A stretch of DNA of 64,000 nucleotides, from positions 2,790,001 through 2,854,000 of the forward strand of contig NZ_CP034161.1 of NCBI RefSeq assembly GCF_003860525.1, written 5' to 3'. Source of the stretch: Epilithonimonas vandammei (GTDB lineage Bacteria; Bacteroidota; Bacteroidia; Flavobacteriales; Weeksellaceae). Every line of letters begins with the position of its first letter. Positions within the stretch are counted from its first letter, which is position 1. Position numbers and translations under genes: made by a program. Below are positions 1 to 64,000 of this stretch, in pieces. The notes beneath the pieces are model-generated. The model saw only the letters and a list, made by a program, of their open reading frames with translations. It ran no database searches and had not been told where the DNA came from.

Positions 1-2086
1 TCTGATACCAAAGTCCATCCTGGCGTTTGAAAAAATAATCATTATAAAGGTCAAGCAATTTTGCTTTTTCCCAGTCCGGAAGATATTTGTAAGAAGTCGT
101 TTTAGCAATATTAAATCTTGGATGATAAACGATTCCGTTATCAGTTTCTTCAGTTAAGAATAAAACATTTCCAGCCAACGAAATCAATTTTTCTTCTGCC
201 CAATCCCAGGATTCTTTTTTGAAATAGTCTGTTAATTTTCTCTGGGTGTCAAACTCCGGCTTGAAAGTGTAAGTCCCGTTATGATGATTATCGAAGAAAT
301 GATTCTGAATTTTTTCTTTGAATTCACCGAAGTTTTCCCAAAGAATCGGGTCATTCACAAATGGTTTCACATAACGGTCATAATTAAAAGGAATCTGTCT
401 GTCTGCAAATTCTTTCTCAGTCACAGGAAGCGCCGGATAAAAATAACCCAGCAAACCTTGGGTCGCAGAAATCGGCATTCTCCAGATTCTGAAAAATCCT
501 AGAATGTGGTCAATTCTCATCGCATCAAAATATTGCTCAAGAACTTTGAAACGCTTTTTCCACCATTGGTAACCGTCGGCTTTCATCACTTCCCAATTAT
601 AAGTCGGGAATTCCCAGTTTTGTCCCAAATCGGAGAATTGGTCTGGCGGTGCACCAGCTTGAAAATCCATTCCGAACAATTCCGGCTCTGTCCAAGCTTC
701 TACAGAATATCTATAAATCCCAATCGGCAAATCTCCTTTTACGGAAATTCCTAATTTATGAACATATTCTACAGCATCTTGAAGTTGCAAATGCAATTGA
801 TACTGCACCCAAGCGTGAAGCATCAACTGAGAATATTCTTTATGTTTTGGTGAATAAAGTGTCGCTACTTTTCCGGCAACATATTTTTTATGAGTCTTCC
901 ATTCATTAAAATTGGGCGTTTTGTATTTGTCTCTTAAAACACAAAATGCAGAATAAGGCATCAGCCATTCCTCATTATCTTTAATGAACTTTTTGAAGTT
1001 TTTATCTTTAAGAATCGCTTCTTGATTTGCTTCGAAAACAGCCGTTGCATATTTCCATTTTCCGGAAATCATTTGCTCGTAATCAATCAAACTCAAAGCA
1101 TTCAGTTCTGCTTTTTTTGCCTGATAATCTTCAACCAAATCTTTCGGCAAAGCATATTCTAATTTCTCAATCGAGAGATATTGCGGATGAAGTGCATAAA
1201 CCGAAATCGCAGCATAAGGATAAGAATCTGTCCAAGTGTAATTCGCAGTTGTATCGTTAATCGGCAAAATCTGAATCACAGACAATTTGGTTTCATTAGC
1301 CCAATCTCCCAATTTTTTGATATCCGGAAATTCTCCAACACCAAAACCATCATCCGTTCTCAATGAGAAAACAGGAACCGCAACGCCAGCAGAATGCCAA
1401 AGCGTATGATTATCAAATTTAAAATAATGGTCTGCTTTCACATAAAGAATATCCTTATTTGGATTTCCAAAAACCCAACGGTTATCACCAGGTTCTATGT
1501 AGAAAACCTTGCCGGTATTTTTATCTTTAATCGCGTATTTGTAAAGAATTGTCTGATGAGAATTGATTTCAACGGCGGTTTCCCAAACGCCGTAATCTGT
1601 TTCGCTCAGTTCAACAGCTTTTTCATAATCCCAATTTCCCAAAGCATCCACATTTCCAACCAAAACCAATTGCCAGTTTGGATGATAAAGTGGCGCTTCT
1701 ATTCTGAAAAGATGCGTATGCTTCTTAACTACCGGTTGTTTTGCAGGCTGAAAACCTTGCAAACGATTATGCAGAATTTTGTTGGTTAAATAATTTTCAG
1801 GAAAATTCTTGAGATTCCATTGGTCAAAGATTACAAATTCTTTAAAACTGTTTGGAAGATTAAGCTGATGAAAAGGAATCTCTTCCTCCAAAACTTCCCC
1901 ATCTTCGTTCACGACAAGATATTTGTAGAGAATCGATTTTGAAAAATAATCAATTTCTGTGGTCCAGTTGTTATTTTCGGAATAGGTCAAGTTGTAGTCA
2001 CGATGCTCGTTTTTGTCCTCAAACAGGCGCAAAACGAGTCGCTGGCCAACTTTTGTTCCGAAGTTAACACTAAAGTATAGTTTCAT
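1..2086 (-). CDS. malQ: 4-alpha-glucanotransferase (MalQ, GH77), C-terminus beyond window
   Basis: Transfers alpha-1,4-glucan segments between maltodextrins in the cytoplasm, releasing glucose. Read on the minus strand from ATG at 2086, the frame stays open to the left edge (about 695 codons), so the C-terminus is missing. The N-terminal ~240 residues hold two carbohydrate-binding-module-20-like repeats (the second around HLFRIEAPLYHPNW and GNVDALGNWD). The GH77 barrel follows, with FSLRTDDGFGVGEFPDIKKL, KGDLPIGI and FDAMRIDHILGFFRIW, whose Asp is the expected nucleophile region. Two N-terminal starch-binding modules are typical of the larger plant DPE2/Bacteroidota MalQ form, not the shorter E. 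coli type. It would act on products imported by the starch locus at the other end of the window. The family call is from sequence recognition. Confidence 0.93.
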   Translation of the reverse strand, partial: MKLYFSVNFGTKVGQRLVLRLFEDKNEHRDYNLTYSENNNWTTEIDYFSKSILYKYLVVNEDGEVLEEEIPFHQLNLPNSFKEFVIFDQWNLKNFPENYLTNKILHNRLQGFQPAKQPVVKKHTHLFRIEAPLYHPNWQLVLVGNVDALGNWDYEKAVELSETDYGVWETAVEINSHQTILYKYAIKDKNTGKVFYIEPGDNRWVFGNPNKDILYVKADHYFKFDNHTLWHSAGVAVPVFSLRTDDGFGVGEFPDIKKLGDWANETKLSVIQILPINDTTANYTWTDSYPYAAISVYALHPQYLSIEKLEYALPKDLVEDYQAKKAELNALSLIDYEQMISGKWKYATAVFEANQEAILKDKNFKKFIKDNEEWLMPYSAFCVLRDKYKTPNFNEWKTHKKYVAGKVATLYSPKHKEYSQLMLHAWVQYQLHLQLQDAVEYVHKLGISVKGDLPIGIYRYSVEAWTEPELFGMDFQAGAPPDQFSDLGQNWEFPTYNWEVMKADGYQWWKKRFKVLEQYFDAMRIDHILGFFRIWRMPISATQGLLGYFYPALPVTEKEFADRQIPFNYDRYVKPFVNDPILWENFGEFKEKIQNHFFDNHHNGTYTFKPEFDTQRKLTDYFKKESWDWAEEKLISLAGNVLFLTEETDNGIVYHPRFNIAKTTSYKYLPDWEKAKLLDLYNDYFFKRQDGLWYQ

Positions 2087-2157
2087 TTATTAAGGTCTAT
2101 TAATATGGACGCAATTTAATGATTTATTGAATTATAAATAATATTCCTGTAAAAAAA

Positions 2158-2877
2158 TCATTTTTTACCAATTCTTTCCAGATATGCACCAATATGATTA
2201 TCCAAAGAAACGGTAAGTCCACCAATATTTTTGGCTTTCATATACATCAGAACTTTTTCGTCTTTTAATGAAAACATCAAAAAATCATTGAATTTTTCGG
2301 GTGATATTCCTGCTTCAACAAAATATTCTAAGTCAATATTATTTTGAATCCAAGCTAAACCTTCTTGCAAATCTTCATATTTATAGCGATTTTTCAATCG
2401 TCTGGAATTGCCCGAAAGCCATTTATACAGATTATCAACATTAAGCGAAGCTCCAAGTAGCGGCAACAACACTTCTTTTGCGCCAACGGGTTTTTCACGG
2501 GGTTTCTCTGGTCCTTTTGGTAGTCCGATATCTTTTCTTAGTTTTTCTTCCTGAGATTCTGCAAGTCTTTTGTTGACAATCTTAACTTCTTCTATTTCCT
2601 GTGGCAATTGTTGTAGGATGACTTTTAGCAAATCATTATTGATCTTTATTCTTTCGCCTTTATATTTTTCTTTAGCAAATCGTAGTTCATCACCCATTTT
2701 TCCAGCGATTGAAAAATTTCCAAAATTATCTGTGTAAACTTTTTGATTGGAAGACATATTCACAATCAACACTTTTGAGATAGGATGATCTTCCTCCGAA
2801 ACTACAACTCCGGAAATCGTCTGAGAGCAGACAAAGAAAGAAATACAGAGACAATAAAAGAGTAAAAATCGTTTCAA
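2158..2877 (-). CDS. Secreted protein with carboxypeptidase-regulatory-like N-domain
   Basis: Unknown function, 239 residues. A hydrophobic signal peptide (FLLFYCLCISFFVCSQ) ends at a typical Bacteroidota S-Q cleavage site. It is followed by TISGVVVSEEDHPISKVLIV and a QKVYTDNFGNFSI stretch, the beta-sandwich pattern of CarboxypepD_reg-like domains found at the start of TonB-dependent receptors and many exported flavobacterial proteins. The rest is a charged linker with a Pro/Lys-rich patch (GLPKGPEKPREKP) and a helical C-terminal part without recognised motifs. It lies between cysS and malQ with its own -7 box, so it is probably monocistronic. Likely periplasmic or envelope-associated; no specific function is claimed. 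Confidence 0.75.
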   Translation of the reverse strand: MKRFLLFYCLCISFFVCSQTISGVVVSEEDHPISKVLIVNMSSNQKVYTDNFGNFSIAGKMGDELRFAKEKYKGERIKINNDLLKVILQQLPQEIEEVKIVNKRLAESQEEKLRKDIGLPKGPEKPREKPVGAKEVLLPLLGASLNVDNLYKWLSGNSRRLKNRYKYEDLQEGLAWIQNNIDLEYFVEAGISPEKFNDFLMFSLKDEKVLMYMKAKNIGGLTVSLDNHIGAYLERIGKK

Positions 2878-2894
2878 AAGCGGTTAGTTTTATT

Positions 2895-2902
2895 CAAAAA
2901 TA
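2895..2902 (-). promoter_or_regulatory. Bacteroidota -7 box for the 2158-2877 gene
   Basis: On the minus strand the bases read TATTTTTG, matching the TAnnTTTG consensus, 17 nt upstream of the ATG at 2877. No clear -33 TTG was seen. The box lies between the cysS terminator and the gene. Confidence 0.5.
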
Positions 2903-2920
2903 AGTTACAATGTTAAAATA

Positions 2921-2953
2921 AAAATACGGTTTAACTTTCGTTAACCGTATTTC
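2921..2953 (-). terminator. Rho-independent terminator after cysS
   Basis: An inverted repeat with AAATACGGTT and AACCGTATTT arms lies just past the cysS stop. On the minus strand it is followed by TTTTTATTTT. Confidence 0.75.
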
Positions 2954-2973
2954 TAATTATTTAAGATTAATTT

Positions 2974-4446
2974 TTATTGAATCAATTGATAAGTTGTCCC
3001 ATCACGTCCGTCTTTCAGCTCTATTCCTTTTTCAAGGAGCTGATCACGGATCTGGTCAGACAATTCCCAATTTTTAGATTTTCTTGCTTGATTTCTCAAA
3101 TCGATTAAAACTTGTAACGTCTGATCAAGCTTATCATTATTAGATTCCTCAATCGTTTGTAATCCCAAAACATCAAAAACAATCGCATTCAGGAATTGTT
3201 TTAAATCTTCATAATCTTCTGTAGAGATACTTTCTTTACCCAATTTTGAGGCCGAAATAAACTTCACTGCTTCGAATAAATGAGAAATCAAAATCGGACT
3301 ATTGAAATCATCGTTCAAAGCTTCCAGAACTTTTTCTTTCCAATTTTTATAATCAAAAGAAGAAGTTTCTACACCCTCCACCTGAACTTGTGTATTAAGG
3401 ATTTTAACCGCTTCCATCAATCGATTGAAACCTTTTTCACTTGCCAACATTGCATCATTGGAAATATCAAGAACACTTCTGTAATGCGCCTGTAAAAAGC
3501 AAAACCTCAAAACGCTTGGATGAAAAGCCTTTTCAAAGAAATCATTATTTCCGGTAATCAATTCCATTGGAAGAATATAATTACCTGTTGATTTGCTCAT
3601 TCTTTGTCCGTTCATTGTCAACATATTGGCGTGCATCCAATATTTCACAGGCTCTACGCCGTTGCAAGCTTTTCCTTGAGCGATTTCACATTCGTGATGT
3701 GGGAACTTCAAATCCATTCCACCACCGTGAATATCGAATTGATCGCCAAGATATTTTGTACTCATAGCAGTACACTCAAGATGCCAGCCTGGGAAACCTT
3801 CTCCCCAAGGCGAAGGCCATTTCATAATATGTTCCGGCGATGCTTTTTTCCAAAGGGCGAAATCTTGTGGATTTTTCTTCTCAAATTGTCCATCCAAATC
3901 TCTTGTATTTGCAAATAATTCCTCAATATTTCTTCGGGACAATTCGCCATAATTAAGACCTCTCGCATTGTATTCCAAAACATCGAAATAAACCGAACCG
4001 TTACTTTCGTAAGCAAAACCTTTTTCAATTAGATCTTTCGCAAGTTCCAATTGTTCGATGATGTGACCAGTTGCAGTCGGCTCAATGGTTGGAGGTAACA
4101 GATTGAATTTCTTCAAGACCTCGTGAAAATCAACTGTATATTTTTGTACAATTTCCATCGGTTCCAGTTTTTCCAATCTGGATTGTTTAATGAATCTGTC
4201 ATTATTGATATCGCCATCGTCCGTGAGATGGCCTGCATCAGTAATATTTCTGACATATCTGACTTTATAGCCAAGGAACTGAAGACTTCTGTAAATAAAA
4301 TCGAAGGACAAAAAAGTTCTTACATTGCCCAAATGCACGTTGCTGTAAACCGTCGGTCCACAAACGTACATCCCGATATTACCTTCTAATATGGGTTTGA
4401 AAAATTCTTTTTCGCCTGATAGCGAGTTGTATATTTTTAGTTGCAT
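2974..4446 (-). CDS. cysS: Cysteine--tRNA ligase
   Basis: Class I aminoacyl-tRNA synthetase charging tRNA-Cys in the cytoplasm. 490 residues, normal for the family. The N-terminal Rossmann fold has the zinc ligand and HIGH-type motif in [16 protein letters not shown]. Further zinc ligands lie in [10 protein letters not shown] and [17 protein letters not shown], and the KMSKS loop is [10 protein letters not shown]. The C-terminal helical anticodon-binding bundle ends near [19 protein letters not shown]. The ATG at 4446 is the only sensible start. The gene is followed by a strong terminator, with folE upstream in the same direction; a gap of about 117 bp suggests independent expression. Confidence 0.98.
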
Positions 4447-4563
4447 CTTTTTGTAAATGATGAATGATAGTTGATTAATGATTAAAATATTAACACAAAA
4501 ATCAACAACAAATAATTGTCGTAATAAAGATTTTGTTCAATTCTTTTTTAAATTTTATCATTA

Positions 4564-5229
4564 TTAATCAAATTTTGCGTGACTTCCTACATAATGCAGA
4601 AACTCTTGTCTTGTAATTGGGTTAGTTCTGAAAATCCCGCTCAATTCTGCTGTAATCGTAGAACTGGCTGTATCTTTTATTCCTCTGCAATTCACACAAA
4701 GATGTTTAGCATCGATGATACAAGCTACATTATTAGTACCCAAAGCATCTTTCAAAGCATCTACTATCTGCATTGTCAGTCTTTCCTGTACTTGCGGACG
4801 TTTGGCATAATAATCTACAATTCTGTTGATCTTAGACAGACCAATTACCTCACCATTGGAAATATAAGCAACGTGCGCTTTTCCTATAATAGGCAAAAAG
4901 TGATGTTCACAGAAAGAATAAACCGTAATATCTTTTTCCACCAGCATCTGTCTGTACTTGTACTGATTTTTAAAAGTGGAAATTGCTGGTTTATTCTCAG
5001 GTAGCAAACCGCCAAAAATTTCATTGACATACATCTTGGCCACTCTTTTTGGCGAGTCCTTTAAAGAGTCGTCCGTCATATCAAGTCCTAAGGTATGCAT
5101 TATTTCGGCAAAAAGCCCTTCAATTTTCTTAATCTTTTTATCGGGATCAAGCTCAAAAGCATCATTTCTCAGAGGTGTATGTTCCTTACCAGTGAAAACA
5201 TCGTCATCATTATCCGGAAATTGTTCCAT
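4564..5229 (-). CDS. folE: GTP cyclohydrolase I
   Basis: Converts GTP to 7,8-dihydroneopterin triphosphate, the first step of folate/pterin synthesis. 221 residues, cytoplasmic, expected to be a homodecamer. The zinc site is visible as the Cys and His of SFCEHHFLPIIGKAHVAY and the second Cys region in HLCVNCRGIKD. The substrate-binding segment GLSKINRIVDYYAKRPQVQERL is intact. An acidic N-terminal ~45 residues precedes the catalytic domain. It is transcribed divergently from acpP and has its own -7 box 20 nt before the ATG. Confidence 0.97.
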   Translation of the reverse strand: MEQFPDNDDDVFTGKEHTPLRNDAFELDPDKKIKKIEGLFAEIMHTLGLDMTDDSLKDSPKRVAKMYVNEIFGGLLPENKPAISTFKNQYKYRQMLVEKDITVYSFCEHHFLPIIGKAHVAYISNGEVIGLSKINRIVDYYAKRPQVQERLTMQIVDALKDALGTNNVACIIDAKHLCVNCRGIKDTASSTITAELSGIFRTNPITRQEFLHYVGSHAKFD

Positions 5230-5249
5230 AATATTTTCGTAATAAGACG

Positions 5250-5257
5250 CAAAAATA
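5250..5257 (-). promoter_or_regulatory. -7 box for folE
   Basis: The minus strand reads TATTTTTG, 20 nt upstream of the folE ATG, in the divergent folE/acpP intergenic region. The -33 element is not clear. Confidence 0.5.
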
Positions 5258-5347
5258 AGGAAATTTTCAGACCATAACTATTGTAATTTTAAAGATTTGA
5301 TTATAAAAAAGATAGAATCCCACAACGGCTAAAAAACTAAAAAAAAA

Positions 5348-5376
5348 TTGAAATGATTTGAATTTTTATATATTTG
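5348..5376 (+). promoter_or_regulatory. Promoter of acpP-fabF-rnc-pyk run
   Basis: A TTG (5348-5350) is followed after an 18-nt spacer by TATATTTG (5369-5376). This is a good match to the Bacteroidota TTG / TAnnTTTG promoter and predicts a start near 5381 and a leader of about 28 nt before acpP. Confidence 0.75.
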
Positions 5377-5408
5377 CACCTAATTAACATTAATTAAAAA
5401 TAAATATT

Positions 5409-5648
5409 ATGTCAGACATTGCATCAAGAGTAAAAGCTATCATCGCTGATAAGCTTGACGTTGAAGAAACAGAAGTAACTCCAGAAGCTAGCTTCACTAA
5501 TGATTTAGGAGCTGATTCATTGGATACTGTAGAACTTATCATGGAGTTTGAAAAAGAATTCAACATCCAAATCCCTGATGATCAGGCAGAAAAAATTACA
5601 ACTGTTGGTCACGCTATCGCTTACATCGAAGAAGTTGTAAACAAATAA
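5409..5648 (+). CDS. acpP: Acyl carrier protein
   Basis: Small acidic carrier of growing acyl chains for fatty acid and lipid A synthesis. 79 residues, standard length. The 4'-phosphopantetheine attachment site is Ser37 in the [12 protein letters not shown] motif. Helices I and III are recognisable ([11 protein letters not shown] and the IPDDQAEKI region). It is first in a plus-strand run and is followed after 23 bp by fabF, the usual acpP-fabF pairing. The upstream promoter is one of the clearest in the window, consistent with a highly expressed protein. Confidence 0.98.
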
Positions 5649-5671
5649 TATTATCAAGATAGAATAAATTT

Positions 5672-6919
5672 ATGGAATTAAAGAGAGTAGTTGTAACCGG
5701 CTTCGGCGCTATTACACCAATTGGAAATAATGCTAAAGAATACTGGGAAAACCTTATAAAGGGCGAGAGTGGTGCTGCTCCTATTACTCTTTTTGATTCC
5801 ACTAATTTTAAAACTAAGTTTGCCTGCGAGGTAAAAAATTTCAATGCGCTTAATTATTTCGATAAAAAAGAAGCAAAGAAAATGGACAGAAATTCTCAAT
5901 TCGGCCAAATTGCCGCAAGAGAAGCCATTGCGCACAGCAGACTTATTGAAGATGAAGTGAATAAGGATCGTGTTGGAGTAATCTGGGGATCAGGAATCGG
6001 CGGACTGGAAACTTTCGAAACGGAAGTTCTTGGCTGGGCATCTTCCAATAATATCCCAAGGTTTAATCCTTTCTTTATTCCCAAAATGATTGCAGATATC
6101 ACGCCCGGCAACATCTCGATAGAGTATGGATTCCACGGACCAAACTACACCACGGTTTCTGCTTGTGCATCATCTGCAAACGCCTTGATAGATGCAAAAA
6201 TGCTTATTAATCTTGGCAAAGCAGACGTTATCGTCTGCGGTGGTTCCGAAGCAGCTGTTACAGCTAGCGGAATGGGAGGATTCAATGCAATGCACGCGCT
6301 TTCTACAAGAAACGATGATCCGAAAACAGCTTCGCGACCTTTTGATAAAGACAGAGATGGTTTTGTCCTAGGTGAAGGTGCTGGATGTATCATACTTGAA
6401 GAATATGAACATGCAAAAAAACGAGGAGCAACAATCTATGCAGAATTAGCTGGTGGAGGCATGAGTGCAGATGCACATCACATGACAGCACCACACCCTG
6501 AAGGTCTTGGCGCTTATCTGGTAATGAAAAATTGTTTGGAAGATGCAGGTGTAACTGCTGACGAAGTAGACCATATCAATATGCATGGTACGTCTACTCC
6601 TTTAGGAGACATTGCAGAATCCAATGCTATTGCAAGATTATTCGGAGAGCACGCTTTTGATATTCAGATTAATTCTACAAAATCAATGACAGGACATCTT
6701 CTCGGAGCGGCTGGAGTTATTGAGGCTATTGCTGCATTACACACCATCATTCACGGCATTGTACCGCCAACCATTAATCATTTTACTGATGATGAAAGCA
6801 TTGACAGCAGACTCAACTTTACCTTTAACAATGCGGTAGAAAAAAATGTTGACATTGCGATGAGTAATACTTTCGGTTTTGGAGGCCACAATGCGTGCGT
6901 TCTTTTCAAAAAAATATAA
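5672..6919 (+). CDS. fabF: 3-oxoacyl-[acyl-carrier-protein] synthase II
   Basis: Condenses acyl-ACP with malonyl-ACP in fatty acid elongation. 415 residues, normal for FabF. The thiolase-fold Cys-His-His triad is present: Cys in TVSACASSANA, His in HMHGTSTPLGD and His in KSMTGHLLGAAG. The C-terminal glycine-rich NTFGFGGHNACVLF is typical. It sits 23 bp after acpP and 12 bp before rnc, so it is almost certainly cotranscribed with both. It functions with FabZ encoded in the lpxC fusion at 14976-16370. Confidence 0.98.
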   Translation: MELKRVVVTGFGAITPIGNNAKEYWENLIKGESGAAPITLFDSTNFKTKFACEVKNFNALNYFDKKEAKKMDRNSQFGQIAAREAIAHSRLIEDEVNKDRVGVIWGSGIGGLETFETEVLGWASSNNIPRFNPFFIPKMIADITPGNISIEYGFHGPNYTTVSACASSANALIDAKMLINLGKADVIVCGGSEAAVTASGMGGFNAMHALSTRNDDPKTASRPFDKDRDGFVLGEGAGCIILEEYEHAKKRGATIYAELAGGGMSADAHHMTAPHPEGLGAYLVMKNCLEDAGVTADEVDHINMHGTSTPLGDIAESNAIARLFGEHAFDIQINSTKSMTGHLLGAAGVIEAIAALHTIIHGIVPPTINHFTDDESIDSRLNFTFNNAVEKNVDIAMSNTFGFGGHNACVLFKKI

Positions 6920-6931
6920 TTTGAGGTTTTT

Positions 6932-7702
6932 ATGGAGTTGAAAAATTATTTTTTCAAATTTCTTCCTAAAAACAGAACACAAAAACTTTCGGAAAAAGAT
7001 CTTCTTTTTCGCAAAAATATTTCTCATATTGTGGGCTATAACATCCATAATCTGGAAATCTTTAAGGAGGCTTTCTCACTGAAATCCTCTACAAAAAGTA
7101 CGAATAAAAAAAATTATGAACGTCTTGAGTTTTTAGGGGATTCTGTTTTAGGTACCATTATTTCTTGCCATCTTTTTCAGACTTACCCGAATGAAAACGA
7201 GGGTTTTCTCACGCAGATGAAATCCAAGATTGTCAATCGGAAAAACCTAAATAAGCTAGGTGAAGACCTAAAACTCAGCAACCTTTTACAGGTTGATACA
7301 TCCCAGATCATTCTGAGTGAAAACATTTCCGGTAACCTCCTAGAAGCGCTTATTGGAGCCATTTACCTTGATATAGATTATGAATTCTGCAAAAAGATAG
7401 TTCTGGACAGGATATTAACTCCTTCCACAATTAACAAGCTGGAAAACAAGATTATCAGTTATAAAGGCCTCTTACTAGAATGGAGTCAAAAAAAGAAAGT
7501 TTCTATTAGATACGAAACCTGCGAAGAAATTCAGCCGAATAAAACGATCTTATTTCGATGCCAAGTTTGGTTACAAAATGAAAAAATATCTAATGCTCTA
7601 GAAGCTTCTAAAAAGAAAGCTGAAGAGAAAGCTGCTAAAAGGGCGTTTTATGTCCTGAGTAAAAAAGAAAATATTATTGAAAATCAAAAAACAATTTCTT
7701 AA
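6932..7702 (+). CDS. rnc: Ribonuclease III
   Basis: Double-strand-specific endoribonuclease for rRNA and mRNA processing, Mg2+-dependent homodimer. 256 residues. The signature motif is ERLEFLGDSVLG, with the catalytic acidic residues there and in NLLEALIGAIYLD. The C-terminal double-stranded RNA-binding domain covers roughly residues 165-245 (YKGLLLEWSQKKK ... ASKKKAEEKAAKRAF). A basic N-terminal extension of ~35 residues precedes the nuclease domain. The 3' end overlaps the next gene by 26 bp. The acpP-fabF-rnc linkage is an ancient conserved order. Confidence 0.97.
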   Translation: MELKNYFFKFLPKNRTQKLSEKDLLFRKNISHIVGYNIHNLEIFKEAFSLKSSTKSTNKKNYERLEFLGDSVLGTIISCHLFQTYPNENEGFLTQMKSKIVNRKNLNKLGEDLKLSNLLQVDTSQIILSENISGNLLEALIGAIYLDIDYEFCKKIVLDRILTPSTINKLENKIISYKGLLLEWSQKKKVSIRYETCEEIQPNKTILFRCQVWLQNEKISNALEASKKKAEEKAAKRAFYVLSKKENIIENQKTIS

Positions 7703-8150
7703 GCTAGAAGAAGATCTTTCTGAGATCAATGTAGGATTGATAAGACTTATAAAATCAATTCCTGAGCACGAATTTTTTTTTCTCCTGAACAAGATCAATG
7801 ATTTTAATTTTAAAAGGATTGATGACATCGTAATCAGCGGAGAATATTTTGACCATTTTTTTTCAAGATATCAGGCCTATGATAAGTTTTCCAAGAACTG
7901 TTATAGCTTTATATCTAACAAGTCGATTCGTTCTGAGCAAAAAAAAGCACAAAACCAGCTTTTTTTAGATGAATCGAATATTAAATTTTTACTAAATCTG
8001 CATCAGGATGCCGACTACATTTTAACTAATTCTGATATGTTTGCGGATTTTTCATTAATTTTGCTCCCTGAAAATCTTGTATTTCAAATTCAGGAATACT
8101 TATTAAGTTCTGATGAAGAACTTTATCAATTAATTCAATATTATGAATAA
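7677..8150 (+). CDS. IPExxxVDY-family protein (function unknown)
   Basis: 157 residues, with a motif near residue 25 (SIPEHEFFFLLNKIND) of the kind that names the IPExxxVDY family, which is restricted to Bacteroidota and regularly sits between rnc and pyk. The frame needs a TTG start at 7677, inside the end of rnc (26-bp overlap). No ATG lies before the conserved N-terminal part, so TTG is preferred. The C-terminal half is rich in Leu, Asp and Phe (ADFSLILLPENLVFQIQEYL) with no catalytic motif seen. It overlaps pyk by 8 bp, implying translational coupling. Function is unknown; membership is judged from context plus the short motif. Confidence 0.8.
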   Translation: MKIKKQFLKLEEDLSEINVGLIRLIKSIPEHEFFFLLNKINDFNFKRIDDIVISGEYFDHFFSRYQAYDKFSKNCYSFISNKSIRSEQKKAQNQLFLDESNIKFLLNLHQDADYILTNSDMFADFSLILLPENLVFQIQEYLLSSDEELYQLIQYYE

Positions 8151-9588
8151 GAACCTAAAAAAAACAAAAATAATTGCAACACTAGGCCCTGCTACTTCTA
8201 GCAAGGAGACGATGATACAAATGATACAAGCTGGTGTTGATGTGTTTAGAATTAATTTTTCTCACGCCGATTACGAATTGGTGAAAAGAAATGTTGAGAT
8301 AATTCGTGAAATCAATCAAGAATATGGTTACTCCGTCTCTATTTTGGGAGATTTACAAGGGCCAAAATTAAGAGTTGGTGTGGTGAAAGAAGGTTCTTTC
8401 ATTAACCCGGGAGACGTTCTTACTTTCACAAACGAAAAAATGGAAGGCGATGCGACTAAAGTTTATATGACTTATGAGAAGTTCCCTCAAGACGTAAAAG
8501 TTGGTGAAAGAATCTTGATTGATGACGGAAAATTGGTTCTTGAAGTTATTGAAACTAATAATTTAGATACAGTAAGAGCTAAAACAATCCAGGGTGGACC
8601 ATTGAGTTCTAAAAAAGGTGTTAACCTTCCTAACACCAATGTTTCTCTTCCTGCTTTGACAGAAAAAGATATCGAGGATGCTAACTTTATGTTGGACCTT
8701 GAGCTAGATTGGATCGCTTTATCATTCGTGCGTCACGCACAAGATATTATCGATTTGAAAGAATTGATGGCAAAACATCCAACCAATAAAACAAAAACAC
8801 CAATTATTGCTAAAATTGAAAAGCCAGAAGGTGTTAAAAACATCGATGAAATTTTGATGGAGTGTGATTGCTTGATGGTTGCAAGAGGAGATCTAGGTGT
8901 TGAAGTTCCTATGGAGCAGGTTCCTGTAATTCAAAAAAATCTTGTTAACAAAGCAAGACTTTATGCAAAACCTGTTATCATCGCCACACAGATGATGGAA
9001 ACGATGATTAATAGCTTGACACCTACAAGAGCGGAAGTAAATGACGTTGCAAACTCAGTTTTAGATGGTGCAGATGCGGTGATGCTTTCCGGAGAAACAT
9101 CTGTAGGAAAATATCCTGTAGACGTGGTTAGAAATATGGCTAAAATTGTTAAGAATATTGAAAAAACAGCTTTATATTCAAAACTAAACCACGTTATAGA
9201 AGAAAAAATAAACTGTGTAGACGAGAGATTTATTACTGATAAAGTGTGCCGTTCAGCGGTTGATATTGCAAGGTCTACTGGAGCAGAAGCTATTGTAACG
9301 CTTACGGCTTCTGGCTACACAGCATTTCAGATCTCAGCACACAGACCATCTTCTCACATCATCGTTTTCAGTTCTAATAAACGTGTTATTACTATGCTGA
9401 ATCTGCTTTGGGGAGTTAGAGCATTTTATTACGATATGCAGAAATCTACTGATGAAACAGTAATTCAGGTGAATATGCTGACGCATAATTACGGCTTTGT
9501 GGAACAAGGTGATTTTGTGGTGAATCTGAATGCAATGCCAGTTCATAATGGAGGCAAAACCAATACATTGAGATTATCTACGATTTAA
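8143..9588 (+). CDS. pyk: Pyruvate kinase
   Basis: Last step of glycolysis: phosphoenolpyruvate + ADP to pyruvate + ATP. 481 residues, a standard single-domain-set bacterial enzyme. Visible landmarks are the N-terminal KTKIIATLGPATSS, the substrate loop VFRINFSHADYE, the active-site signature PIIAKIEKPEGVKNIDEIL with the catalytic Lys, the MVARGDLGVEVP Mg2+ site and IATQMMETMI. The C-terminal allosteric domain ends near NTLRLSTI. It is the last gene of the acpP run, overlapping its upstream neighbour by 8 bp and followed by a terminator. Confidence 0.98.
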   Translation: MNKNLKKTKIIATLGPATSSKETMIQMIQAGVDVFRINFSHADYELVKRNVEIIREINQEYGYSVSILGDLQGPKLRVGVVKEGSFINPGDVLTFTNEKMEGDATKVYMTYEKFPQDVKVGERILIDDGKLVLEVIETNNLDTVRAKTIQGGPLSSKKGVNLPNTNVSLPALTEKDIEDANFMLDLELDWIALSFVRHAQDIIDLKELMAKHPTNKTKTPIIAKIEKPEGVKNIDEILMECDCLMVARGDLGVEVPMEQVPVIQKNLVNKARLYAKPVIIATQMMETMINSLTPTRAEVNDVANSVLDGADAVMLSGETSVGKYPVDVVRNMAKIVKNIEKTALYSKLNHVIEEKINCVDERFITDKVCRSAVDIARSTGAEAIVTLTASGYTAFQISAHRPSSHIIVFSSNKRVITMLNLLWGVRAFYYDMQKSTDETVIQVNMLTHNYGFVEQGDFVVNLNAMPVHNGGKTNTLRLSTI

Positions 9589-9607
9589 TAAAATTAAATC
9601 AACATTT

Positions 9608-9648
9608 AAAAAAGTCCGAGGTGTTATGCTTCGGATTTTTTATTTTTT
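9608..9648 (+). terminator. Terminator after pyk
   Basis: A TCCGA/TCGGA stem with A-rich left and T-rich right flanks is followed by TTTTTTATTTTTT, 20 bp past the pyk stop. Confidence 0.7.
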
Positions 9649-9730
9649 GTGGAATATTATTTAGGTTAAAAAAACAACTTTTTTAACTTTCTCTTAGAAC
9701 AAAAAATTAGCAATTAAGAATTAAAATGAT

Positions 9731-9738
9731 TATTTTTG
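9731..9738 (+). promoter_or_regulatory. -7 box for recA
   Basis: TATTTTTG lies 19 nt before the recA ATG. The -33 region holds only a partial TTAG match. No LexA-like palindrome was recognised. Confidence 0.5.
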
Positions 9739-9757
9739 AGAACAATTTATTTTTATA

Positions 9758-10759
9758 ATGAGCAGTACTGACGATAAGAAAAAAGCACTCCAGCTAGTGC
9801 TAGAAAAACTAGATAAAACCTATGGAAAAGGTACCGTGATGACATTGGGAGAAGATTCTGTGGACACTACAATAGAAGTTATTCCTTCCGGATCATTAGG
9901 AATTGATCTTGCTTTAGGTGTTGGCGGATATCCAAGAGGTAGAATTATTGAGATCTACGGACCTGAATCTTCTGGTAAAACAACATTAACGCTTCACGCT
10001 ATTGCAGAGGCTCAAAAAGCTGGCGGAATGGCTGCTTTTATAGATGCGGAGCACGCTTTTGATAGAAATTATGCAGCAAAGTTGGGAATTGATCTGGAAA
10101 ATCTAATTATTTCCCAGCCTGATAATGGTGAGCAAGCCTTAGAAATTGCAGACAATCTGATCCGTTCTGGAGCTATTGACATTGTAGTAATTGACTCCGT
10201 TGCCGCACTGACACCAAAAGCGGAAATAGAAGGTGAAATGGGTGACTCTAAGATGGGACTTCATGCAAGATTGATGTCTCAGGCATTGAGAAAATTAACA
10301 GCAACCATTAACAGAACAAAATGTACTGTTATATTCATCAATCAACTTCGTGAAAAAATTGGTGTAATGTTTGGAAATCCGGAAACTACGACGGGCGGTA
10401 ATGCACTTAAATTTTATGCATCAGTAAGAATTGATATTAGAAAAGCCAGTGCTCCTATTAAAAATGGTGATGAGGCGATCGGTAGTAGAGTGAAGGTTAA
10501 GATTGTTAAAAACAAAGTTGCTCCTCCTTTTAAACAAGCTGAGTTTGATATAATGTACGGTGAAGGTGTTTCTAAAGTTGGTGAGATTCTAGATACGGCC
10601 GTAGATCTTGGAGTTGTAAAGAAAAGCGGATCTTGGTTCAGCTATGATGACACCAAATTAGGGCAAGGAAGAGACGCTGTAAAAGATGTTTTGAAAGACA
10701 ATCCTGAACTCTCCGAAGACATCGAAAACAAAATCAAAGAACTGATCAAACAAAAATAA
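9758..10759 (+). CDS. recA: DNA recombinase RecA
   Basis: ATP-dependent strand-exchange protein of homologous recombination and the SOS coprotease. 333 residues. The Walker A is [10 protein letters not shown] and the Walker B region is [12 protein letters not shown]. Loop L1 ([22 protein letters not shown]) and loop L2 ([21 protein letters not shown]) are intact. The C-terminal lobe is shortened relative to E. coli (353) but normal for Bacteroidota. It is monocistronic, with its own promoter and a shared downstream bidirectional terminator. Confidence 0.98.
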
Positions 10760-10762
10760 AAG

Positions 10763-10790
10763 AAAATGCGGTGAAGTTCACCGCATTTTT
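10763..10790. terminator. Bidirectional terminator between recA and the barrel gene
   Basis: A stem of AATGCGGTG / CACCGCATT with A tracts on the left and T tracts on the right serves the convergent genes on both sides. Confidence 0.8.
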
Positions 10791-11467
10791 TATTTGAAGA
10801 AATAAGTCAGTCCCAGACTTAGAACTTGTTCAGATTTTTTCTTTTGCGTGTTGGGGTCCATTGTCCAAGCCTCTACAAGATTGGGATAAGCATTTGATAA
10901 TCCGATGTCGTATTTCAAAGCGATTTCCAATTGTCTTTTGTAACTAAATCCGACTCCCGCACCAATTCCTAAATTAAAAGAATTGGCTTTTCCATTAATA
11001 TTCGGATATTCGGGATTAATGATGTTAGGATCATAATAGTCTCTTCCAGCCGGATAATTTTTCACTTTCTGGCTGATGAGAAAGTTGAATCTCGGACCAA
11101 TTAATCCAAAAAACTCCGATTCTGCTTCAGAAAAATAAGCTTTAAAATTAATTGGAACACTGAGATAGTTATTAGCATAAACGGCGTGTTCCATTCCTTT
11201 TGCTTTTTCATATTCTCTATCGCCTCCTTCTCCTGCACCAAAATACAGAGCCTCTGCCTGAATGTAAAACTGCTCGGCAACACCAATAGGCACTTGTGCT
11301 GTAATACCCCCTAAAACAGAAAATCTAGGACCTGATGGGTTATGGGCATTTTTAACTCTGGAATATGTACCTCCAGCCACAAGACCGTATTCGGTTGACC
11401 TGAAATCTATTTGTGCCTTCGAAAAAAATGACATTAAAAATAGAGAACCGAAAAGGATTTTTTTCAT
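10790..11467 (-). CDS. Outer-membrane beta-barrel protein (porin-family)
   Basis: 225 residues with a signal peptide (MKKILFGSLFLMSFFSKAQ, cleavage after AQ). Alternating hydrophobic strands end in aromatic residues (YGLVAGGTYSRV, FYIQAEALYF, GIGAGVGFSYK, LEIALKYDIGL) and the protein closes with LGLTYFFK, the terminal aromatic typical of outer-membrane barrels. It resembles the PorT/OMP_b-brl_2 type of small Bacteroidota barrels; a specific role cannot be assigned. It has its own -7 box just downstream of the sucD terminator. The ATG at 11467 leads directly into the signal peptide. Confidence 0.8.
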   Translation of the reverse strand: MKKILFGSLFLMSFFSKAQIDFRSTEYGLVAGGTYSRVKNAHNPSGPRFSVLGGITAQVPIGVAEQFYIQAEALYFGAGEGGDREYEKAKGMEHAVYANNYLSVPINFKAYFSEAESEFFGLIGPRFNFLISQKVKNYPAGRDYYDPNIINPEYPNINGKANSFNLGIGAGVGFSYKRQLEIALKYDIGLSNAYPNLVEAWTMDPNTQKKKSEQVLSLGLTYFFK

Positions 11468-11492
11468 ATTCGTGTTTTATAAATTTCTGGCT

Positions 11493-11500
11493 CAAATTTA
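11493..11500 (-). promoter_or_regulatory. -7 box for the barrel gene at 10790
   Basis: The minus strand reads TAAATTTG, 25 nt before the ATG at 11467 and directly beyond the sucD terminator. Confidence 0.45.
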
Positions 11501-11504
11501 GACA

Positions 11505-11535
11505 AAAAAAATGAGAAGCTCTACTGGAGCTTCTC
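11505..11535 (-). terminator. Terminator after sucD
   Basis: A perfect 9-bp stem GAGAAGCTC / GAGCTTCTC with a 5-nt loop is followed on the minus strand by seven T residues, 25 bp past the sucD stop. Confidence 0.88.
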
Positions 11536-11560
11536 AAAATATATTATTTATAAAATTGCT

Positions 11561-12433
11561 TTATGATAAAACAGCTGCTACAGTCTTACCAATTTCAGCA
11601 GGAGAATCTACTACGTGAATTCCGTTTTCTTTCATAATTGCCATTTTAGCCTGAGCAGTATCATCTGCACCACCTACGATAGCTCCAGCGTGTCCCATCG
11701 TTCTACCTTTAGGCGCAGTTTGTCCTGCGATGAAACCTACAACAGGTTTCGTAGAACCACTTGCTTTATACCATCTAGCAGCTTCTGCTTCTAAAGATCC
11801 TCCAATCTCTCCAATCATTACCACAGCTTCAGTTTCAGGATCGTTAATAAACAATTCTAAAGCTTCTTTTGTTGTAGTTCCGATGATTGGATCACCACCA
11901 ATTCCGATAGCCGTAGAAACGCCATATCCAGCTTTTACAACTTGATCAGCTGCTTCATACGTAAGTGTTCCGGATTTTGAAACGATACCTACTTTTCCTT
12001 TTTTGAAAACAAAACCTGGCATAATTCCGATTTTTGCTTCATCCGAAGTGATGATACCAGGACAGTTCGGACCGATCAAACGAACATCTCTATCTTGGAT
12101 ATAATCTTTTACTTTCACCATATCAGCAACAGGAATTCCTTCCGTAATACATACAATCACTTTGATTCCGGCTTCAGCGGCTTCCATCACAGCATCTGCA
12201 GCAAAGGCAGGCGGTACAAAGATAATGCTCACGTTGGCTCCAGCTTTTTCTACAGCTTCAGCAACAGAATTGAAAACAGGCTTACCAAGATGCTCTGTCC
12301 CACCCTTTCCAGGGGTTACTCCTCCGACAACGTTGGTTCCGTAATCGATCATCTGGCCTGCATGAAAAGTACCTTCGTTACCTGTAAATCCTTGTACGAT
12401 AACCTTAGAATCTTTGTTTACTAATACTGACAT
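11561..12433 (-). CDS. sucD: Succinate--CoA ligase, alpha subunit
   Basis: Alpha subunit of succinyl-CoA synthetase in the TCA cycle. 290 residues, full length. The CoA-binding Rossmann fold is seen in [20 protein letters not shown] and [14 protein letters not shown], and the phospho-histidine loop in [21 protein letters not shown] and [11 protein letters not shown] are also conserved. The beta subunit gene (sucC) is not in the window. It lies downstream of the lpxD paralog with its own -7 box and a strong terminator, so it is probably monocistronic. Confidence 0.97.
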
Positions 12434-12475
12434 TTTTTATTATAATTTATTGATTTTACAAAGTTTTGTTATTCG

Positions 12476-12483
12476 CAAAAATA
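12476..12483 (-). promoter_or_regulatory. -7 box for sucD
   Basis: The minus strand reads TATTTTTG, 42 nt before the sucD ATG. Confidence 0.45.
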
Positions 12484-12542
12484 ACGATAATAATTCAAAA
12501 CTTTCTTGCTATTGAAGATTTTTTGAATTAATTAAATATGAT

Positions 12543-13445
12543 TTACTTCAGATTTTTGAGTTTGACTTCTTTTCTGAGATACTCGCGAAATTCTTCTGCT
12601 ATTGGACCGAAATAAGTTCCTTTTTTAAGATTTCTGTTTACACCTGCTTTGGCAAGAAGAACAGTTCCTTTTTCAACTCTTACACCAGAAGCCATTCCTA
12701 CTTGACCCCAAATTGTCACTTCATCTTCGATAATACAGCATCCCGCAATTCCCGTCTGCGAGGCTATCAGGCATCTTTTTCCAACCACTGTGTCGTGACC
12801 TATCTGGATTTGATTGTCAAGAATACTGCCTTCCCCGATAGTTGTAGAAGCCGTTACACCACGGTCAATCGTGCAGCAATTGCCAATTTCCACATTATTT
12901 TCTATAACAACGTTTCCTACAGAAATCATTCTATCGAAGTTGCCGTTCAGCTTTCTATAATAAAAAGCGTCGCCTCCAATAACTGTATTAGCCTGAATCA
13001 CAACGTTATCACCAATTACCGTTCTATCTCCCAGCACAACATTTGGAAAAATGTGCGCGTTTTTTCCTATTTTCACATCATTCCCAATAACTACGGATGG
13101 ATGAATAAATGTTCCGTCACCTACTTCCAAATCGTGAAGTTCCTCTTTGAAATTAGAAATTCTTGTAAAATGGGTATTGATTCTATTGAAATCCCGAAAA
13201 GGGTCATCCGAAACTAAGAGTGCTTTTCCGGCAGGACTGTCTACTTCTTTGTCGATTAAAATAACCGTTGCCGCAGATTTGAGTGCTTTGTCATAATATT
13301 TTGGATGATTAACAAAAACAATATCACCTGGCCTAACCATATGGATTTCATTGCTTCCCAATACTGGAAAACTCTCGTTTCCAATGTATTTTGCACCGAT
13401 AATTTCGGCAATAGTTTTTAAAGTCTGAGGTTGATTAAAAGTCAT
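12543..13445 (-). CDS. LpxD-like UDP-3-O-acylglucosamine N-acyltransferase paralog
   Basis: 300-residue left-handed beta-helix acyltransferase with the LpxD layout: an N-terminal domain of ~100 residues (ending in the LLVSDDPFRDF region) and then hexapeptide repeats such as IHPSVVIGNDVKIGKNAHI. The histidine region expected to be catalytic reads IQIGHDTVVGKRCLIASQTG. It is shorter and more divergent than the LpxD at 16418-17437 and has a Cys-rich coil (IGNCCTIDRG, IAGCCIIEDE). Both copies in one cluster is common in Bacteroidota. It may acylate a different intermediate or be a specialised duplicate; this is inference. Downstream of efp. Confidence 0.85.
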   Translation of the reverse strand: MTFNQPQTLKTIAEIIGAKYIGNESFPVLGSNEIHMVRPGDIVFVNHPKYYDKALKSAATVILIDKEVDSPAGKALLVSDDPFRDFNRINTHFTRISNFKEELHDLEVGDGTFIHPSVVIGNDVKIGKNAHIFPNVVLGDRTVIGDNVVIQANTVIGGDAFYYRKLNGNFDRMISVGNVVIENNVEIGNCCTIDRGVTASTTIGEGSILDNQIQIGHDTVVGKRCLIASQTGIAGCCIIEDEVTIWGQVGMASGVRVEKGTVLLAKAGVNRNLKKGTYFGPIAEEFREYLRKEVKLKNLK

Positions 13446-13473
13446 TTTGATAAATGATTTTAAATTTATTATT

Positions 13474-13508
13474 AAAAAAGAAAAAGCTGGAAGATATAAC
13501 CTCCAGCC
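13474..13508 (-). terminator. Terminator after efp
   Basis: GCTGGA and TCCAGC arms are followed on the minus strand by a T-rich run (TTTTTCTTTTTT), 20 bp past the efp stop. Confidence 0.65.
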
Positions 13509-13526
13509 TATAACTGCATCGAATTT

Positions 13527-14090
13527 TTACTTCACTCTTTCTAGATAAGAGCCGTCTTCAGTATTAACTTTGATTTTGTCGCCTGGTTCTATAAAAAGCG
13601 GAACCATTACCCTTGCACCTGTTTCTACTATTGCATTTTTAAGAGCGTTGGTAGCTGTGTTTCCTTTCACACCCGGATCAGCTTCTATTACCTCTAGATA
13701 TACAGTTGGTGGGATTTCTGCAGAAAGTGGCACTTCATCTGCTTCTTTTAAAATAATGGTTACTTCTTCTCCCGCTTTCATAAACTGAGAATTTTCAATC
13801 ATTTCTTTGTCAAGATAGATTTGAGAAAAGTCATCATTGTTCATAAAATGGAATCCGTTATCATCTTCATAAAGATATTGGAATTTTCTAGTAATTACTT
13901 TTACCTCATCTATTTTATGACCTGCGGAAAACGTGTTATCCACCACTTTTCCGTTGGTTACGGATTTCAATTTTGTTCTTACAAACGCTGGACCTTTTCC
14001 TGGTTTTACATGCAAAAATTCGATGACTTTGTAGATGTCATTGCTAAATTCTATACAAAGGCCTTTTTTGATATCGTTACTTGTTGCCAT
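13527..14090 (-). CDS. efp: Elongation factor P
   Basis: Relieves ribosome stalling at polyproline. 187 residues with the three beta-barrel domains of EF-P. The N-terminal KOW-like domain includes the loop KPGKGPAFVRTKLKSV, where the tip residue is Lys (position ~32), the form modified by beta-lysylation in other bacteria. The C-terminal OB domain has the signature KGNTATNALKNAIVETGARVMVPLFI. It lies between lpxA and the second lpxD-like gene, a placement seen in related genomes. No EpmA/EpmB genes are in the window. Confidence 0.97.
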   Translation of the reverse strand: MATSNDIKKGLCIEFSNDIYKVIEFLHVKPGKGPAFVRTKLKSVTNGKVVDNTFSAGHKIDEVKVITRKFQYLYEDDNGFHFMNNDDFSQIYLDKEMIENSQFMKAGEEVTIILKEADEVPLSAEIPPTVYLEVIEADPGVKGNTATNALKNAIVETGARVMVPLFIEPGDKIKVNTEDGSYLERVK

Positions 14091-14183
14091 TAAGTTTTAT
14101 ATTCTCTTTATTATTATAATTTGTATAAATGTTAAATCATAAAGTCTAGTTATTACTTTCAATTTTATGATTCAAAATATTTC

Positions 14184-14972
14184 TTATTCTTTTGTTGATC
14201 CGTAACCTTTTACGATTCCTCTGGGTGAGTTTTGGATAAAAGTTATGATTTCGTCTCTTTCCATCGTAGGGAGCATTTCTTTTTCGATATACTCGATGGC
14301 TTGGGTGGTGTTCATCTTCATTTGGAAAATCGCTCTATAAATTTTCTGGATTTCAAAAATTTTATCATTTGTAAATCCCCTTCTTCTAAGCCCTACAGAA
14401 TTAATACCTGCGTAAGAAATTGGCTCTCTTGCAACCTTAACATAAGGTGGAATATCTTTTCTGATGAGTGAGCCTCCTGAAATCATAACGTGCTTACCTA
14501 TTTTTCCGAACTGTTGAACTGCGGACAGTCCTCCCATCACCACAAAATCACCAATCTCCACGTGACCTGCAATACCGCATCCGTTAGCTATTATAACATT
14601 ATTCCCAAGTACACAATCGTGTGCCACGTGAGAAGTTGCCATAATCAGGCAATCATTTCCCACTTTGGTATAGCCCAATGCTTTTGTTCCCCGGTTAATG
14701 GTTACGCATTCCCTAAGCGTTGTATTATCACCAATAATGGTCTGGGTATCTTCTCCATCGAATTTCAGATCCTGCGGAATAGCTGATATCACTGTCCCAG
14801 GAAAAATTTTGCAGTTCTTCCCAATTCTTGCGCCATCCATTATCGTTACATTGGAGCCAATCCAGGTTCCTGCTCCGATGACCACATCTGAGGCGATAGT
14901 TGTGAATGGTTCTACGGTTACATTTTTACCGATTTTTGCGCGAGGATCTACTGCTGTAAGCTGGTGAATCAT
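14184..14972 (-). CDS. lpxA: Acyl-ACP--UDP-N-acetylglucosamine O-acyltransferase
   Basis: First committed acylation of lipid A synthesis, using 3-hydroxyacyl-ACP. 262 residues. N-terminal hexapeptide repeats form the left-handed beta-helix (TVEPFTTIASDVVIGAGTWI and onwards). The catalytic His lies in IMATSHVAHDCVLGNNVIIAN. The C-terminal helical domain is seen at GLRRRGFTNDKIFEIQKIYRAIF. It starts only 3 bp after the lpxC/fabZ stop, so translation is tightly coupled in the lpxD-lpxC/fabZ-lpxA operon. Confidence 0.97.
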   Translation of the reverse strand: MIHQLTAVDPRAKIGKNVTVEPFTTIASDVVIGAGTWIGSNVTIMDGARIGKNCKIFPGTVISAIPQDLKFDGEDTQTIIGDNTTLRECVTINRGTKALGYTKVGNDCLIMATSHVAHDCVLGNNVIIANGCGIAGHVEIGDFVVMGGLSAVQQFGKIGKHVMISGGSLIRKDIPPYVKVAREPISYAGINSVGLRRRGFTNDKIFEIQKIYRAIFQMKMNTTQAIEYIEKEMLPTMERDEIITFIQNSPRGIVKGYGSTKE

Positions 14973-14975
14973 AAA

Positions 14976-16370
14976 TTACATTTTATTTTTTGCAACCTGA
15001 GCCATCAGCTCACCTTCTACAACTACGCTGTCACCAACATATCCGTAGCCTTGCATATGAACAATTCCCCTTCTGATAGGTTCCATCAATTCGATCTTGA
15101 AGATCACCTGATCACCGGGAACTACTTTTTTCTTAAATTTTACATTATCCATCTTTACAAAGTAAGTGGAATAATTTTCAGGATCTGGGACATTGGCCAA
15201 AACCAAAATTCCGCCTACCTGTGCCATGGCTTCTACCTGAAGTACACCTGGCATTACTGGTTCTTTCGGAAAGTGTCCGACAAAAAAAGGTTCGTTCATG
15301 GACACATTTTTTAGTCCAACCACATGTGTATCAGACAATTCTAAAATCTTATCTACCAACAGAAACGGTGGTCTGTGTGGCAAAAGTTTCATAATTCCAT
15401 TGATATCGAAAACAGGCTCAGCCTTGAGGTCGAAATCAGGAACATTTTTTCTTTTCTGCAATTTGTATTGTCTGTTTAATTTTTTTGCAAACTGAGTGTT
15501 CACAAAGTGTCCTGGTTTATTGGCAATTACCCTTCCTTTGATTCTTACACCAACAAGAGCTAAATCTCCGATGACATCTAATAATTTATGTCTCGCAGCT
15601 TCGTTTGGAAAGTTAAGGTTTAGGTTATCCAAAATTCCGTTCGGGCGGATAGAAACTTCATCTTTTCCAAAAGCAACTTTCAGTTTTTCCAAAGTTTCTG
15701 GTGTCAATTCTTTATCTACATAAACGATAGCGTTGCTGATGTCACCTCCTTTTATGAGATTGGCGTCTAGTAACTGTTCCAATTCATGAAGAAAGCTGAA
15801 AGTTCTGGCTGGTGCAATTTCATCCCGGAACTCGGAAATATTTTTCATACTGGCATTTTGGGTACCCAAAACTTTGGTCCCAAAATCTACCATCGTGGTA
15901 ATTTCGTAATCGTCTGCAGGTATCACAGTCAGTTCAGAACCAGTTGACGGATCAATATAGTTCATCACTTCTTTGATGACGAGATATTCTCTCGGTAAAT
16001 CCTGCTCTACAATGCCTACTTTTTCAATAGCTTCTACAAAGAATTTGGAAGAACCGTCTAAAATTGGTGGTTCCGCGCTGTTCATTTCCAAGATTGCATT
16101 GTCGATATCCATCCCAACAAGAGCTGCCAATAGATGTTCGCAAGTATGGATTTTGACTCCCAGCTTCTCAAGAGTAGTTCCTCTTTCTGTGGTGGTTACG
16201 TAGTTTACATCCGCTTCTACCTGCGGACGTCCTTCCAGATCAGTTCTTACGAACACAAATCCGGTGTTTTCCTTTGCCGGTTTAATGGTCAGATTAACTT
16301 CTCTTCCTGTGTGAAGACCAATTCCAGAAAGCTGGATGTCTTCTTTGATGGTTTTTTGTTTATCACTCAT
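14976..16370 (-). CDS. lpxC/fabZ: Bifunctional LpxC deacetylase / FabZ dehydratase
   Basis: 464-residue natural fusion typical of Bacteroidota. Residues ~1-310 are the zinc UDP-3-O-acyl-N-acetylglucosamine deacetylase: KEDIQLSGIGLHTGREV, HTCEHLLAALVGM with zinc His, LNFPNEAARHKLLDVIGDLAL with the His/Asp ligands and KPGHFVNTQFAKKL. Residues ~318-464 are 3-hydroxyacyl-ACP dehydratase: IMKLLPHRPPFLLVDKILEL and the active-site HFPKEPVMPGVLQVEAMAQ with His and Glu. The fusion places lipid A commitment and fatty acid dehydration in one polypeptide. Directly between lpxD and lpxA. Confidence 0.97.
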   Translation of the reverse strand: MSDKQKTIKEDIQLSGIGLHTGREVNLTIKPAKENTGFVFVRTDLEGRPQVEADVNYVTTTERGTTLEKLGVKIHTCEHLLAALVGMDIDNAILEMNSAEPPILDGSSKFFVEAIEKVGIVEQDLPREYLVIKEVMNYIDPSTGSELTVIPADDYEITTMVDFGTKVLGTQNASMKNISEFRDEIAPARTFSFLHELEQLLDANLIKGGDISNAIVYVDKELTPETLEKLKVAFGKDEVSIRPNGILDNLNLNFPNEAARHKLLDVIGDLALVGVRIKGRVIANKPGHFVNTQFAKKLNRQYKLQKRKNVPDFDLKAEPVFDINGIMKLLPHRPPFLLVDKILELSDTHVVGLKNVSMNEPFFVGHFPKEPVMPGVLQVEAMAQVGGILVLANVPDPENYSTYFVKMDNVKFKKKVVPGDQVIFKIELMEPIRRGIVHMQGYGYVGDSVVVEGELMAQVAKNKM

Positions 16371-16417
16371 TGTATTAGTTTTGAGGCGGGAAGAATGACT
16401 TCTTTCTCCTGAGACTT

Positions 16418-17437
16418 TTACTCTGATTTTTTATTTTCTAATTCGTTTATTCTTTTGACAATCTCCGTAAAATTTCGGAAATGAACATAGTTTCTTCTGT
16501 AATCGCCGTAATTGATTGCAGGCGAGCCATACAATATTTCTCCATCTTTAGCTGATGAATTGACACCACTCTGAGCCTGTATCTTTACCTGATTTCCTAT
16601 TTTGATATGACCAACAATACCAACCTGTCCGCCAATTTGATTCCAGTCACCGATAACCGTAGAACCTGCAATGCCAGCCTGTGCAGCAATTACATTATTT
16701 TGTCCGATCTTCACATTGTGAGCAATCTGTATCAGATTATCAATCTTAGTTCCTTTTCCAATAATGGTTGAACCAATCGTTGCTCTGTCAATACTGCAAT
16801 TGGAACCGATTTCTACATCATCCTCTATAATGACATTTCCCAGTTGAGGAATTTTTTTGAAACCTTCCGCTGTCGGCTGGAATCCGAATCCGTCTCCGCC
16901 AACTACCGTGTTGGAATGAATCACACAATTGTCTCCAACGATACAATAATCATAGATTCTAGCACCGCTGTCAATCTTACAATTTTTACCGATTTTCACT
17001 CCTTTACCAATGTAAACATGAGGAAAAATCTGCGTGTTATCACCAATTTTCGCCTTTTCTGAAACATAGGTAAATGCACCAATGTAGACACCTTCGCCTA
17101 CTTTTGCAGTTTCATGAAAAAAAGAACCTTCTTCTATTCCCGTTTTTCTGCCCTGCATTTCCTGATAAAGATTCATCAGAACCTGAAAAGAAAGATAAGC
17201 ATCTTCTACAGCTATAATCACTGGATTGTAGGCTTTGTCCTCCAACAGATTTTCAGAAACGATGAGAACGGCACAGTCTGTATCATCCATATAATGAGCG
17301 AAACGACTTTGTCCCACAAAAGATAAGTGGCCTTTCTGGCCATTTTCGATTGGAGAAACACCTGTAATAAATGTGTTTCCGTCTCCAATGATCCTTCCGT
17401 TTATTAAACCGGCAATCTGCTCTGCACTGAATTCCAT
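16418..17437 (-). CDS. lpxD: UDP-3-O-(3-hydroxyacyl)glucosamine N-acyltransferase
   Basis: Adds the N-linked acyl chain in lipid A synthesis. 339 residues from the ATG at 17437. An upstream TTG at 17446 is rejected because it lies inside the -7 box. The uridine-binding N-domain (residues ~1-100) is followed by hexapeptide repeats. The catalytic His is in LIQIAHNVKIGQNNVIAAQAG, and GGDGFGFQPTAEGFKKIPQLG is the conserved LpxD loop. It is the first gene of the lpxD-lpxC/fabZ-lpxA set. The very short distance from promoter to ATG suggests a leaderless transcript. Confidence 0.96.
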   Translation of the reverse strand: MEFSAEQIAGLINGRIIGDGNTFITGVSPIENGQKGHLSFVGQSRFAHYMDDTDCAVLIVSENLLEDKAYNPVIIAVEDAYLSFQVLMNLYQEMQGRKTGIEEGSFFHETAKVGEGVYIGAFTYVSEKAKIGDNTQIFPHVYIGKGVKIGKNCKIDSGARIYDYCIVGDNCVIHSNTVVGGDGFGFQPTAEGFKKIPQLGNVIIEDDVEIGSNCSIDRATIGSTIIGKGTKIDNLIQIAHNVKIGQNNVIAAQAGIAGSTVIGDWNQIGGQVGIVGHIKIGNQVKIQAQSGVNSSAKDGEILYGSPAINYGDYRRNYVHFRNFTEIVKRINELENKKSE

Positions 17438-17443
17438 AGTTTG

Positions 17444-17451
17444 CAAAGATA
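17444..17451 (-). promoter_or_regulatory. -7 box 6 nt upstream of lpxD ATG (leaderless candidate)
   Basis: The minus strand reads TATCTTTG, with only CAAACT between it and ATG. In Bacteroidota transcription starts about 4-7 nt after this box, so the mRNA would begin at or next to the start codon. Confidence 0.6.
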
Positions 17452-17501
17452 AATATTTTATTAATTATCTCTTAAATTTTTATAACGATTCAAAATTAGT
17501 T

Positions 17502-18725
17502 TTACTTCGAATCCCAAATTTCTCTAGGACAGTAGAAAATATACTTCTTGGTAGGGTTTTCCATACAGCCGAATAGTATTTGATTTTCTGACTCTTCCAG
17601 CTTTAGTTTGTTTCCATTTTTATCCATCAGGTAAATTGGTTGTTTTTCTGTATCATAGGGCAATAAAGATCGAGAAATCTGCCCTACCAATTCTTCTCCA
17701 TTGTCAATCCCGAAATATTGATTCACTTTTTCTATATTTTGTTTCAAAAAGTCTTCAGAAAAAGGTTTCGATGAAATGATACTTTTCGGAAACTCTCTGT
17801 AAATAACTGTTCTGCATAGTTTTGCAAGTATAAAATCTTCGTTTTCCGTCCAGACTTTTATAGCCTGAAACACGTCCATATCATCCAGCATTGTAAATCT
17901 TCTGATATCTTCTTCTGTAGCTTCATCAAATTGATTCTTGACTAGAAAATATTTCAAATTAGACGGTGCTTCCAAGTCGACATTTTGTGATACAAGAAAT
18001 TTTGCTCTGTTCAGGATGTGGACCAAAATATGTTCTGCCAAAGCTGCTGTTTTATGGTAATAAACCTGCCAGTACATAAACATCCTGGCCGTGAGATAGT
18101 TTTCAATTGAATAGATACCTTTCGTGTCTATCACCAGCTGCTCCTCGCTCACATTCATCATAGAGATGATTCGCTCCACATTCACGCTGCCTTCGGAAAC
18201 GCCTGTGTAAAAGCTGTCCCGCTTCAGATAATCCATCCTGTCTACATCCAGCTGGGAGGAAATCAACTGATTGAAAAACATCCTGTGGTATTTCCCCTGA
18301 AACATTTCAATGGCGAGATCCAGTTTTCCTTTGAATTCTTTATTCAGCCGGTTCATCAGTAAAATCGAGATTTTCTCGTGATGCCAGTCGTCCATCAGCA
18401 TATTTTCCAAAGCGTGCGAAAACGGTCCGTGACCAATATCGTGCATTAGAATCGCCAGCATAGCCGCCTTTTCCTCATCTTTTGAAATCTTCACACCTTT
18501 CAACTTCAATGTCTCCAATGCTTTGAACATCAGGTTCATTGCTCCTAAAGCGTGATGAAACCTGGTATGTTTTGCGCCGGGAAAAATGAGTGAAAGCAGT
18601 CCGGTCTGGGAAATTCTTCTCAACCTTTGGAAATAAGGATGCTCGATAATATCAAATAAAATCTCGTGAGGAATTTTGATAAATCCGTGAACCGGATCAT
18701 TGATGATTTTCAGTTTGTTTTGCAC
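17502..18725 (-). CDS. HD-domain phosphohydrolase (dNTPase-like)
   Basis: 407 residues, cytoplasmic. The N-terminal HD domain has IINDPVHGFIKIPHEI, FQRLRRISQTG, H in TRFHHALGAMNLM and the metal-binding pair in LMHDIGHGPFSHALE, the pattern of the YdhJ/SAMHD1-like dGTPase-related family. SSQLDVDRMDYLKRDSFYTGV is also characteristic of that family. The metal ligands are intact, so it should be an active phosphohydrolase, but the substrate cannot be read from sequence. It has its own -7 box 22 nt upstream; monocistronic. Confidence 0.9.
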   Translation of the reverse strand: MQNKLKIINDPVHGFIKIPHEILFDIIEHPYFQRLRRISQTGLLSLIFPGAKHTRFHHALGAMNLMFKALETLKLKGVKISKDEEKAAMLAILMHDIGHGPFSHALENMLMDDWHHEKISILLMNRLNKEFKGKLDLAIEMFQGKYHRMFFNQLISSQLDVDRMDYLKRDSFYTGVSEGSVNVERIISMMNVSEEQLVIDTKGIYSIENYLTARMFMYWQVYYHKTAALAEHILVHILNRAKFLVSQNVDLEAPSNLKYFLVKNQFDEATEEDIRRFTMLDDMDVFQAIKVWTENEDFILAKLCRTVIYREFPKSIISSKPFSEDFLKQNIEKVNQYFGIDNGEELVGQISRSLLPYDTEKQPIYLMDKNGNKLKLEESENQILFGCMENPTKKYIFYCPREIWDSK

Positions 18726-18747
18726 AATTGATTAGTGATGATTGATA

Positions 18748-18755
18748 CAAAAATA
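18748..18755 (-). promoter_or_regulatory. -7 box for the HD-domain gene
   Basis: The minus strand reads TATTTTTG, 22 nt before the ATG at 18725. Confidence 0.45.
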
Positions 18756-18811
18756 GGGAAATTTTTAGTGGTATTATGTAATAATTAATAGAATGGAAAT
18801 CAAACTTTCAC

Positions 18812-19057
18812 TTAGTAAAATAAATAAACGTAATTATTATAATTTGTATCAAAATTAAATTTAGATAGTTTTTCAATTTTAATGATTTGAGATTCATTTA
18901 ATGGATATGATAAATATGAATTGTCATCATTTTCTTCAGCAACAATAATATTTTTTAATTCATTAATCTCAAATATAGAAATATCAAATTCCTTTACAAA
19001 TTTTATGTAATAAGATTTTGCAGGATTTACTACCTCTATTCCATAGACCTCACTACT
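18812..19057 (-). pseudogene. 5'-truncated gene remnant, family unknown
   Basis: An open frame of 81 codons runs on the minus strand from an in-frame stop (TAG at 19060-19058) to a TAA at 18812, with no ATG, GTG or TTG near its beginning. The reading is protein-like: PAKSYYIKFVKEFDISIFEI then NIIVAEENDDNSYLSYPLNE. It ends in NYNNYVYLFY. AT content is higher than in the neighbouring genes. It follows the lipid-kinase stop by only 14 bp. Best read as the surviving 3' end of a small accessory gene that lost its 5' part by deletion. The family is not recognised. Confidence 0.4.
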
Positions 19058-19071
19058 CTAAATTATTTTTA

Positions 19072-19920
19072 CTAAATAAGTATTTTCAAACTCTTCGGCA
19101 GCACCTTGACGTGAATCGGTGATTTGATTTTCTTAAATTCGCCGTCGATGTGCCAGGTTTTTGTATTGACCTTAAACTCAATTTCTGAAACGGGAAGATA
19201 AGTCACATATTCATCATTCTTCAGCCGCTTGGTAAACATCCGGAACGCAAAAAATGCGGAATATGTCAGCGGAAATTTCTTCACCAATACCAAATCTACC
19301 AAACCATCGCTTTTGCTGGCCATCGGTGCAATGTAAGCATTATTGCCGAACTGTCTCGTGTTGGCAATATTCAGCATCAGGTATTTTCCATTATATTGTT
19401 TGTAGCTTTCATCAAAAAATTTGATTTTTATCGGTTTGTAGTTAAAAAAAGTTTTGATGGAAACTTTGATATAATTTTTAAAACCTCGACTTGTCTTTTC
19501 AAATTCTTTCACCACTTTTCCGTCAAAACCAGTTCCTGAAACGTTGATGGAGAAGTGATCATTCACCATAAAAGTGTCGATCTGTTTATATTTTTCCTTC
19601 CGGATTTTTGCAAGCAGAACGTCCAGATTCTTGTTAAAATTATTTTCGTTGGAAAATCCGTTTCCAGAACCAGCTGGGAAAACAGCCAGAATTTTTTCTG
19701 TATTAATCAGCTTTTGCGCAACTACTGATATAGTGCCGTCTCCGCCTACCGCCACAAAAACGCCTACATTTTCCCAGTTATTCTGAATAAAATCCTCTGT
19801 ATCTTGCAGAGATTTGGAAACAAGATATAAGGGATTATCAACCTTTTTTCGGAGGCTGTCCAAAAATGGCTGATAATTTTTCTTAGCCGAATAAGGATTA
19901 ATGATGAAAGCAAATTGCAT
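19072..19920 (-). CDS. Diacylglycerol/lipid kinase family protein (YegS-like)
   Basis: 282 residues. The DAGK catalytic domain opens with AFIINPYSAKKNYQPFL and has the nucleotide-binding GGDGT motif in FVAVGGDGTISVVAQKL, then PAGSGNGFSNENN. The C-terminal beta-sandwich domain includes NVSGTGFDGKVV and DGEFKKIKSPIHVKVLP. Members phosphorylate diacylglycerol, sphingoid bases or related lipids; the substrate is unresolved here. The ATG at 19920 lies 4 nt after a perfect -7 box, so the transcript is probably leaderless. Confidence 0.9.
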   Translation of the reverse strand: MQFAFIINPYSAKKNYQPFLDSLRKKVDNPLYLVSKSLQDTEDFIQNNWENVGVFVAVGGDGTISVVAQKLINTEKILAVFPAGSGNGFSNENNFNKNLDVLLAKIRKEKYKQIDTFMVNDHFSINVSGTGFDGKVVKEFEKTSRGFKNYIKVSIKTFFNYKPIKIKFFDESYKQYNGKYLMLNIANTRQFGNNAYIAPMASKSDGLVDLVLVKKFPLTYSAFFAFRMFTKRLKNDEYVTYLPVSEIEFKVNTKTWHIDGEFKKIKSPIHVKVLPKSLKILI

Positions 19921-19924
19921 TGTC

Positions 19925-19932
19925 CAAAAATA
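19925..19932 (-). promoter_or_regulatory. -7 box 4 nt upstream of the lipid-kinase ATG (leaderless candidate)
   Basis: The minus strand reads TATTTTTG, then GACA, then ATG. This spacing leaves no room for a normal 5' untranslated region. Confidence 0.6.
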
Positions 19933-20042
19933 AAAATACTCAGAGAATTACAGCGTCATTTTATGGAATCTTTTTATTTGACTTTGAAAATTTTAAGTTA
20001 AAAATATTATTTCCATTCTAATTCATGTTAGAGAATTCGGTT

Positions 20043-20492
20043 TTACACCCTGCTGTTATCTGCTTTCCAGTTTTTGATGTTCTGTTTAATTTCGGAAGAA
20101 GACCAATCATTCTCGATGGTATTGTTAATTAACTCAATCAAATCTTCGTCTTCGGAAAATCTTAATGCAAAGATTTGAGCATCGGAAAATTGATACGGTA
20201 AACTTTCCAATCGATTACCCGTCAAAGCAAAATATCGAAACTTGAATTCATTAATAATAATTCTGTCCTGAAGTCCTAATGCGTAATGCTGACGAAGCAT
20301 TAACGACAAAACAATCATCAAAATAACAACCGCTGCAATAGCACTCCAAATCTTCACAAAAGAACTATTATGATTGATATTAATGACAATCTGAAACAAG
20401 CAAATAAACAACAGAACTAAGGAAATCGGATAGAAAATAAAATGATGAAGTGGATAATATTTTCTGTAATTTTTAAGGTTTTGATCGCTCAT
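20043..20492 (-). CDS. Small membrane protein, DUF6526-like
   Basis: 149 residues. Two adjacent membrane helices at the N-terminus (YPISLVLLFICLFQIVINI and WSAIAAVVILMIVLSLML) are separated by a short polar turn and followed by a cytoplasmic C-terminal domain with LGLQDRIIINEFKFRYFALTG. The order, two helices then a soluble tail starting ALGLQDR, is what I know from DUF6526 proteins of Bacteroidota, whose function is unknown. The ATG follows the upstream stop by 1 bp, so the two genes form an operon. Confidence 0.7.
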   Translation of the reverse strand: MSDQNLKNYRKYYPLHHFIFYPISLVLLFICLFQIVININHNSSFVKIWSAIAAVVILMIVLSLMLRQHYALGLQDRIIINEFKFRYFALTGNRLESLPYQFSDAQIFALRFSEDEDLIELINNTIENDWSSSEIKQNIKNWKADNSRV

Positions 20493-20493
20493 C

Positions 20494-21285
20494 TTATTTG
20501 ATATTATACTGAGTTAAAAACTCTGGTTTTAACTGAGCTTTGATATCTTTGAAATTTAGAGTGATATAAACAACACCCGCCGCATAAGCTGTAATCTCAT
20601 ATTGATTGTAAACAAACGTGATTTTCTCCTTATCAAAATAGAAGTTATTATTCAACTTAATTTTATCCTCAATCATCATATCTTTTTGATCTTTATCTAC
20701 AAAATTATTCTTGAGAATCTTGTCCCAATTTGCGTCATCTGGGTTTTTGAAAATATCATTTTGAGAAATCACTTTATTATTCTTCAAATCAAATGTTTTG
20801 TAATTTTCAAAATAGTAGCCGTGTGCGCCTCCTGAGTAACCACTTCTTGAATATTTCAGCGTCAGTAGATCATCAGTTTTAGAAACCATTTTCATCTCAG
20901 ACACTTCATCCCAAGTCTGTTTGAAGTCTGGCATGTAATCCTGGGAATCATCTTTTTTCAAATACTCTTTTTTAAATTTCTCCAGGATATCTGTCAACGA
21001 TTTTTTAGAATAATCTTCTGCAACAATATTTGCAGGTTTGTAAATGCTATCAAGAATCATCTTGTTACTAATATCAGGGAATACCAAAACCTGTTTTTCA
21101 AAAGACAATGTTAGCGTTTTTGCAACCTGAAGAGAATCCTGCACACGGACGGAATCTATAACAAATGCTTTTTCAGTTTTCAGACTGTCATTCCTGGAAT
21201 TATTGGTGTTGATTTCTTTATTTTCAGTTTTAGAACACGAAGACAGCAAAGTACCAATGGAAAGAATTGCGAATAGTTTTTTCAT
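20494..21285 (-). CDS. Lipoprotein with DUF3298/RsiV-like domain
   Basis: 263 residues. A lipobox is visible (MKKLFAILSIGTLLSSCSKTEN, Cys17), so it is an anchored lipoprotein. Residues ~140-263 match the DUF3298/RsiV fold: SRSGYSGGAHGYYFENYKTF then DLKNNKVISQNDIFKNPDD and a C-terminal NQYEITAYAAGVVYITLNF. RsiV homologues bind lysozyme, but the domain is widespread and no such role is claimed here. The region between lipobox and domain is Ser/Asn/Asp-rich linker. Operon with the DUF6526-like gene 1 bp downstream. Confidence 0.8.
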   Translation of the reverse strand: MKKLFAILSIGTLLSSCSKTENKEINTNNSRNDSLKTEKAFVIDSVRVQDSLQVAKTLTLSFEKQVLVFPDISNKMILDSIYKPANIVAEDYSKKSLTDILEKFKKEYLKKDDSQDYMPDFKQTWDEVSEMKMVSKTDDLLTLKYSRSGYSGGAHGYYFENYKTFDLKNNKVISQNDIFKNPDDANWDKILKNNFVDKDQKDMMIEDKIKLNNNFYFDKEKITFVYNQYEITAYAAGVVYITLNFKDIKAQLKPEFLTQYNIK

Positions 21286-21329
21286 AGTTTCTTTTTATTT
21301 AGAATGATGATTAGAAAAACATTTTATAA

Positions 21330-21359
21330 CAAAAAACCTTCCAAAAAAATGGAAGGTTT
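21330..21359 (-). terminator. Terminator after gyrB
   Basis: A perfect 9-bp stem AAACCTTCC / GGAAGGTTT with an 8-nt loop is followed on the minus strand by TTTTTTG, 24 bp past the gyrB stop. Confidence 0.85.
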
Positions 21360-21382
21360 GATTTTATAGTTTAAAATTGATA

Positions 21383-23329
<1,947 letters not shown>

Positions 23330-23502
23330 TCAAGATATAAAACTCAAATTTTCAAATAGTTAGCTTGAGAATTTTTCTTGTTATTTTTCTGTTAATTATT
23401 TTATTAAAGCTTACAAATATCGTTAAAAAAATCGAGATATGAAAGCCTTAAAATCAGCCAAAAAAGATAAGTTTTTAACAGGGATGCTTGGGAATTTTGA
23501 AT

Positions 23503-23533
23503 AAAAAAAATCGAACTGCAAAAGCTCGATTTT
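23503..23533 (-). terminator. Terminator after gltBD
   Basis: AAATCGA / TCGATTT arms around an 11-nt loop are followed on the minus strand by TTTTTATTC, 28 bp past the gltD stop. Confidence 0.75.
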
Positions 23534-23560
23534 ATAAAATTTTAAATATTGATAAAAGTT

Positions 23561-24987
23561 TTAATTTTTCAAAAACTCATCTACTTTTTTCGCGCAATCT
23601 CTTCCTTCCGCAATTGCCCAAACAACCAAACTTTGCCCTTTTCTCGCATCACCACAAGAGAAATATTTGGCTTGATTGGTTCGGAATTCTTTATTATTTC
23701 CAATAAGATTTCCTTTCGGGTCAAGATTGATATCCAAAGCTTCCACCAAACCTTTCTGCTCCACGTGCGTATAACCCAAAGCAATGAAAGCATAATCACA
23801 TTCGATAACAAATTCTGAGTTTGGTTTTTCTGTGTAAAGATTCCATTTTCCATCGGCATCTTTGGTCCATTCCGCTTCCACAAGGCGAAGACCCGTAAGA
23901 TTTCCATTTTCATCTTTTACAAATTCTTTGGAATTGACAGACCATCTTCTTTCGCAACCTTCCTCGTGGGATGATGTCACCTGCAAAGTCATCGGCATTG
24001 TTGGCCAAGGCATAGTTTCGTCTCGTTTTGTAGGTTGCATCGGTTTATAATAAATCTGATAAACCACTTCCGCACCTTGCCGATTCGAAGTTCCAATGCA
24101 ATCTGAGCCTGTATCTCCACCGCCAATGACGACCACTTTTTTCCCTTTAACATTGAGTTCTTCTTCATAAAACTCAATTCCGCTAACTTTTTTATTATTC
24201 TGAACCAGAAAATCCATTGCGAAATGAACACCTTTCGCATCACGGTTTGGAAGCATCAAATCTCTCGGAACTGTACTTCCTAAAGCCAAAACAACGGCAT
24301 CAAAATTTCTATTCAATTCTTCCACGGAATAATTAACACCAACATTGACATTAGTTCTAAACTCAACACCTTCCTGTTCCATCCACCGAACACGGCGTTC
24401 AACGATGTTTTTATCTAATTTAAAATCAGGAATTCCGAATCTCAACAAACCACCAATTTCAGAATCTCTTTCAAAAACCGTCACGTGATGTCCAGCCTGA
24501 TTCAACTGATAAGCCGCCGCCAGACCGGCAGGACCAGACCCCACAACCGCTACTTTTTTATCCGTCCTGAATTGCGGAATTTTTGGTTTTGCAAATCCTT
24601 GCTCAAAAGCGATTTCGATAATATTTTTTTCGATCTCCTCGATTGTTACCGGCAGATTATTAATCCCTAAAACACAGGCTCCTTCACAGGGCGCAGGACA
24701 AATTCGACCTGTAAATTCAGGAAAATTATTCGTTGAAGTTAAAATACGATAAGCCTTTTCCCATTGCTCCTTATAAACCGCATCATTGAATTCTGGAATC
24801 ACATTTCCCAACGGACAACCGCTCTGACAAAACGGAACACCACAATCCATACATCTTGCAGACTGCTCTTTCAAGAGCTTTTCAGAAGCTGGTTCATAAA
24901 ACTCCTTATAATTCTTCAACCTTTCCGAAACCGGAAGCTTCGCAGGCAACTCTCTGTCATATATCAAAAAACCATCTGTCTTTCCCA

Positions 24988-24988
<1 letters not shown>
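23561..24988 (-). CDS. gltD: Glutamate synthase (NADPH) small subunit
   Basis: Delivers electrons from NAD(P)H to GltB. 475 residues. The N-terminal [4Fe-4S] region has Cys clusters in ARCMDCGVPFCQSGCPLGN and GRICPAPCEGACVLG. The FAD-binding fold is seen in KKVAVVGSGPAGLAAAYQL and the NAD(P)H fold in GKKVVVIGGGDTGSDCIG. The C-terminal FAD segment YFSCGDARKGQSLVVWAIAEG is intact. Its ATG overlaps the gltB stop by one base (TAATG), so the subunits are translationally coupled. Confidence 0.98.
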
Positions 24989-29520
<4,532 letters not shown>

Positions 29521-29542
29521 CTACATCAATTTTGGATACTAA

Positions 29543-29550
29543 CAAACTTA
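29543..29550 (-). promoter_or_regulatory. -7 box for gltB
   Basis: The minus strand reads TAAGTTTG, 22 nt before the gltB ATG. No well-spaced -33 TTG was seen. Confidence 0.45.
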
Positions 29551-29656
29551 ATGAAAAAAAAGTCAAAAATGATTTTAAATTACCAAATCAGCAATTATAA
29601 AAACCATAAATAAGATTTAAAACAAATAAAACATCTTTTATTTGCCGATAATTTAC

Positions 29657-29699
29657 ATTAATTTAATATTGAATAATTATTTATTAAAATTAAATTAAT
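29657..29699. repeat. AT-only inverted repeat upstream of gltB
   Basis: ATTAATTTAAT (29657-29667) and its exact reverse complement ATTAAATTAAT (29689-29699) are separated by 21 bp. It could be an operator or simple AT-rich sequence; no binding protein is proposed. Confidence 0.35.
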
Positions 29700-29743
29700 A
29701 TTACAAACACATAAAATATTAACAATCAGACCATTAATTAAAA

Positions 29744-29775
29744 TCAATATTTCAATTAGGCTCGAAAAATATTGA
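29744..29775. repeat. Second inverted repeat upstream of gltB
   Basis: TCAATATTT (29744-29752) and AAATATTGA (29767-29775) are perfect complements with a 14-bp gap. It lies about 225 bp upstream of gltB. A dimeric-regulator site is possible but unproven. Confidence 0.35.
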
Positions 29776-29831
29776 AATCGAATCTAATTTTTCTAAAAAC
29801 CCAGCAAAGTCTAAAATTTAGCAGATAAAAT

Positions 29832-29859
29832 AAAAACACCCCTAAAAAATTTAGGGGTG
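29832..29859 (-). terminator. Strong terminator, likely end of lysS transcript
   Basis: A perfect 10-bp stem CACCCCTAAA / TTTAGGGGTG with a 3-nt loop is followed on the minus strand by TTTTTATTTT. It lies ~205 nt beyond the lysS stop, giving an unusually long 3' untranslated region. Confidence 0.85.
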
Positions 29860-30064
29860 CAATATTTTAAAACACAATTTCAAGTGAAACTAGATTATAT
29901 TTTCATATAATAATCATCTTATAATCATTTTTAATTATTTAGAAAGTAAAATCGAAAGACAAAATTCAATTTTAATAATTCCGTAACAAAAACTAAAATC
30001 ACTTAAACAATCAATAAAATAAGTTTTATTTTGAATAGTTTTCGATAGCAATTTTAAGAAAACG

Positions 30065-31855
30065 TTAAATCAATTTCATTAATAAAACCTCATCAATTTT
30101 CTCCACTTTTACCAAATTATTCTTAGTTAAAGTCTTAGAAGCTTTGTCCCATTTTTTACCAGAAAGCTGAGAGTTACCTTTAACTTCAATTAAAGACATC
30201 TCACCTCCATTTTTCATTAAAATATCGTAAATAAGTTTCTCTTCATCATTCAAAGAAATTCCATCTGGAAAAACTCTCGCTCCCATATCTACAACCTTAT
30301 CATCCTCAATCAGTGCATAGCCAATAGAATTAGTCCCTAAGTCTAATCCTAATATCTTCTTTTTCTCAGGTCTCATTTGAGGGAAGAAAAGAACTTCTTG
30401 GATGGACGGATTGTTGGTCAAAAACATAATCAATCTGTCCATTCCGATTCCAAGACCAGACGTAGGCGGCATTCCGTATTCTAAAGCTCTAAGGAAGTCT
30501 TCGTCAATAAATTGTCCAGCTTCGTCGTCACCTTTTTCGGATAACAATAACTGATGCTCAAATCGTTGTCTTTGGTCAATTGGGTCATTCAACTCAGAAT
30601 AAGCATTGGCGATTTCTTTTCCGCAAACCATCAATTCGAAACGCTCAGTCAAACCTTCCTGACTTCTGTGTTTTTTCGTCAAAGGCGACATCTCAACAGG
30701 ATAATCTGTGATGAAAGTCGGCTGAATGAAGTTTCCTTCACACTTTTCTCCGAAAATCTCATCAATCAATTTTCCTTTACCCATCGTTTCATCCACCTCG
30801 ATTCCGATAGATTTTGCAAAGTCGAATAATTCCTGCTCCGTTTTTCCAGTGATGTCAAATCCTGTATATTTCTGAATCGCTTCTGTCATAGAAACCCTTG
30901 GATAAGGTGCTTTCCAGTTGATGGTGTGCTCTCCGAAAACAGACTCAGAAGTTCCATTAACCGAAGTAGCACAGAATTCCAACAATTTCTCTGTGAAATC
31001 CATCATCCAGTTGTAATCTTTGTAAGCCACATAGATTTCCATCGCCGTGAATTCAGGATTGTGCGTTCTGTCCATTCCTTCATTTCTGAAGTTTTTTGAG
31101 AATTCATAAACACCGTCAAATCCACCAACAATCAGTCTTTTAAGATATAATTCGTTAGCAATTCTAAGATATAAAGGAATATCTAAAGCATTGTGATGGG
31201 TAATGAATGGTCTCGCTGCCGCCCCACCAGGAATCGATTGCAAGATTGGCGTTTCAACTTCGAAATAGCCTGCATCATTGAAAAACGTTCTCATCGCATT
31301 GAACAATTTTGTTCTTTTCACGAAGATTTCTTTCACGTGAGGATTCACGACCAAATCTGCATAACGCTGTCTGTATCGCAATTCCGGATCTGTAAAGCCG
31401 TCAAAAACATTACCATCGGCATCTACTTTAGGCAGCGGAAGCGGGCGAAGAGATTTTGTCAATAAAGTGAAGTTTTTCACCATTACCGTCATCTCTCCAA
31501 CCTGTGTTTTGAACAATTCACCTTCGATTCCGATGATGTCACCGATATCCAAAAGATGTTTGTAAACCTCGTTGTATAAAGTTTTGTCTTCACCAGTACA
31601 TATCTCGTCTCGGTTAAAATAAACCTGAATTCTACCTTCAGAATCCTGCAACTCTGCAAAACTCGCCTTCCCTTGAATTCTTCTGGACATCAGTCTTCCA
31701 GCAATTACCACCTTCTTCCCTTCTTCGAAATCCTGTTTTATAGATTTGGTGGAATCAGTGATTTTATATTCAGCGGCTGGGAATGCATCGATTCCCAAAT
31801 CGGTCAATTTCTGTAGTTTCTCGCGACGGATAATTTCCTGTTCTGATAATGACAT
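30065..31855 (-). CDS. lysS: Lysine--tRNA ligase with embedded Cas9 RuvC-I-like segment
   Basis: Class II synthetase charging tRNA-Lys. 596 residues, about 30 longer than the usual flavobacterial enzyme. The OB-fold anticodon domain (KVVIAGRLMSRRIQGKASFA) is followed by the catalytic core: motif 2 in FSKNFRNEGMDRTHNPEFT and motif 3 in PPTSGLGIGMDRLIMFLTN, both intact. The core ends at FFPQMRPEKKK. Flavobacterial LysS then normally continues into a small winged-helix-like tail, here LNDEEKLIYDILMKNGG ... GKKWDKASKTLTKNNLVKVE. Between them lie residues 501-533, which look like the N-terminus of a Cas9 (see separate entry). All parts are in one frame with no stop. The synthetase motifs give no reason to doubt activity. 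Confidence 0.97.
   Translation of the reverse strand: MSLSEQEIIRREKLQKLTDLGIDAFPAAEYKITDSTKSIKQDFEEGKKVVIAGRLMSRRIQGKASFAELQDSEGRIQVYFNRDEICTGEDKTLYNEVYKHLLDIGDIIGIEGELFKTQVGEMTVMVKNFTLLTKSLRPLPLPKVDADGNVFDGFTDPELRYRQRYADLVVNPHVKEIFVKRTKLFNAMRTFFNDAGYFEVETPILQSIPGGAAARPFITHHNALDIPLYLRIANELYLKRLIVGGFDGVYEFSKNFRNEGMDRTHNPEFTAMEIYVAYKDYNWMMDFTEKLLEFCATSVNGTSESVFGEHTINWKAPYPRVSMTEAIQKYTGFDITGKTEQELFDFAKSIGIEVDETMGKGKLIDEIFGEKCEGNFIQPTFITDYPVEMSPLTKKHRSQEGLTERFELMVCGKEIANAYSELNDPIDQRQRFEHQLLLSEKGDDEAGQFIDEDFLRALEYGMPPTSGLGIGMDRLIMFLTNNPSIQEVLFFPQMRPEKKKILGLDLGTNSIGYALIEDDKVVDMGARVFPDGISLNDEEKLIYDILMKNGGEMSLIEVKGNSQLSGKKWDKASKTLTKNNLVKVEKIDEVLLMKLI
30257..30355 (-). other. In-frame Cas9 RuvC-I-like insertion inside lysS (residues 501-533)
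   Basis: The 33 codons encode ILGLDLGTNSIGYALI, then EDDK, then VVDMGARVFPDGI. This is the layout of the first ~35 residues of many Cas9 proteins: strand 1 with the catalytic Asp (D505 here, equivalent to D10 of S. pyogenes Cas9), GTNSIG(W/Y), and the conserved G(V/A)R(I/V)FP(E/D)G end before the arginine-rich bridge helix. The preceding KKK also fits a Cas9 start (MKKKILGLDLG). The bridge helix, REC, HNH and RuvC-II/III parts are absent. Sugar-kinase/ROK proteins share the DxGTxS strand but not the GARVFPDG ending. Identification is by memory of the family, without a database search. Confidence 0.8.
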
Positions 31856-31878
31856 TTTAATTCAATTTTTTCGAATTG

Positions 31879-31886
31879 CAAAAATA
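31879..31886 (-). promoter_or_regulatory. -7 box for lysS
   Basis: The minus strand reads TATTTTTG, 23 nt before the lysS ATG. Confidence 0.5.
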
Positions 31887-31931
31887 GTGATTTTTAAATG
31901 GTTGTGGAAGTTAATTTTTAGTGAGTCATTT

Positions 31932-32011
31932 AAACGCAAAGAGCGCTAAGTTTTTTTTGACCTTATTGAAAATATTTTAAGGTTCACAAAGACGTAAAAC
32001 TCATCAAAGAT
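31932..32011. repeat. Dispersed repeat family A, copy 1
   Basis: It starts with AACGCAAAGAGCGCTAAG and a T run, then TTAAGGTTCACAAAGACG and ends near CATCAAAGATC. Related copies are at 46274, 48125 and 48856. Confidence 0.6.
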
Positions 32012-32026
32012 CTTTTTTTAACAGAA

Positions 32027-32107
32027 TTTTGTCATTCCGTAGGAATATTAACGGTTTAGATTGACTTCGTCGAACCACTACGTTAGGTTTCCTTCGGAAT
32101 GACAAAT
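32027..32107. repeat. Dispersed repeat family B, copy 1
   Basis: Terminal inverted arms TTTGTCATTCCGTAGGAA and TTCCTTCGGAATGACAAA enclose ~45 bp. The shorter copy at 46361 has the same ends. Confidence 0.6.
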
Positions 32108-32145
32108 CGTGAAGTTTATAGAAAATTTAATTATTTGTTGAATCT

Positions 32146-32276
32146 GCAGCCCGACTTGAGCGGAAATCCTTTTTACGCAACGTACTGGAGTGAAAAGATT
32201 AACTTCGTTGAACCTAAAGGTTTGGGAGCCCTTCGACAAGCTCAGGATAAACTACAGGCGGATTAAGCTGCCCAAA
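32146..32276. repeat. Dispersed repeat family C, copy 1 (divergent)
   Basis: The left end GCAGCCCGACTTGAGCGGAA leads to ATCCTTTTTACGC. The right end has GGCGGATTAAGCTGCC. This is the most diverged of five copies; others are at 37511, 40986, 46455 and 58356. Together with copies of A and B it fills the 431-bp gap between lysS and rlmF (31856-32287), which otherwise holds no gene. Confidence 0.5.
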
Positions 32277-32287
32277 TAAATCAAGCT

Positions 32288-33211
32288 TTAAAACCAATCT
32301 TTCCTATTGTCTTTTGGAATAAATGTCCAAACCAATATCCTGCTTATTTTCTGACCTTGCGTCATATCAATAATTTTGAATTCGGGTACTTTTAGGTTTT
32401 TAAGAAGCGTTGTCAGCTGATAAAGATTGTCTTTTTTGGAAACCAAGCTTGTGAACCAAAGAACCTGAGACGAGAATTGCACACTTTCATTAATCATTTT
32501 TTTGATGAACGCCATTTCGCCACCTTCGCACCACAATTCGGATTGTTGTCCGCTGAAATTGAGATTTATTTTCTGAGTTTTTGATTTTCTGAGGTTGTTA
32601 TTCTTTCGCCGATTTCCTTGTAAAGCGGATTCTTCGGAATCGTGGAAAGGCGGATTACACATCGTAAATGTAAATTTGTCTTCTTTTGAAATTATATTTT
32701 TAAAAATAAGTTCTGACTTTGGCTGAAATTTCAGTTGGATATCTTCTTTTAACTCAGGATTGTTTTCTAAAATCTTCTGAGCATTCTCCAAAGAACCTTG
32801 ATTGATATCCGTACCCAACATTTCCCAGCCGTAAGAATAATTCGCAATCAAAGGAAAAACGAGATTGGCTCCCGTTCCGACATCCAAACCTTTCACCGAA
32901 GTTCCTGTTGGAATATTTCCGTTTTCTTCAGCTAATAAGTCCGCCAAATAATGCACATAATCTGCTCTACCAGGAATCGGTGGACAAAGATTTTCATCAG
33001 GAATATACCAATCTTTGACATTGTAATATTTCAGAAGCAAGGCTTTATTCAATAATCTAACCGCTTTCGGAATACTAAAATTAATCGTCAAAGTATCGTA
33101 ATCATTTTTGAAAACGTAATGCTTCAACTCTGGAACGGAGGTAATCAACGTTTCAAAATCATAAGAATTGCGATGAAGATTTCTTGGATGAAGACTGGAT
33201 TTTTCAGACAT
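32288..33211 (-). CDS. rlmF: 23S rRNA (adenine(1618)-N6)-methyltransferase
   Basis: Methylates A1618 of 23S rRNA with SAM. 307 residues from the ATG at 33211; upstream in-frame TTG and GTG codons are less likely. The N-terminal SLHPRNLHRNSYDFETLI and PGRADYVHYLADLL are typical of RlmF. The SAM site is GLDVGTGANLVFPLI, and the N6-adenine methyltransferase motif is NPPF in TMCNPPFHDSEESA. The C-terminal LVWTFIPKD is also characteristic. It starts 9 bp after the cytochrome lipoprotein stop, so the two may share a transcript. Confidence 0.95.
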   Translation of the reverse strand: MSEKSSLHPRNLHRNSYDFETLITSVPELKHYVFKNDYDTLTINFSIPKAVRLLNKALLLKYYNVKDWYIPDENLCPPIPGRADYVHYLADLLAEENGNIPTGTSVKGLDVGTGANLVFPLIANYSYGWEMLGTDINQGSLENAQKILENNPELKEDIQLKFQPKSELIFKNIISKEDKFTFTMCNPPFHDSEESALQGNRRKNNNLRKSKTQKINLNFSGQQSELWCEGGEMAFIKKMINESVQFSSQVLWFTSLVSKKDNLYQLTTLLKNLKVPEFKIIDMTQGQKISRILVWTFIPKDNRKDWF

Positions 33212-33220
33212 CACCAAAAG

Positions 33221-33601
33221 TTACTTTGAAGATAAAATATACTGCGCCATAAATTTCGCATTTTCTTTGCTCAATCCATTGTGAGCCGGCATAGGAACAT
33301 CTCCCCAAATTCCTGAACTTCCTTTGATGATTTTCTCCGCCAGCATTTCTACATTTTCCGGTGTGTTCTCATATTTTTTTGCCACTTCTCTGTAAGATGG
33401 TCCAATCATTTTTTCTTCTACTTTGTGACAACCTAAACAATCTGCACCTTCGACTAACGATTTACCTTCGGCAACCGGATCGGTTACAACTTTTGGTGCA
33501 GGTTCAGGTTCAGAAACCAAAACATCTTTGTTTCCAGAATTTTCACTTTTAGAACAGGAAAATATGGTCATTAAAATGGTTGCAATAAATATTCTTTTCA
33601 T
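33221..33601 (-). CDS. c-type cytochrome lipoprotein
   Basis: 126 residues from the ATG at 33601. An upstream frame start at 33637 is rejected because it lies within the neighbouring terminator. The lipobox is MKRIFIATILMTIFSCSKSEN (Cys16), so it is a membrane-anchored periplasmic protein. The single haem motif is CLGCH in GADCLGCHKVEEKMIGPSY, and the distal Met ligand is probably in DVPMPAHNGLSKE. A Pro/Glu/Val linker (VSEPEPAPKVVTDP) joins lipid anchor and domain. It resembles cytochrome c-551/c552-like electron carriers; the partner is unknown. Confidence 0.9.
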   Translation of the reverse strand: MKRIFIATILMTIFSCSKSENSGNKDVLVSEPEPAPKVVTDPVAEGKSLVEGADCLGCHKVEEKMIGPSYREVAKKYENTPENVEMLAEKIIKGSSGIWGDVPMPAHNGLSKENAKFMAQYILSSK

Positions 33602-33615
33602 TTTCAGATTTTGTT

Positions 33616-33623
33616 CAAATATA
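33616..33623 (-). promoter_or_regulatory. -7 box for the cytochrome lipoprotein gene
   Basis: The minus strand reads TATATTTG, 14 nt before the ATG at 33601. It decides the start codon. Confidence 0.5.
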
Positions 33624-33625
33624 AA

Positions 33626-33654
33626 TAAAAAAGACATCCTCTACAGGATGTCTT
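33626..33654 (-). terminator. Terminator after the M36 protease
   Basis: A perfect 10-bp stem AAGACATCCT / AGGATGTCTT with a 4-nt loop is followed on the minus strand by TTTTTATTT. Confidence 0.85.
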
Positions 33655-33678
33655 GATTTAATAATTATTAAGTTTAAC

Positions 33679-36252
33679 TTATTTTTTGATTATTACTTTC
33701 TCATTGAAAGTAACTCCCAAACCAGTTCCTTTCACAACGTAAACACCGTTTGGTAAAGAACTCACATTGATTGCAGCATTATCAGAAATATCTAATTTAT
33801 CTTCTAACACTAGTTTTCCAGAAGCATCATAAATCTTAACCAAAGTCTTCCCTAAAGTAGGAGATCCGCTCTTAATACGAATCTCGTTCTTAGCTGGATT
33901 TGGATAAACTATGAATTTATCTTTTTGTACATCCGCAACGGCAAGATTACATTCTGCAGGCACTGAAAAATCTTCAACCTGATCATTCATTGCTGTTCCC
34001 GTACCAATAATTGAACCAGCAGATGCATTAACTCCTAAACCTCTTTTTGCAAAGACATTCCAAATTAGACATTTATCCGCTCCTCCTGTTGTAGCTTGAT
34101 CTGCAGCAATAATTGCATCTCTTCCTTTTACAAATGTTGGGTTACAGCCTTGTAATTTAAGACCATCCATTACTAATTGAAGAACCCTTGCACTTCCTGA
34201 GTCTGGAGCAGCAACTACGTCTGATGCATAGCCATATTTTTCAACCATTTTCCAATGTAGATCCCAAAGCATTGTTGCCCATACAAATCCGACGGAGTGA
34301 ACATTGACATAAGTAGTACCACTAGACACATAAGTCATCCCATTTGTACTACCATAAGTGTAAGCATTAATAGTAGTATCTGGAGAGTATTGAGCCGGCC
34401 TGATTCCTTGCCCAGAAATTGTTTCGTTTACTGCAAAAGTACCGATTCCTCTAGGTACAGATGCATCATCACCTGGACGATTTGTCAACATCAAAGCAAA
34501 GAAATCTGACCATCCTTCGCCCATTTGCTCATTATCTGCACTTGTATTAAGACAAGATGATCCATTACCTGTATTTCTGTTTGAAATTCCGTGACCATAT
34601 TCGTGAGCTACAATACCATTATCCAAACTACCATCTATCCAAATGCTATTGTCTTTGATATTAGCATTCACTACCGTGTTTGCACTTAATTTGGATTTAA
34701 TCAATTCTCCTTCTGCATTTTCCGTAAGGACACCAGGAATTGTTACAGTTGTATCTGTACCGCCCATATTTCCAACAGCAGGAGAATCAGAAGCATTATA
34801 AACAATAACACCTAAAGCTCCTTTATCCTGAGCATTTTTGAATTTGACAGTAAAGTTACAATCTCCTCTTTCTATCAAAGCAATTTTACCTGTTAGGTTA
34901 GTATTACTTAAAGTTGTACAACCTTTTATTGGAGAAACAAGAACCACATCAGCAGTTACAGGGTTAGTTGCTATAGTTGGACCAAATCCTGAGTTCACCC
35001 CAACCACTGGAAGTCTGCCGACTAAATCTGATGGTGCATTATATGATAGATAATTTTGAGTTTTAGGCCCCCAAAGGTACATTTGCATTCTTGGAACACC
35101 TCCGTCTGAAGGCGTAGAGAAATTTGCATTATCCGTTCCTCCTCCATCACGCGCTTCTGCTCTTACAGCATCATTACCAAATCCGCCTTTCCCAAAGTTA
35201 TTGATTTGGAAGTTTCTCGCAGATTCTGTAAAGCCAAATTTGTAGAAAATATCGTGCATCTTGTTATTCATATAGAACAACTGAGTGATAGCAGCATTAG
35301 TATATTGTGCTGGTGGTGTATTTACATCCAAAGGAAAATCAAACACTCTGTTAGCACCTCCTTCTGCCACATCTCCGACTGTGTTTGTATTGGTAAAATC
35401 TGTATAAGCATAAGCATTATTACCTCTTGTGTACGTATAATGATTGGTACCGTCGGAATGCCAACCTTCTGGAGACGCATCTAAAAACCAAGGGTTAGAA
35501 ACCAAAGATCTCCCCCCGAATGTAGGAGCTTCAACAGGCAAGGCAAAAACTCTGTATGAAGCATTATCCGGTGCCAAAATTTTATTTGAAGACAATGATC
35601 TCGCCGCAGCTTCCTCTGCTTTTATATTTGCAATTCTTTCCGGACTTGTGTACGAATGGGTATCGAATTTACACGAAATCAAAAGGTTATTTTTCTCAAG
35701 AATTTCGCCAGTCGTAGCATTTACCAAAACATTCCAGTAATTACTGCTTTCAGCTTCTTCAAAGTTAACTTCGTAAGCTAGGATTAATTGATTTGCCTTT
35801 TGATAATAAACCGTATTAGTCAAAACACTATTTTCTTTTCCAGCTTCAAAAGTATATTTGTTGCTACTTTTCAAGTTCAAGTTTTTAAGAACAGAATCAA
35901 AAGCAGCTTTACTTGTAATCCCAGCTTTTTTGGAACTCACAGTAACTGACGAAACATCCGAAAAATTATCAGACAAATAAGACACACTATTATTCCTAAT
36001 CAAAGCTGAAGATACTGCATTAAAAATAGGGATCCCTTCATAAGTTTGCTGCACATTGACAACAGCTCCTTTCAAACTTTCTGACTTGTCAGAATTTATA
36101 ATTTTTATTCCACTTGCAGCTGTTTTGTCATATTTCTTATTTGAAAAAATATAATCTTTAACAACTGACTCATAATTCTGAGCTTGGATAAAAGAAAAGG
36201 CAAAAAAAGCGGCAATTGTAATTCCGCGGTTAAGAGAATTAATCTTCTTCAT
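33679..36252 (-). CDS. Secreted M36 (fungalysin) metallopeptidase with T9SS sorting domain
   Basis: 857 residues. A signal peptide (RGITIAAFFAFSFIQAQ) is followed by an FTP-like propeptide to about residue 200. The zinc protease domain carries HEYGH in NGIVAHEYGHGISNRNTG, with the third ligand region NEQMGEGWSDFFALM. A protease-associated (PA) insert is seen at IALIERGDCNFTVKFKNAQD. The last ~75 residues (FIVYPNPAKNEIRIKSG ... GVYVVKGTG ... EKVIIKK) are a type A T9SS C-terminal sorting domain, predicting export across the outer membrane by the gliding/secretion machinery. Extracellular protein degradation is the likely role. No close operon partner. Confidence 0.94.
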   Translation of the reverse strand: MKKINSLNRGITIAAFFAFSFIQAQNYESVVKDYIFSNKKYDKTAASGIKIINSDKSESLKGAVVNVQQTYEGIPIFNAVSSALIRNNSVSYLSDNFSDVSSVTVSSKKAGITSKAAFDSVLKNLNLKSSNKYTFEAGKENSVLTNTVYYQKANQLILAYEVNFEEAESSNYWNVLVNATTGEILEKNNLLISCKFDTHSYTSPERIANIKAEEAAARSLSSNKILAPDNASYRVFALPVEAPTFGGRSLVSNPWFLDASPEGWHSDGTNHYTYTRGNNAYAYTDFTNTNTVGDVAEGGANRVFDFPLDVNTPPAQYTNAAITQLFYMNNKMHDIFYKFGFTESARNFQINNFGKGGFGNDAVRAEARDGGGTDNANFSTPSDGGVPRMQMYLWGPKTQNYLSYNAPSDLVGRLPVVGVNSGFGPTIATNPVTADVVLVSPIKGCTTLSNTNLTGKIALIERGDCNFTVKFKNAQDKGALGVIVYNASDSPAVGNMGGTDTTVTIPGVLTENAEGELIKSKLSANTVVNANIKDNSIWIDGSLDNGIVAHEYGHGISNRNTGNGSSCLNTSADNEQMGEGWSDFFALMLTNRPGDDASVPRGIGTFAVNETISGQGIRPAQYSPDTTINAYTYGSTNGMTYVSSGTTYVNVHSVGFVWATMLWDLHWKMVEKYGYASDVVAAPDSGSARVLQLVMDGLKLQGCNPTFVKGRDAIIAADQATTGGADKCLIWNVFAKRGLGVNASAGSIIGTGTAMNDQVEDFSVPAECNLAVADVQKDKFIVYPNPAKNEIRIKSGSPTLGKTLVKIYDASGKLVLEDKLDISDNAAINVSSLPNGVYVVKGTGLGVTFNEKVIIKK

Positions 36253-36404
36253 ATATTTATTATTGATAAAGTCGCTAATTTAGTTATTTAATAAATATTA
36301 AGCCGAAAACTTATTAAAAATTTATAAAAAATACAACAAATACAATTTTTACACACATAACAAATAAGACTTTTTTTTCAAAACGGACAAACAAAAATGA
36401 ATTC

Positions 36405-36412
36405 TTATCTTT
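36405..36412 (+). promoter_or_regulatory. -7 box 5 nt upstream of dusB ATG (leaderless candidate)
   Basis: TATCTTTG, then CAGAA with ATG at 36418. The box overlaps the upstream in-frame ATG at 36397, ruling that start out. Confidence 0.6.
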
Positions 36413-36417
36413 GCAGA

Positions 36418-37407
36418 ATGGTAAAAATTGGCAACATAGAACTTCCTGACTTTCCGCTTTTGCTGGCGCCCATGGAAGATGTAAGTGACCCACCGTTCAG
36501 AAAATTGTGTAAAATGCACGGCGCAGATTTGATGTATTCCGAGTTTATTTCTTCGGAAGGATTGATTCGTGATGCGATAAAGAGTCGTAAAAAGCTCGAT
36601 ATTTTCGATTATGAAAGACCTGTGGGAATCCAGATTTTTGGTGGTGATGAAGAAGCAATGGCAATGTCAGCCAGAATTGTGGAGACTGTAGAACCAGATT
36701 TGGTGGATATTAATTTCGGTTGTCCAGTAAAAAAAGTCGTTTGCAAAGGCGCCGGAGCTGGCGTTTTGAAAGATATCGATTTGATGGTGAGATTAACGAA
36801 AGCTGTTGTCAGTTCTACACATTTGCCAGTTACTGTAAAAACGCGATTAGGCTGGGATAATGATTCAATCAATATTGATGAAGTGGCCGAAAGACTACAG
36901 GATGTCGGAATCAAAGCCTTAACCATCCACGCCAGAACACGTGCTCAAATGTACAAAGGCGAAGCAGATTGGGAACATATCTCAAGAATCAAAAACAATC
37001 CGAATATTGAGATTCCGATCTTTGGGAACGGCGATGTTGATTCTCCTGAAAAAGCTTTGGAATATAAAAACAAATATAACTGTGATGGAATAATGATTGG
37101 TCGTGGTGCTATTGGTTATCCATGGATTTTCAACGAAATCAAACATTTTTTTGAGACTGGAGAAATTCTTCCTGAGCCAACTATTGCAGAAAGATTGGAA
37201 GCTGTGAAAAACCACGCACTTTGGTCTGTGGAATGGAAAGGCGAACGTCCCGGAATTGTGGAAATGAGACAACATTACAGCAATTATTTCCGTGGTATTC
37301 CGCATTTTAAAGAATTCAAGACTAAGTTTCTTCAGGCTTTGACGCTTGAACAAATTGATGAAGTTATTGAAGAGACGAAGCATTTTTATCAGGAAAATGT
37401 GATTTAA
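36418..37407 (+). CDS. dusB: tRNA-dihydrouridine synthase
   Basis: FMN enzyme reducing uridines in tRNA D-loops with NADPH. 329 residues from the ATG at 36418; the in-frame ATG 21 nt earlier would precede the promoter. The TIM barrel has PLLLAPMEDVSDPPFRKLC at the N-terminus, the active Cys in DINFGCPVKKVVCKGAGAG, VTVKTRLGWD, IHARTRAQMYKG, GNGDVDSPEKAL and GIMIGRGAIGYPWIF for FMN phosphate. The C-terminal helical tRNA-binding part is present. The DusB subgroup is inferred from overall likeness. Confidence 0.95.
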   Translation: MVKIGNIELPDFPLLLAPMEDVSDPPFRKLCKMHGADLMYSEFISSEGLIRDAIKSRKKLDIFDYERPVGIQIFGGDEEAMAMSARIVETVEPDLVDINFGCPVKKVVCKGAGAGVLKDIDLMVRLTKAVVSSTHLPVTVKTRLGWDNDSINIDEVAERLQDVGIKALTIHARTRAQMYKGEADWEHISRIKNNPNIEIPIFGNGDVDSPEKALEYKNKYNCDGIMIGRGAIGYPWIFNEIKHFFETGEILPEPTIAERLEAVKNHALWSVEWKGERPGIVEMRQHYSNYFRGIPHFKEFKTKFLQALTLEQIDEVIEETKHFYQENVI

Positions 37408-37430
37408 ATAATCTTTCACAACAAGTAACA

Positions 37431-37470
37431 AACCCTTTCTGAGTATTGAACTTTGAAAGGGTTTTTATTT
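37431..37470 (+). terminator. Terminator after dusB
   Basis: AACCCTTTC / GAAAGGGTT arms around a 15-nt loop are followed by TTTATTTTTTT. Confidence 0.75.
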
Positions 37471-37510
37471 TTTTATCAAAGAACAAACGTTGATGCACCA
37501 ACAAAATCCA

Positions 37511-37618
37511 TAGCCACGATAGTAGTGGAAATCCTTTTTTGCGTTAGCTTCACAATCTTCTTATTAACAAATCGTGATGCAAAAAAGATTGCAACGGATA
37601 GCGGGATTAAGCTCCTAA
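37511..37618. repeat. Dispersed repeat family C, copy 2
   Basis: The left end is TAGCCACGATAGTAGTGGAA, leading to ATCCTTTTTTGCG. The right end contains GCAAAAAAGATTGCAACGG and AGCGGGATTAAGCTCCTAA. Lies between dusB and the M1 peptidase. Confidence 0.65.
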
Positions 37619-37644
37619 GAATGATTTTGTATAATACTTTTATT

Positions 37645-37652
37645 TAATTTTG
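37645..37652 (+). promoter_or_regulatory. -7 box for the M1 peptidase gene
   Basis: TAATTTTG lies 47 nt before the ATG at 37700. A TTG at 37627-37629 is spaced a little too close to be a good -33 element. Confidence 0.4.
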
Positions 37653-37699
37653 TAACGTTTAGTTTCCAATATGAAACTAATTCTAAAGAAAAAATTAAA

Positions 37700-39331
37700 A
37701 TGAAAAAAGCCTTACTTTTTGCGATATTAATCTCCGGTGTTTCTCAAGCGCAGATGTTCGAAGACCCAAAACCCACCAAAGTTGATACATTAAAAGGTTC
37801 TAATACAGAATTCAGGAACTTTTGGGATGTGAAGAAATATGACATTGTTCTGGAGCCGAACTTTGAAGCGAAAAGTATAAAAGGAAGTAATAAAATCAGT
37901 TTAACGATTGAGAAAGATATTTTGAATCCTGTTTTTCAAATCGACCTTCAAAGTCCGATGAAAGCTGACAAAATCACAGCGAGTTTTCCTATCGCTGATA
38001 AAAAAACAGACGGCGATTTTATTTTTATTTCTACCAAAAAGAAATTCAAAAAAGGAGAAAAATATACGATTGATATTGATTATTCCGGAAATCCTGTGAT
38101 TGCAAAACACGCCCCTTGGGATGGTGGATGGATGTTTACCAAAGACAAAAACGGAAATCCGTGGATGACTGCGGCTGACGAAGGAATTGGCGCGAGCATT
38201 TGGCTTCCTGTAAAAGATATTTGGAGTGATGAGCCAGATAACGGAATTACTTTCAAAATCATCACGCCAAAAGATCTGGTGGGTGTAGGCAACGGAAAAT
38301 TAATCAAAGAAGAAAATCTGGGCGATAAAAAATCCTGGCTTTGGGAAGTGAAAAGTCCGATTAACGATTATTCCATCATTCCATCCATTGGGAAATATGT
38401 GAATTTCAAAGATACTTTTGACGGCGAAAAAGGAAAATTGGATTTGGACTATTGGGTTTTGGATTATAACCTTGATAAAGCTAAAAAGCAATTTGAGCAA
38501 GTAAAACCAATGATGAAAGCCTTTGAATATTGGTTTGGACCATACCCTTTTTATGAGGATTCTTATAAATTGGTGGAATCACCACATCTTGGGATGGAAC
38601 ACCAAAGCAATGTTGCTTACGGAAACAAATATCAAAATGGCTATCTCGGAAGAGACCTTTCCGGAACAGGAATTGGTCTGAAGTGGGACTACATCATCAT
38701 CCACGAAACGGGACACGAATGGTTTGCGAACAACATCACAGCAAAAGACCAGGCAGATATGTGGATTCACGAGAGTTTCACCACTTATTCCGAAACCTTG
38801 TTTGTGGACTATGTTTTTGGGAAAGCCGATGGTAACAAATATCTGCAAGGTTTAAGAGGCAATATCCAAAACGATAAACCAATCATCGGAACATACGGAA
38901 TCCGAAATGAAGGCAGCGGCGATATGTATCCAAAAGGTGCGAATATGATTCATACGATTCGTCAGGTGATTAATAATGATGAGAAATTTCGTCAGATTCT
39001 GAGAGGTTTGAATAAGGATTTTTATCATCAGACTGTAACCGCATCACAAATTCAGAATTATTTTTCTGAAAAATCAGGCATTGATTTGAAATCAATTTTC
39101 GACCAATATCTTACGACCATCAAAATCCCAACTTTGGAATATAAACAGAATGGAAATCAACTAACTTACAAGTGGACAAATGTAGTTCCGAATCTGAAAC
39201 TTCCAATCAGACTGGCTGATGGACAGGAATTGAAGCCAACGGAAGAGTGGCAAACAGCAACACTTAAATCTTCTGATGAGTTGAAAGTAGACGCTAATTA
39301 TTATATTTTTACGAAGAAAATCAACCCATAA
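37700..39331 (+). CDS. M1-family zinc aminopeptidase, exported
   Basis: 543 residues. A short signal peptide (KKALLFAILISGVSQAQ) sends it to the periplasm or beyond. The N-terminal beta-sandwich of the M1 family is followed by the substrate motif region (GMEHQSNVAYGN in place of GxMEN) and the zinc site HETGHEWFANNITAKDQAD with the third ligand Glu in MWIHESFTTYSE. The GMEHQ form of the N-terminal-anchor motif is common in Bacteroidota M1 members. It lacks the large C-terminal helical domain of PepN-type enzymes, hence its small size. Likely a role in peptide nutrition. Confidence 0.93.
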   Translation: MKKALLFAILISGVSQAQMFEDPKPTKVDTLKGSNTEFRNFWDVKKYDIVLEPNFEAKSIKGSNKISLTIEKDILNPVFQIDLQSPMKADKITASFPIADKKTDGDFIFISTKKKFKKGEKYTIDIDYSGNPVIAKHAPWDGGWMFTKDKNGNPWMTAADEGIGASIWLPVKDIWSDEPDNGITFKIITPKDLVGVGNGKLIKEENLGDKKSWLWEVKSPINDYSIIPSIGKYVNFKDTFDGEKGKLDLDYWVLDYNLDKAKKQFEQVKPMMKAFEYWFGPYPFYEDSYKLVESPHLGMEHQSNVAYGNKYQNGYLGRDLSGTGIGLKWDYIIIHETGHEWFANNITAKDQADMWIHESFTTYSETLFVDYVFGKADGNKYLQGLRGNIQNDKPIIGTYGIRNEGSGDMYPKGANMIHTIRQVINNDEKFRQILRGLNKDFYHQTVTASQIQNYFSEKSGIDLKSIFDQYLTTIKIPTLEYKQNGNQLTYKWTNVVPNLKLPIRLADGQELKPTEEWQTATLKSSDELKVDANYYIFTKKINP

Positions 39332-39338
39332 AAACCAG

Positions 39339-39364
39339 AAACCTCCGAAAATTCCGGAGGTTTT
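39339..39364. terminator. Bidirectional terminator between the M1 peptidase and guaA
   Basis: AACCTCCG / CGGAGGTT stem with A residues on the left and T residues on the right, between convergent genes. Confidence 0.8.
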
Positions 39365-39397
39365 ATGATTTATAGATTATAATTTATCAATTATAAA

Positions 39398-40927
39398 TTA
39401 CTCCCACTCAATCGTTGCAGGCGGTTTTGAACTGATATCATAAGCCACTCTGTTGATTCCTCTCACTTCATTGATAATTCTGCTGGAAACTGTATCCAAA
39501 AACTCGTAAGGTAATCTACTCCAAGTTGCGGTCATAAAATCAATCGTATTAGCTGAACGAACAACGGCTGTGTATTCATAAGTTCTTTCGTCTCCCATTA
39601 CACCTACAGATTTTACAGGAAGAAGAACTACGAATGCTTGAGATACTTTCTCATACAAATCGTTTTTATACAATTCCTCGATGAAGATATCGTCAGCTTC
39701 CTGAAGGATTCTTACTTTTTCTGCATCTACTTCGCCCAAAACTCGGATTCCTAATCCAGGTCCAGGAAACGGATGTCTGTAAACCAATTCGTGCGGAATT
39801 CCCAATTCCTCGCCTACTTTTCTCACTTCATCTTTGAACAATTCCCTCAAAGGTTCCAATAATTCGAATTCCATTTCTTCGGGAAGCCCGCCTACATTGT
39901 GATGGGATTTGATAACTGCTGAAGGGCCTTTCACAGATTGAGATTCGATAACATCTGGATAGATTGTTCCTTGAGCCAAGAATTTTGCTCCTTCGATTTG
40001 TTTTGATTCTTCATCGAAAACATAAACAAACTCATTACCTATGATTTTACGTTTTTCTTCAGGGTCACCGATTCCGGCTAATTTTGAAAGAAATCTTTCG
40101 GAAGCATCTACCATTTTGATATTCATATCGAAGTGCTTTCCGTAATTTTCCATAACTTTTTTGCCTTCGTCTTTTCTCAAAAGTCCGGTATCTACAAAAA
40201 TACAATTCAGTTGGTCACCGATTGCTTTGTGAATCAAAACTGCCGCTACTGAAGAATCTACGCCACCGGAAAGTCCAAGAATCACTTTTTGAGTTCCCAC
40301 TTTTTCTTTGATTTCTGCAACAGTTTTCTCGATATAGTTTGTCAATTTCCAGTTTTTGTCAGCTTTACAGATTCCGAATACGAAGTTCTCCAACATTTTT
40401 CCGCCTTCTTCCGTGTGAGAGACTTCGGGATGAAACTGTACGCAGTAGATTTTTTTATCGGGATTAGAAATGGAAGCAATCACTCCGGATTTTGCATTGA
40501 GTTCAAAACCTTCCGGCAATTCTGCAACCTCATCAAAATGGCTCATCCAAACAATTGAATTTTGGTAAACTCCTTTCAACAATTCGTTTTCTTTAACGAT
40601 TTCCAAATGTGCTTTTCCATATTCGCCTTTTTCACCTTTTGCGACTTTTCCGCCCAAAAGATGTGCAGTCAATTGCATTCCGTAGCAGATTCCTAAAACC
40701 GGAATTCCTTGTTCATATAGTTCTTTTTCTACGAGATGTGCATTTTCTGCGTTTACAGAACTTGGACCTCCTGAAAGGATAATTCCTTTTGGTTTTTTTT
40801 CAAGAATTTCTGATAATGGCGTGTTGAATGGTACTATTTCCGAATAGACTTCCATTTCACGGATTCTTCTTCCAATGAGTTGGTTGTACTGTGAACCGAA
40901 GTCTAAAATGATAATTCCGTTTTGCAT
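39398..40927 (-). CDS. guaA: GMP synthase (glutamine-hydrolysing)
   Basis: Converts XMP to GMP. 509 residues. The N-terminal class I glutaminase has the nucleophile in PVLGICYGMQLTAHLLGG and the His/Glu pair in VQFHPEVSHTEEG. The ATP-pyrophosphatase P-loop is VILGLSGGVDSSVAAVL. The C-terminal dimerisation domain has the XMP-binding RHPFPGPGLGIRVLGEV and ends with the canonical KPPATIEWE. Full length. Convergent with the M1 peptidase; upstream is repeat C copy 3. Confidence 0.98.
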   Translation of the reverse strand: MQNGIIILDFGSQYNQLIGRRIREMEVYSEIVPFNTPLSEILEKKPKGIILSGGPSSVNAENAHLVEKELYEQGIPVLGICYGMQLTAHLLGGKVAKGEKGEYGKAHLEIVKENELLKGVYQNSIVWMSHFDEVAELPEGFELNAKSGVIASISNPDKKIYCVQFHPEVSHTEEGGKMLENFVFGICKADKNWKLTNYIEKTVAEIKEKVGTQKVILGLSGGVDSSVAAVLIHKAIGDQLNCIFVDTGLLRKDEGKKVMENYGKHFDMNIKMVDASERFLSKLAGIGDPEEKRKIIGNEFVYVFDEESKQIEGAKFLAQGTIYPDVIESQSVKGPSAVIKSHHNVGGLPEEMEFELLEPLRELFKDEVRKVGEELGIPHELVYRHPFPGPGLGIRVLGEVDAEKVRILQEADDIFIEELYKNDLYEKVSQAFVVLLPVKSVGVMGDERTYEYTAVVRSANTIDFMTATWSRLPYEFLDTVSSRIINEVRGINRVAYDISSKPPATIEWE

Positions 40928-40985
40928 TTTTTTATAAATGATAATTGATGATTGATAAATGATATTAATTCTACGAATTGCAAAC

Positions 40986-41106
40986 TAGCCCCGATTGCAA
41001 CGGCATCCTTTTTTGTTATTGCGATTGCTGAATGGTTCTACAGATTGCTTCACTTCGTTCGCAATGACAAAAAAGATATAGTGGAAAGCGGGATTAAGCT
41101 TCTTAA
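40986..41106. repeat. Dispersed repeat family C, copy 3
   Basis: TAGCCCCGATTGCAACGGC and ATCCTTTTTTG at the left, and GAAAGCGGGATTAAGCTTC at the right. The interior has ATTGCGATTGCTG and CTTCGTTCGCAATGAC, themselves an imperfect inverted repeat. Confidence 0.7.
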
Positions 41107-41138
41107 AAAAAAAGAGACATTGGTTGCCCAACATCTCT
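41105..41138 (-). terminator. Terminator after purD
   Basis: AGAGA-GTTGG / CCAAT-TCTCT type stem immediately after the purD stop, followed on the minus strand by at least eight T residues. Confidence 0.7.
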
Positions 41139-41145
41139 CGTTATT

Positions 41146-42384
41146 TTAAAATTTCGCAATATCGTCTCGGAAAAATCCGTAGTCAAAGTCCACAATATTA
41201 GCGTCTTCGTAAACTTTCTTGCGAGCTTCTTCGAATGTGTCTCCAAGTGCTACAAGATTCAGAACTCGACCGCCTGTGGAAACTACTTTTCCTCCTCGGT
41301 AATCTGCACCTGCATAAAGCAATGTGCTGTTCTTAACTTTTTCTGCTCCTGTTATCTCGTAGCCAGTCTCGTGATTCTGAGGATAACCTCCAGAACAAAC
41401 CACCAAACAAACTGCTTTTTGATTTTTGAATTTCAGTTCCAATTCTTTTCCTTGAAGACAATCCTCGATAACATCTACCAAATTGTTCTCCAAAAGAGGT
41501 AAAAGAACCTGAGTTTCTGGGTCGCCTAATCTCATATTGTATTCAAGAAGGTAAGTCCCATTTTTGGTCACCATTAATCCGAAGAAAATAAACCCTTTGA
41601 AACTAAGACCTTCTGTTTTAAGACCTTGAACTGTTGGATTCATTATATTCTGAAGAAAATCTTGGAAATGCTCGTCTTTGAATTCTGGACTTGGCGCCGC
41701 AGAACCCATTCCGCCTGTGTTTGGACCTTTGTCTCCGTTTCCTACTTTTTTATAATCTTTTGCAGGAACGAAAGGGAAAATCTTATCTCCGTTGGAAACT
41801 CCAATAATTGAAGCTTCGAAACCTTGTAAAAATTCTTCTATTATCACCTGAATCCCAGCATCGCCGAAAATTCTTTTAATCATAAAATCGTGAATCGTTC
41901 CTTCTGCTTCTTCCAAATCTTCTGCAATCACAACACCTTTTCCACCAGCCAGACCGCTTGCTTTGATAACAATTGGGAATGTTTGGTTTTGAAGATATTC
42001 TTTAGCATCTGCGTAAGAATCAAAGGTTACAGACTCCGCTGTTTTGATTCCGTAAGTTTTCATAAACTTCTTAGAAAATGCTTTACTTCCTTCTAATGAA
42101 GCCGCTTTTTTTGCAGGACCAAAAACCTTGAGGTCAACTTTTTTGAACTCATCTACGATTCCTTCTACAAGAGGTTTTTCTGGACCAACAATCGTCAAAT
42201 CTACTTTGTTCTTGATTGCAAAATCTCTAAGTACGATGATATCCGTCTCGTTGATATTTTCTCCTAGTTTTTCGGTAGTGGCGTTGCCAGGAGCAAAAAA
42301 CATTTTTGTAATTCTGCTGTCTTCACTTAGCTTAAGCGCCAGAGCCGAAGCACGCCCACCATTTCCTACAATAAGTAATCTCAT
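41146..42384 (-). CDS. purD: Phosphoribosylamine--glycine ligase
   Basis: Second step of purine synthesis. 412 residues, ATP-grasp enzyme. The N-domain opens with MRLLIVGNGGRASALALKL and VGPEKPLVEGIVDEF. The ATP-grasp core has FPIVIKASGLAGGKGVVIAE, DYKKVGNGDKGPNTGGMGS and LEYNMRLGDPETQVLLPLL. The GGRA where E. coli has GGRE is a small deviation at the phosphate loop. It lies upstream of guaA in the same direction, but a repeat and a terminator between them suggest separate transcripts. Confidence 0.97.
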   Translation of the reverse strand: MRLLIVGNGGRASALALKLSEDSRITKMFFAPGNATTEKLGENINETDIIVLRDFAIKNKVDLTIVGPEKPLVEGIVDEFKKVDLKVFGPAKKAASLEGSKAFSKKFMKTYGIKTAESVTFDSYADAKEYLQNQTFPIVIKASGLAGGKGVVIAEDLEEAEGTIHDFMIKRIFGDAGIQVIIEEFLQGFEASIIGVSNGDKIFPFVPAKDYKKVGNGDKGPNTGGMGSAAPSPEFKDEHFQDFLQNIMNPTVQGLKTEGLSFKGFIFFGLMVTKNGTYLLEYNMRLGDPETQVLLPLLENNLVDVIEDCLQGKELELKFKNQKAVCLVVCSGGYPQNHETGYEITGAEKVKNSTLLYAGADYRGGKVVSTGGRVLNLVALGDTFEEARKKVYEDANIVDFDYGFFRDDIAKF

Positions 42385-42413
42385 TATGTTTTCAGTTTAA
42401 CTTTTTAAAATGC

Positions 42414-42421
42414 CAAATTTA
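42414..42421 (-). promoter_or_regulatory. -7 box for purD
   Basis: The minus strand reads TAAATTTG, 29 nt before the purD ATG. Confidence 0.4.
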
Positions 42422-42488
42422 AGATTTTTTGAGGACAAATGTTATACTGCTAGAATGGTATTTTTCTTAAAAATTTATTAAAAAGTTT

Positions 42489-43205
42489 TTATTTTGGCAA
42501 TTCCATTGGGACTTCCATCAATAATATTTCTGAATTTTCTTCTGCTTCCAAAACAAAACTTTCTGCATCCCAAATCCCGAAACCGTCTCTGTCATTAAGG
42601 ATTTGGTCGCCAATTTTTGCTTTTCCTTTGATGACAAAAACATAGACTCCGTTTCCTTCTTTTTTGATTTTATATTCCTTAGAGAAACCTTTATCAAATC
42701 TTGCTAAATTGAACCAAGCATCCTGATGAATCCAAACGCCTGCATCATCTTGATTTGGCGAAAGAATCTGCTGAAAATCATTTTTGACTGAGTTTTCCTC
42801 AATGTTGATTTGGTCATATCTTGGCGTCACATCTGTTTTGTTTGGGATAATCCAGATTTGCAAGAATTTCACAGGTTGTTGCGTTGCATTTTCTTCGCTG
42901 TGCATTATTCCGGTTCCGGCTGACATTACTTGAATATCTCCTCTTTTGATAATTCCGGAATTGCCCATATTATCGCCGTGACGCAAATCACCTTCCAAAG
43001 GAATTGAAATAATTTCCATATCGCGGTGTGGATGTCTCCCGAATCCCATTCCGCCTTCTACGTAATCGTCATTCAAAACTCTCAAAACTCCGAAATGATT
43101 TCTTTCCGAATTGTGATAATTGGCAAAGCTAAAACTATGATGACTTTTCAGCCAACCGTGGTTAGCGTAACCTCTGCTTTCTGCGCTGTGATATACTGTT
43201 TTCAT
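42489..43205 (-). CDS. Pirin-family bicupin protein
   Basis: 238 residues. Two cupin folds: the N-terminal one has the metal-binding GFGRHPHRDMEIISIPLEGDL with RHGDNMGNSG and a later HSEENA; the C-terminal cupin (FNLARFDKGFSKEYKIKK to VFVIKGKAKIGDQIL) has lost the His motif, as is usual. The opening RGYANHGWLKSHHSFSFANY is the pirin signature. Related E. coli YhhW and human pirin show quercetin dioxygenase activity; the physiological substrate is unknown here. Probably monocistronic. Confidence 0.92.
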   Translation of the reverse strand: MKTVYHSAESRGYANHGWLKSHHSFSFANYHNSERNHFGVLRVLNDDYVEGGMGFGRHPHRDMEIISIPLEGDLRHGDNMGNSGIIKRGDIQVMSAGTGIMHSEENATQQPVKFLQIWIIPNKTDVTPRYDQINIEENSVKNDFQQILSPNQDDAGVWIHQDAWFNLARFDKGFSKEYKIKKEGNGVYVFVIKGKAKIGDQILNDRDGFGIWDAESFVLEAEENSEILLMEVPMELPK

Positions 43206-43290
43206 TTTAAATTGATTTTAATTGTAAGGCTTTTTGTGGATACAAATTTCCTGCTTTGAAAACATCTACACATTGATGTACGATAAGAAC

Positions 43291-43318
43291 GAAAAAACTC
43301 CGACGATTATCGGAGTTT
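43291..43318 (-). terminator. Terminator after ilvA
   Basis: AAACTCCG / CGGAGTTT stem with an 8-nt loop, 22 bp past the ilvA stop, with a T run on the minus strand. It marks the end of the ilv block. Confidence 0.8.
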
Positions 43319-43339
43319 ATTTTTTAAACGATTTATTAA

Positions 43340-44608
43340 TTAAACTAGCATACTCAACACATCCGGATTATCATTAAGATAAGATTCAAAATAACCGAGA
43401 TTTTGCATTCTCTGTTTTAAACCATTAAAATCAGAAATATTGGAAAGTTCGATTCCGACGATTGCCAAAGCGGTTTCTCGTGAATTTTTCTTGGTGTATT
43501 CGAAATGGGTGATGTCGTCATTTTCTCCTAAGACATTCAGAACAAAATCTTTCAGAGAACCAGGACGTTGTGGAAATTTGACCATAAAATAATGTTTCAA
43601 ACCATTGTAAAGCAAAGCCCTTTCTTTGATTTCTTCCATTCTTGTAATATCGTTGTTGCTACCACTAACGATGCAAACCACATTTTTCCCTTTAATCTGA
43701 TTTCTATATTGTTCTAAAGCCGAAATAGATAAAGCCCCAGCTGGTTCCAAAACAATTGCATCTTTATTATACAATTGAAGAATCGTATCACAAATCTTCC
43801 CTTCATCCACAGGAATACAGTCTGCAAGCGCATTTTTGCAAATCTCAAACGTTAAATCTCCTACTCTTTTAACTGCTGCACCGTCAACAAAACCGTCAAC
43901 TTCAAGCAATTCTGTATTAATATTATTATCTATGGAAGTCCTCATAGAAGGCGCTCCTTTTGACTCAACTCCAATTAATTGAGTCTCTTTCGACAATTCT
44001 TTAAAAACTGTTGCAATGCCCGAAGCCAAACCGCCACCGCCAATTGGAATGAAAACAAAATCAATATTTTCTTGCTGCTGTTCTAAAATTTCCAAAGCTA
44101 AAGTTGCCTGACCTTCAATAATCTGAACATCATCAAAAGGATGAATAAAAGCTGCTCCAGAAGTTTTTGCAAATTCCAAAGCTGCATTTTTTGAAGCATC
44201 AAAAGTATCTCCAATCAATTTGATTTCGGCAAAGTTTCCACCAAACATTTCTACTTGTTCCAGCTTTTGTTTTGGAGTTGTCACAGGCATAAAAATCGTT
44301 CCTTTGATTTGGAGTTGTTTACAGGAAAAAGCTACACCTTGCGCGTGATTTCCTGCACTGGCACAAACAATTCCTTGCGAAACTTTTTCTTCATTGAACA
44401 GACTTTTGATTTTATTGTAAGCGCCTCGTAATTTGTAAGACCTTACAGGTTGTAAATCCTCTCTTTTGAGGAAAATATTGGCACCAAATTTTTCTGACAA
44501 TCGGGAATTGTATTGCAAAGGCGTATAATTCACGACTTTTTCTATACTTTTTCGAGCTTCTTTAACCGCTTCCAAGGTTGGAAATATAAGCGTTTCGTTC
44601 ATCTTCAT
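43340..44608 (-). CDS. ilvA: Threonine ammonia-lyase (biosynthetic threonine deaminase)
   Basis: Makes 2-oxobutyrate from threonine for isoleucine synthesis. 422 residues, PLP fold type II. The PLP lysine is in VRSYKLRGAYNKIKS; the Ser/Asn-rich CASAGNHAQGVAFSC and phosphate-binding glycine loop FIPIGGGGLASGIATVF are intact. The C-terminal ~85 residues form a single ACT-like regulatory domain (VKFPQRPGSLKDFVLNVLG), the short variant, suggesting feedback by isoleucine. Last gene of the ilv block, separated from the ABC ATPase by a 191-bp palindromic element. M3 (44602) is an alternative start. Confidence 0.96.
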   Translation of the reverse strand: MKMNETLIFPTLEAVKEARKSIEKVVNYTPLQYNSRLSEKFGANIFLKREDLQPVRSYKLRGAYNKIKSLFNEEKVSQGIVCASAGNHAQGVAFSCKQLQIKGTIFMPVTTPKQKLEQVEMFGGNFAEIKLIGDTFDASKNAALEFAKTSGAAFIHPFDDVQIIEGQATLALEILEQQQENIDFVFIPIGGGGLASGIATVFKELSKETQLIGVESKGAPSMRTSIDNNINTELLEVDGFVDGAAVKRVGDLTFEICKNALADCIPVDEGKICDTILQLYNKDAIVLEPAGALSISALEQYRNQIKGKNVVCIVSGSNNDITRMEEIKERALLYNGLKHYFMVKFPQRPGSLKDFVLNVLGENDDITHFEYTKKNSRETALAIVGIELSNISDFNGLKQRMQNLGYFESYLNDNPDVLSMLV

Positions 44609-44627
44609 TTATAATTTTTATTTTTTA

Positions 44628-44802
44628 AACCACAAAAGTCACAAAAGATATTATTTTCTTAAAGTTTAAATAGTTGAAAATAAGAAGCTCACAAAATGTT
44701 CATCATTTTCGACATTCTTTTTGTGAACTTTAAACACATCTTTTTAAAGCTTAAAAAAACTTTTGTGCCTTTTGACTTCGTCGAATCTACGATTTGTGGT
44801 CA
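44628..44802. repeat. Long imperfect palindrome between the ABC ATPase and ilvA
   Basis: The left arm ACCACAAAAGTCACAAAAG is partly complementary to the right end (CTTTTGTGCCTTTTGACT ... GATTTGTGGT), and an inner pair CTCACAAA / TTTGTGAA nests inside. It looks like a foldback, non-coding element of the same style as family A but not clearly the same sequence. Confidence 0.5.
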
Positions 44803-46251
44803 AATCATTTCTTTAATTCTTGTTGTTCCGTTTTCCAGAACGAGTTTGCGGCTGAGTTTTTTTGGTAATTGAGATTCAAAATGTCCAACATAAATCAACG
44901 ATTGTCCCTGACTTGCCAAATCATCAATTACCTGATTGAAATATTGCGTCTGCTCATTGTCCATCCCTTGACAAGGTTCATCCAGAATCAAAAGTTTTGG
45001 TTTTTTAATCAATGTTCTTGCGAGTAAAGCCAAACGTTGTTTTCCTAAAGGAAGTGTACTCAGCTTTTTGTTTTTATCTTCTTTCAAATCGAAGAAATAG
45101 AGAATTTGCTCCAACTGCTTTTGCTGGTCGAAACTCAGTTTCTGATACAAACTCATCGAGTCAAAAAAACCGGAAGCGATGGTTTGTCCAACGTTCGCAT
45201 TCATATCAAAATACCAATGTAACTCGGGAGAAATCATTCCGATTTTTTCTTTGATATCCCAAATACTTTCGCCACTTCCCCGCTTTTGTCCGAAAAGATG
45301 AATCTCATTGGCATAAGCTTGTGGATGGTCGCCATTTAACAAACTTAACAAGGTTGATTTTCCCGAACCATTATGACCCTGCAAAAGCCACTGTTCTCCG
45401 GAATTGACTTCCCAATCGATGTTCTTTAGGACTTGTTTTTCGCCGTAAGAAATATTGATATTTTCTAGTTTGATGAGACTTTCCTTTTCGTTTTTCTGAT
45501 TATTCTGAAGAAAAAAAGGAAGCGATTTTGGTATTCTTTCTTCACCCTTAGAAAAATCTTTTGGAGAGTTTCTATGAACTAATTTTCCGTTTTTTATTTC
45601 AACAAAATATTGAACACTTTCTGGATATTCGTCATCATTATTAATTAAAATCAAAGTGACATTTTCTTGAATCAAATCATCAAAAGTCTGATTCAAAAAC
45701 TGTCTCGATTTTACATCCAACCCTGTGTAAGGCTGGTCGATAATCAGAACTTGAGGTTTTAGCCAAAGTGCTTTCAGCAATTGTAATTTCTTGTGTTCGC
45801 CACTCGACAATTCTATTAATTGTTGATTTTTGAAATTCTCAAATCCAAAAGGTTCTAAATAGGATTCTAAAATCCTGAAATCAAGATTTTCCTCTTTCCC
45901 AAAATGATTGAGTTCCGCAAAAACAGTGAGTGTATCATTTTTGGCAAATTGATTATATCGTTGTTGATAATAAAAATTGCGGTCGCCTTCCAGATTACTG
46001 AACTGAAACCAATTGGAAACATACAAAACTTTCTTTGACAATTCTGAGTTTTCATCAAAATTGACCTCAACTTTTCCTTCAAAACTTTTGATTTCGCCGG
46101 AAATGATTTTGGCTAAAGTTGTCTTTCCACTTCCGCTTAATCCGCCTAGCATCCAACATTCTCCGGAAGATATTTCGCAGTTTAAATCTTCCAATATGGG
46201 TTTATTATATTGGAAATTGAGGTTTGAAATTTGGATGATTGGGGTTGACAT
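44800..46251 (-). CDS. Tandem ABC ATPase (ModF-like)
   Basis: 483 residues from the ATG at 46251; an upstream frame start at 46290 lies in poorly coding DNA. Two nucleotide-binding domains, no membrane segment. NBD1: Walker A GLSGSGKTTLAKI, signature ELSSGEHKKLQ, Walker B VLIIDQPYTGLD, where the catalytic Glu is replaced by Gln. NBD2: Walker A GHNGSGKSTLLSL, an unusual signature TLPLGKQRLAL, Walker B LLILDEPCQGMD. This resembles ModF/PhrA-type soluble tandem cassettes, whose role is poorly defined. Sited between ilvC and ilvA, but nothing links it to amino acid synthesis. Confidence 0.88.
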   Translation of the reverse strand: MSTPIIQISNLNFQYNKPILEDLNCEISSGECWMLGGLSGSGKTTLAKIISGEIKSFEGKVEVNFDENSELSKKVLYVSNWFQFSNLEGDRNFYYQQRYNQFAKNDTLTVFAELNHFGKEENLDFRILESYLEPFGFENFKNQQLIELSSGEHKKLQLLKALWLKPQVLIIDQPYTGLDVKSRQFLNQTFDDLIQENVTLILINNDDEYPESVQYFVEIKNGKLVHRNSPKDFSKGEERIPKSLPFFLQNNQKNEKESLIKLENINISYGEKQVLKNIDWEVNSGEQWLLQGHNGSGKSTLLSLLNGDHPQAYANEIHLFGQKRGSGESIWDIKEKIGMISPELHWYFDMNANVGQTIASGFFDSMSLYQKLSFDQQKQLEQILYFFDLKEDKNKKLSTLPLGKQRLALLARTLIKKPKLLILDEPCQGMDNEQTQYFNQVIDDLASQGQSLIYVGHFESQLPKKLSRKLVLENGTTRIKEMI

Positions 46252-46273
46252 TTTTATTTTTTGAATCAATTTT

Positions 46274-46360
46274 GAACGCAAAGGGCGCAAAGGTTTTTTT
46301 TAACTAACTGTTTTAAGTTCACAAAGGCGCTTCGCTTAGAAAAGAACTCAAAGTTTTTTT
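46274..46360. repeat. Dispersed repeat family A, copy 2
   Basis: Begins AACGCAAAGGGCGCAAAGG and a T run, then TTTTAAGTTCACAAAGGCGC, ending near AACTCAAAG with a T run. It is the closest to a consensus for family A. Confidence 0.65.
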
Positions 46361-46414
46361 AAATGTCATTCCGTTGAAAATTTTCTTTTTTAATTTCCTA
46401 CGGAATGACAAAAT
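46361..46414. repeat. Dispersed repeat family B, copy 2
   Basis: Left end TGTCATTCCGTTGAAAA and right end TTTCCTACGGAATGACA are inverted with respect to each other. Confidence 0.6.
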
Positions 46415-46454
46415 TTGAATTTAGGAACAAACTTTATTTTTATGACAAATCCCC

Positions 46455-46588
46455 TAGCCCCGATTGACTCTTTTCTTTTATTCTATTTTTTTGAATCGTC
46501 GAATCTCGTATCTCGATTTGCAACGGCATCCTTTTGTGATGAGGAACGAAGAGCAAAAGATATAGTGGAAAGCGGGATTAGCTCCTAA
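46455..46588. repeat. Dispersed repeat family C, copy 4, abutting ilvC stop
   Basis: TAGCCCCGATTG at the left, an inner insert, then GCAACGGCATCCTTTTGTG and AGTGGAAAGCGGGATTAGC at the right. It ends 2 bp before the ilvC stop codon. Confidence 0.65.
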
Positions 46589-46590
46589 TT

Positions 46591-48072
46591 TTAAACTGTT
46601 TTGATAGACTTCATCGCAGTCATTGCCTGACGAAGTTTTTTTCCTACAACTTCTACCGGATGATTTCTCAAAACATCGTTGACGTGAACCAATTGAGCGT
46701 TATCAACTGAAGCTTTTTTGCCTTCGTTAAAATCTTTTCCTACCAAATCTGTATCCACCGACTTCATAAAATCTGCCAACAAAGGTTTGCAAGCTTGATC
46801 AAAAAGATAACAACCATATTCTGCAGTGTCAGAAATTACACGATTCATCTCAAACAATTTTTTTCTTGCGATAGTGTTGGCAATCAAAGGCGTTTCGTGA
46901 AGAGATTCGTAGTAAGCAGATTCTGGTTTAATGCCTGCTTCAACCATTGTTTCGAAAGCCAGTTCAACGCCCGCTCTGATGAACGCGGACATCAAAAGAT
47001 AATTGTCAAAATATTCCTGTTCATCGATTTTCACATCGCCTGCAGGTGTTTTTTCGAAAGCGGTTTCACCTGTTTCTGCTCTCCATTTCAATAAGTTTGC
47101 GTCGCCATTTGCCCAATCTTCCATCATTGTTTTGGAAAATTCTCCCGAGATAATATCATCCTGATGTTTTTGGAAAAGTGGTCGCATAATGTCTTTCAAT
47201 TCTTCTGACAATTCGAAAGCTTTGAGTTTTGCAGGATTGGAAAGTCTATCCAACATTCCGCTCACACCGCCGTGTTTCAAAGCTTCTGTGATGACCTCAA
47301 CGCCGTATTGCACCAACTTGGAAGCATAACCTGCATCAATACCTTTCTCCACCATTTTATCGAATGAAAGAATAGAACCCGTTTGTAAAAGTCCGCACAA
47401 AATAGTTTGCTCACCCATCAAATCGGACTTCACTTCGGCAACAAAAGAGGATTTCAAAACGCCCGCTTTGTGACCGCCAGTTCCCACGCAATATGCTTTT
47501 GCTTCTGCCCAGCCTTTTCCTTGAGGATCATTTTCGGGGTGAACGGCAATCAAAGTTGGAACACCAAAACCACGTAGATATTCGGCTCTAACTTCGGAAC
47601 CCGGACATTTTGGAGCCACCATAATCACCGTCAAATCTTTACGAATCTGCATTCCTTCTTCCACGATATTGAAACCGTGAGAATAAGATAAAGTCGCACC
47701 TTGTTTCATTAATGGCTGAACCGCGTTGATAACGGAAGTATGTTGTTTGTCGGGCGTCAAATTGATAACCAAATCCGCAGTTGGAATGAGTTCTTCGTAA
47801 GTTCCGACTTTGAAATTATTTTCGGTTGCATTTTTCCACGAATCTCTCTTTTGATCGATCGCTTCCTGACGTAATGCGTAGGAAACATCCAATCCGCTGT
47901 CTCTAAGATTCAGACCTTGATTCAGACCTTGAGCACCACATCCTACAACCACGATTTTCTTTCCCTTCAATGCAGAAACGCCATCAGAAAACTCTGAACT
48001 ATCCATAAATTCCGCCTGTCCTAACTGATGCAACTGGTCTCTGAGTGATAAGGTATTGAAATAATTTGCCAT
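46591..48072 (-). CDS. ilvC: Ketol-acid reductoisomerase (class II)
   Basis: NADPH- and Mg2+-dependent step common to valine and isoleucine synthesis. 493 residues, matching the long class II form with a duplicated knotted C-terminal domain, as in E. coli. The N-terminal Rossmann fold has [20 protein letters not shown], and cofactor specificity residues follow in [16 protein letters not shown]. Metal ligands lie in [16 protein letters not shown]. Full length. 140 bp after ilvN, with a family A repeat in the gap. Confidence 0.97.
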
Positions 48073-48124
48073 TTTTATTTTGTCTTGATTTTATTAAGTT
48101 TTGTTTTGAATATGTATCGAAAAT

Positions 48125-48213
48125 TGAACACAAAGCGCACTAAGATTTTTTTTAAAAACTGAATGTTTTTAAGTTCACAGAGGCGCTTACGCTCAAAATT
48201 TTGATAGTTTTTT
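48125..48213. repeat. Dispersed repeat family A, copy 3 (ilvN-ilvC gap)
   Basis: Starts GAACACAAAGCGCACTAAG with a T run, then TTTTTAAGTTCACAGAGGCG. It ends at the ilvN stop codon. Confidence 0.55.
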
Positions 48214-48803
48214 TACATTGTGAAAACGTCGTCTCTTTTGTCTAAGTATTCGTTTTCCACAATCTCGTGAGAAGGTTCTCTTTTTTCGAACTCAAGGACT
48301 TTTTCGTGGATTCCTGCGCTGCTTTTAATGATTGCGATTCTTGCTCCACGAACAAACTCGATGAGTCCGTACTTGTTGAGTTCTTCTGTCAGTCGGTCGA
48401 TTTCTTCACGATGTCCTGCTGTTTCGAAAACAATATAATCTTCCCGAATCACAACCGTAGAAGCGCCATATTGACGGAGTAAACGTTCTACGTAAACTTT
48501 TTCTGTTACTACTTTTGTCGGCACTTTGTAAAGTGCCTGTTCCTGCCATACAATCTCATCATCGGTATTGAAATAAGCTTTCAGAATATCGATTTGTTTT
48601 TCTAATTGACGACAAAGTTTTCTAACAACTTCCTCAGTTTCATTAATAAGAATCGTGAACCTATGAATGCCTTCGACTTCGGATGGAGACGTATTTAAAC
48701 TCTCGATATTGATTTTTCTTCGTGAAAAAATCCCTGATATTCTGCCGATTAAACCAACCGAATTTTCTGTGTATAATGTGATGGTAAATTCTTGTTTTTC
48801 CAT
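48213..48803 (-). CDS. ilvN: Acetolactate synthase small (regulatory) subunit
   Basis: Regulatory partner of IlvB, conferring valine feedback. 196 residues. The N-terminal ACT domain is EFTITLYTENSVGLIGRISG with FSRRKINIESLNTSPSEVEG, the usual valine-binding surface. The C-terminal ALS_ss_C-like domain includes ASTVVIREDYIVFETAGHRE. It ends with an acidic tail (YLDKRDDVFTM). It is longer than the minimal ~90-residue form and similar to the IlvH length class. 187 bp downstream of ilvB. Confidence 0.94.
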   Translation of the reverse strand: MEKQEFTITLYTENSVGLIGRISGIFSRRKINIESLNTSPSEVEGIHRFTILINETEEVVRKLCRQLEKQIDILKAYFNTDDEIVWQEQALYKVPTKVVTEKVYVERLLRQYGASTVVIREDYIVFETAGHREEIDRLTEELNKYGLIEFVRGARIAIIKSSAGIHEKVLEFEKREPSHEIVENEYLDKRDDVFTM

Positions 48804-48855
48804 TTTATGATAAATTAAAGTTCCAAAGAGTTGGAAATGGTTTGCAGATATTTTT

Positions 48856-48933
48856 TAAACGCAAAGTCCGCAAAGTTTTTTTATTTAATTCAATGTTTTA
48901 AAGTTCGCAAAGGTGTAAAACTTAGCAAAGTTT
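48856..48933. repeat. Dispersed repeat family A, copy 4 (ilvB-ilvN gap)
   Basis: Begins AAACGCAAAGTCCGCAAAG and a T run, then TTTTAAAGTTCGCAAAGGTG and ends near CTTAGCAAAGTTT. Confidence 0.6.
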
Positions 48934-48990
48934 ATTAGACTGATAATCTATCTCCTAATTTCTTTGAATTGTTTTATAAATAATTATAAA

Positions 48991-50730
48991 TTATTTAAGT
49001 CTGATTTCTGAAACCGAAGTTCCTTGTGCTACCATTGGAAAAACGTTATTTTCTTTCCCAACCATTACTTCCAAAAGATAAGCGCCATCGTGATTAATCA
49101 TTGTTTCCAAAGCTGTTTTAAGGTCTTTTCTTTCTGATATTTTTTGTCCGTCGATGTAATAACCTTTTGCAACAGCTACGAAATCTGGACTTGTGATGTT
49201 CACAAAAGAGTAACGTCTGTCGTGGAAAAGTTGTTGCCATTGTCTTACCATTCCAAGAAATTCATTATTGAGAATCAGAATTTTAACCTTCGCTCCGAAC
49301 TGCATAATCGTCCCCAATTCCTGCAATGTCATTTGGAATCCACCATCACCAATAATTGCAACAACTGTTTTTTCTGGTGCGCCATACCAAGCGCCGATTG
49401 CAGCTGGCAAACCAAATCCCATTGTTCCCAAACCTCCTGATGTTACGCTGGATTTAGAGTTGTTGAATTGAGCATATCGACAAGCAACCATTTGATGCTG
49501 ACCGACATCGGTTGTGATGATTGCATCGCCATTTGTCAATTCATTTAGAACTTTGATAACCTCTCCCATTGTCATTACATCAGTTGTTGGATTAAGTTCG
49601 TTTTGGATAACTTCTTTAATCTCTTCTTTTTCCAATTCACGGAATTTTTCCAACCAAGCTGAATGGTCATTCTCTTTGAGAAGCGCCGTCAACATTGGTA
49701 AAGTCTTCTTACAATTTCCCCAAACAGGAACAGTTGTTTTTACATTTTTATCAATTTCGGCAGGGTCAATATCAAGATGAATTATTTTTGCTTGTTTAGC
49801 ATATTTGTCCAAACGACCTGTAACCCTATCATCGAAACGCATTCCGACTGCAATGAGAACATCGCATTCGTTGGTCATTACATTGGGTGCGTAATTTCCG
49901 TGCATTCCTAACATTCCGACGTGCAATTTGTGATTGGTTGGAAGTGCGCTTAGTCCCATTACTGTAGCTCCAGCAGGAAGATTGACTTTCTCAATAAAAG
50001 CTTTGAATTCTTCTTCTGCTTTTCCTAAAATCACACCTTGTCCAAAAAGAACAAATGGTTTTTTTGCTTGATTAATGAGTTCTGCGGCCTTTTCGATATA
50101 TTCATTTCTGATTTCCGGTTCGGGACGGTAACTTCTGATATGATTGCATTTTTTATAACCTAAATATTCGAATAATTGTAATTGAGCATTTTTTGTAATA
50201 TCAATCAAAACAGGACCAGGACGACCTGTACTTGCAATATGAAAAGCTTTGGCAATAGCTTCGGGAATTTCTGTTGCATCGGTAACCTGATAATTCCATT
50301 TTGTAACCGGTGTTGTAATATTGATAACATCGGTTTCCTGAAAAGCATCGGTTCCCAAAAGCGAGGCAAAAACCTGACCTGTAATACAAACAATCGGGTT
50401 GCTATCTATCATCGCATCTGCCAAACCTGTCACCAAATTGGTTGCACCGGGACCACTGGTTGCAAATACCACTCCAGTCTTTCCTGACGTTCTCGCAAAT
50501 CCCTGTGCTGCGTGAATTGCACCTTGCTCGTGGCGAACCAAAATATGTTTCAGTTTTTCGGAATAGTCGTACAAAGCATCATAAATCGGCATAATTGCTC
50601 CACCGGGATAACCGAAAATCGTTTCCACATTTTCCTGTAACAGAGCTTCTAAAACAGCTTTTGAACCTGAGATTTCTACCGGTTTGGGTTGTTCTAATTC
50701 TGTATTTTCCTTTACTTCAAGCGTACTCAT
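48991..50730 (-). CDS. ilvB: Acetolactate synthase large (catalytic) subunit
   Basis: Thiamine-diphosphate enzyme condensing pyruvate with pyruvate or 2-oxobutyrate. 579 residues. The N-terminal domain has the catalytic Glu in ETIFGYPGGAIMPIYDAL (the Glu of HEQGAIHAAQGFARTSG interacts with ThDP). The central FAD domain contains GMLGMHGNYAPN and the C-terminal ThDP motif GDGGFQMTLQELGTIMQFG to NNEFLGMVRQWQ. Full length. 24 bp after ilvD. Confidence 0.97.
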   Translation of the reverse strand: MSTLEVKENTELEQPKPVEISGSKAVLEALLQENVETIFGYPGGAIMPIYDALYDYSEKLKHILVRHEQGAIHAAQGFARTSGKTGVVFATSGPGATNLVTGLADAMIDSNPIVCITGQVFASLLGTDAFQETDVINITTPVTKWNYQVTDATEIPEAIAKAFHIASTGRPGPVLIDITKNAQLQLFEYLGYKKCNHIRSYRPEPEIRNEYIEKAAELINQAKKPFVLFGQGVILGKAEEEFKAFIEKVNLPAGATVMGLSALPTNHKLHVGMLGMHGNYAPNVMTNECDVLIAVGMRFDDRVTGRLDKYAKQAKIIHLDIDPAEIDKNVKTTVPVWGNCKKTLPMLTALLKENDHSAWLEKFRELEKEEIKEVIQNELNPTTDVMTMGEVIKVLNELTNGDAIITTDVGQHQMVACRYAQFNNSKSSVTSGGLGTMGFGLPAAIGAWYGAPEKTVVAIIGDGGFQMTLQELGTIMQFGAKVKILILNNEFLGMVRQWQQLFHDRRYSFVNITSPDFVAVAKGYYIDGQKISERKDLKTALETMINHDGAYLLEVMVGKENNVFPMVAQGTSVSEIRLK

Positions 50731-50754
50731 ATTATTTTCAATTTTACTTTTAAA

Positions 50755-52440
50755 TTATAAATCGGTTACACAACCTTGTGAAGCATCCGCTACAGATTTA
50801 GCGTATTTGTACAACACACCTCTTTTCACTTTGTATTCGGGTTGTTGGAACTCGGCTTTTCTTTTGGTAATCTCTTCTTCTGACAATAATGCGTTGATGG
50901 TATTTTTTTCAGCATCCAATTCAATCACATCGCCGTCTTTAATTAAGCCAATCAATCCTCCGGAAAAAGCTTCCGGCGTGATATGCCCAACGACGAAACC
51001 GTGTGTTCCTCCTGAGAATCTTCCGTCTGTAATCAAGGCAACATTTTTACCTAAGCCTGAACCCATCAAAGCGGAAGTTGGCTTTAACATTTCCGGCATT
51101 CCGGGTGCGCCTTTTGGACCTTCGTTTTTAATGACAACCACATTTCCTTCCTGAATTTTTTTATCTTCGATACCTTTGATGAATTCTTTTTCGCCATCAA
51201 AAACGATTGCTGTTCCTTTAAAATAAGCACCTTCTTTTCCTGTAATTTTCGCCACAGAACCTTTCTCAGCAAGGTTTCCATACATAATTCTGATGTGACC
51301 GGTTTCTTTGATTGGATTTTTGATATCGTGAATGATATTTTGCTGTCTGTCGATAATTGAAGTGACGTGTTCCAAGTTTTCTGCAATGGTTTTACCTGTA
51401 ACCGTTAAACAATCGCCGTGAAGCAAGCCTAAATCCAATAGATATTTCATCACCGCCGGAACTCCGCCTACTTTGTGAAGGTCTTCCATTAGATATTTTC
51501 CACTTGGTTTAAGATCGGCTAGAAACGGAGTTTCATCACTTATTTTTTGAAAATCATCCAAAGTCAAATCATAACCAATTGACTTTGCAATGGCGATAAA
51601 ATGAAGAACCGCATTGGTACTTCCGCCCAAAATCATAATCAGCCTTAATGCATTTTCGAAAGCTTTTGGCGTCATAATATCAGATGGTTTAATGTCTTTT
51701 TCTAAAAGAATTTTAATGTAATGCCCGGCAAACTGACATTCTTCTTTTTTCTCTTTACTAAGTGCCGGATAAGAAGAAGAATAAGGCAAACTCATTCCCA
51801 GAGCTTCAATTGCAGAAGCCATTGTATTGGCAGTGTACATTCCACCACACGCACCTGCACTTGGACAAGAATTTTGAATCACACCTTGAAAATCTTCCTC
51901 AGAAATTTTACCTGCAATTTTGTTTCCTAACGCTTCGAAAGCTGAAACGATATTCAAATCTTCACCTTTGTAATGTCCTGGTGCAATACTTCCTCCGTAA
52001 ACCATTATCGAAGGACGGTCAAGACGCGCCATCGCCATCAGAGAACCCGGCATATTTTTGTCACAACCCGGAACTGTAATCAATCCGTCATAATATTGTC
52101 CGGCACAAACGGCTTCGATAGAATCTGCAATAATGTCTCGACTGACAAGGGAATAACGCATTCCGTCGGTTCCGTTAGTCATTCCGTCGCTGATTCCGAT
52201 GGTATGGAACATTAATCCAACTAAGTTTTGTTCTTTAACGCCTTTCTTTACAATCTCGGCAAGACCATTCAGGTGCATATTACAAGTATTTCCGTCGTAG
52301 CCCATACTTGCGATTCCAATTTGTGCTTTGTCGAAATCTTCTTTTTGGAAACCAATTCCGTAAAACATCGCCTGAGTTGCAGGTTGAGTTGGATCTTTCG
52401 TGAGTGTTTTGGAATATTTATTAAGTTCTACGCTACACAT
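50755..52440 (-). CDS. ilvD: Dihydroxy-acid dehydratase
   Basis: Fe-S dehydratase, penultimate step of valine/isoleucine synthesis. 561 residues. Cluster-ligand cysteines are expected in [32 protein letters not shown] and [19 protein letters not shown]. The C-terminal [23 protein letters not shown] is characteristic. Overlaps ilvE by 8 bp at its 5' end (ATG at 52440 lies within the ilvE end), so it is translationally coupled. Confidence 0.97.
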
Positions 52441-53335
52441 ATTGCAAGTTTGATTTTAAATAAGAATAATCTTCTTCTAATACTAAATGGCGATAAGCTG
52501 TCTGAATTTTTGATGATAAACTTTCTTCCCAATTCAGTTTGAAGGGAATATTATCCAAAGAATCCAATGCTACAATCTCCGCTGCTGTTCCACAGAAAAA
52601 TCCGGCATCTGCGCCCTGCATTTCTTCCGGTTTGAAGAGTTTTTCTTCGTAAGGAATTCCAAGATTATCGCAGATTTCAAAAACTGTCGCTCTGGTAATT
52701 CCGGGAAGTATGCTCCCTTTTGCCGGAGTGAACAGTTTTCCCCCTTTTTCAAAAAAGATATTGGCTCCTGAACTTTCTGCTACATTTCCTTCCGCATCCA
52801 GAACCAAAGCTTCATCAAAACCTTTATCTTTCGCTTCCTGACAAGCCAAAATCGAGTTTACATAATGACCGCTTACTTTTGCTTCTACTTTGAAAGCTTT
52901 TGGATTTGGACGTTCAAATGACGACGTCATAATTCTCATTTTGTTTGCCATATAACCGTTATCCCAATTCCAAACTTCTATAACGAGATAGCTTTTTTGT
53001 CCTTTTGACAAAGCCATATTTGGAGAACAAATGACCAATGGACGAATGTATGCGTTACTTAGATTATTTTGTTCCAAAAGTTTGTAGGTAATTTCAATCA
53101 TTTCTTCGGTAGAATAATCAAAAGGCATCATCATTGTTTCGGCAGATTTACGAAGTCTGTCGTAATGTTCCTCTGCTTTGAAAATCTTAGTTCCATTGGC
53201 TGTTTTGTAAGATTTAATTCCCTCGAAAACGGCATATCCGTAGTGCAACGATTGACCGTACAAGTCGGTTTTGGCTTCTTTTGCTTTCATATATTCCCCA
53301 TCAAAGAAGAGAACACTGTCGACATTATAATACAT
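52433..53335 (-). CDS. ilvE: Branched-chain amino acid aminotransferase
   Basis: PLP fold type IV transaminase, last step of Ile/Val/Leu synthesis. 300 residues. [15 protein letters not shown] near the N-terminus and the PLP lysine region [21 protein letters not shown] are typical of IlvE, as is [15 protein letters not shown] and the C-terminal [13 protein letters not shown]. First structural gene of the ilv operon, preceded by a leader peptide and terminator. The placement of ilvE first is less common than ilvB- or ilvD-first operons. Confidence 0.95.
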
Positions 53336-53380
53336 TTTGTATCGGTTTTATATTTTATTAAATGTTTTGTTTTCTTACAT

Positions 53381-53411
53381 AAAAAAACCATTCTCTTGAT
53401 GAGAATGGTTT
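53381..53411 (-). terminator. Attenuator terminator between leader peptide and ilvE
   Basis: A perfect 11-bp stem AAACCATTCTC / GAGAATGGTTT with a 5-nt loop is followed on the minus strand by seven T residues in total. It lies 46 bp upstream of ilvE, after the leader peptide stop. Confidence 0.88.
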
Positions 53412-53449
53412 GTATTATTTCAATTTCAAAAATTATCACAAGCCATCAC

Positions 53450-53506
53450 TCACCACCGGAATCCGATAATGACAGAAATGACAATAATAATTATTGAGTT
53501 ATCCAT
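53450..53506 (-). CDS. ilv operon leader peptide, Ile/Val-rich
   Basis: Minus-strand ATG at 53506 opens an 18-codon frame, MDNSIIIIVISVIIGFRW, ending TGA at 53450. It has seven Ile and two Val codons, mostly in one run (IIIIVI ... VII). It lies directly in front of a terminator hairpin and ilvE, the classic layout of a ribosome-mediated attenuator: stalling at Ile or Val codons when these amino acids are scarce should favour readthrough. It is too short for most gene finders. The antiterminator fold was not computed, so attenuation is inference; the peptide, terminator and order are directly visible. Confidence 0.85.
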   Translation of the reverse strand: MDNSIIIIVISVIIGFRW

Positions 53507-53525
53507 TTTCTTGTTTTGAACGGTA

Positions 53526-53533
53526 CAAATGTA
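53526..53533 (-). promoter_or_regulatory. -7 box of the ilv operon
   Basis: The minus strand reads TACATTTG, 19 nt before the leader-peptide ATG. TTG trinucleotides exist further up but at a short spacing. Confidence 0.5.
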
Positions 53534-53808
53534 TAAACTAATTTCAACAAACCTTGAGTTTTTCACAAAAAATTCATTTCAGCACTGTCAAAAATCTACA
53601 AAAGATTGCTTTTTATACGATATTCATTAAAACAAAAAACACTCATAAGGTATTGATTATCAATCCATGGAACCTTGAGAAATTACGATGTCTAAAATTT
53701 GAGTTTGATAATGAGATTTTAGAATTAAAATTCAAAATTATAGAGCCTGTTAATGAAAGAATATGATTTTACAATGCGAGAATATAAAAGTCTATGCTGA
53801 CTCTCATT

Positions 53809-53853
53809 CCGTAGGTTTCACCTACGGCTATTAATATTGAATCCTTCGGATTC
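53809..53853. repeat. Paired small hairpins related to repeat family B
   Basis: CCGTAGGTTTCACCTACGG is a perfect hairpin, followed by GAATCCTTCGGATTC. The start CATTCCGTAGG matches the family B left end. Confidence 0.45.
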
Positions 53854-53867
53854 TTTTAAAAACAAAA

Positions 53868-53890
53868 AATCCACCAAAATTGGTGGATTT
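53868..53890 (-). terminator. Terminator after the MFS transporter (end of sus locus)
   Basis: AAATCCACCAAAA / TTGGTGGATTT palindrome with a T run on the minus strand, 36 bp past the stop. Confidence 0.8.
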
Positions 53891-53925
53891 TGAATATATC
53901 TTTTGTAATAATTTTGGTCTTATAA

Positions 53926-55245
53926 TTAATCCATTGATTTCTTATCCTTAATAATAAAAACACTGAATGCGCCTAAAACAAGCAATGCTCCAGCGATTCC
54001 CAACATTGCAATAGAACTTTCCATCGCGATAGTTTTAAATATAACACCGCCTAAAACTGCTGCAACAATCTGAGGCAAACAAATCGTTCCATTGAATAAT
54101 CCTAGATAAGCTCCCATATTATTCCCCTTCAAAGCGTTGGTCAATAATGTAAATGGTAAAGCTAAAATAGCTGCCCAAGCACATCCAATCAATAAATAAG
54201 GAACGAAAAGCAGATATTGGTCGTGAATAAACATTGTTGAGATAAAACCAACTGCACCTAAAATTAAACTAACAAAATAAGCCATTTTATAAGACTTAAA
54301 CTGAGGAATCACCAAAGCCCAAATCACAGAACCAATGGCCTGAACTGCAAACACAACCCCAACCCAGTTGCCTGCTTCCTGATATGCTGCGGATTTGACA
54401 TCTGTTGTATTCCAAACTGTTTCGGCAATCCCTGCATTGGTATAAGTCCACATATACATAAACGCCGCCCAGCTGAAAAACTGAACTAAACCTACCGACC
54501 AAAATGCTGATGGCGCTTTTGCCAATAACTGGAAAACATTGGTTGTTTTTTTGGTTTCAGGAGCGTCTTCTATTCCGTGGAATTCGGCATATTCTTTCGG
54601 AGGCATTTCTTTGACTTTGAAAATCGTGTACAAAACACAACCAATCAAAATCGCGGCTCCTACATAGAAAGAGTAAATCACAGAATCCGGCACTACACCC
54701 GAATCTGCAACGTTTGAAATCCCAATCCAAGTAAAAATAATCGGGAAAAGATAACCGACTAAACTTCCTGCATTACAAAGGAAACTTTGGATAGAGTAAG
54801 CTTTTCCTTTCTGCTTCTCGTTCACCATATCTCCCACCATCATTTTGAAAGGTTGCATTGCCATATTGATGGAAGTGTCCAAAAGCATCAATGCAATCAA
54901 TCCGAAAATCATCGCGGCAGAAACTGCTAGTTTGAAGCTTCCTGCATTGGGAAGTAAACACATTACAATCACCGAAATGATAGAACCAATCAACAAATAA
55001 GGAACTCTACGCCCCAATTTCGTCCAAGTTTTATCACTCATTACGCCAACAATCGGCTGGACAACCATTCCCATCAAAGGCGGTAAAATCCAGAAGTAAC
55101 TGAGGTTATGCGGATCCGCACCCAAAGTTGCAAAAATCCTACTGATATTGGCACTTTGCAAAGAATAAGCAATCTGAACTCCGAAAAATCCAAAACTGAT
55201 ATTCCATAGTTGAGAGAAAGGTAAATCTCTTTTATTTAAATTCAT
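53926..55245 (-). CDS. MFS sugar transporter (maltose/maltodextrin-type)
   Basis: 439 residues with about 12 hydrophobic helices (for example LIALMLLDTSINMAMQPF, ILIGCVLYTIF, AAVLGGVIFKTIA). LPFSQLWNISFGFFGVQIAYSL and PLMGMVVQPIVGVMSDKTWTKLGRRVPYL match the SLC45-like glycoside/maltose importers of Bacteroidota. It is the last gene of the starch locus and would bring maltose or short maltodextrins across the inner membrane. The substrate is inferred from the neighbours. Start at ATG 55245, 4 bp after the preceding gene. Confidence 0.88.
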   Translation of the reverse strand: MNLNKRDLPFSQLWNISFGFFGVQIAYSLQSANISRIFATLGADPHNLSYFWILPPLMGMVVQPIVGVMSDKTWTKLGRRVPYLLIGSIISVIVMCLLPNAGSFKLAVSAAMIFGLIALMLLDTSINMAMQPFKMMVGDMVNEKQKGKAYSIQSFLCNAGSLVGYLFPIIFTWIGISNVADSGVVPDSVIYSFYVGAAILIGCVLYTIFKVKEMPPKEYAEFHGIEDAPETKKTTNVFQLLAKAPSAFWSVGLVQFFSWAAFMYMWTYTNAGIAETVWNTTDVKSAAYQEAGNWVGVVFAVQAIGSVIWALVIPQFKSYKMAYFVSLILGAVGFISTMFIHDQYLLFVPYLLIGCAWAAILALPFTLLTNALKGNNMGAYLGLFNGTICLPQIVAAVLGGVIFKTIAMESSIAMLGIAGALLVLGAFSVFIIKDKKSMD

Positions 55246-55249
55246 TTCT

Positions 55250-55771
55250 TTAGTTGTTTTTTAATTTCTGGATGAAAACATCCTCGATTGGTGTTTTGAT
55301 TTTGGTGACTTCATCTATCACTTCATTTGGGATGGTTGCGGAAAGAACGTATTGTTTGATTTTCCATTTTCCACCAATTTTTTCGAGAACACCTGAACCT
55401 CTGCAGATTTTCATTTGTGTATCCAGAACTTCATCAAACCAAGCATAATTTCCGTCTTTGCTGAAATAGATATTTCGTTTTAATGATTTGAAATTCCAAG
55501 TTGTTTTTTTATCGAAATAAGGTTTTGCCCAGTCTTTGAACTCTTGCTTTTGCCAAACTTCTGTGGCATCTGTTCCGATGTATTGCGATTCCTGCGCAAA
55601 CAAATCAAAGTAATTCTTGAAATCTGCATTGGCAGCCAAAGTATTGAGGTCATCCAACAATTTGTTGATATTCTTTTTCTGAACATTTTCGTAAAAACCT
55701 TTCTTTTGGGCAGAAAGCGGAATCGAAAATATCAAAAACGAAAGTAAGACAATGGAAATTATTTTTTTCAT
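55250..55771 (-). CDS. Secreted NTF2/SnoaL-like protein
   Basis: 173 residues with a signal peptide (SIVLLSFLIFSIPLSAQ). The mature part has NTLAANADFKNYFDLFAQES, ATEVWQKQEFKDWAKPYF and GNYAWFDEVLDTQMKICRGSGVLEK, the alpha/beta pattern of SnoaL/DUF4440-type folds with no catalytic motif. The function is unknown; it sits between the GH13 and MFS genes of the sus operon, so a periplasmic accessory role in starch use is possible. Spacing to neighbours is 4 and 7 bp. Confidence 0.8.
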   Translation of the reverse strand: MKKIISIVLLSFLIFSIPLSAQKKGFYENVQKKNINKLLDDLNTLAANADFKNYFDLFAQESQYIGTDATEVWQKQEFKDWAKPYFDKKTTWNFKSLKRNIYFSKDGNYAWFDEVLDTQMKICRGSGVLEKIGGKWKIKQYVLSATIPNEVIDEVTKIKTPIEDVFIQKLKNN

Positions 55772-55778
55772 TTTAATT

Positions 55779-57626
55779 TTATTTAAGTTCTAAAATTAAT
55801 GAAGATTTTGCAGGAACAGACAAATTAGTTTTCAAATCAAAATCTTTATCAGAAATGATATCTTTTCCTTTTGTGAAATCTTTCAAACCTTCAGAAAAAC
55901 GCTTCAAATCCAGATTCTGAGTTTCCTTGTTGTTATTAATTACAACCATTACTCTTTTGCTATCTGTATATCGGAAATAAACATAAACATTGTTGTTCGG
56001 AATGTAATGCAACGTTTTTCCAAAATGAACTGCTTCGTTTGTTTTTCTCCAATTCAGGAGTTTTTTGGTGTAATCAAAATATTCGTTTTGAGAAGCTGTT
56101 CTACCCGATTTTGTGAAAGCATTATTTGCATCGCCAGCCCAGCCGCCTGGAAAATCTTTTCGGATTTCACCATCGCCACCGTTGTTTTTGTCGCCAGCCA
56201 TTCCAATCTCGGAACCGTAATACAGTTGAGGAATTCCGCGAACGGTCAGAATCAAACTCATTGCTAATTTGTAATCTTTTACATCTGGGAAAATCTGATT
56301 GAATCTGTTCGTATCGTGATTCTCGGCAAAAACCAAAATATTATTGATATCAGGATAAAGGAAATCATTAGCAAAATTATCATAAACTCTCTGCATCCCA
56401 GAATCCCAACCGGAATCTTCACGGAAAACCTGACCAAGAGCATCGTGAAGCGTAAAATCCATCACAGACGGAAGATAAGAATTGTAACCTTCTATCGCTG
56501 CAATTTTGGAATCCTTCTGCCAATAAGACATCTGCGCTTGGTCGTGCATCCAGACTTCTCCAACGATATTGAATTTTGGATATTCGTCAGTGATTTTTTT
56601 TGTCCAATCTGCAATGCCTTTTTTGTCGTTGTAAGAATAAGTATCCACACGGAAACCGTCCAAACCTGCATATTCTATCCACCAGATTGCATTCTGCGCC
56701 ATATAAGTCACAACCATTGGATTGCTCTGGTTCATATCCGGCATTGTCGTATCAAACCAGCCGTCCATACAATCTGCAGCATCAACTTTTGAAGCATTGA
56801 TGTCAAACTGGGTTGTCATTTTATAATTACTTCGTTTGAAACCATTTTCCTGCCCTTCCCAATAATGAATCCAATCTTTCGAAGGCAAATCTTTGATAAT
56901 CCAGCTTTTTGAACCCCAATGATTGGTCACATAATCCATCACGAGTTTCATTTTTCTTTTATGAAGTTCGTCCGCCAAGTTTTTAAAATCATCGTTGGTT
57001 CCGTAACGCGGGTCTATTTTGTAGTAATCGCTTTGTGCATAACCGTGGTAAGAAAAACCAGGTTCATTGTCCTCCAACAAAGGTGTGTTCCAAAGTGTTG
57101 TAATTCCTAATTCCTGAAGATAATCCAGATTTTTTACAATCCCCGCAATGTCTCCACCGTGACGTCCTCCGGTTTTGCTTCTGTCTACTTTTTCCGCTGT
57201 GTCTGGCGTGCTATCATTTTTAGGATTTCCGTTGGCAAAACGATCCGGCATTATCAGATACATCACATCCGAAGATGTGTAAGAATCTCTGTTTGCAGAA
57301 TTTTGTTGTCTTTGCTTAAATTCGTAATGGATGGTTTTAACGGTTTTGTTTCCGTTTTTGAAATTCAGTTTTGCTTTTTGTGGCTGAACTCCGTTGGTGT
57401 CAATTGTTACAAAAAGGTAGTTTGGATTTTCTACTTTTTTGACTTCTTTGATTTTGATTCCGCCAGAGAATTCGGGTTGCAGATTTTGGATATCTTTTCC
57501 GTAAACTAATAGTTGTAGTTCAGGATTTTTCATTCCGCTCCACCAGAATGCCGGCTCAACCTTCTGAACCTGGGTATAGAATATGGCAGAACAAACTATA
57601 GCGGATAATGTGATGATTTTTTTCAT
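55779..57626 (-). CDS. Secreted GH13 alpha-amylase / neopullulanase-like (SusA-type)
   Basis: 615 residues with a signal peptide (ITLSAIVCSAIFYTQ). An N-terminal Ig-like domain is followed by the GH13 barrel with all four conserved regions: DYVTNHWGS (region I), GFRVDTYSYND with the nucleophile Asp (II), IVGEVWMHDQA with the acid Glu (III) and FAENHDTNRF (IV). The C-terminal beta domain ends with SVPAKSSLILELK. It most resembles periplasmic cyclomaltodextrinase/neopullulanase SusA of Bacteroidota, cutting imported maltooligosaccharides. RAYT lies immediately upstream. Confidence 0.95.
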   Translation of the reverse strand: MKKIITLSAIVCSAIFYTQVQKVEPAFWWSGMKNPELQLLVYGKDIQNLQPEFSGGIKIKEVKKVENPNYLFVTIDTNGVQPQKAKLNFKNGNKTVKTIHYEFKQRQQNSANRDSYTSSDVMYLIMPDRFANGNPKNDSTPDTAEKVDRSKTGGRHGGDIAGIVKNLDYLQELGITTLWNTPLLEDNEPGFSYHGYAQSDYYKIDPRYGTNDDFKNLADELHKRKMKLVMDYVTNHWGSKSWIIKDLPSKDWIHYWEGQENGFKRSNYKMTTQFDINASKVDAADCMDGWFDTTMPDMNQSNPMVVTYMAQNAIWWIEYAGLDGFRVDTYSYNDKKGIADWTKKITDEYPKFNIVGEVWMHDQAQMSYWQKDSKIAAIEGYNSYLPSVMDFTLHDALGQVFREDSGWDSGMQRVYDNFANDFLYPDINNILVFAENHDTNRFNQIFPDVKDYKLAMSLILTVRGIPQLYYGSEIGMAGDKNNGGDGEIRKDFPGGWAGDANNAFTKSGRTASQNEYFDYTKKLLNWRKTNEAVHFGKTLHYIPNNNVYVYFRYTDSKRVMVVINNNKETQNLDLKRFSEGLKDFTKGKDIISDKDFDLKTNLSVPAKSSLILELK

Positions 57627-57637
57627 AATGCTTGGGG

Positions 57638-57670
57638 AAACCTCATAGGTTTTGAAAACCTATGAAGTTT
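57638..57670. repeat. 33-bp palindrome, left of RAYT (REP-like)
   Basis: A 16-bp arm AAACCTCATAGGTTTT is mirrored by AAAACCTATGAAGTTT. It differs from the 58313-58345 copy by one base and lies between the RAYT stop and the GH13 start. Confidence 0.8.
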
Positions 57671-57683
57671 TTTAATTTAATTG

Positions 57684-58292
57684 TTAGAGTAAGAGGTCAC
57701 TTCCTTTCTTATGAAATTCTATAAAATCTGATGTACCATCAAAAAAACTCATTATAAAACTTCTTTCTAATGATGAAGATTTTTTAATATCTAAATAGCT
57801 TAAATATGAACAATACTTCCACTCCTCCAATTGATTTACAAAACCGTGATTTACCGGGTTATTATGTATATAATTGAGTACGTTAAGCAAATATTTCTCG
57901 TCCTCAATTTTTGTTCTTTTGATATAGTCCATAAACAAAGCCCCTTTCCTTGTATATACTTTATTATAGGCTTTCGCATAGGAATTTAACAGGTTACTGA
58001 AGGGCTTCATTAGAAACTGATGAGATTTCTTGTCATCAAACTCTGTAATACTAATATTCAAATTTTCAAAAATAATTTCCTTTTTCTTAAATGCTATCAA
58101 CAAATGAAAATGGTTGGGCATCAGACAATACGCAAAAATATCAGCAATCGGGCAAATATAGAATTTGATTTTATCTAGAAAGAATGTGTAATTTTTACTT
58201 TCCCGAAAAATCAATTCTTTACCGCTAACGTGCGAATAAATATGATAAATACTTTCAAAGTCAAAATCTTCTAGTCTTTTGTCTCCAAACAT
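57684..58292 (-). CDS. REP-associated tyrosine transposase (RAYT, Y1_Tnp)
   Basis: 202 residues. The HUH-type single-strand nuclease signature is CLMPNHFHLLIAF (the HxH pair), with the catalytic Tyr most likely in LNSYAKAYNKVYTRKGALF. YIHNNPVNHGFVNQLEEWKY is the typical RAYT C-terminal motif, and IYSHVSGKELIF is the N-terminal strand. RAYTs are IS200/IS605 relatives that act on palindromic REP sequences and usually do not move themselves. Two near-identical 33-bp palindromes flank it. It interrupts the sus operon between GH97 and GH13, same strand. Confidence 0.92.
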   Translation of the reverse strand: MFGDKRLEDFDFESIYHIYSHVSGKELIFRESKNYTFFLDKIKFYICPIADIFAYCLMPNHFHLLIAFKKKEIIFENLNISITEFDDKKSHQFLMKPFSNLLNSYAKAYNKVYTRKGALFMDYIKRTKIEDEKYLLNVLNYIHNNPVNHGFVNQLEEWKYCSYLSYLDIKKSSSLERSFIMSFFDGTSDFIEFHKKGSDLLL

Positions 58293-58312
58293 TGTCTTGT
58301 GTTTTTTTATGT

Positions 58313-58345
58313 AAACCTCATAGGTTTTGAAAACCTATGAGGTTT
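58313..58345. repeat. 33-bp palindrome, right of RAYT (REP-like)
   Basis: AAACCTCATAGGTTTT and AAAACCTATGAGGTTT form a perfect inverted repeat around a single central G. It lies 20 bp upstream of the RAYT start. Confidence 0.82.
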
Positions 58346-58355
58346 CTTTAATCAG

Positions 58356-58442
58356 TAGCCCCGATTGTAATGGAAATCCTTTTTTGCGAGAGGCTATGCC
58401 GAGCAAAAAAGATTGCAGTGGAAAGCGGGATTAAGCTCCTAA
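58356..58442. repeat. Dispersed repeat family C, copy 5 (shortest)
   Basis: TAGCCCCGATTGTAATGG and AAATCCTTTTTTGCG at the left, GAGCAAAAAAGATTGCAG and TGGAAAGCGGGATTAAGC at the right. The halves can fold on each other. It sits 10 bp beyond the RAYT palindrome and ends at the GH97 stop region. Confidence 0.7.
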
Positions 58443-58447
58443 AAAAA

Positions 58448-60604
58448 TCATTTAACAGGTTTCACAGAAATGGCGTAACCACCACTTCTTGCTAATTTGA
58501 TATTCAGTTTTGTGGCATTACTTACTTTTAGTTTATAAATATGGTAACTCTGCGGATTGTTGATATAATCGGCATCTTTACCGTCTTCGTAGATGGTAGC
58601 TTCGTATTTTCTACCCTTATCCAGGAAGGAAAAATCTACTGTGAAATCTCTTGCGTTTTCGTCGGTAATCCCACCTACAAACCAGTTATCTGTACCTTTA
58701 GCTTTTCTTGCGGTATGAATGTAATCTCCCGGTTCAGCAGAAAGAATCTTGGTGTCGTCCCAATCTGCTGCTACATCTTTGATGAACTGAAAAGCATCCA
58801 TATGTCTGGCATAATTTTCCGGCAAATCTGCTGCCATCTGTAATGGCTGATACATTACCACATATAATCCTAGCTGCTTAGCTAGCGTGGTTTTTACATA
58901 GCGTTTATCACCTGGGAAATAGTAATCAAACTTGGTTTGGAAAATGCCTGGGGTATAATCCATTGGTCCACCCATCCATCTTGTGAAAGGTAAAATAGTC
59001 TGGTGATCCGGATTGTTCCCACCAAACGCTTCGAACTCTGTTCCACGCGCCGCTTCCGCAGCAATCCAGTTTGGATAGGTCCTGCTTTCCCCGGTTGGTC
59101 TTACTGACTCGTGGGAATTCACCATAATTTTATATTCGTTTGCTTTTTCTATTATTCTACGGTAATGGTTGATTGTCCACTGGCTGTAATGGTGCTCACC
59201 TCTTGGGATGATGTTTCCTACGTATCCGGTCTTCACGGCATCGTATCCGTAATCATTCATCAGCTTGAATGCCTTGTCTGCCCATCTCTCATAATTGGTA
59301 GCAGAACCAGAAGTCTCGTGGTGCATAATTAGTTTTATACCTTTTGAATGGGCATAATCATTCAGCATTTTGATATCGAAATCGGGATAGGGTGTAATGA
59401 AATCAAATACAAATTCTTTAGAATGCCCAAACCAATCTTCCCAACCAATGTTCCAGCCTTCAATCAAAAGACCTTGGAAACCATTAGCCGAAGCAAAATC
59501 GATATATTCTTTAACTTTGGTGTTATTCGCAGCGTGATTTCCATTCGGTGTCAATTTTGTAAAATCGGTTTCGCCTATGTGCACATTATTGGCTGTAGAA
59601 TATGCCCATTGTGATTTTCCGATAATCATCTCCCACCAAACGCCCATATATTTTGTAGGGTGAATATAAGAAGTGTCGGTATATTTTGTAGGTTCATTAA
59701 GGTTAAAAAGCATTTTAGAATCCAAAACTACTTCAGCTTTCGGAGAAACGATGATGGTTCTCCAAGGTGTAGTAGCAGGTGTTTGCATATAACCTTTAGC
59801 ACCTTGTGCATCGGGTGTAAGATGTGTTTTGAATTTATAATTGGCAGCATCTAACTCTAAGTTTGCAGCAGGATAATTAAGAACAGCAGCTTCACCAAGG
59901 TTGATGTAAAGCGGACTTGCACCTTCTTTTTTCATCATCAATGGAATCTGGACCCCATTTTTTACTAAATTCTGAGAAGCATTTCCCTCAAACGAAGTAG
60001 GCCATTTTGCAGGGATTTCCGATAATTTGGAAGTTTGTGTCTGGTACTCTTCGGTGTCATAATCCCCCGCTAACCACCAAGCCTTCATATCCCAAGGCAA
60101 ATCAATTTCTGAGTCCTCCTCCTTGATAATGAAATAGTTGAGATTTTTTTGTTGAGGAAATTCGTATCTAAAACCTAAACCATCATTGAATAATCTGAAT
60201 TTGATGACGATGCTTCTGTCATTTTCAGGCTGATTAAGCGTAACAGCCAGCTCATTATAATTATTGATATAGTTTTTCTTCTCACCAAGAACAGGTTGCC
60301 AAGTTTCGTTTTTAGAATCGAATTTTTCCGCAGTCTTCACAAATCCTGAATTAAGATTTTTACTTTGGTTATTTTTATTTTCAATTTCTGACGCAAACTG
60401 AATATCGCCATCTTTTAGCAATCTCAATCCTAATTTAGAATCTTCTACTACAACAGCGCCGTTGTATTTCAGATTATAAAAAGGAATACCCGATTTCAGT
60501 TGGAAATTCATCTCGAATTTTCCGTCCGGAGATTTTAGAGATTGCGCAGAGAATTGATTAAACATCAAAGTGAGCAAGACTGCTCCAATGGTGAATTTTT
60601 TCAT
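58448..60604 (-). CDS. susB: GH97 alpha-glucosidase (SusB-like)
   Basis: 718 residues with a signal peptide (TIGAVLLTLMFNQFSAQ). The N-terminal beta-sandwich has PDGKFEMNFQLKSGIPFYNL, and the catalytic (beta/alpha)8 domain contains EGWNIGWEDWFGHSKEFVF, HHETSGSATNYERW and VNSHESVRPTGESRTYPN, which carry the Ca2+ and acid/base Glu residues of inverting SusB-type enzymes; the C-terminal beta domain closes with KPVK. Length is close to B. thetaiotaomicron SusB. It releases glucose from maltooligosaccharides in the periplasm. 80 bp after susE with a terminator between. Confidence 0.95.
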   Translation of the reverse strand: MKKFTIGAVLLTLMFNQFSAQSLKSPDGKFEMNFQLKSGIPFYNLKYNGAVVVEDSKLGLRLLKDGDIQFASEIENKNNQSKNLNSGFVKTAEKFDSKNETWQPVLGEKKNYINNYNELAVTLNQPENDRSIVIKFRLFNDGLGFRYEFPQQKNLNYFIIKEEDSEIDLPWDMKAWWLAGDYDTEEYQTQTSKLSEIPAKWPTSFEGNASQNLVKNGVQIPLMMKKEGASPLYINLGEAAVLNYPAANLELDAANYKFKTHLTPDAQGAKGYMQTPATTPWRTIIVSPKAEVVLDSKMLFNLNEPTKYTDTSYIHPTKYMGVWWEMIIGKSQWAYSTANNVHIGETDFTKLTPNGNHAANNTKVKEYIDFASANGFQGLLIEGWNIGWEDWFGHSKEFVFDFITPYPDFDIKMLNDYAHSKGIKLIMHHETSGSATNYERWADKAFKLMNDYGYDAVKTGYVGNIIPRGEHHYSQWTINHYRRIIEKANEYKIMVNSHESVRPTGESRTYPNWIAAEAARGTEFEAFGGNNPDHQTILPFTRWMGGPMDYTPGIFQTKFDYYFPGDKRYVKTTLAKQLGLYVVMYQPLQMAADLPENYARHMDAFQFIKDVAADWDDTKILSAEPGDYIHTARKAKGTDNWFVGGITDENARDFTVDFSFLDKGRKYEATIYEDGKDADYINNPQSYHIYKLKVSNATKLNIKLARSGGYAISVKPVK

Positions 60605-60636
60605 TTTTTCTAAGGTTTATATATGTGTTACAATAT

Positions 60637-60665
60637 AAAAAAAGTGCTGCGGTTTCGCAACACTT
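60637..60665 (-). terminator. Intra-operon terminator between susE and susB
   Basis: AAGTGCTGCGG / GCAACACTT stem with a short loop is followed on the minus strand by seven T residues, directly after susE and before susB. It may reduce downstream expression. Confidence 0.7.
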
Positions 60666-60684
60666 CTTATGATTTTTTATTTGA

Positions 60685-61698
60685 TCACTGTTTCGTTACA
60701 GTATAAGATAACTTAAATGGATCAAATGTTATTTTGTAAGTTCCCGCTTCTGCAACAGCTATATTATCTCCTCCAGAAGACGCACTACCATTTGAACCTC
60801 CATAATTTTCTGACCAATCGTTATTAACTCTGAATTTGAAATTTCCTGCAGCTAAGCTGGTAGTAATACTCCAAGACAGATTAGCATCATCCCAACTCAT
60901 TCTAGTGTCTGGACCATTCCATCCATTAGCGGTAGCATCCCCTACAAGTCCCATTGAATAAGGTATTAATGTAAATTTTTTTGTATTTAAATTAACAGAT
61001 AATTTCTGAGGACCTGCATTTGCCGCCTTCATATTTCCTCCTCCGTTATAAATCAAATTAACATTATCGTCGGTACCATAACTATTATCCCAGTTTCTCT
61101 CTACTGTAATTTTAAATTCTGAACCAGCTGCGGTAAAATCAATATAAGTCACATATATACCATTACTGGTTGCCGAAACGAGAGTATTAGCCGTAGCAGG
61201 ATTCCATTGTTGGTACGCACCCGGAACATATAAATAAGATATTAATGCATATGTTTTGACGGTCATTTTAATAACTGGAGAGTATGTCTCAGGAATAGAA
61301 GCTCCAGCAGAAGATTTTAAACGCAGCTCAAATTTTTCAGTTTCTCCTGCGTTAGCCCCAGCATTTAATAGTAATGCATTGAAGTCCTGTACAGTATAAG
61401 ATATTGATGATGACCCAGCAGCAAGGTCAACAGCTTTTGCATTTTGGAAATCAGTTCCTTCTAACGCAATTTCTAATTGATTGGATAATGCTAAATTCGG
61501 ACCATAGCTTGGATCATCCCAAGAGAGTGTTACCGCTGTTTGATCTGCATTCTCTTGTGCAAGAGTCAAATCTGTCTTATCTGATCTGAGCAATCCTTCT
61601 GTTACATTTCCTATAACAGCTCTATCTTCATCTTTTTCACAAGAAAACAATAAAGAAGCTATAAAACTTACAAATAAAAATTTAAATATATTTTTCAT
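60685..61698 (-). CDS. susE: SusE/SusF-type starch-binding outer-membrane lipoprotein
   Basis: 337 residues. The lipobox is in FLFVSFIASLLFSCEKDEDR. An N-terminal Ig-like domain (LTLAQENADQTAVTLSWDDP) is followed by two beta-sandwich modules of the SusE/SusF starch-binding kind: YLYVPGAYQQWNPATANTLV and, later, GLVGDATANGWNGPDTRMSW. The aromatic W/Y residues there are the usual glucan-stacking surface. It ends YKITFDPFKLSYTVTKQ. It is shorter than B. thetaiotaomicron SusF, closer to SusE. 19 bp after susD. Confidence 0.9.
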   Translation of the reverse strand: MKNIFKFLFVSFIASLLFSCEKDEDRAVIGNVTEGLLRSDKTDLTLAQENADQTAVTLSWDDPSYGPNLALSNQLEIALEGTDFQNAKAVDLAAGSSSISYTVQDFNALLLNAGANAGETEKFELRLKSSAGASIPETYSPVIKMTVKTYALISYLYVPGAYQQWNPATANTLVSATSNGIYVTYIDFTAAGSEFKITVERNWDNSYGTDDNVNLIYNGGGNMKAANAGPQKLSVNLNTKKFTLIPYSMGLVGDATANGWNGPDTRMSWDDANLSWSITTSLAAGNFKFRVNNDWSENYGGSNGSASSGGDNIAVAEAGTYKITFDPFKLSYTVTKQ

Positions 61699-61717
61699 TT
61701 TGATTTAACTTTAAAAA

Positions 61718-63298
61718 TTAGTAGCCTTGATTTTGAACTAAGTTAGGATTAGCAATCAAATCATTAGTTGGAATAGGATAAAGTTTTCTATAATCTTCAA
61801 CAGCACGTCCATCCTGAACTCCTCCTTTGAAGGGCCACAAATAAGAACCTGATGTAAATTTACCAAAACGAATAAGATCGGTTCTTCTTGTTGCTTCCCA
61901 AGCTAATTCCCTTGCTCTTTCATCTAAGATAAAATCCAAGTTAATAGACGTTACATTGCCACTTGTATTACCATAAGCTCTAGTTCTTAAAGCATTGACA
62001 TATTGCAGAGCAGTAGACATATTACCTCCGCCACCTCTTAGAACCGCCTCAGCATAAATCAAATAAGCATCTGCTAAACGGAACAAAGGGAAATCTGTAT
62101 CCACAAAATCACCTCCTGTATCCGAGCCAGCAGCTCCAGATTTTGTTATATTTTTAAATTTGATAAGTGGATAGCCATCTGTAAAAGCCCCTATTGCATT
62201 AATCTCCAAACTTTGCCCATCTGTATGAAAAACACCTCTTTTATCTATAGAACCATCTGTAGCAGGAAAAAGATTTACTAGATTTTTAGTACTTCTAAGT
62301 CCGCCCCAACCACTATTGATGCCAAAATCAGCGGCAGTCATAGAACCTCCCGTGGAAGCATGAATAATAAACGTTGTTCCACCATAAGTCCTAGTATGTG
62401 TGCCATCAAAATTAACAGAGAAAATAACTTCGTTATTTTCCAAATTGTTATCTGCTAAGAAAAGCTCATTATAATTACTTTTAAGAGAATAGCCCGAATT
62501 AATTACTTTTTCAGCATAAAGCAATGCATCTTTATATCTATTTTCTCCGGTATAAACTTCTGCATTTAAATATAATTTTGCTAATAACATGTAAACAGCA
62601 CCCTTGTCCGCTCTACCGTATTCATTAGTTCTGGGATCTTTTAAGAGTCCTTCAAGGTCTTTTAGCTCAGACTCTACATACTTGAAAAGTTCTTTACGCT
62701 CAATTCTTGGAGGAGCCGTTACACCTACATCATTTTTTTCAGTTACGAAAGGGCCGTTACCAAACAGATCAATAGCATGCGAATAACTTAAAGCTCTCAT
62801 AAAACGAGCTTCATTTCTAAATAACCTAGCCTCATCAGCGTTTGTTCCTGTGATATTTCTAGAGGATAATTTATCATCTTGAGTTTCTCTGATGAATTCA
62901 TTAGCCATAGCAATCTGATAATAGATCCTGTAATAAAGAGCTGTTATGTATTGATTATTGGCAGCCCAATTCATATTATGAATATCTGGAAGCCCCGAAT
63001 CCGACCAAGCAATAATCGCTTCATCAGTTGGTAGCTCTTGCAATTGGAATAATTGTCTCAAATAATTCGAAGTTCCTCCGTCAATACCTCCGATGTCAGC
63101 ATTACCATCACCACCTTCTTGCCCACTCATCGCAAGACCAGCATAGATTTTCCCTAAAACACCTTTATAATTACTAAAATTAGAATATACAGATGCTGAA
63201 GTAACTTCTGTCTCCGGCATACGATCTAAATCTTTCTCACAAGAGGCAAGAAATAATGATGCTGTTATACTTATTGTTAATATATTTTTAAATTTCAT
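61718..63298 (-). CDS. susD: SusD/RagB-family starch-binding lipoprotein
   Basis: 526 residues. The lipobox is in LTISITASLFLASCEKDLDR. The helical SusD fold has repeated TPR-like segments (EARLFRNEARFMRALSYSHA, KGAVYMLLAKLYLNAEVYTG) and the closing ERARELAWEATRRTDLIRFGKFT, which is the most conserved part of the family. It pairs with the SusC channel encoded just upstream (12 bp) to capture starch oligosaccharides at the cell surface. Confidence 0.96.
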   Translation of the reverse strand: MKFKNILTISITASLFLASCEKDLDRMPETEVTSASVYSNFSNYKGVLGKIYAGLAMSGQEGGDGNADIGGIDGGTSNYLRQLFQLQELPTDEAIIAWSDSGLPDIHNMNWAANNQYITALYYRIYYQIAMANEFIRETQDDKLSSRNITGTNADEARLFRNEARFMRALSYSHAIDLFGNGPFVTEKNDVGVTAPPRIERKELFKYVESELKDLEGLLKDPRTNEYGRADKGAVYMLLAKLYLNAEVYTGENRYKDALLYAEKVINSGYSLKSNYNELFLADNNLENNEVIFSVNFDGTHTRTYGGTTFIIHASTGGSMTAADFGINSGWGGLRSTKNLVNLFPATDGSIDKRGVFHTDGQSLEINAIGAFTDGYPLIKFKNITKSGAAGSDTGGDFVDTDFPLFRLADAYLIYAEAVLRGGGGNMSTALQYVNALRTRAYGNTSGNVTSINLDFILDERARELAWEATRRTDLIRFGKFTSGSYLWPFKGGVQDGRAVEDYRKLYPIPTNDLIANPNLVQNQGY

Positions 63299-63310
63299 GA
63301 TTTTTTTTAA

Positions 63311-64000
63311 TTAAAATTGAAAGTTTAACCCGATAGAATACACTCTTGGTCTTTGATAAAGGTTATTATCAATACCATTAAATACTTCTGGATCCAATCC
63401 ACTGTAATTAGTGATTAAGAATGCGTTTTGAACAGAACCAAAAACTCTTAATTTAGAATTTTCATTAATAAAGCTTGGAAAATTATATCCTATATTGATA
63501 TTATCCATTCTTAAGAATGACCCATTTTCGACATAATAGTCACTGAAATATTGAGGAGTATCAAACTGAGTATCCAGATAACTCGTATGTATGTTCTGTA
63601 AGTAGTTGTTTGCTTTTATTCCTGATAGGTTACCAAATTGGGAAGCTTGGTTATTATAAACATAATTACCAAAACTCGCTCTCATTGTAAATCCTAAATC
63701 CCAGTTTTTATATGTAAATCTAGATGAAAAACCCAGTAATAGTTCTGGTGCAGGAGATTTATATTGATACAGATCCCCACTATTAATAATCCCATCCCCG
63801 TTACGGTCCACATAGACACCTTCAATCGGTTTACCTTGCTGATTATAAACCTGTTGATAAACATAGAAAGCATTAGGTTGATATCCTTCTGCATGAACTT
63901 GGATCGTACTTCCCGTACCTCCAGAGATTCCACCTGTTAAAACAGAAGTTGATGCAAGGTTGGTAATTTCAGATTTATAATGAGTGGCATTCAAATTAAA
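63311..64000 (-). CDS. susC: SusC/RagA TonB-dependent receptor, N-terminus beyond window
   Basis: Only the C-terminal 229 residues are in the window; the frame is open to the right edge. The sequence has the late-barrel pattern of SusC proteins: GVYVDRNGDGIINSGDLYQY with the KSPAPELLLGFSSRFTYKNW motif, FTMRASFGNYVYNNQASQFG, and the final RPRVYSIGLNFQF, where the terminal Phe is the outer-membrane assembly signal. It imports oligosaccharides with SusD. The regulator and the promoter of the locus must lie outside the window. Confidence 0.94.
   Translation of the reverse strand, partial: FNLNATHYKSEITNLASTSVLTGGISGGTGSTIQVHAEGYQPNAFYVYQQVYNQQGKPIEGVYVDRNGDGIINSGDLYQYKSPAPELLLGFSSRFTYKNWDLGFTMRASFGNYVYNNQASQFGNLSGIKANNYLQNIHTSYLDTQFDTPQYFSDYYVENGSFLRMDNINIGYNFPSFINENSKLRVFGSVQNAFLITNYSGLDPEVFNGIDNNLYQRPRVYSIGLNFQF

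Follow-up and report, generated by a model that had tools for sequence, protein, structure and literature searches.

Organization of the ilv operon and its leader

The window, that is, the whole stretch of 64,000 nucleotides analysed here, carries on its minus strand the genes ilvE (branched-chain aminotransferase, 52433..53335 with the ATG at 53335; TIGR01122), ilvD (dihydroxy-acid dehydratase, 50755..52440, overlapping ilvE by 8 nt; TIGR00110), ilvB (acetolactate synthase large subunit, 48991..50730; TIGR00118), ilvN (acetolactate synthase small subunit, 48213..48803; TIGR00119), and ilvC (ketol-acid reductoisomerase, 46591..48072; NF003557 and TIGR00465), all matching these NCBIfam models over the cut-off. 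Farther on, an ABC ATPase gene (44800-46290, placed by gene order) lies between ilvC and ilvA (threonine ammonia-lyase, 43340..44608, minus strand; TIGR02079 over the cut-off). A transporter-like ORF on the same strand upstream of ilvE ends at 53926, and a terminator-like hairpin follows it at approximately 53890-53861 (by eye), indicating that ilvE is likely the first gene of the operon. Between this ORF and the ilv promoter, a perfect palindrome, CCGTAGGTTTCACCTACGG, is present at 53809-53827. Its assignment to a repeat family was rejected, as it occurs in a single copy in the genome.

The initial annotation had described an Ile/Val-rich peptide of 18 residues, preceded by a -7 box and followed by a terminator (11 bp, seven T residues), immediately before ilvE, and the sequence confirmed each of these elements. 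All of them lie on the minus strand; the strand, the antiterminator, and the anti-antiterminator hairpin described below are additions to that annotation. The -7 promoter box, TACATTTG, occupies 53526..53533. The leader ORF (53450..53506) runs from the ATG at 53506 to the TGA at 53450 and encodes the strongly hydrophobic peptide MDNSIIIIVISVIIGFRW, whose 18 codons include seven for Ile, two for Val, and zero for Leu, and the operon behind it, ilvE-ilvD-ilvB-ilvN-ilvC, makes the matching amino acids, Ile and Val, according to the NCBIfam identities. In Flavobacterium psychrophilum, the published offset of the transcription start site places the box at -12 to -5 (PMC9723704). The corresponding +1 is predicted at 53521, giving a 15-nt 5' UTR ahead of the leader ATG. 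No Shine-Dalgarno sequence is evident before the leader ORF of the window, and inspection by eye found no clear -33 element upstream of the leader. The intrinsic terminator (53381..53411, minus strand) consists of an 11-bp stem (AAACCATTCTC / GAGAATGGTTT) with the loop ATCAA, followed by seven T residues, the last at 53381. A transcript terminated here would measure approximately 141 nt.

Mutually exclusive helices in the leader RNA

Folding of the leader RNA (53525-53375) gave a minimum free energy of -43.3 kcal/mol compared to a mean of -26.3 kcal/mol for shuffled sequences (z -4.5), and none of 200 shuffles was as stable. The minimum free energy structure is composed of two hairpins. One of them is the terminator, formed by regions 3 and 4. 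The other is an anti-antiterminator (1:2) that overlaps the control codons: its 5' arm, region 1 (53463..53492, minus strand), lies inside the Ile/Val codons of the ORF, and its 3' arm, region 2 (53431..53459, minus strand), spans the leader stop codon. The initial annotation had proposed a search for an alternative antiterminator pairing, and such a pairing exists. The strand GAGTGATGGCTTGT (53451-53438) forms 12 pairs with ACAAACCATTCTC (53413-53401), the latter being at the same time the 5' arm of the terminator (region 3). The architecture of ribosome-mediated attenuation claimed in that annotation is thus supported by the presence of all three helices, 1:2, 2:3, and 3:4.

The helices were scored after 29 leaders had been aligned with MAFFT; five loci (L030 and L032-L035) were excluded from this alignment as too distant. 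Standard pairs filled 99.3% of the alignment cells for 3:4 (inner 10 bp), 94.5% for 2:3, and 90.3% for 1:2; in the last helix, the inner 10 bp were paired in 99.0% of the cells and the outer 15 bp in 84.4%, the outer part being weaker in the distant rows. Control helices slid by 1-3 columns reached at most 66% (3:4), 44-54% (2:3), and at most 73% (1:2). Compensatory changes were few, with double changes at two pairs of 3:4, one pair of 2:3, and three pairs of 1:2. The covariation score of 1:2 was not above that of shuffled alignments (229 of 500 reached it, and all 500 reached its count of further pair types), and the number of double-changed pairs in 2:3 was likewise reached by 223 of 500 shuffles. 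The near identity of the close leaders leaves little room for strict covariation. The 2:3 duplex was more stable than the mean of its shuffles in 135 of 153 leader units of the family, a set that includes some wrong-frame ORFs, and its z was below -1.5 in 82 of them; the value for the window was -1.55. Divergent leaders have the same topology with another sequence, as the MYQLL group illustrates around its stop codon (GTGAGAAGG against CCCTCTCAC).

Proposed mechanism and folding with a ribosome in place

These features suggest that the element is very probably a ribosome-mediated transcription attenuator that senses charged tRNA-Ile (and tRNA-Val) for ilvEDBNC. From the anatomy and the conservation of the leader we infer that the ORF is translated, that ribosomes stall on it, that termination occurs in vivo, and that transcription is coupled with translation; most likely, translation of the leader peptide decides whether the genes for Ile/Val synthesis are transcribed. 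Transcription would start at approximately 53521, and a ribosome would initiate on the leader ORF although no Shine-Dalgarno sequence is evident there. When Ile and Val are ample, the ribosome would reach the stop codon and cover region 2, so that regions 3 and 4 could pair with each other; the terminator would then form, and no operon mRNA would be made. When charged tRNA-Ile or tRNA-Val is scarce, the ribosome would stall in the Ile/Val codons and cover region 1, region 2 would be freed to form the antiterminator with region 3, and the polymerase would continue into ilvE. A start of transcription downstream of the ORF, which the initial annotation had named as an observation that would speak against attenuation, is unlikely judging from the promoter box, since all 29 aligned leaders share the sequence TAnATTTG without change, and in the window it lies 27 nt ahead of the ATG. 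The box is absent within 260 nt in four (L030, L032-L034) of the five distant loci excluded from the alignment.

The switch was further examined by masked folding, in which each codon in turn is placed in the A site of a ribosome and the leader is hidden as far as the ribosome front (13 nt). This is an equilibrium model that ignores the order of synthesis. The terminator probability in the window was 0.81 for the ribosome-free RNA and also 0.81 once the A site held the stop codon, and it fell to 0.38 at V9 and to 0.01-0.11 at codons 10-14. The effective A-site codons predicted by folding are thus codons 9-14 (V9, I10, S11, V12, I13, and I14). At I5-I8, four of the nine Ile/Val codons, the terminator of the window was not lowered at equilibrium (0.79). 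Fronts of 11 and 15 nt gave the same picture with a shift of about one codon. In the family, a drop of more than 0.3 at some I/L/V codon was observed in 54 of 139 distinct units, as against one of 235 shuffled controls built from every third unit. Under a stricter sorting of the tandem units described below, the drop was found in 34 of 49 single units, 14 of 44 second units of tandems, and 6 of 46 first units. The effect was weak for GC-rich terminators, and the switch was not reproduced for most of such terminators in tandem units; the order of synthesis must therefore be invoked there. In transcripts ending before region 4, region 3 is already paired upstream with a probability of 0.69 even when ribosome-free. 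The pairing of region 3 in such transcripts was therefore of little use as a readout, and the model makes no clear prediction for untranslated RNA.

Conservation among relatives and alternative explanations

An alternative explanation is that the terminator is real but independent of the peptide, being either constitutive or controlled by a factor (a protein antiterminator, a riboswitch, or a T-box-like RNA), and that the ORF is a by-product of AT-rich DNA. The fact that the terminator is the best conserved helix is in line with this explanation. So are the result of a codon-level test on 24 close leaders, in which I/L/V was retained in 10 of 16 changes (expected fraction 0.48, p 0.18, not significant), and the frequent occurrence by chance of short I/L/V-rich ORFs without a terminator in AT-rich DNA, a loose criterion passed by 186 of 303 shuffled regions and not used for our counts. 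However, no Rfam family reached its gathering score at 53381-53533, where only sub-threshold matches appeared under permissive settings, and a T-box or other Rfam cis-regulatory family was accordingly rejected for the leader. A detector requiring an ORF with at least six I/L/V in 10 residues and then a terminator found the pair adjoining ilvE in 97 of 101 upstream regions of the family (that of the window included), as against 1 of 1010 dinucleotide shuffles and 0 of 101 reverse complements. Together with the cognate leaders described in the next section, these results make a peptide-independent terminator improbable.

The family set was derived from the 104 of 246 genomes in which IlvE was found; three regions (G253, G221, and G048) were dropped for partial or broken IlvE matches, although one of these, G253, does carry a leader (L231). 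In three more of the 101 regions (G222, G233, and G186; L228-L230), the leader is farther out, its ATG standing 607-699 nt ahead of ilvE, and the classification of these regions as lacking a leader was rejected on this finding. The spacer from the attenuator to ilvE is approximately 480-570 nt in these three. G065 is the sole case without a leader among the 101 regions. Within the window, the detector applied to 51 gene upstream regions gave three hits at the threshold of 6 and two at 7, and the ilv leader alone was found at 8 and 9. The conservation of the peptide in relatives anticipated by the initial annotation is also borne out by a set of named loci (titled Epilithonimonas, Chryseobacterium, Cloacibacterium, Flavobacterium, Ferruginibacter, and others), which has species in common with the family set and is not independent of it. 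Among 34 such loci, L031 lies at a contig edge and L036 offers 156 nt of upstream sequence, in which no ORF was detected; with these two dropped, the remaining 32 all possess an I/V/L-rich leader ORF and a terminator upstream of ilvE.

Ribosome-mediated attenuation is also to be weighed against the possibility that the product of the ORF is a small hydrophobic peptide serving a separate function, such as a type I toxin-like or membrane peptide, located before ilvE by accident. The strong hydrophobicity of the peptide would fit such a role. On the other hand, only the I/V/L content is kept between clades (MDNSIIIIVISVIIGFRW, MYQLLSVIIIVIIIPLRL, and MYNSIIISSIIISGVISHSGEE), and the C-terminus is frame-shifted in several species (for example, GLPVMSNGS in L020 and L024) with the RNA retained. 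In addition, a covariance model of the element (R1) gave 37 matches at E <1e-9 in the 246 genomes, of which 36 lie before ilvE and the other before ilvD (G083, L221). A peptide with an independent function is even less probable than a peptide-independent terminator. Least probable of all is that the terminated leader acts in trans as a small RNA; a structured transcript of approximately 141 nt with a terminator would indeed arise, but the strong model matches are found solely in cis with branched-chain genes.

The co-occurrence of element and operon also speaks for the attenuator. In the same genus, an operonic IlvE is present in 16 of 23 genomes (that of the window included), each of which also gave a match to the element with an E of at most 3e-22; the remaining seven have neither an operonic IlvE nor the element (best E 0.0014). 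At E 0.01, the R1 model matched 97 of the 246 genomes, the weak matches being mixed. Among seven weaker loci inspected, five are leaders, located before thrA (L226), leuA (L222 and L224), and ilvD (L223 and L225), and two (L227 and L232) showed no leader. A class-wide search gave 60 ilvD places, of which G281 was left out; outside the family, a branched-chain leader with a terminator was found at 24 of 57 ilvD loci, compared to 0 of 285 shuffles; three of the 24 (G442, G348, and G412, with MIIFL... peptides) are doubtful because they resemble ordinary small membrane proteins.

Cognate leaders elsewhere in the genome

Other amino acid operons of the same genome bear leaders of their own. The hisG gene (PF01634) is preceded by MSIQLMHHHHHFHVQAGR, which contains six His residues, with a detected terminator and with a box that precedes the ATG by 27 nt (L218). 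A trpE-like gene (the best PF00425 match, taken as trpE) is preceded by MKLMNTKNWWWLSNSLSGLKGLSVF, which contains WWW, also with a detected terminator (L215). A thrA gene, assigned to an 815-codon homoserine dehydrogenase frame, has the leader MNFTTTTTISTTTTIRSCRKACL with nine Thr residues, followed by a GC stem and a T run identified by eye (L234, G000:C1:1618200-1619200). In a same-genus genome (G010), MNFTTTTTISTTTTISSCRKVCL precedes the same kind of gene as thrA; this is the thrA locus among the weaker R1 matches, and the two leuA-like loci among them carry I/L leaders in other genera. In the genome of the window, no leader was found before the leuA-like gene L213, nor before L214, L216, L217, and L220. 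The leader codons match the amino acid of their own operon wherever a leader was found, which neither a general hydrophobic peptide nor chance explains; the Thr-, His-, and Trp-rich ORFs likewise argue against a terminator that works without its peptide.

Putative tandem attenuators in relatives

The genome of the window has the single-unit form of the attenuator. In 62 of the 101 family regions, two units of leader and terminator lie in series before ilvE (e.g., L118 and L154) when at least six I/L/V are required, and the number falls to 47 of 101 when the ORF composition is set more strictly, the count varying with the ORF threshold; the units occupy approximately -320 to -40 of ilvE in regions L113-L183 and other family loci. 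When the sequence ahead of the proximal leader was shuffled, a unit arose in 1 of 970 cases. In the commonest pair, the first leader is of the MNFTNQKNIIVISIIAVVI... type and the second is MYQLLSVIIIVIIIPLRL, and a second group has another pair, MYNSIIISSIII... and MNLYNNTIIISIII... Two units were also found at two class-level loci outside the family (G502 and G527). One genome, G083, combines tandem attenuators before ilvE with a further single-unit leader located elsewhere, ahead of an ilvD-like gene (L221).

No TAnnTTTG box was found between the tandem units in any of the 62 regions. The box begins exactly 12 nt before the ATG of the first leader in 47 of the 62 tandems. This spacing, together with the published offset, places +1 on the A of the AUG and predicts a leaderless start. 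Of the other 15 tandems, 10 have a box-ATG spacing of 18-31 nt, and no box was found in five. Among the single-unit regions, 33 of 35 have a spacing of 24-29 nt. The architecture is observed, and its function we infer: it seems reasonably likely that the ilv operon of the family is often gated by serial attenuators under one promoter. In 47 of the 62 cases, a leaderless mRNA would serve for synthesis of the first peptide, and translation of the second would have to begin internally once the polymerase has passed the first terminator; the arrangement would constitute a two-step starvation gate. Such serial, partly leaderless leaders would, if true, be an unusual control circuit for an amino acid operon, and they are more surprising than the attenuator of the window.

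Relation to known systems

Ribosome-mediated attenuation is a textbook principle, and the leader of the Escherichia coli ilvGMEDA operon (IlvL) is a classical leader-peptide attenuator. The element in the window resembles IlvL in having a leader ORF rich in the amino acids made by the operon and a four-strand arrangement of anti-antiterminator, antiterminator, and terminator. It differs from IlvL in the Bacteroidota-type -7 box, the lack of an evident Shine-Dalgarno sequence, the predicted 15-nt 5' UTR, and the gene order ilvEDBNC, and we do not claim sequence homology. It is well supported that the ilv leader is a classical attenuator of an already known kind, here in a bacterial group for which few such cases are documented.

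Ribosome-mediated attenuation requires a ribosome close behind RNA polymerase. The presence of four cognate leaders (Ile/Val, Thr, His, and Trp) in one genome would imply tight transcription-translation coupling in the group. Coupling in bacteria reported as not relying on Shine-Dalgarno signals thereby becomes testable by a simple reporter. The leaders also supply small genes and cis-regulatory RNAs that predict the amino acid sensed by each operon. As for earlier comparative work, a study by Vitreschak and others in 2004 is said to have included some Bacteroidetes/Chlorobi, and the Bacteroid-trp RNA lies upstream of trp genes. Both this RNA (RF01692), described as a Bacteroidetes RNA (PMC2864571), and the ilv leader belong to Bacteroidetes; the ilv leader differs in having no Rfam match at the gathering score.

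The statement of the initial annotation that such attenuators are rarely annotated in Bacteroidota is fair, but the kind is not unknown there, as "strong clues" for leader-peptide attenuation upstream of amino acid biosynthesis operons were reported in 2021 for F. psychrophilum (PMC9723704). The structured 5' UTRs of that species are similar to the present case in that they belong to a flavobacterium, concern amino acid biosynthesis operons, and are proposed to work by leader-peptide attenuation (PMC9723704); the main text of the study names no ilv leader, the string "ilv" occurring 0 times. The group was also reported as not relying on Shine-Dalgarno signals (PMC9723704), and 5' UTRs of B. 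thetaiotaomicron were described as containing ORFs reminiscent of leader peptides (PMC7366714). An attenuator peptide of Staphylococcus aureus also controls genes for branched-chain amino acid synthesis (PMC5794164), but it is leucine-rich and belongs to another phylum, whereas the leader of the window has no Leu. Among the matches listed from the open-access literature, we recognised no description of this ilv leader by title and the start of the abstract, and at the level of titles the only match for tandem leader-peptide attenuators was Salmonella mgtCBR. The long leader of mgtCBR contains two short ORFs, as do the tandem ilv leaders of the relatives (PMC3641672). It differs in serving an Mg2+ transport/virulence operon and not amino acid biosynthesis, and the leader of the window is single-unit.

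Rfam matches above the gathering score were limited in the window to three Flavo-1 RNAs, at 58353-58436, 37508-37612, and 40983-41099. An ORF at 57684-58292 (minus strand) adjoins one of them and, judging by a motif, may resemble a REP-associated or IS200-like transposase.
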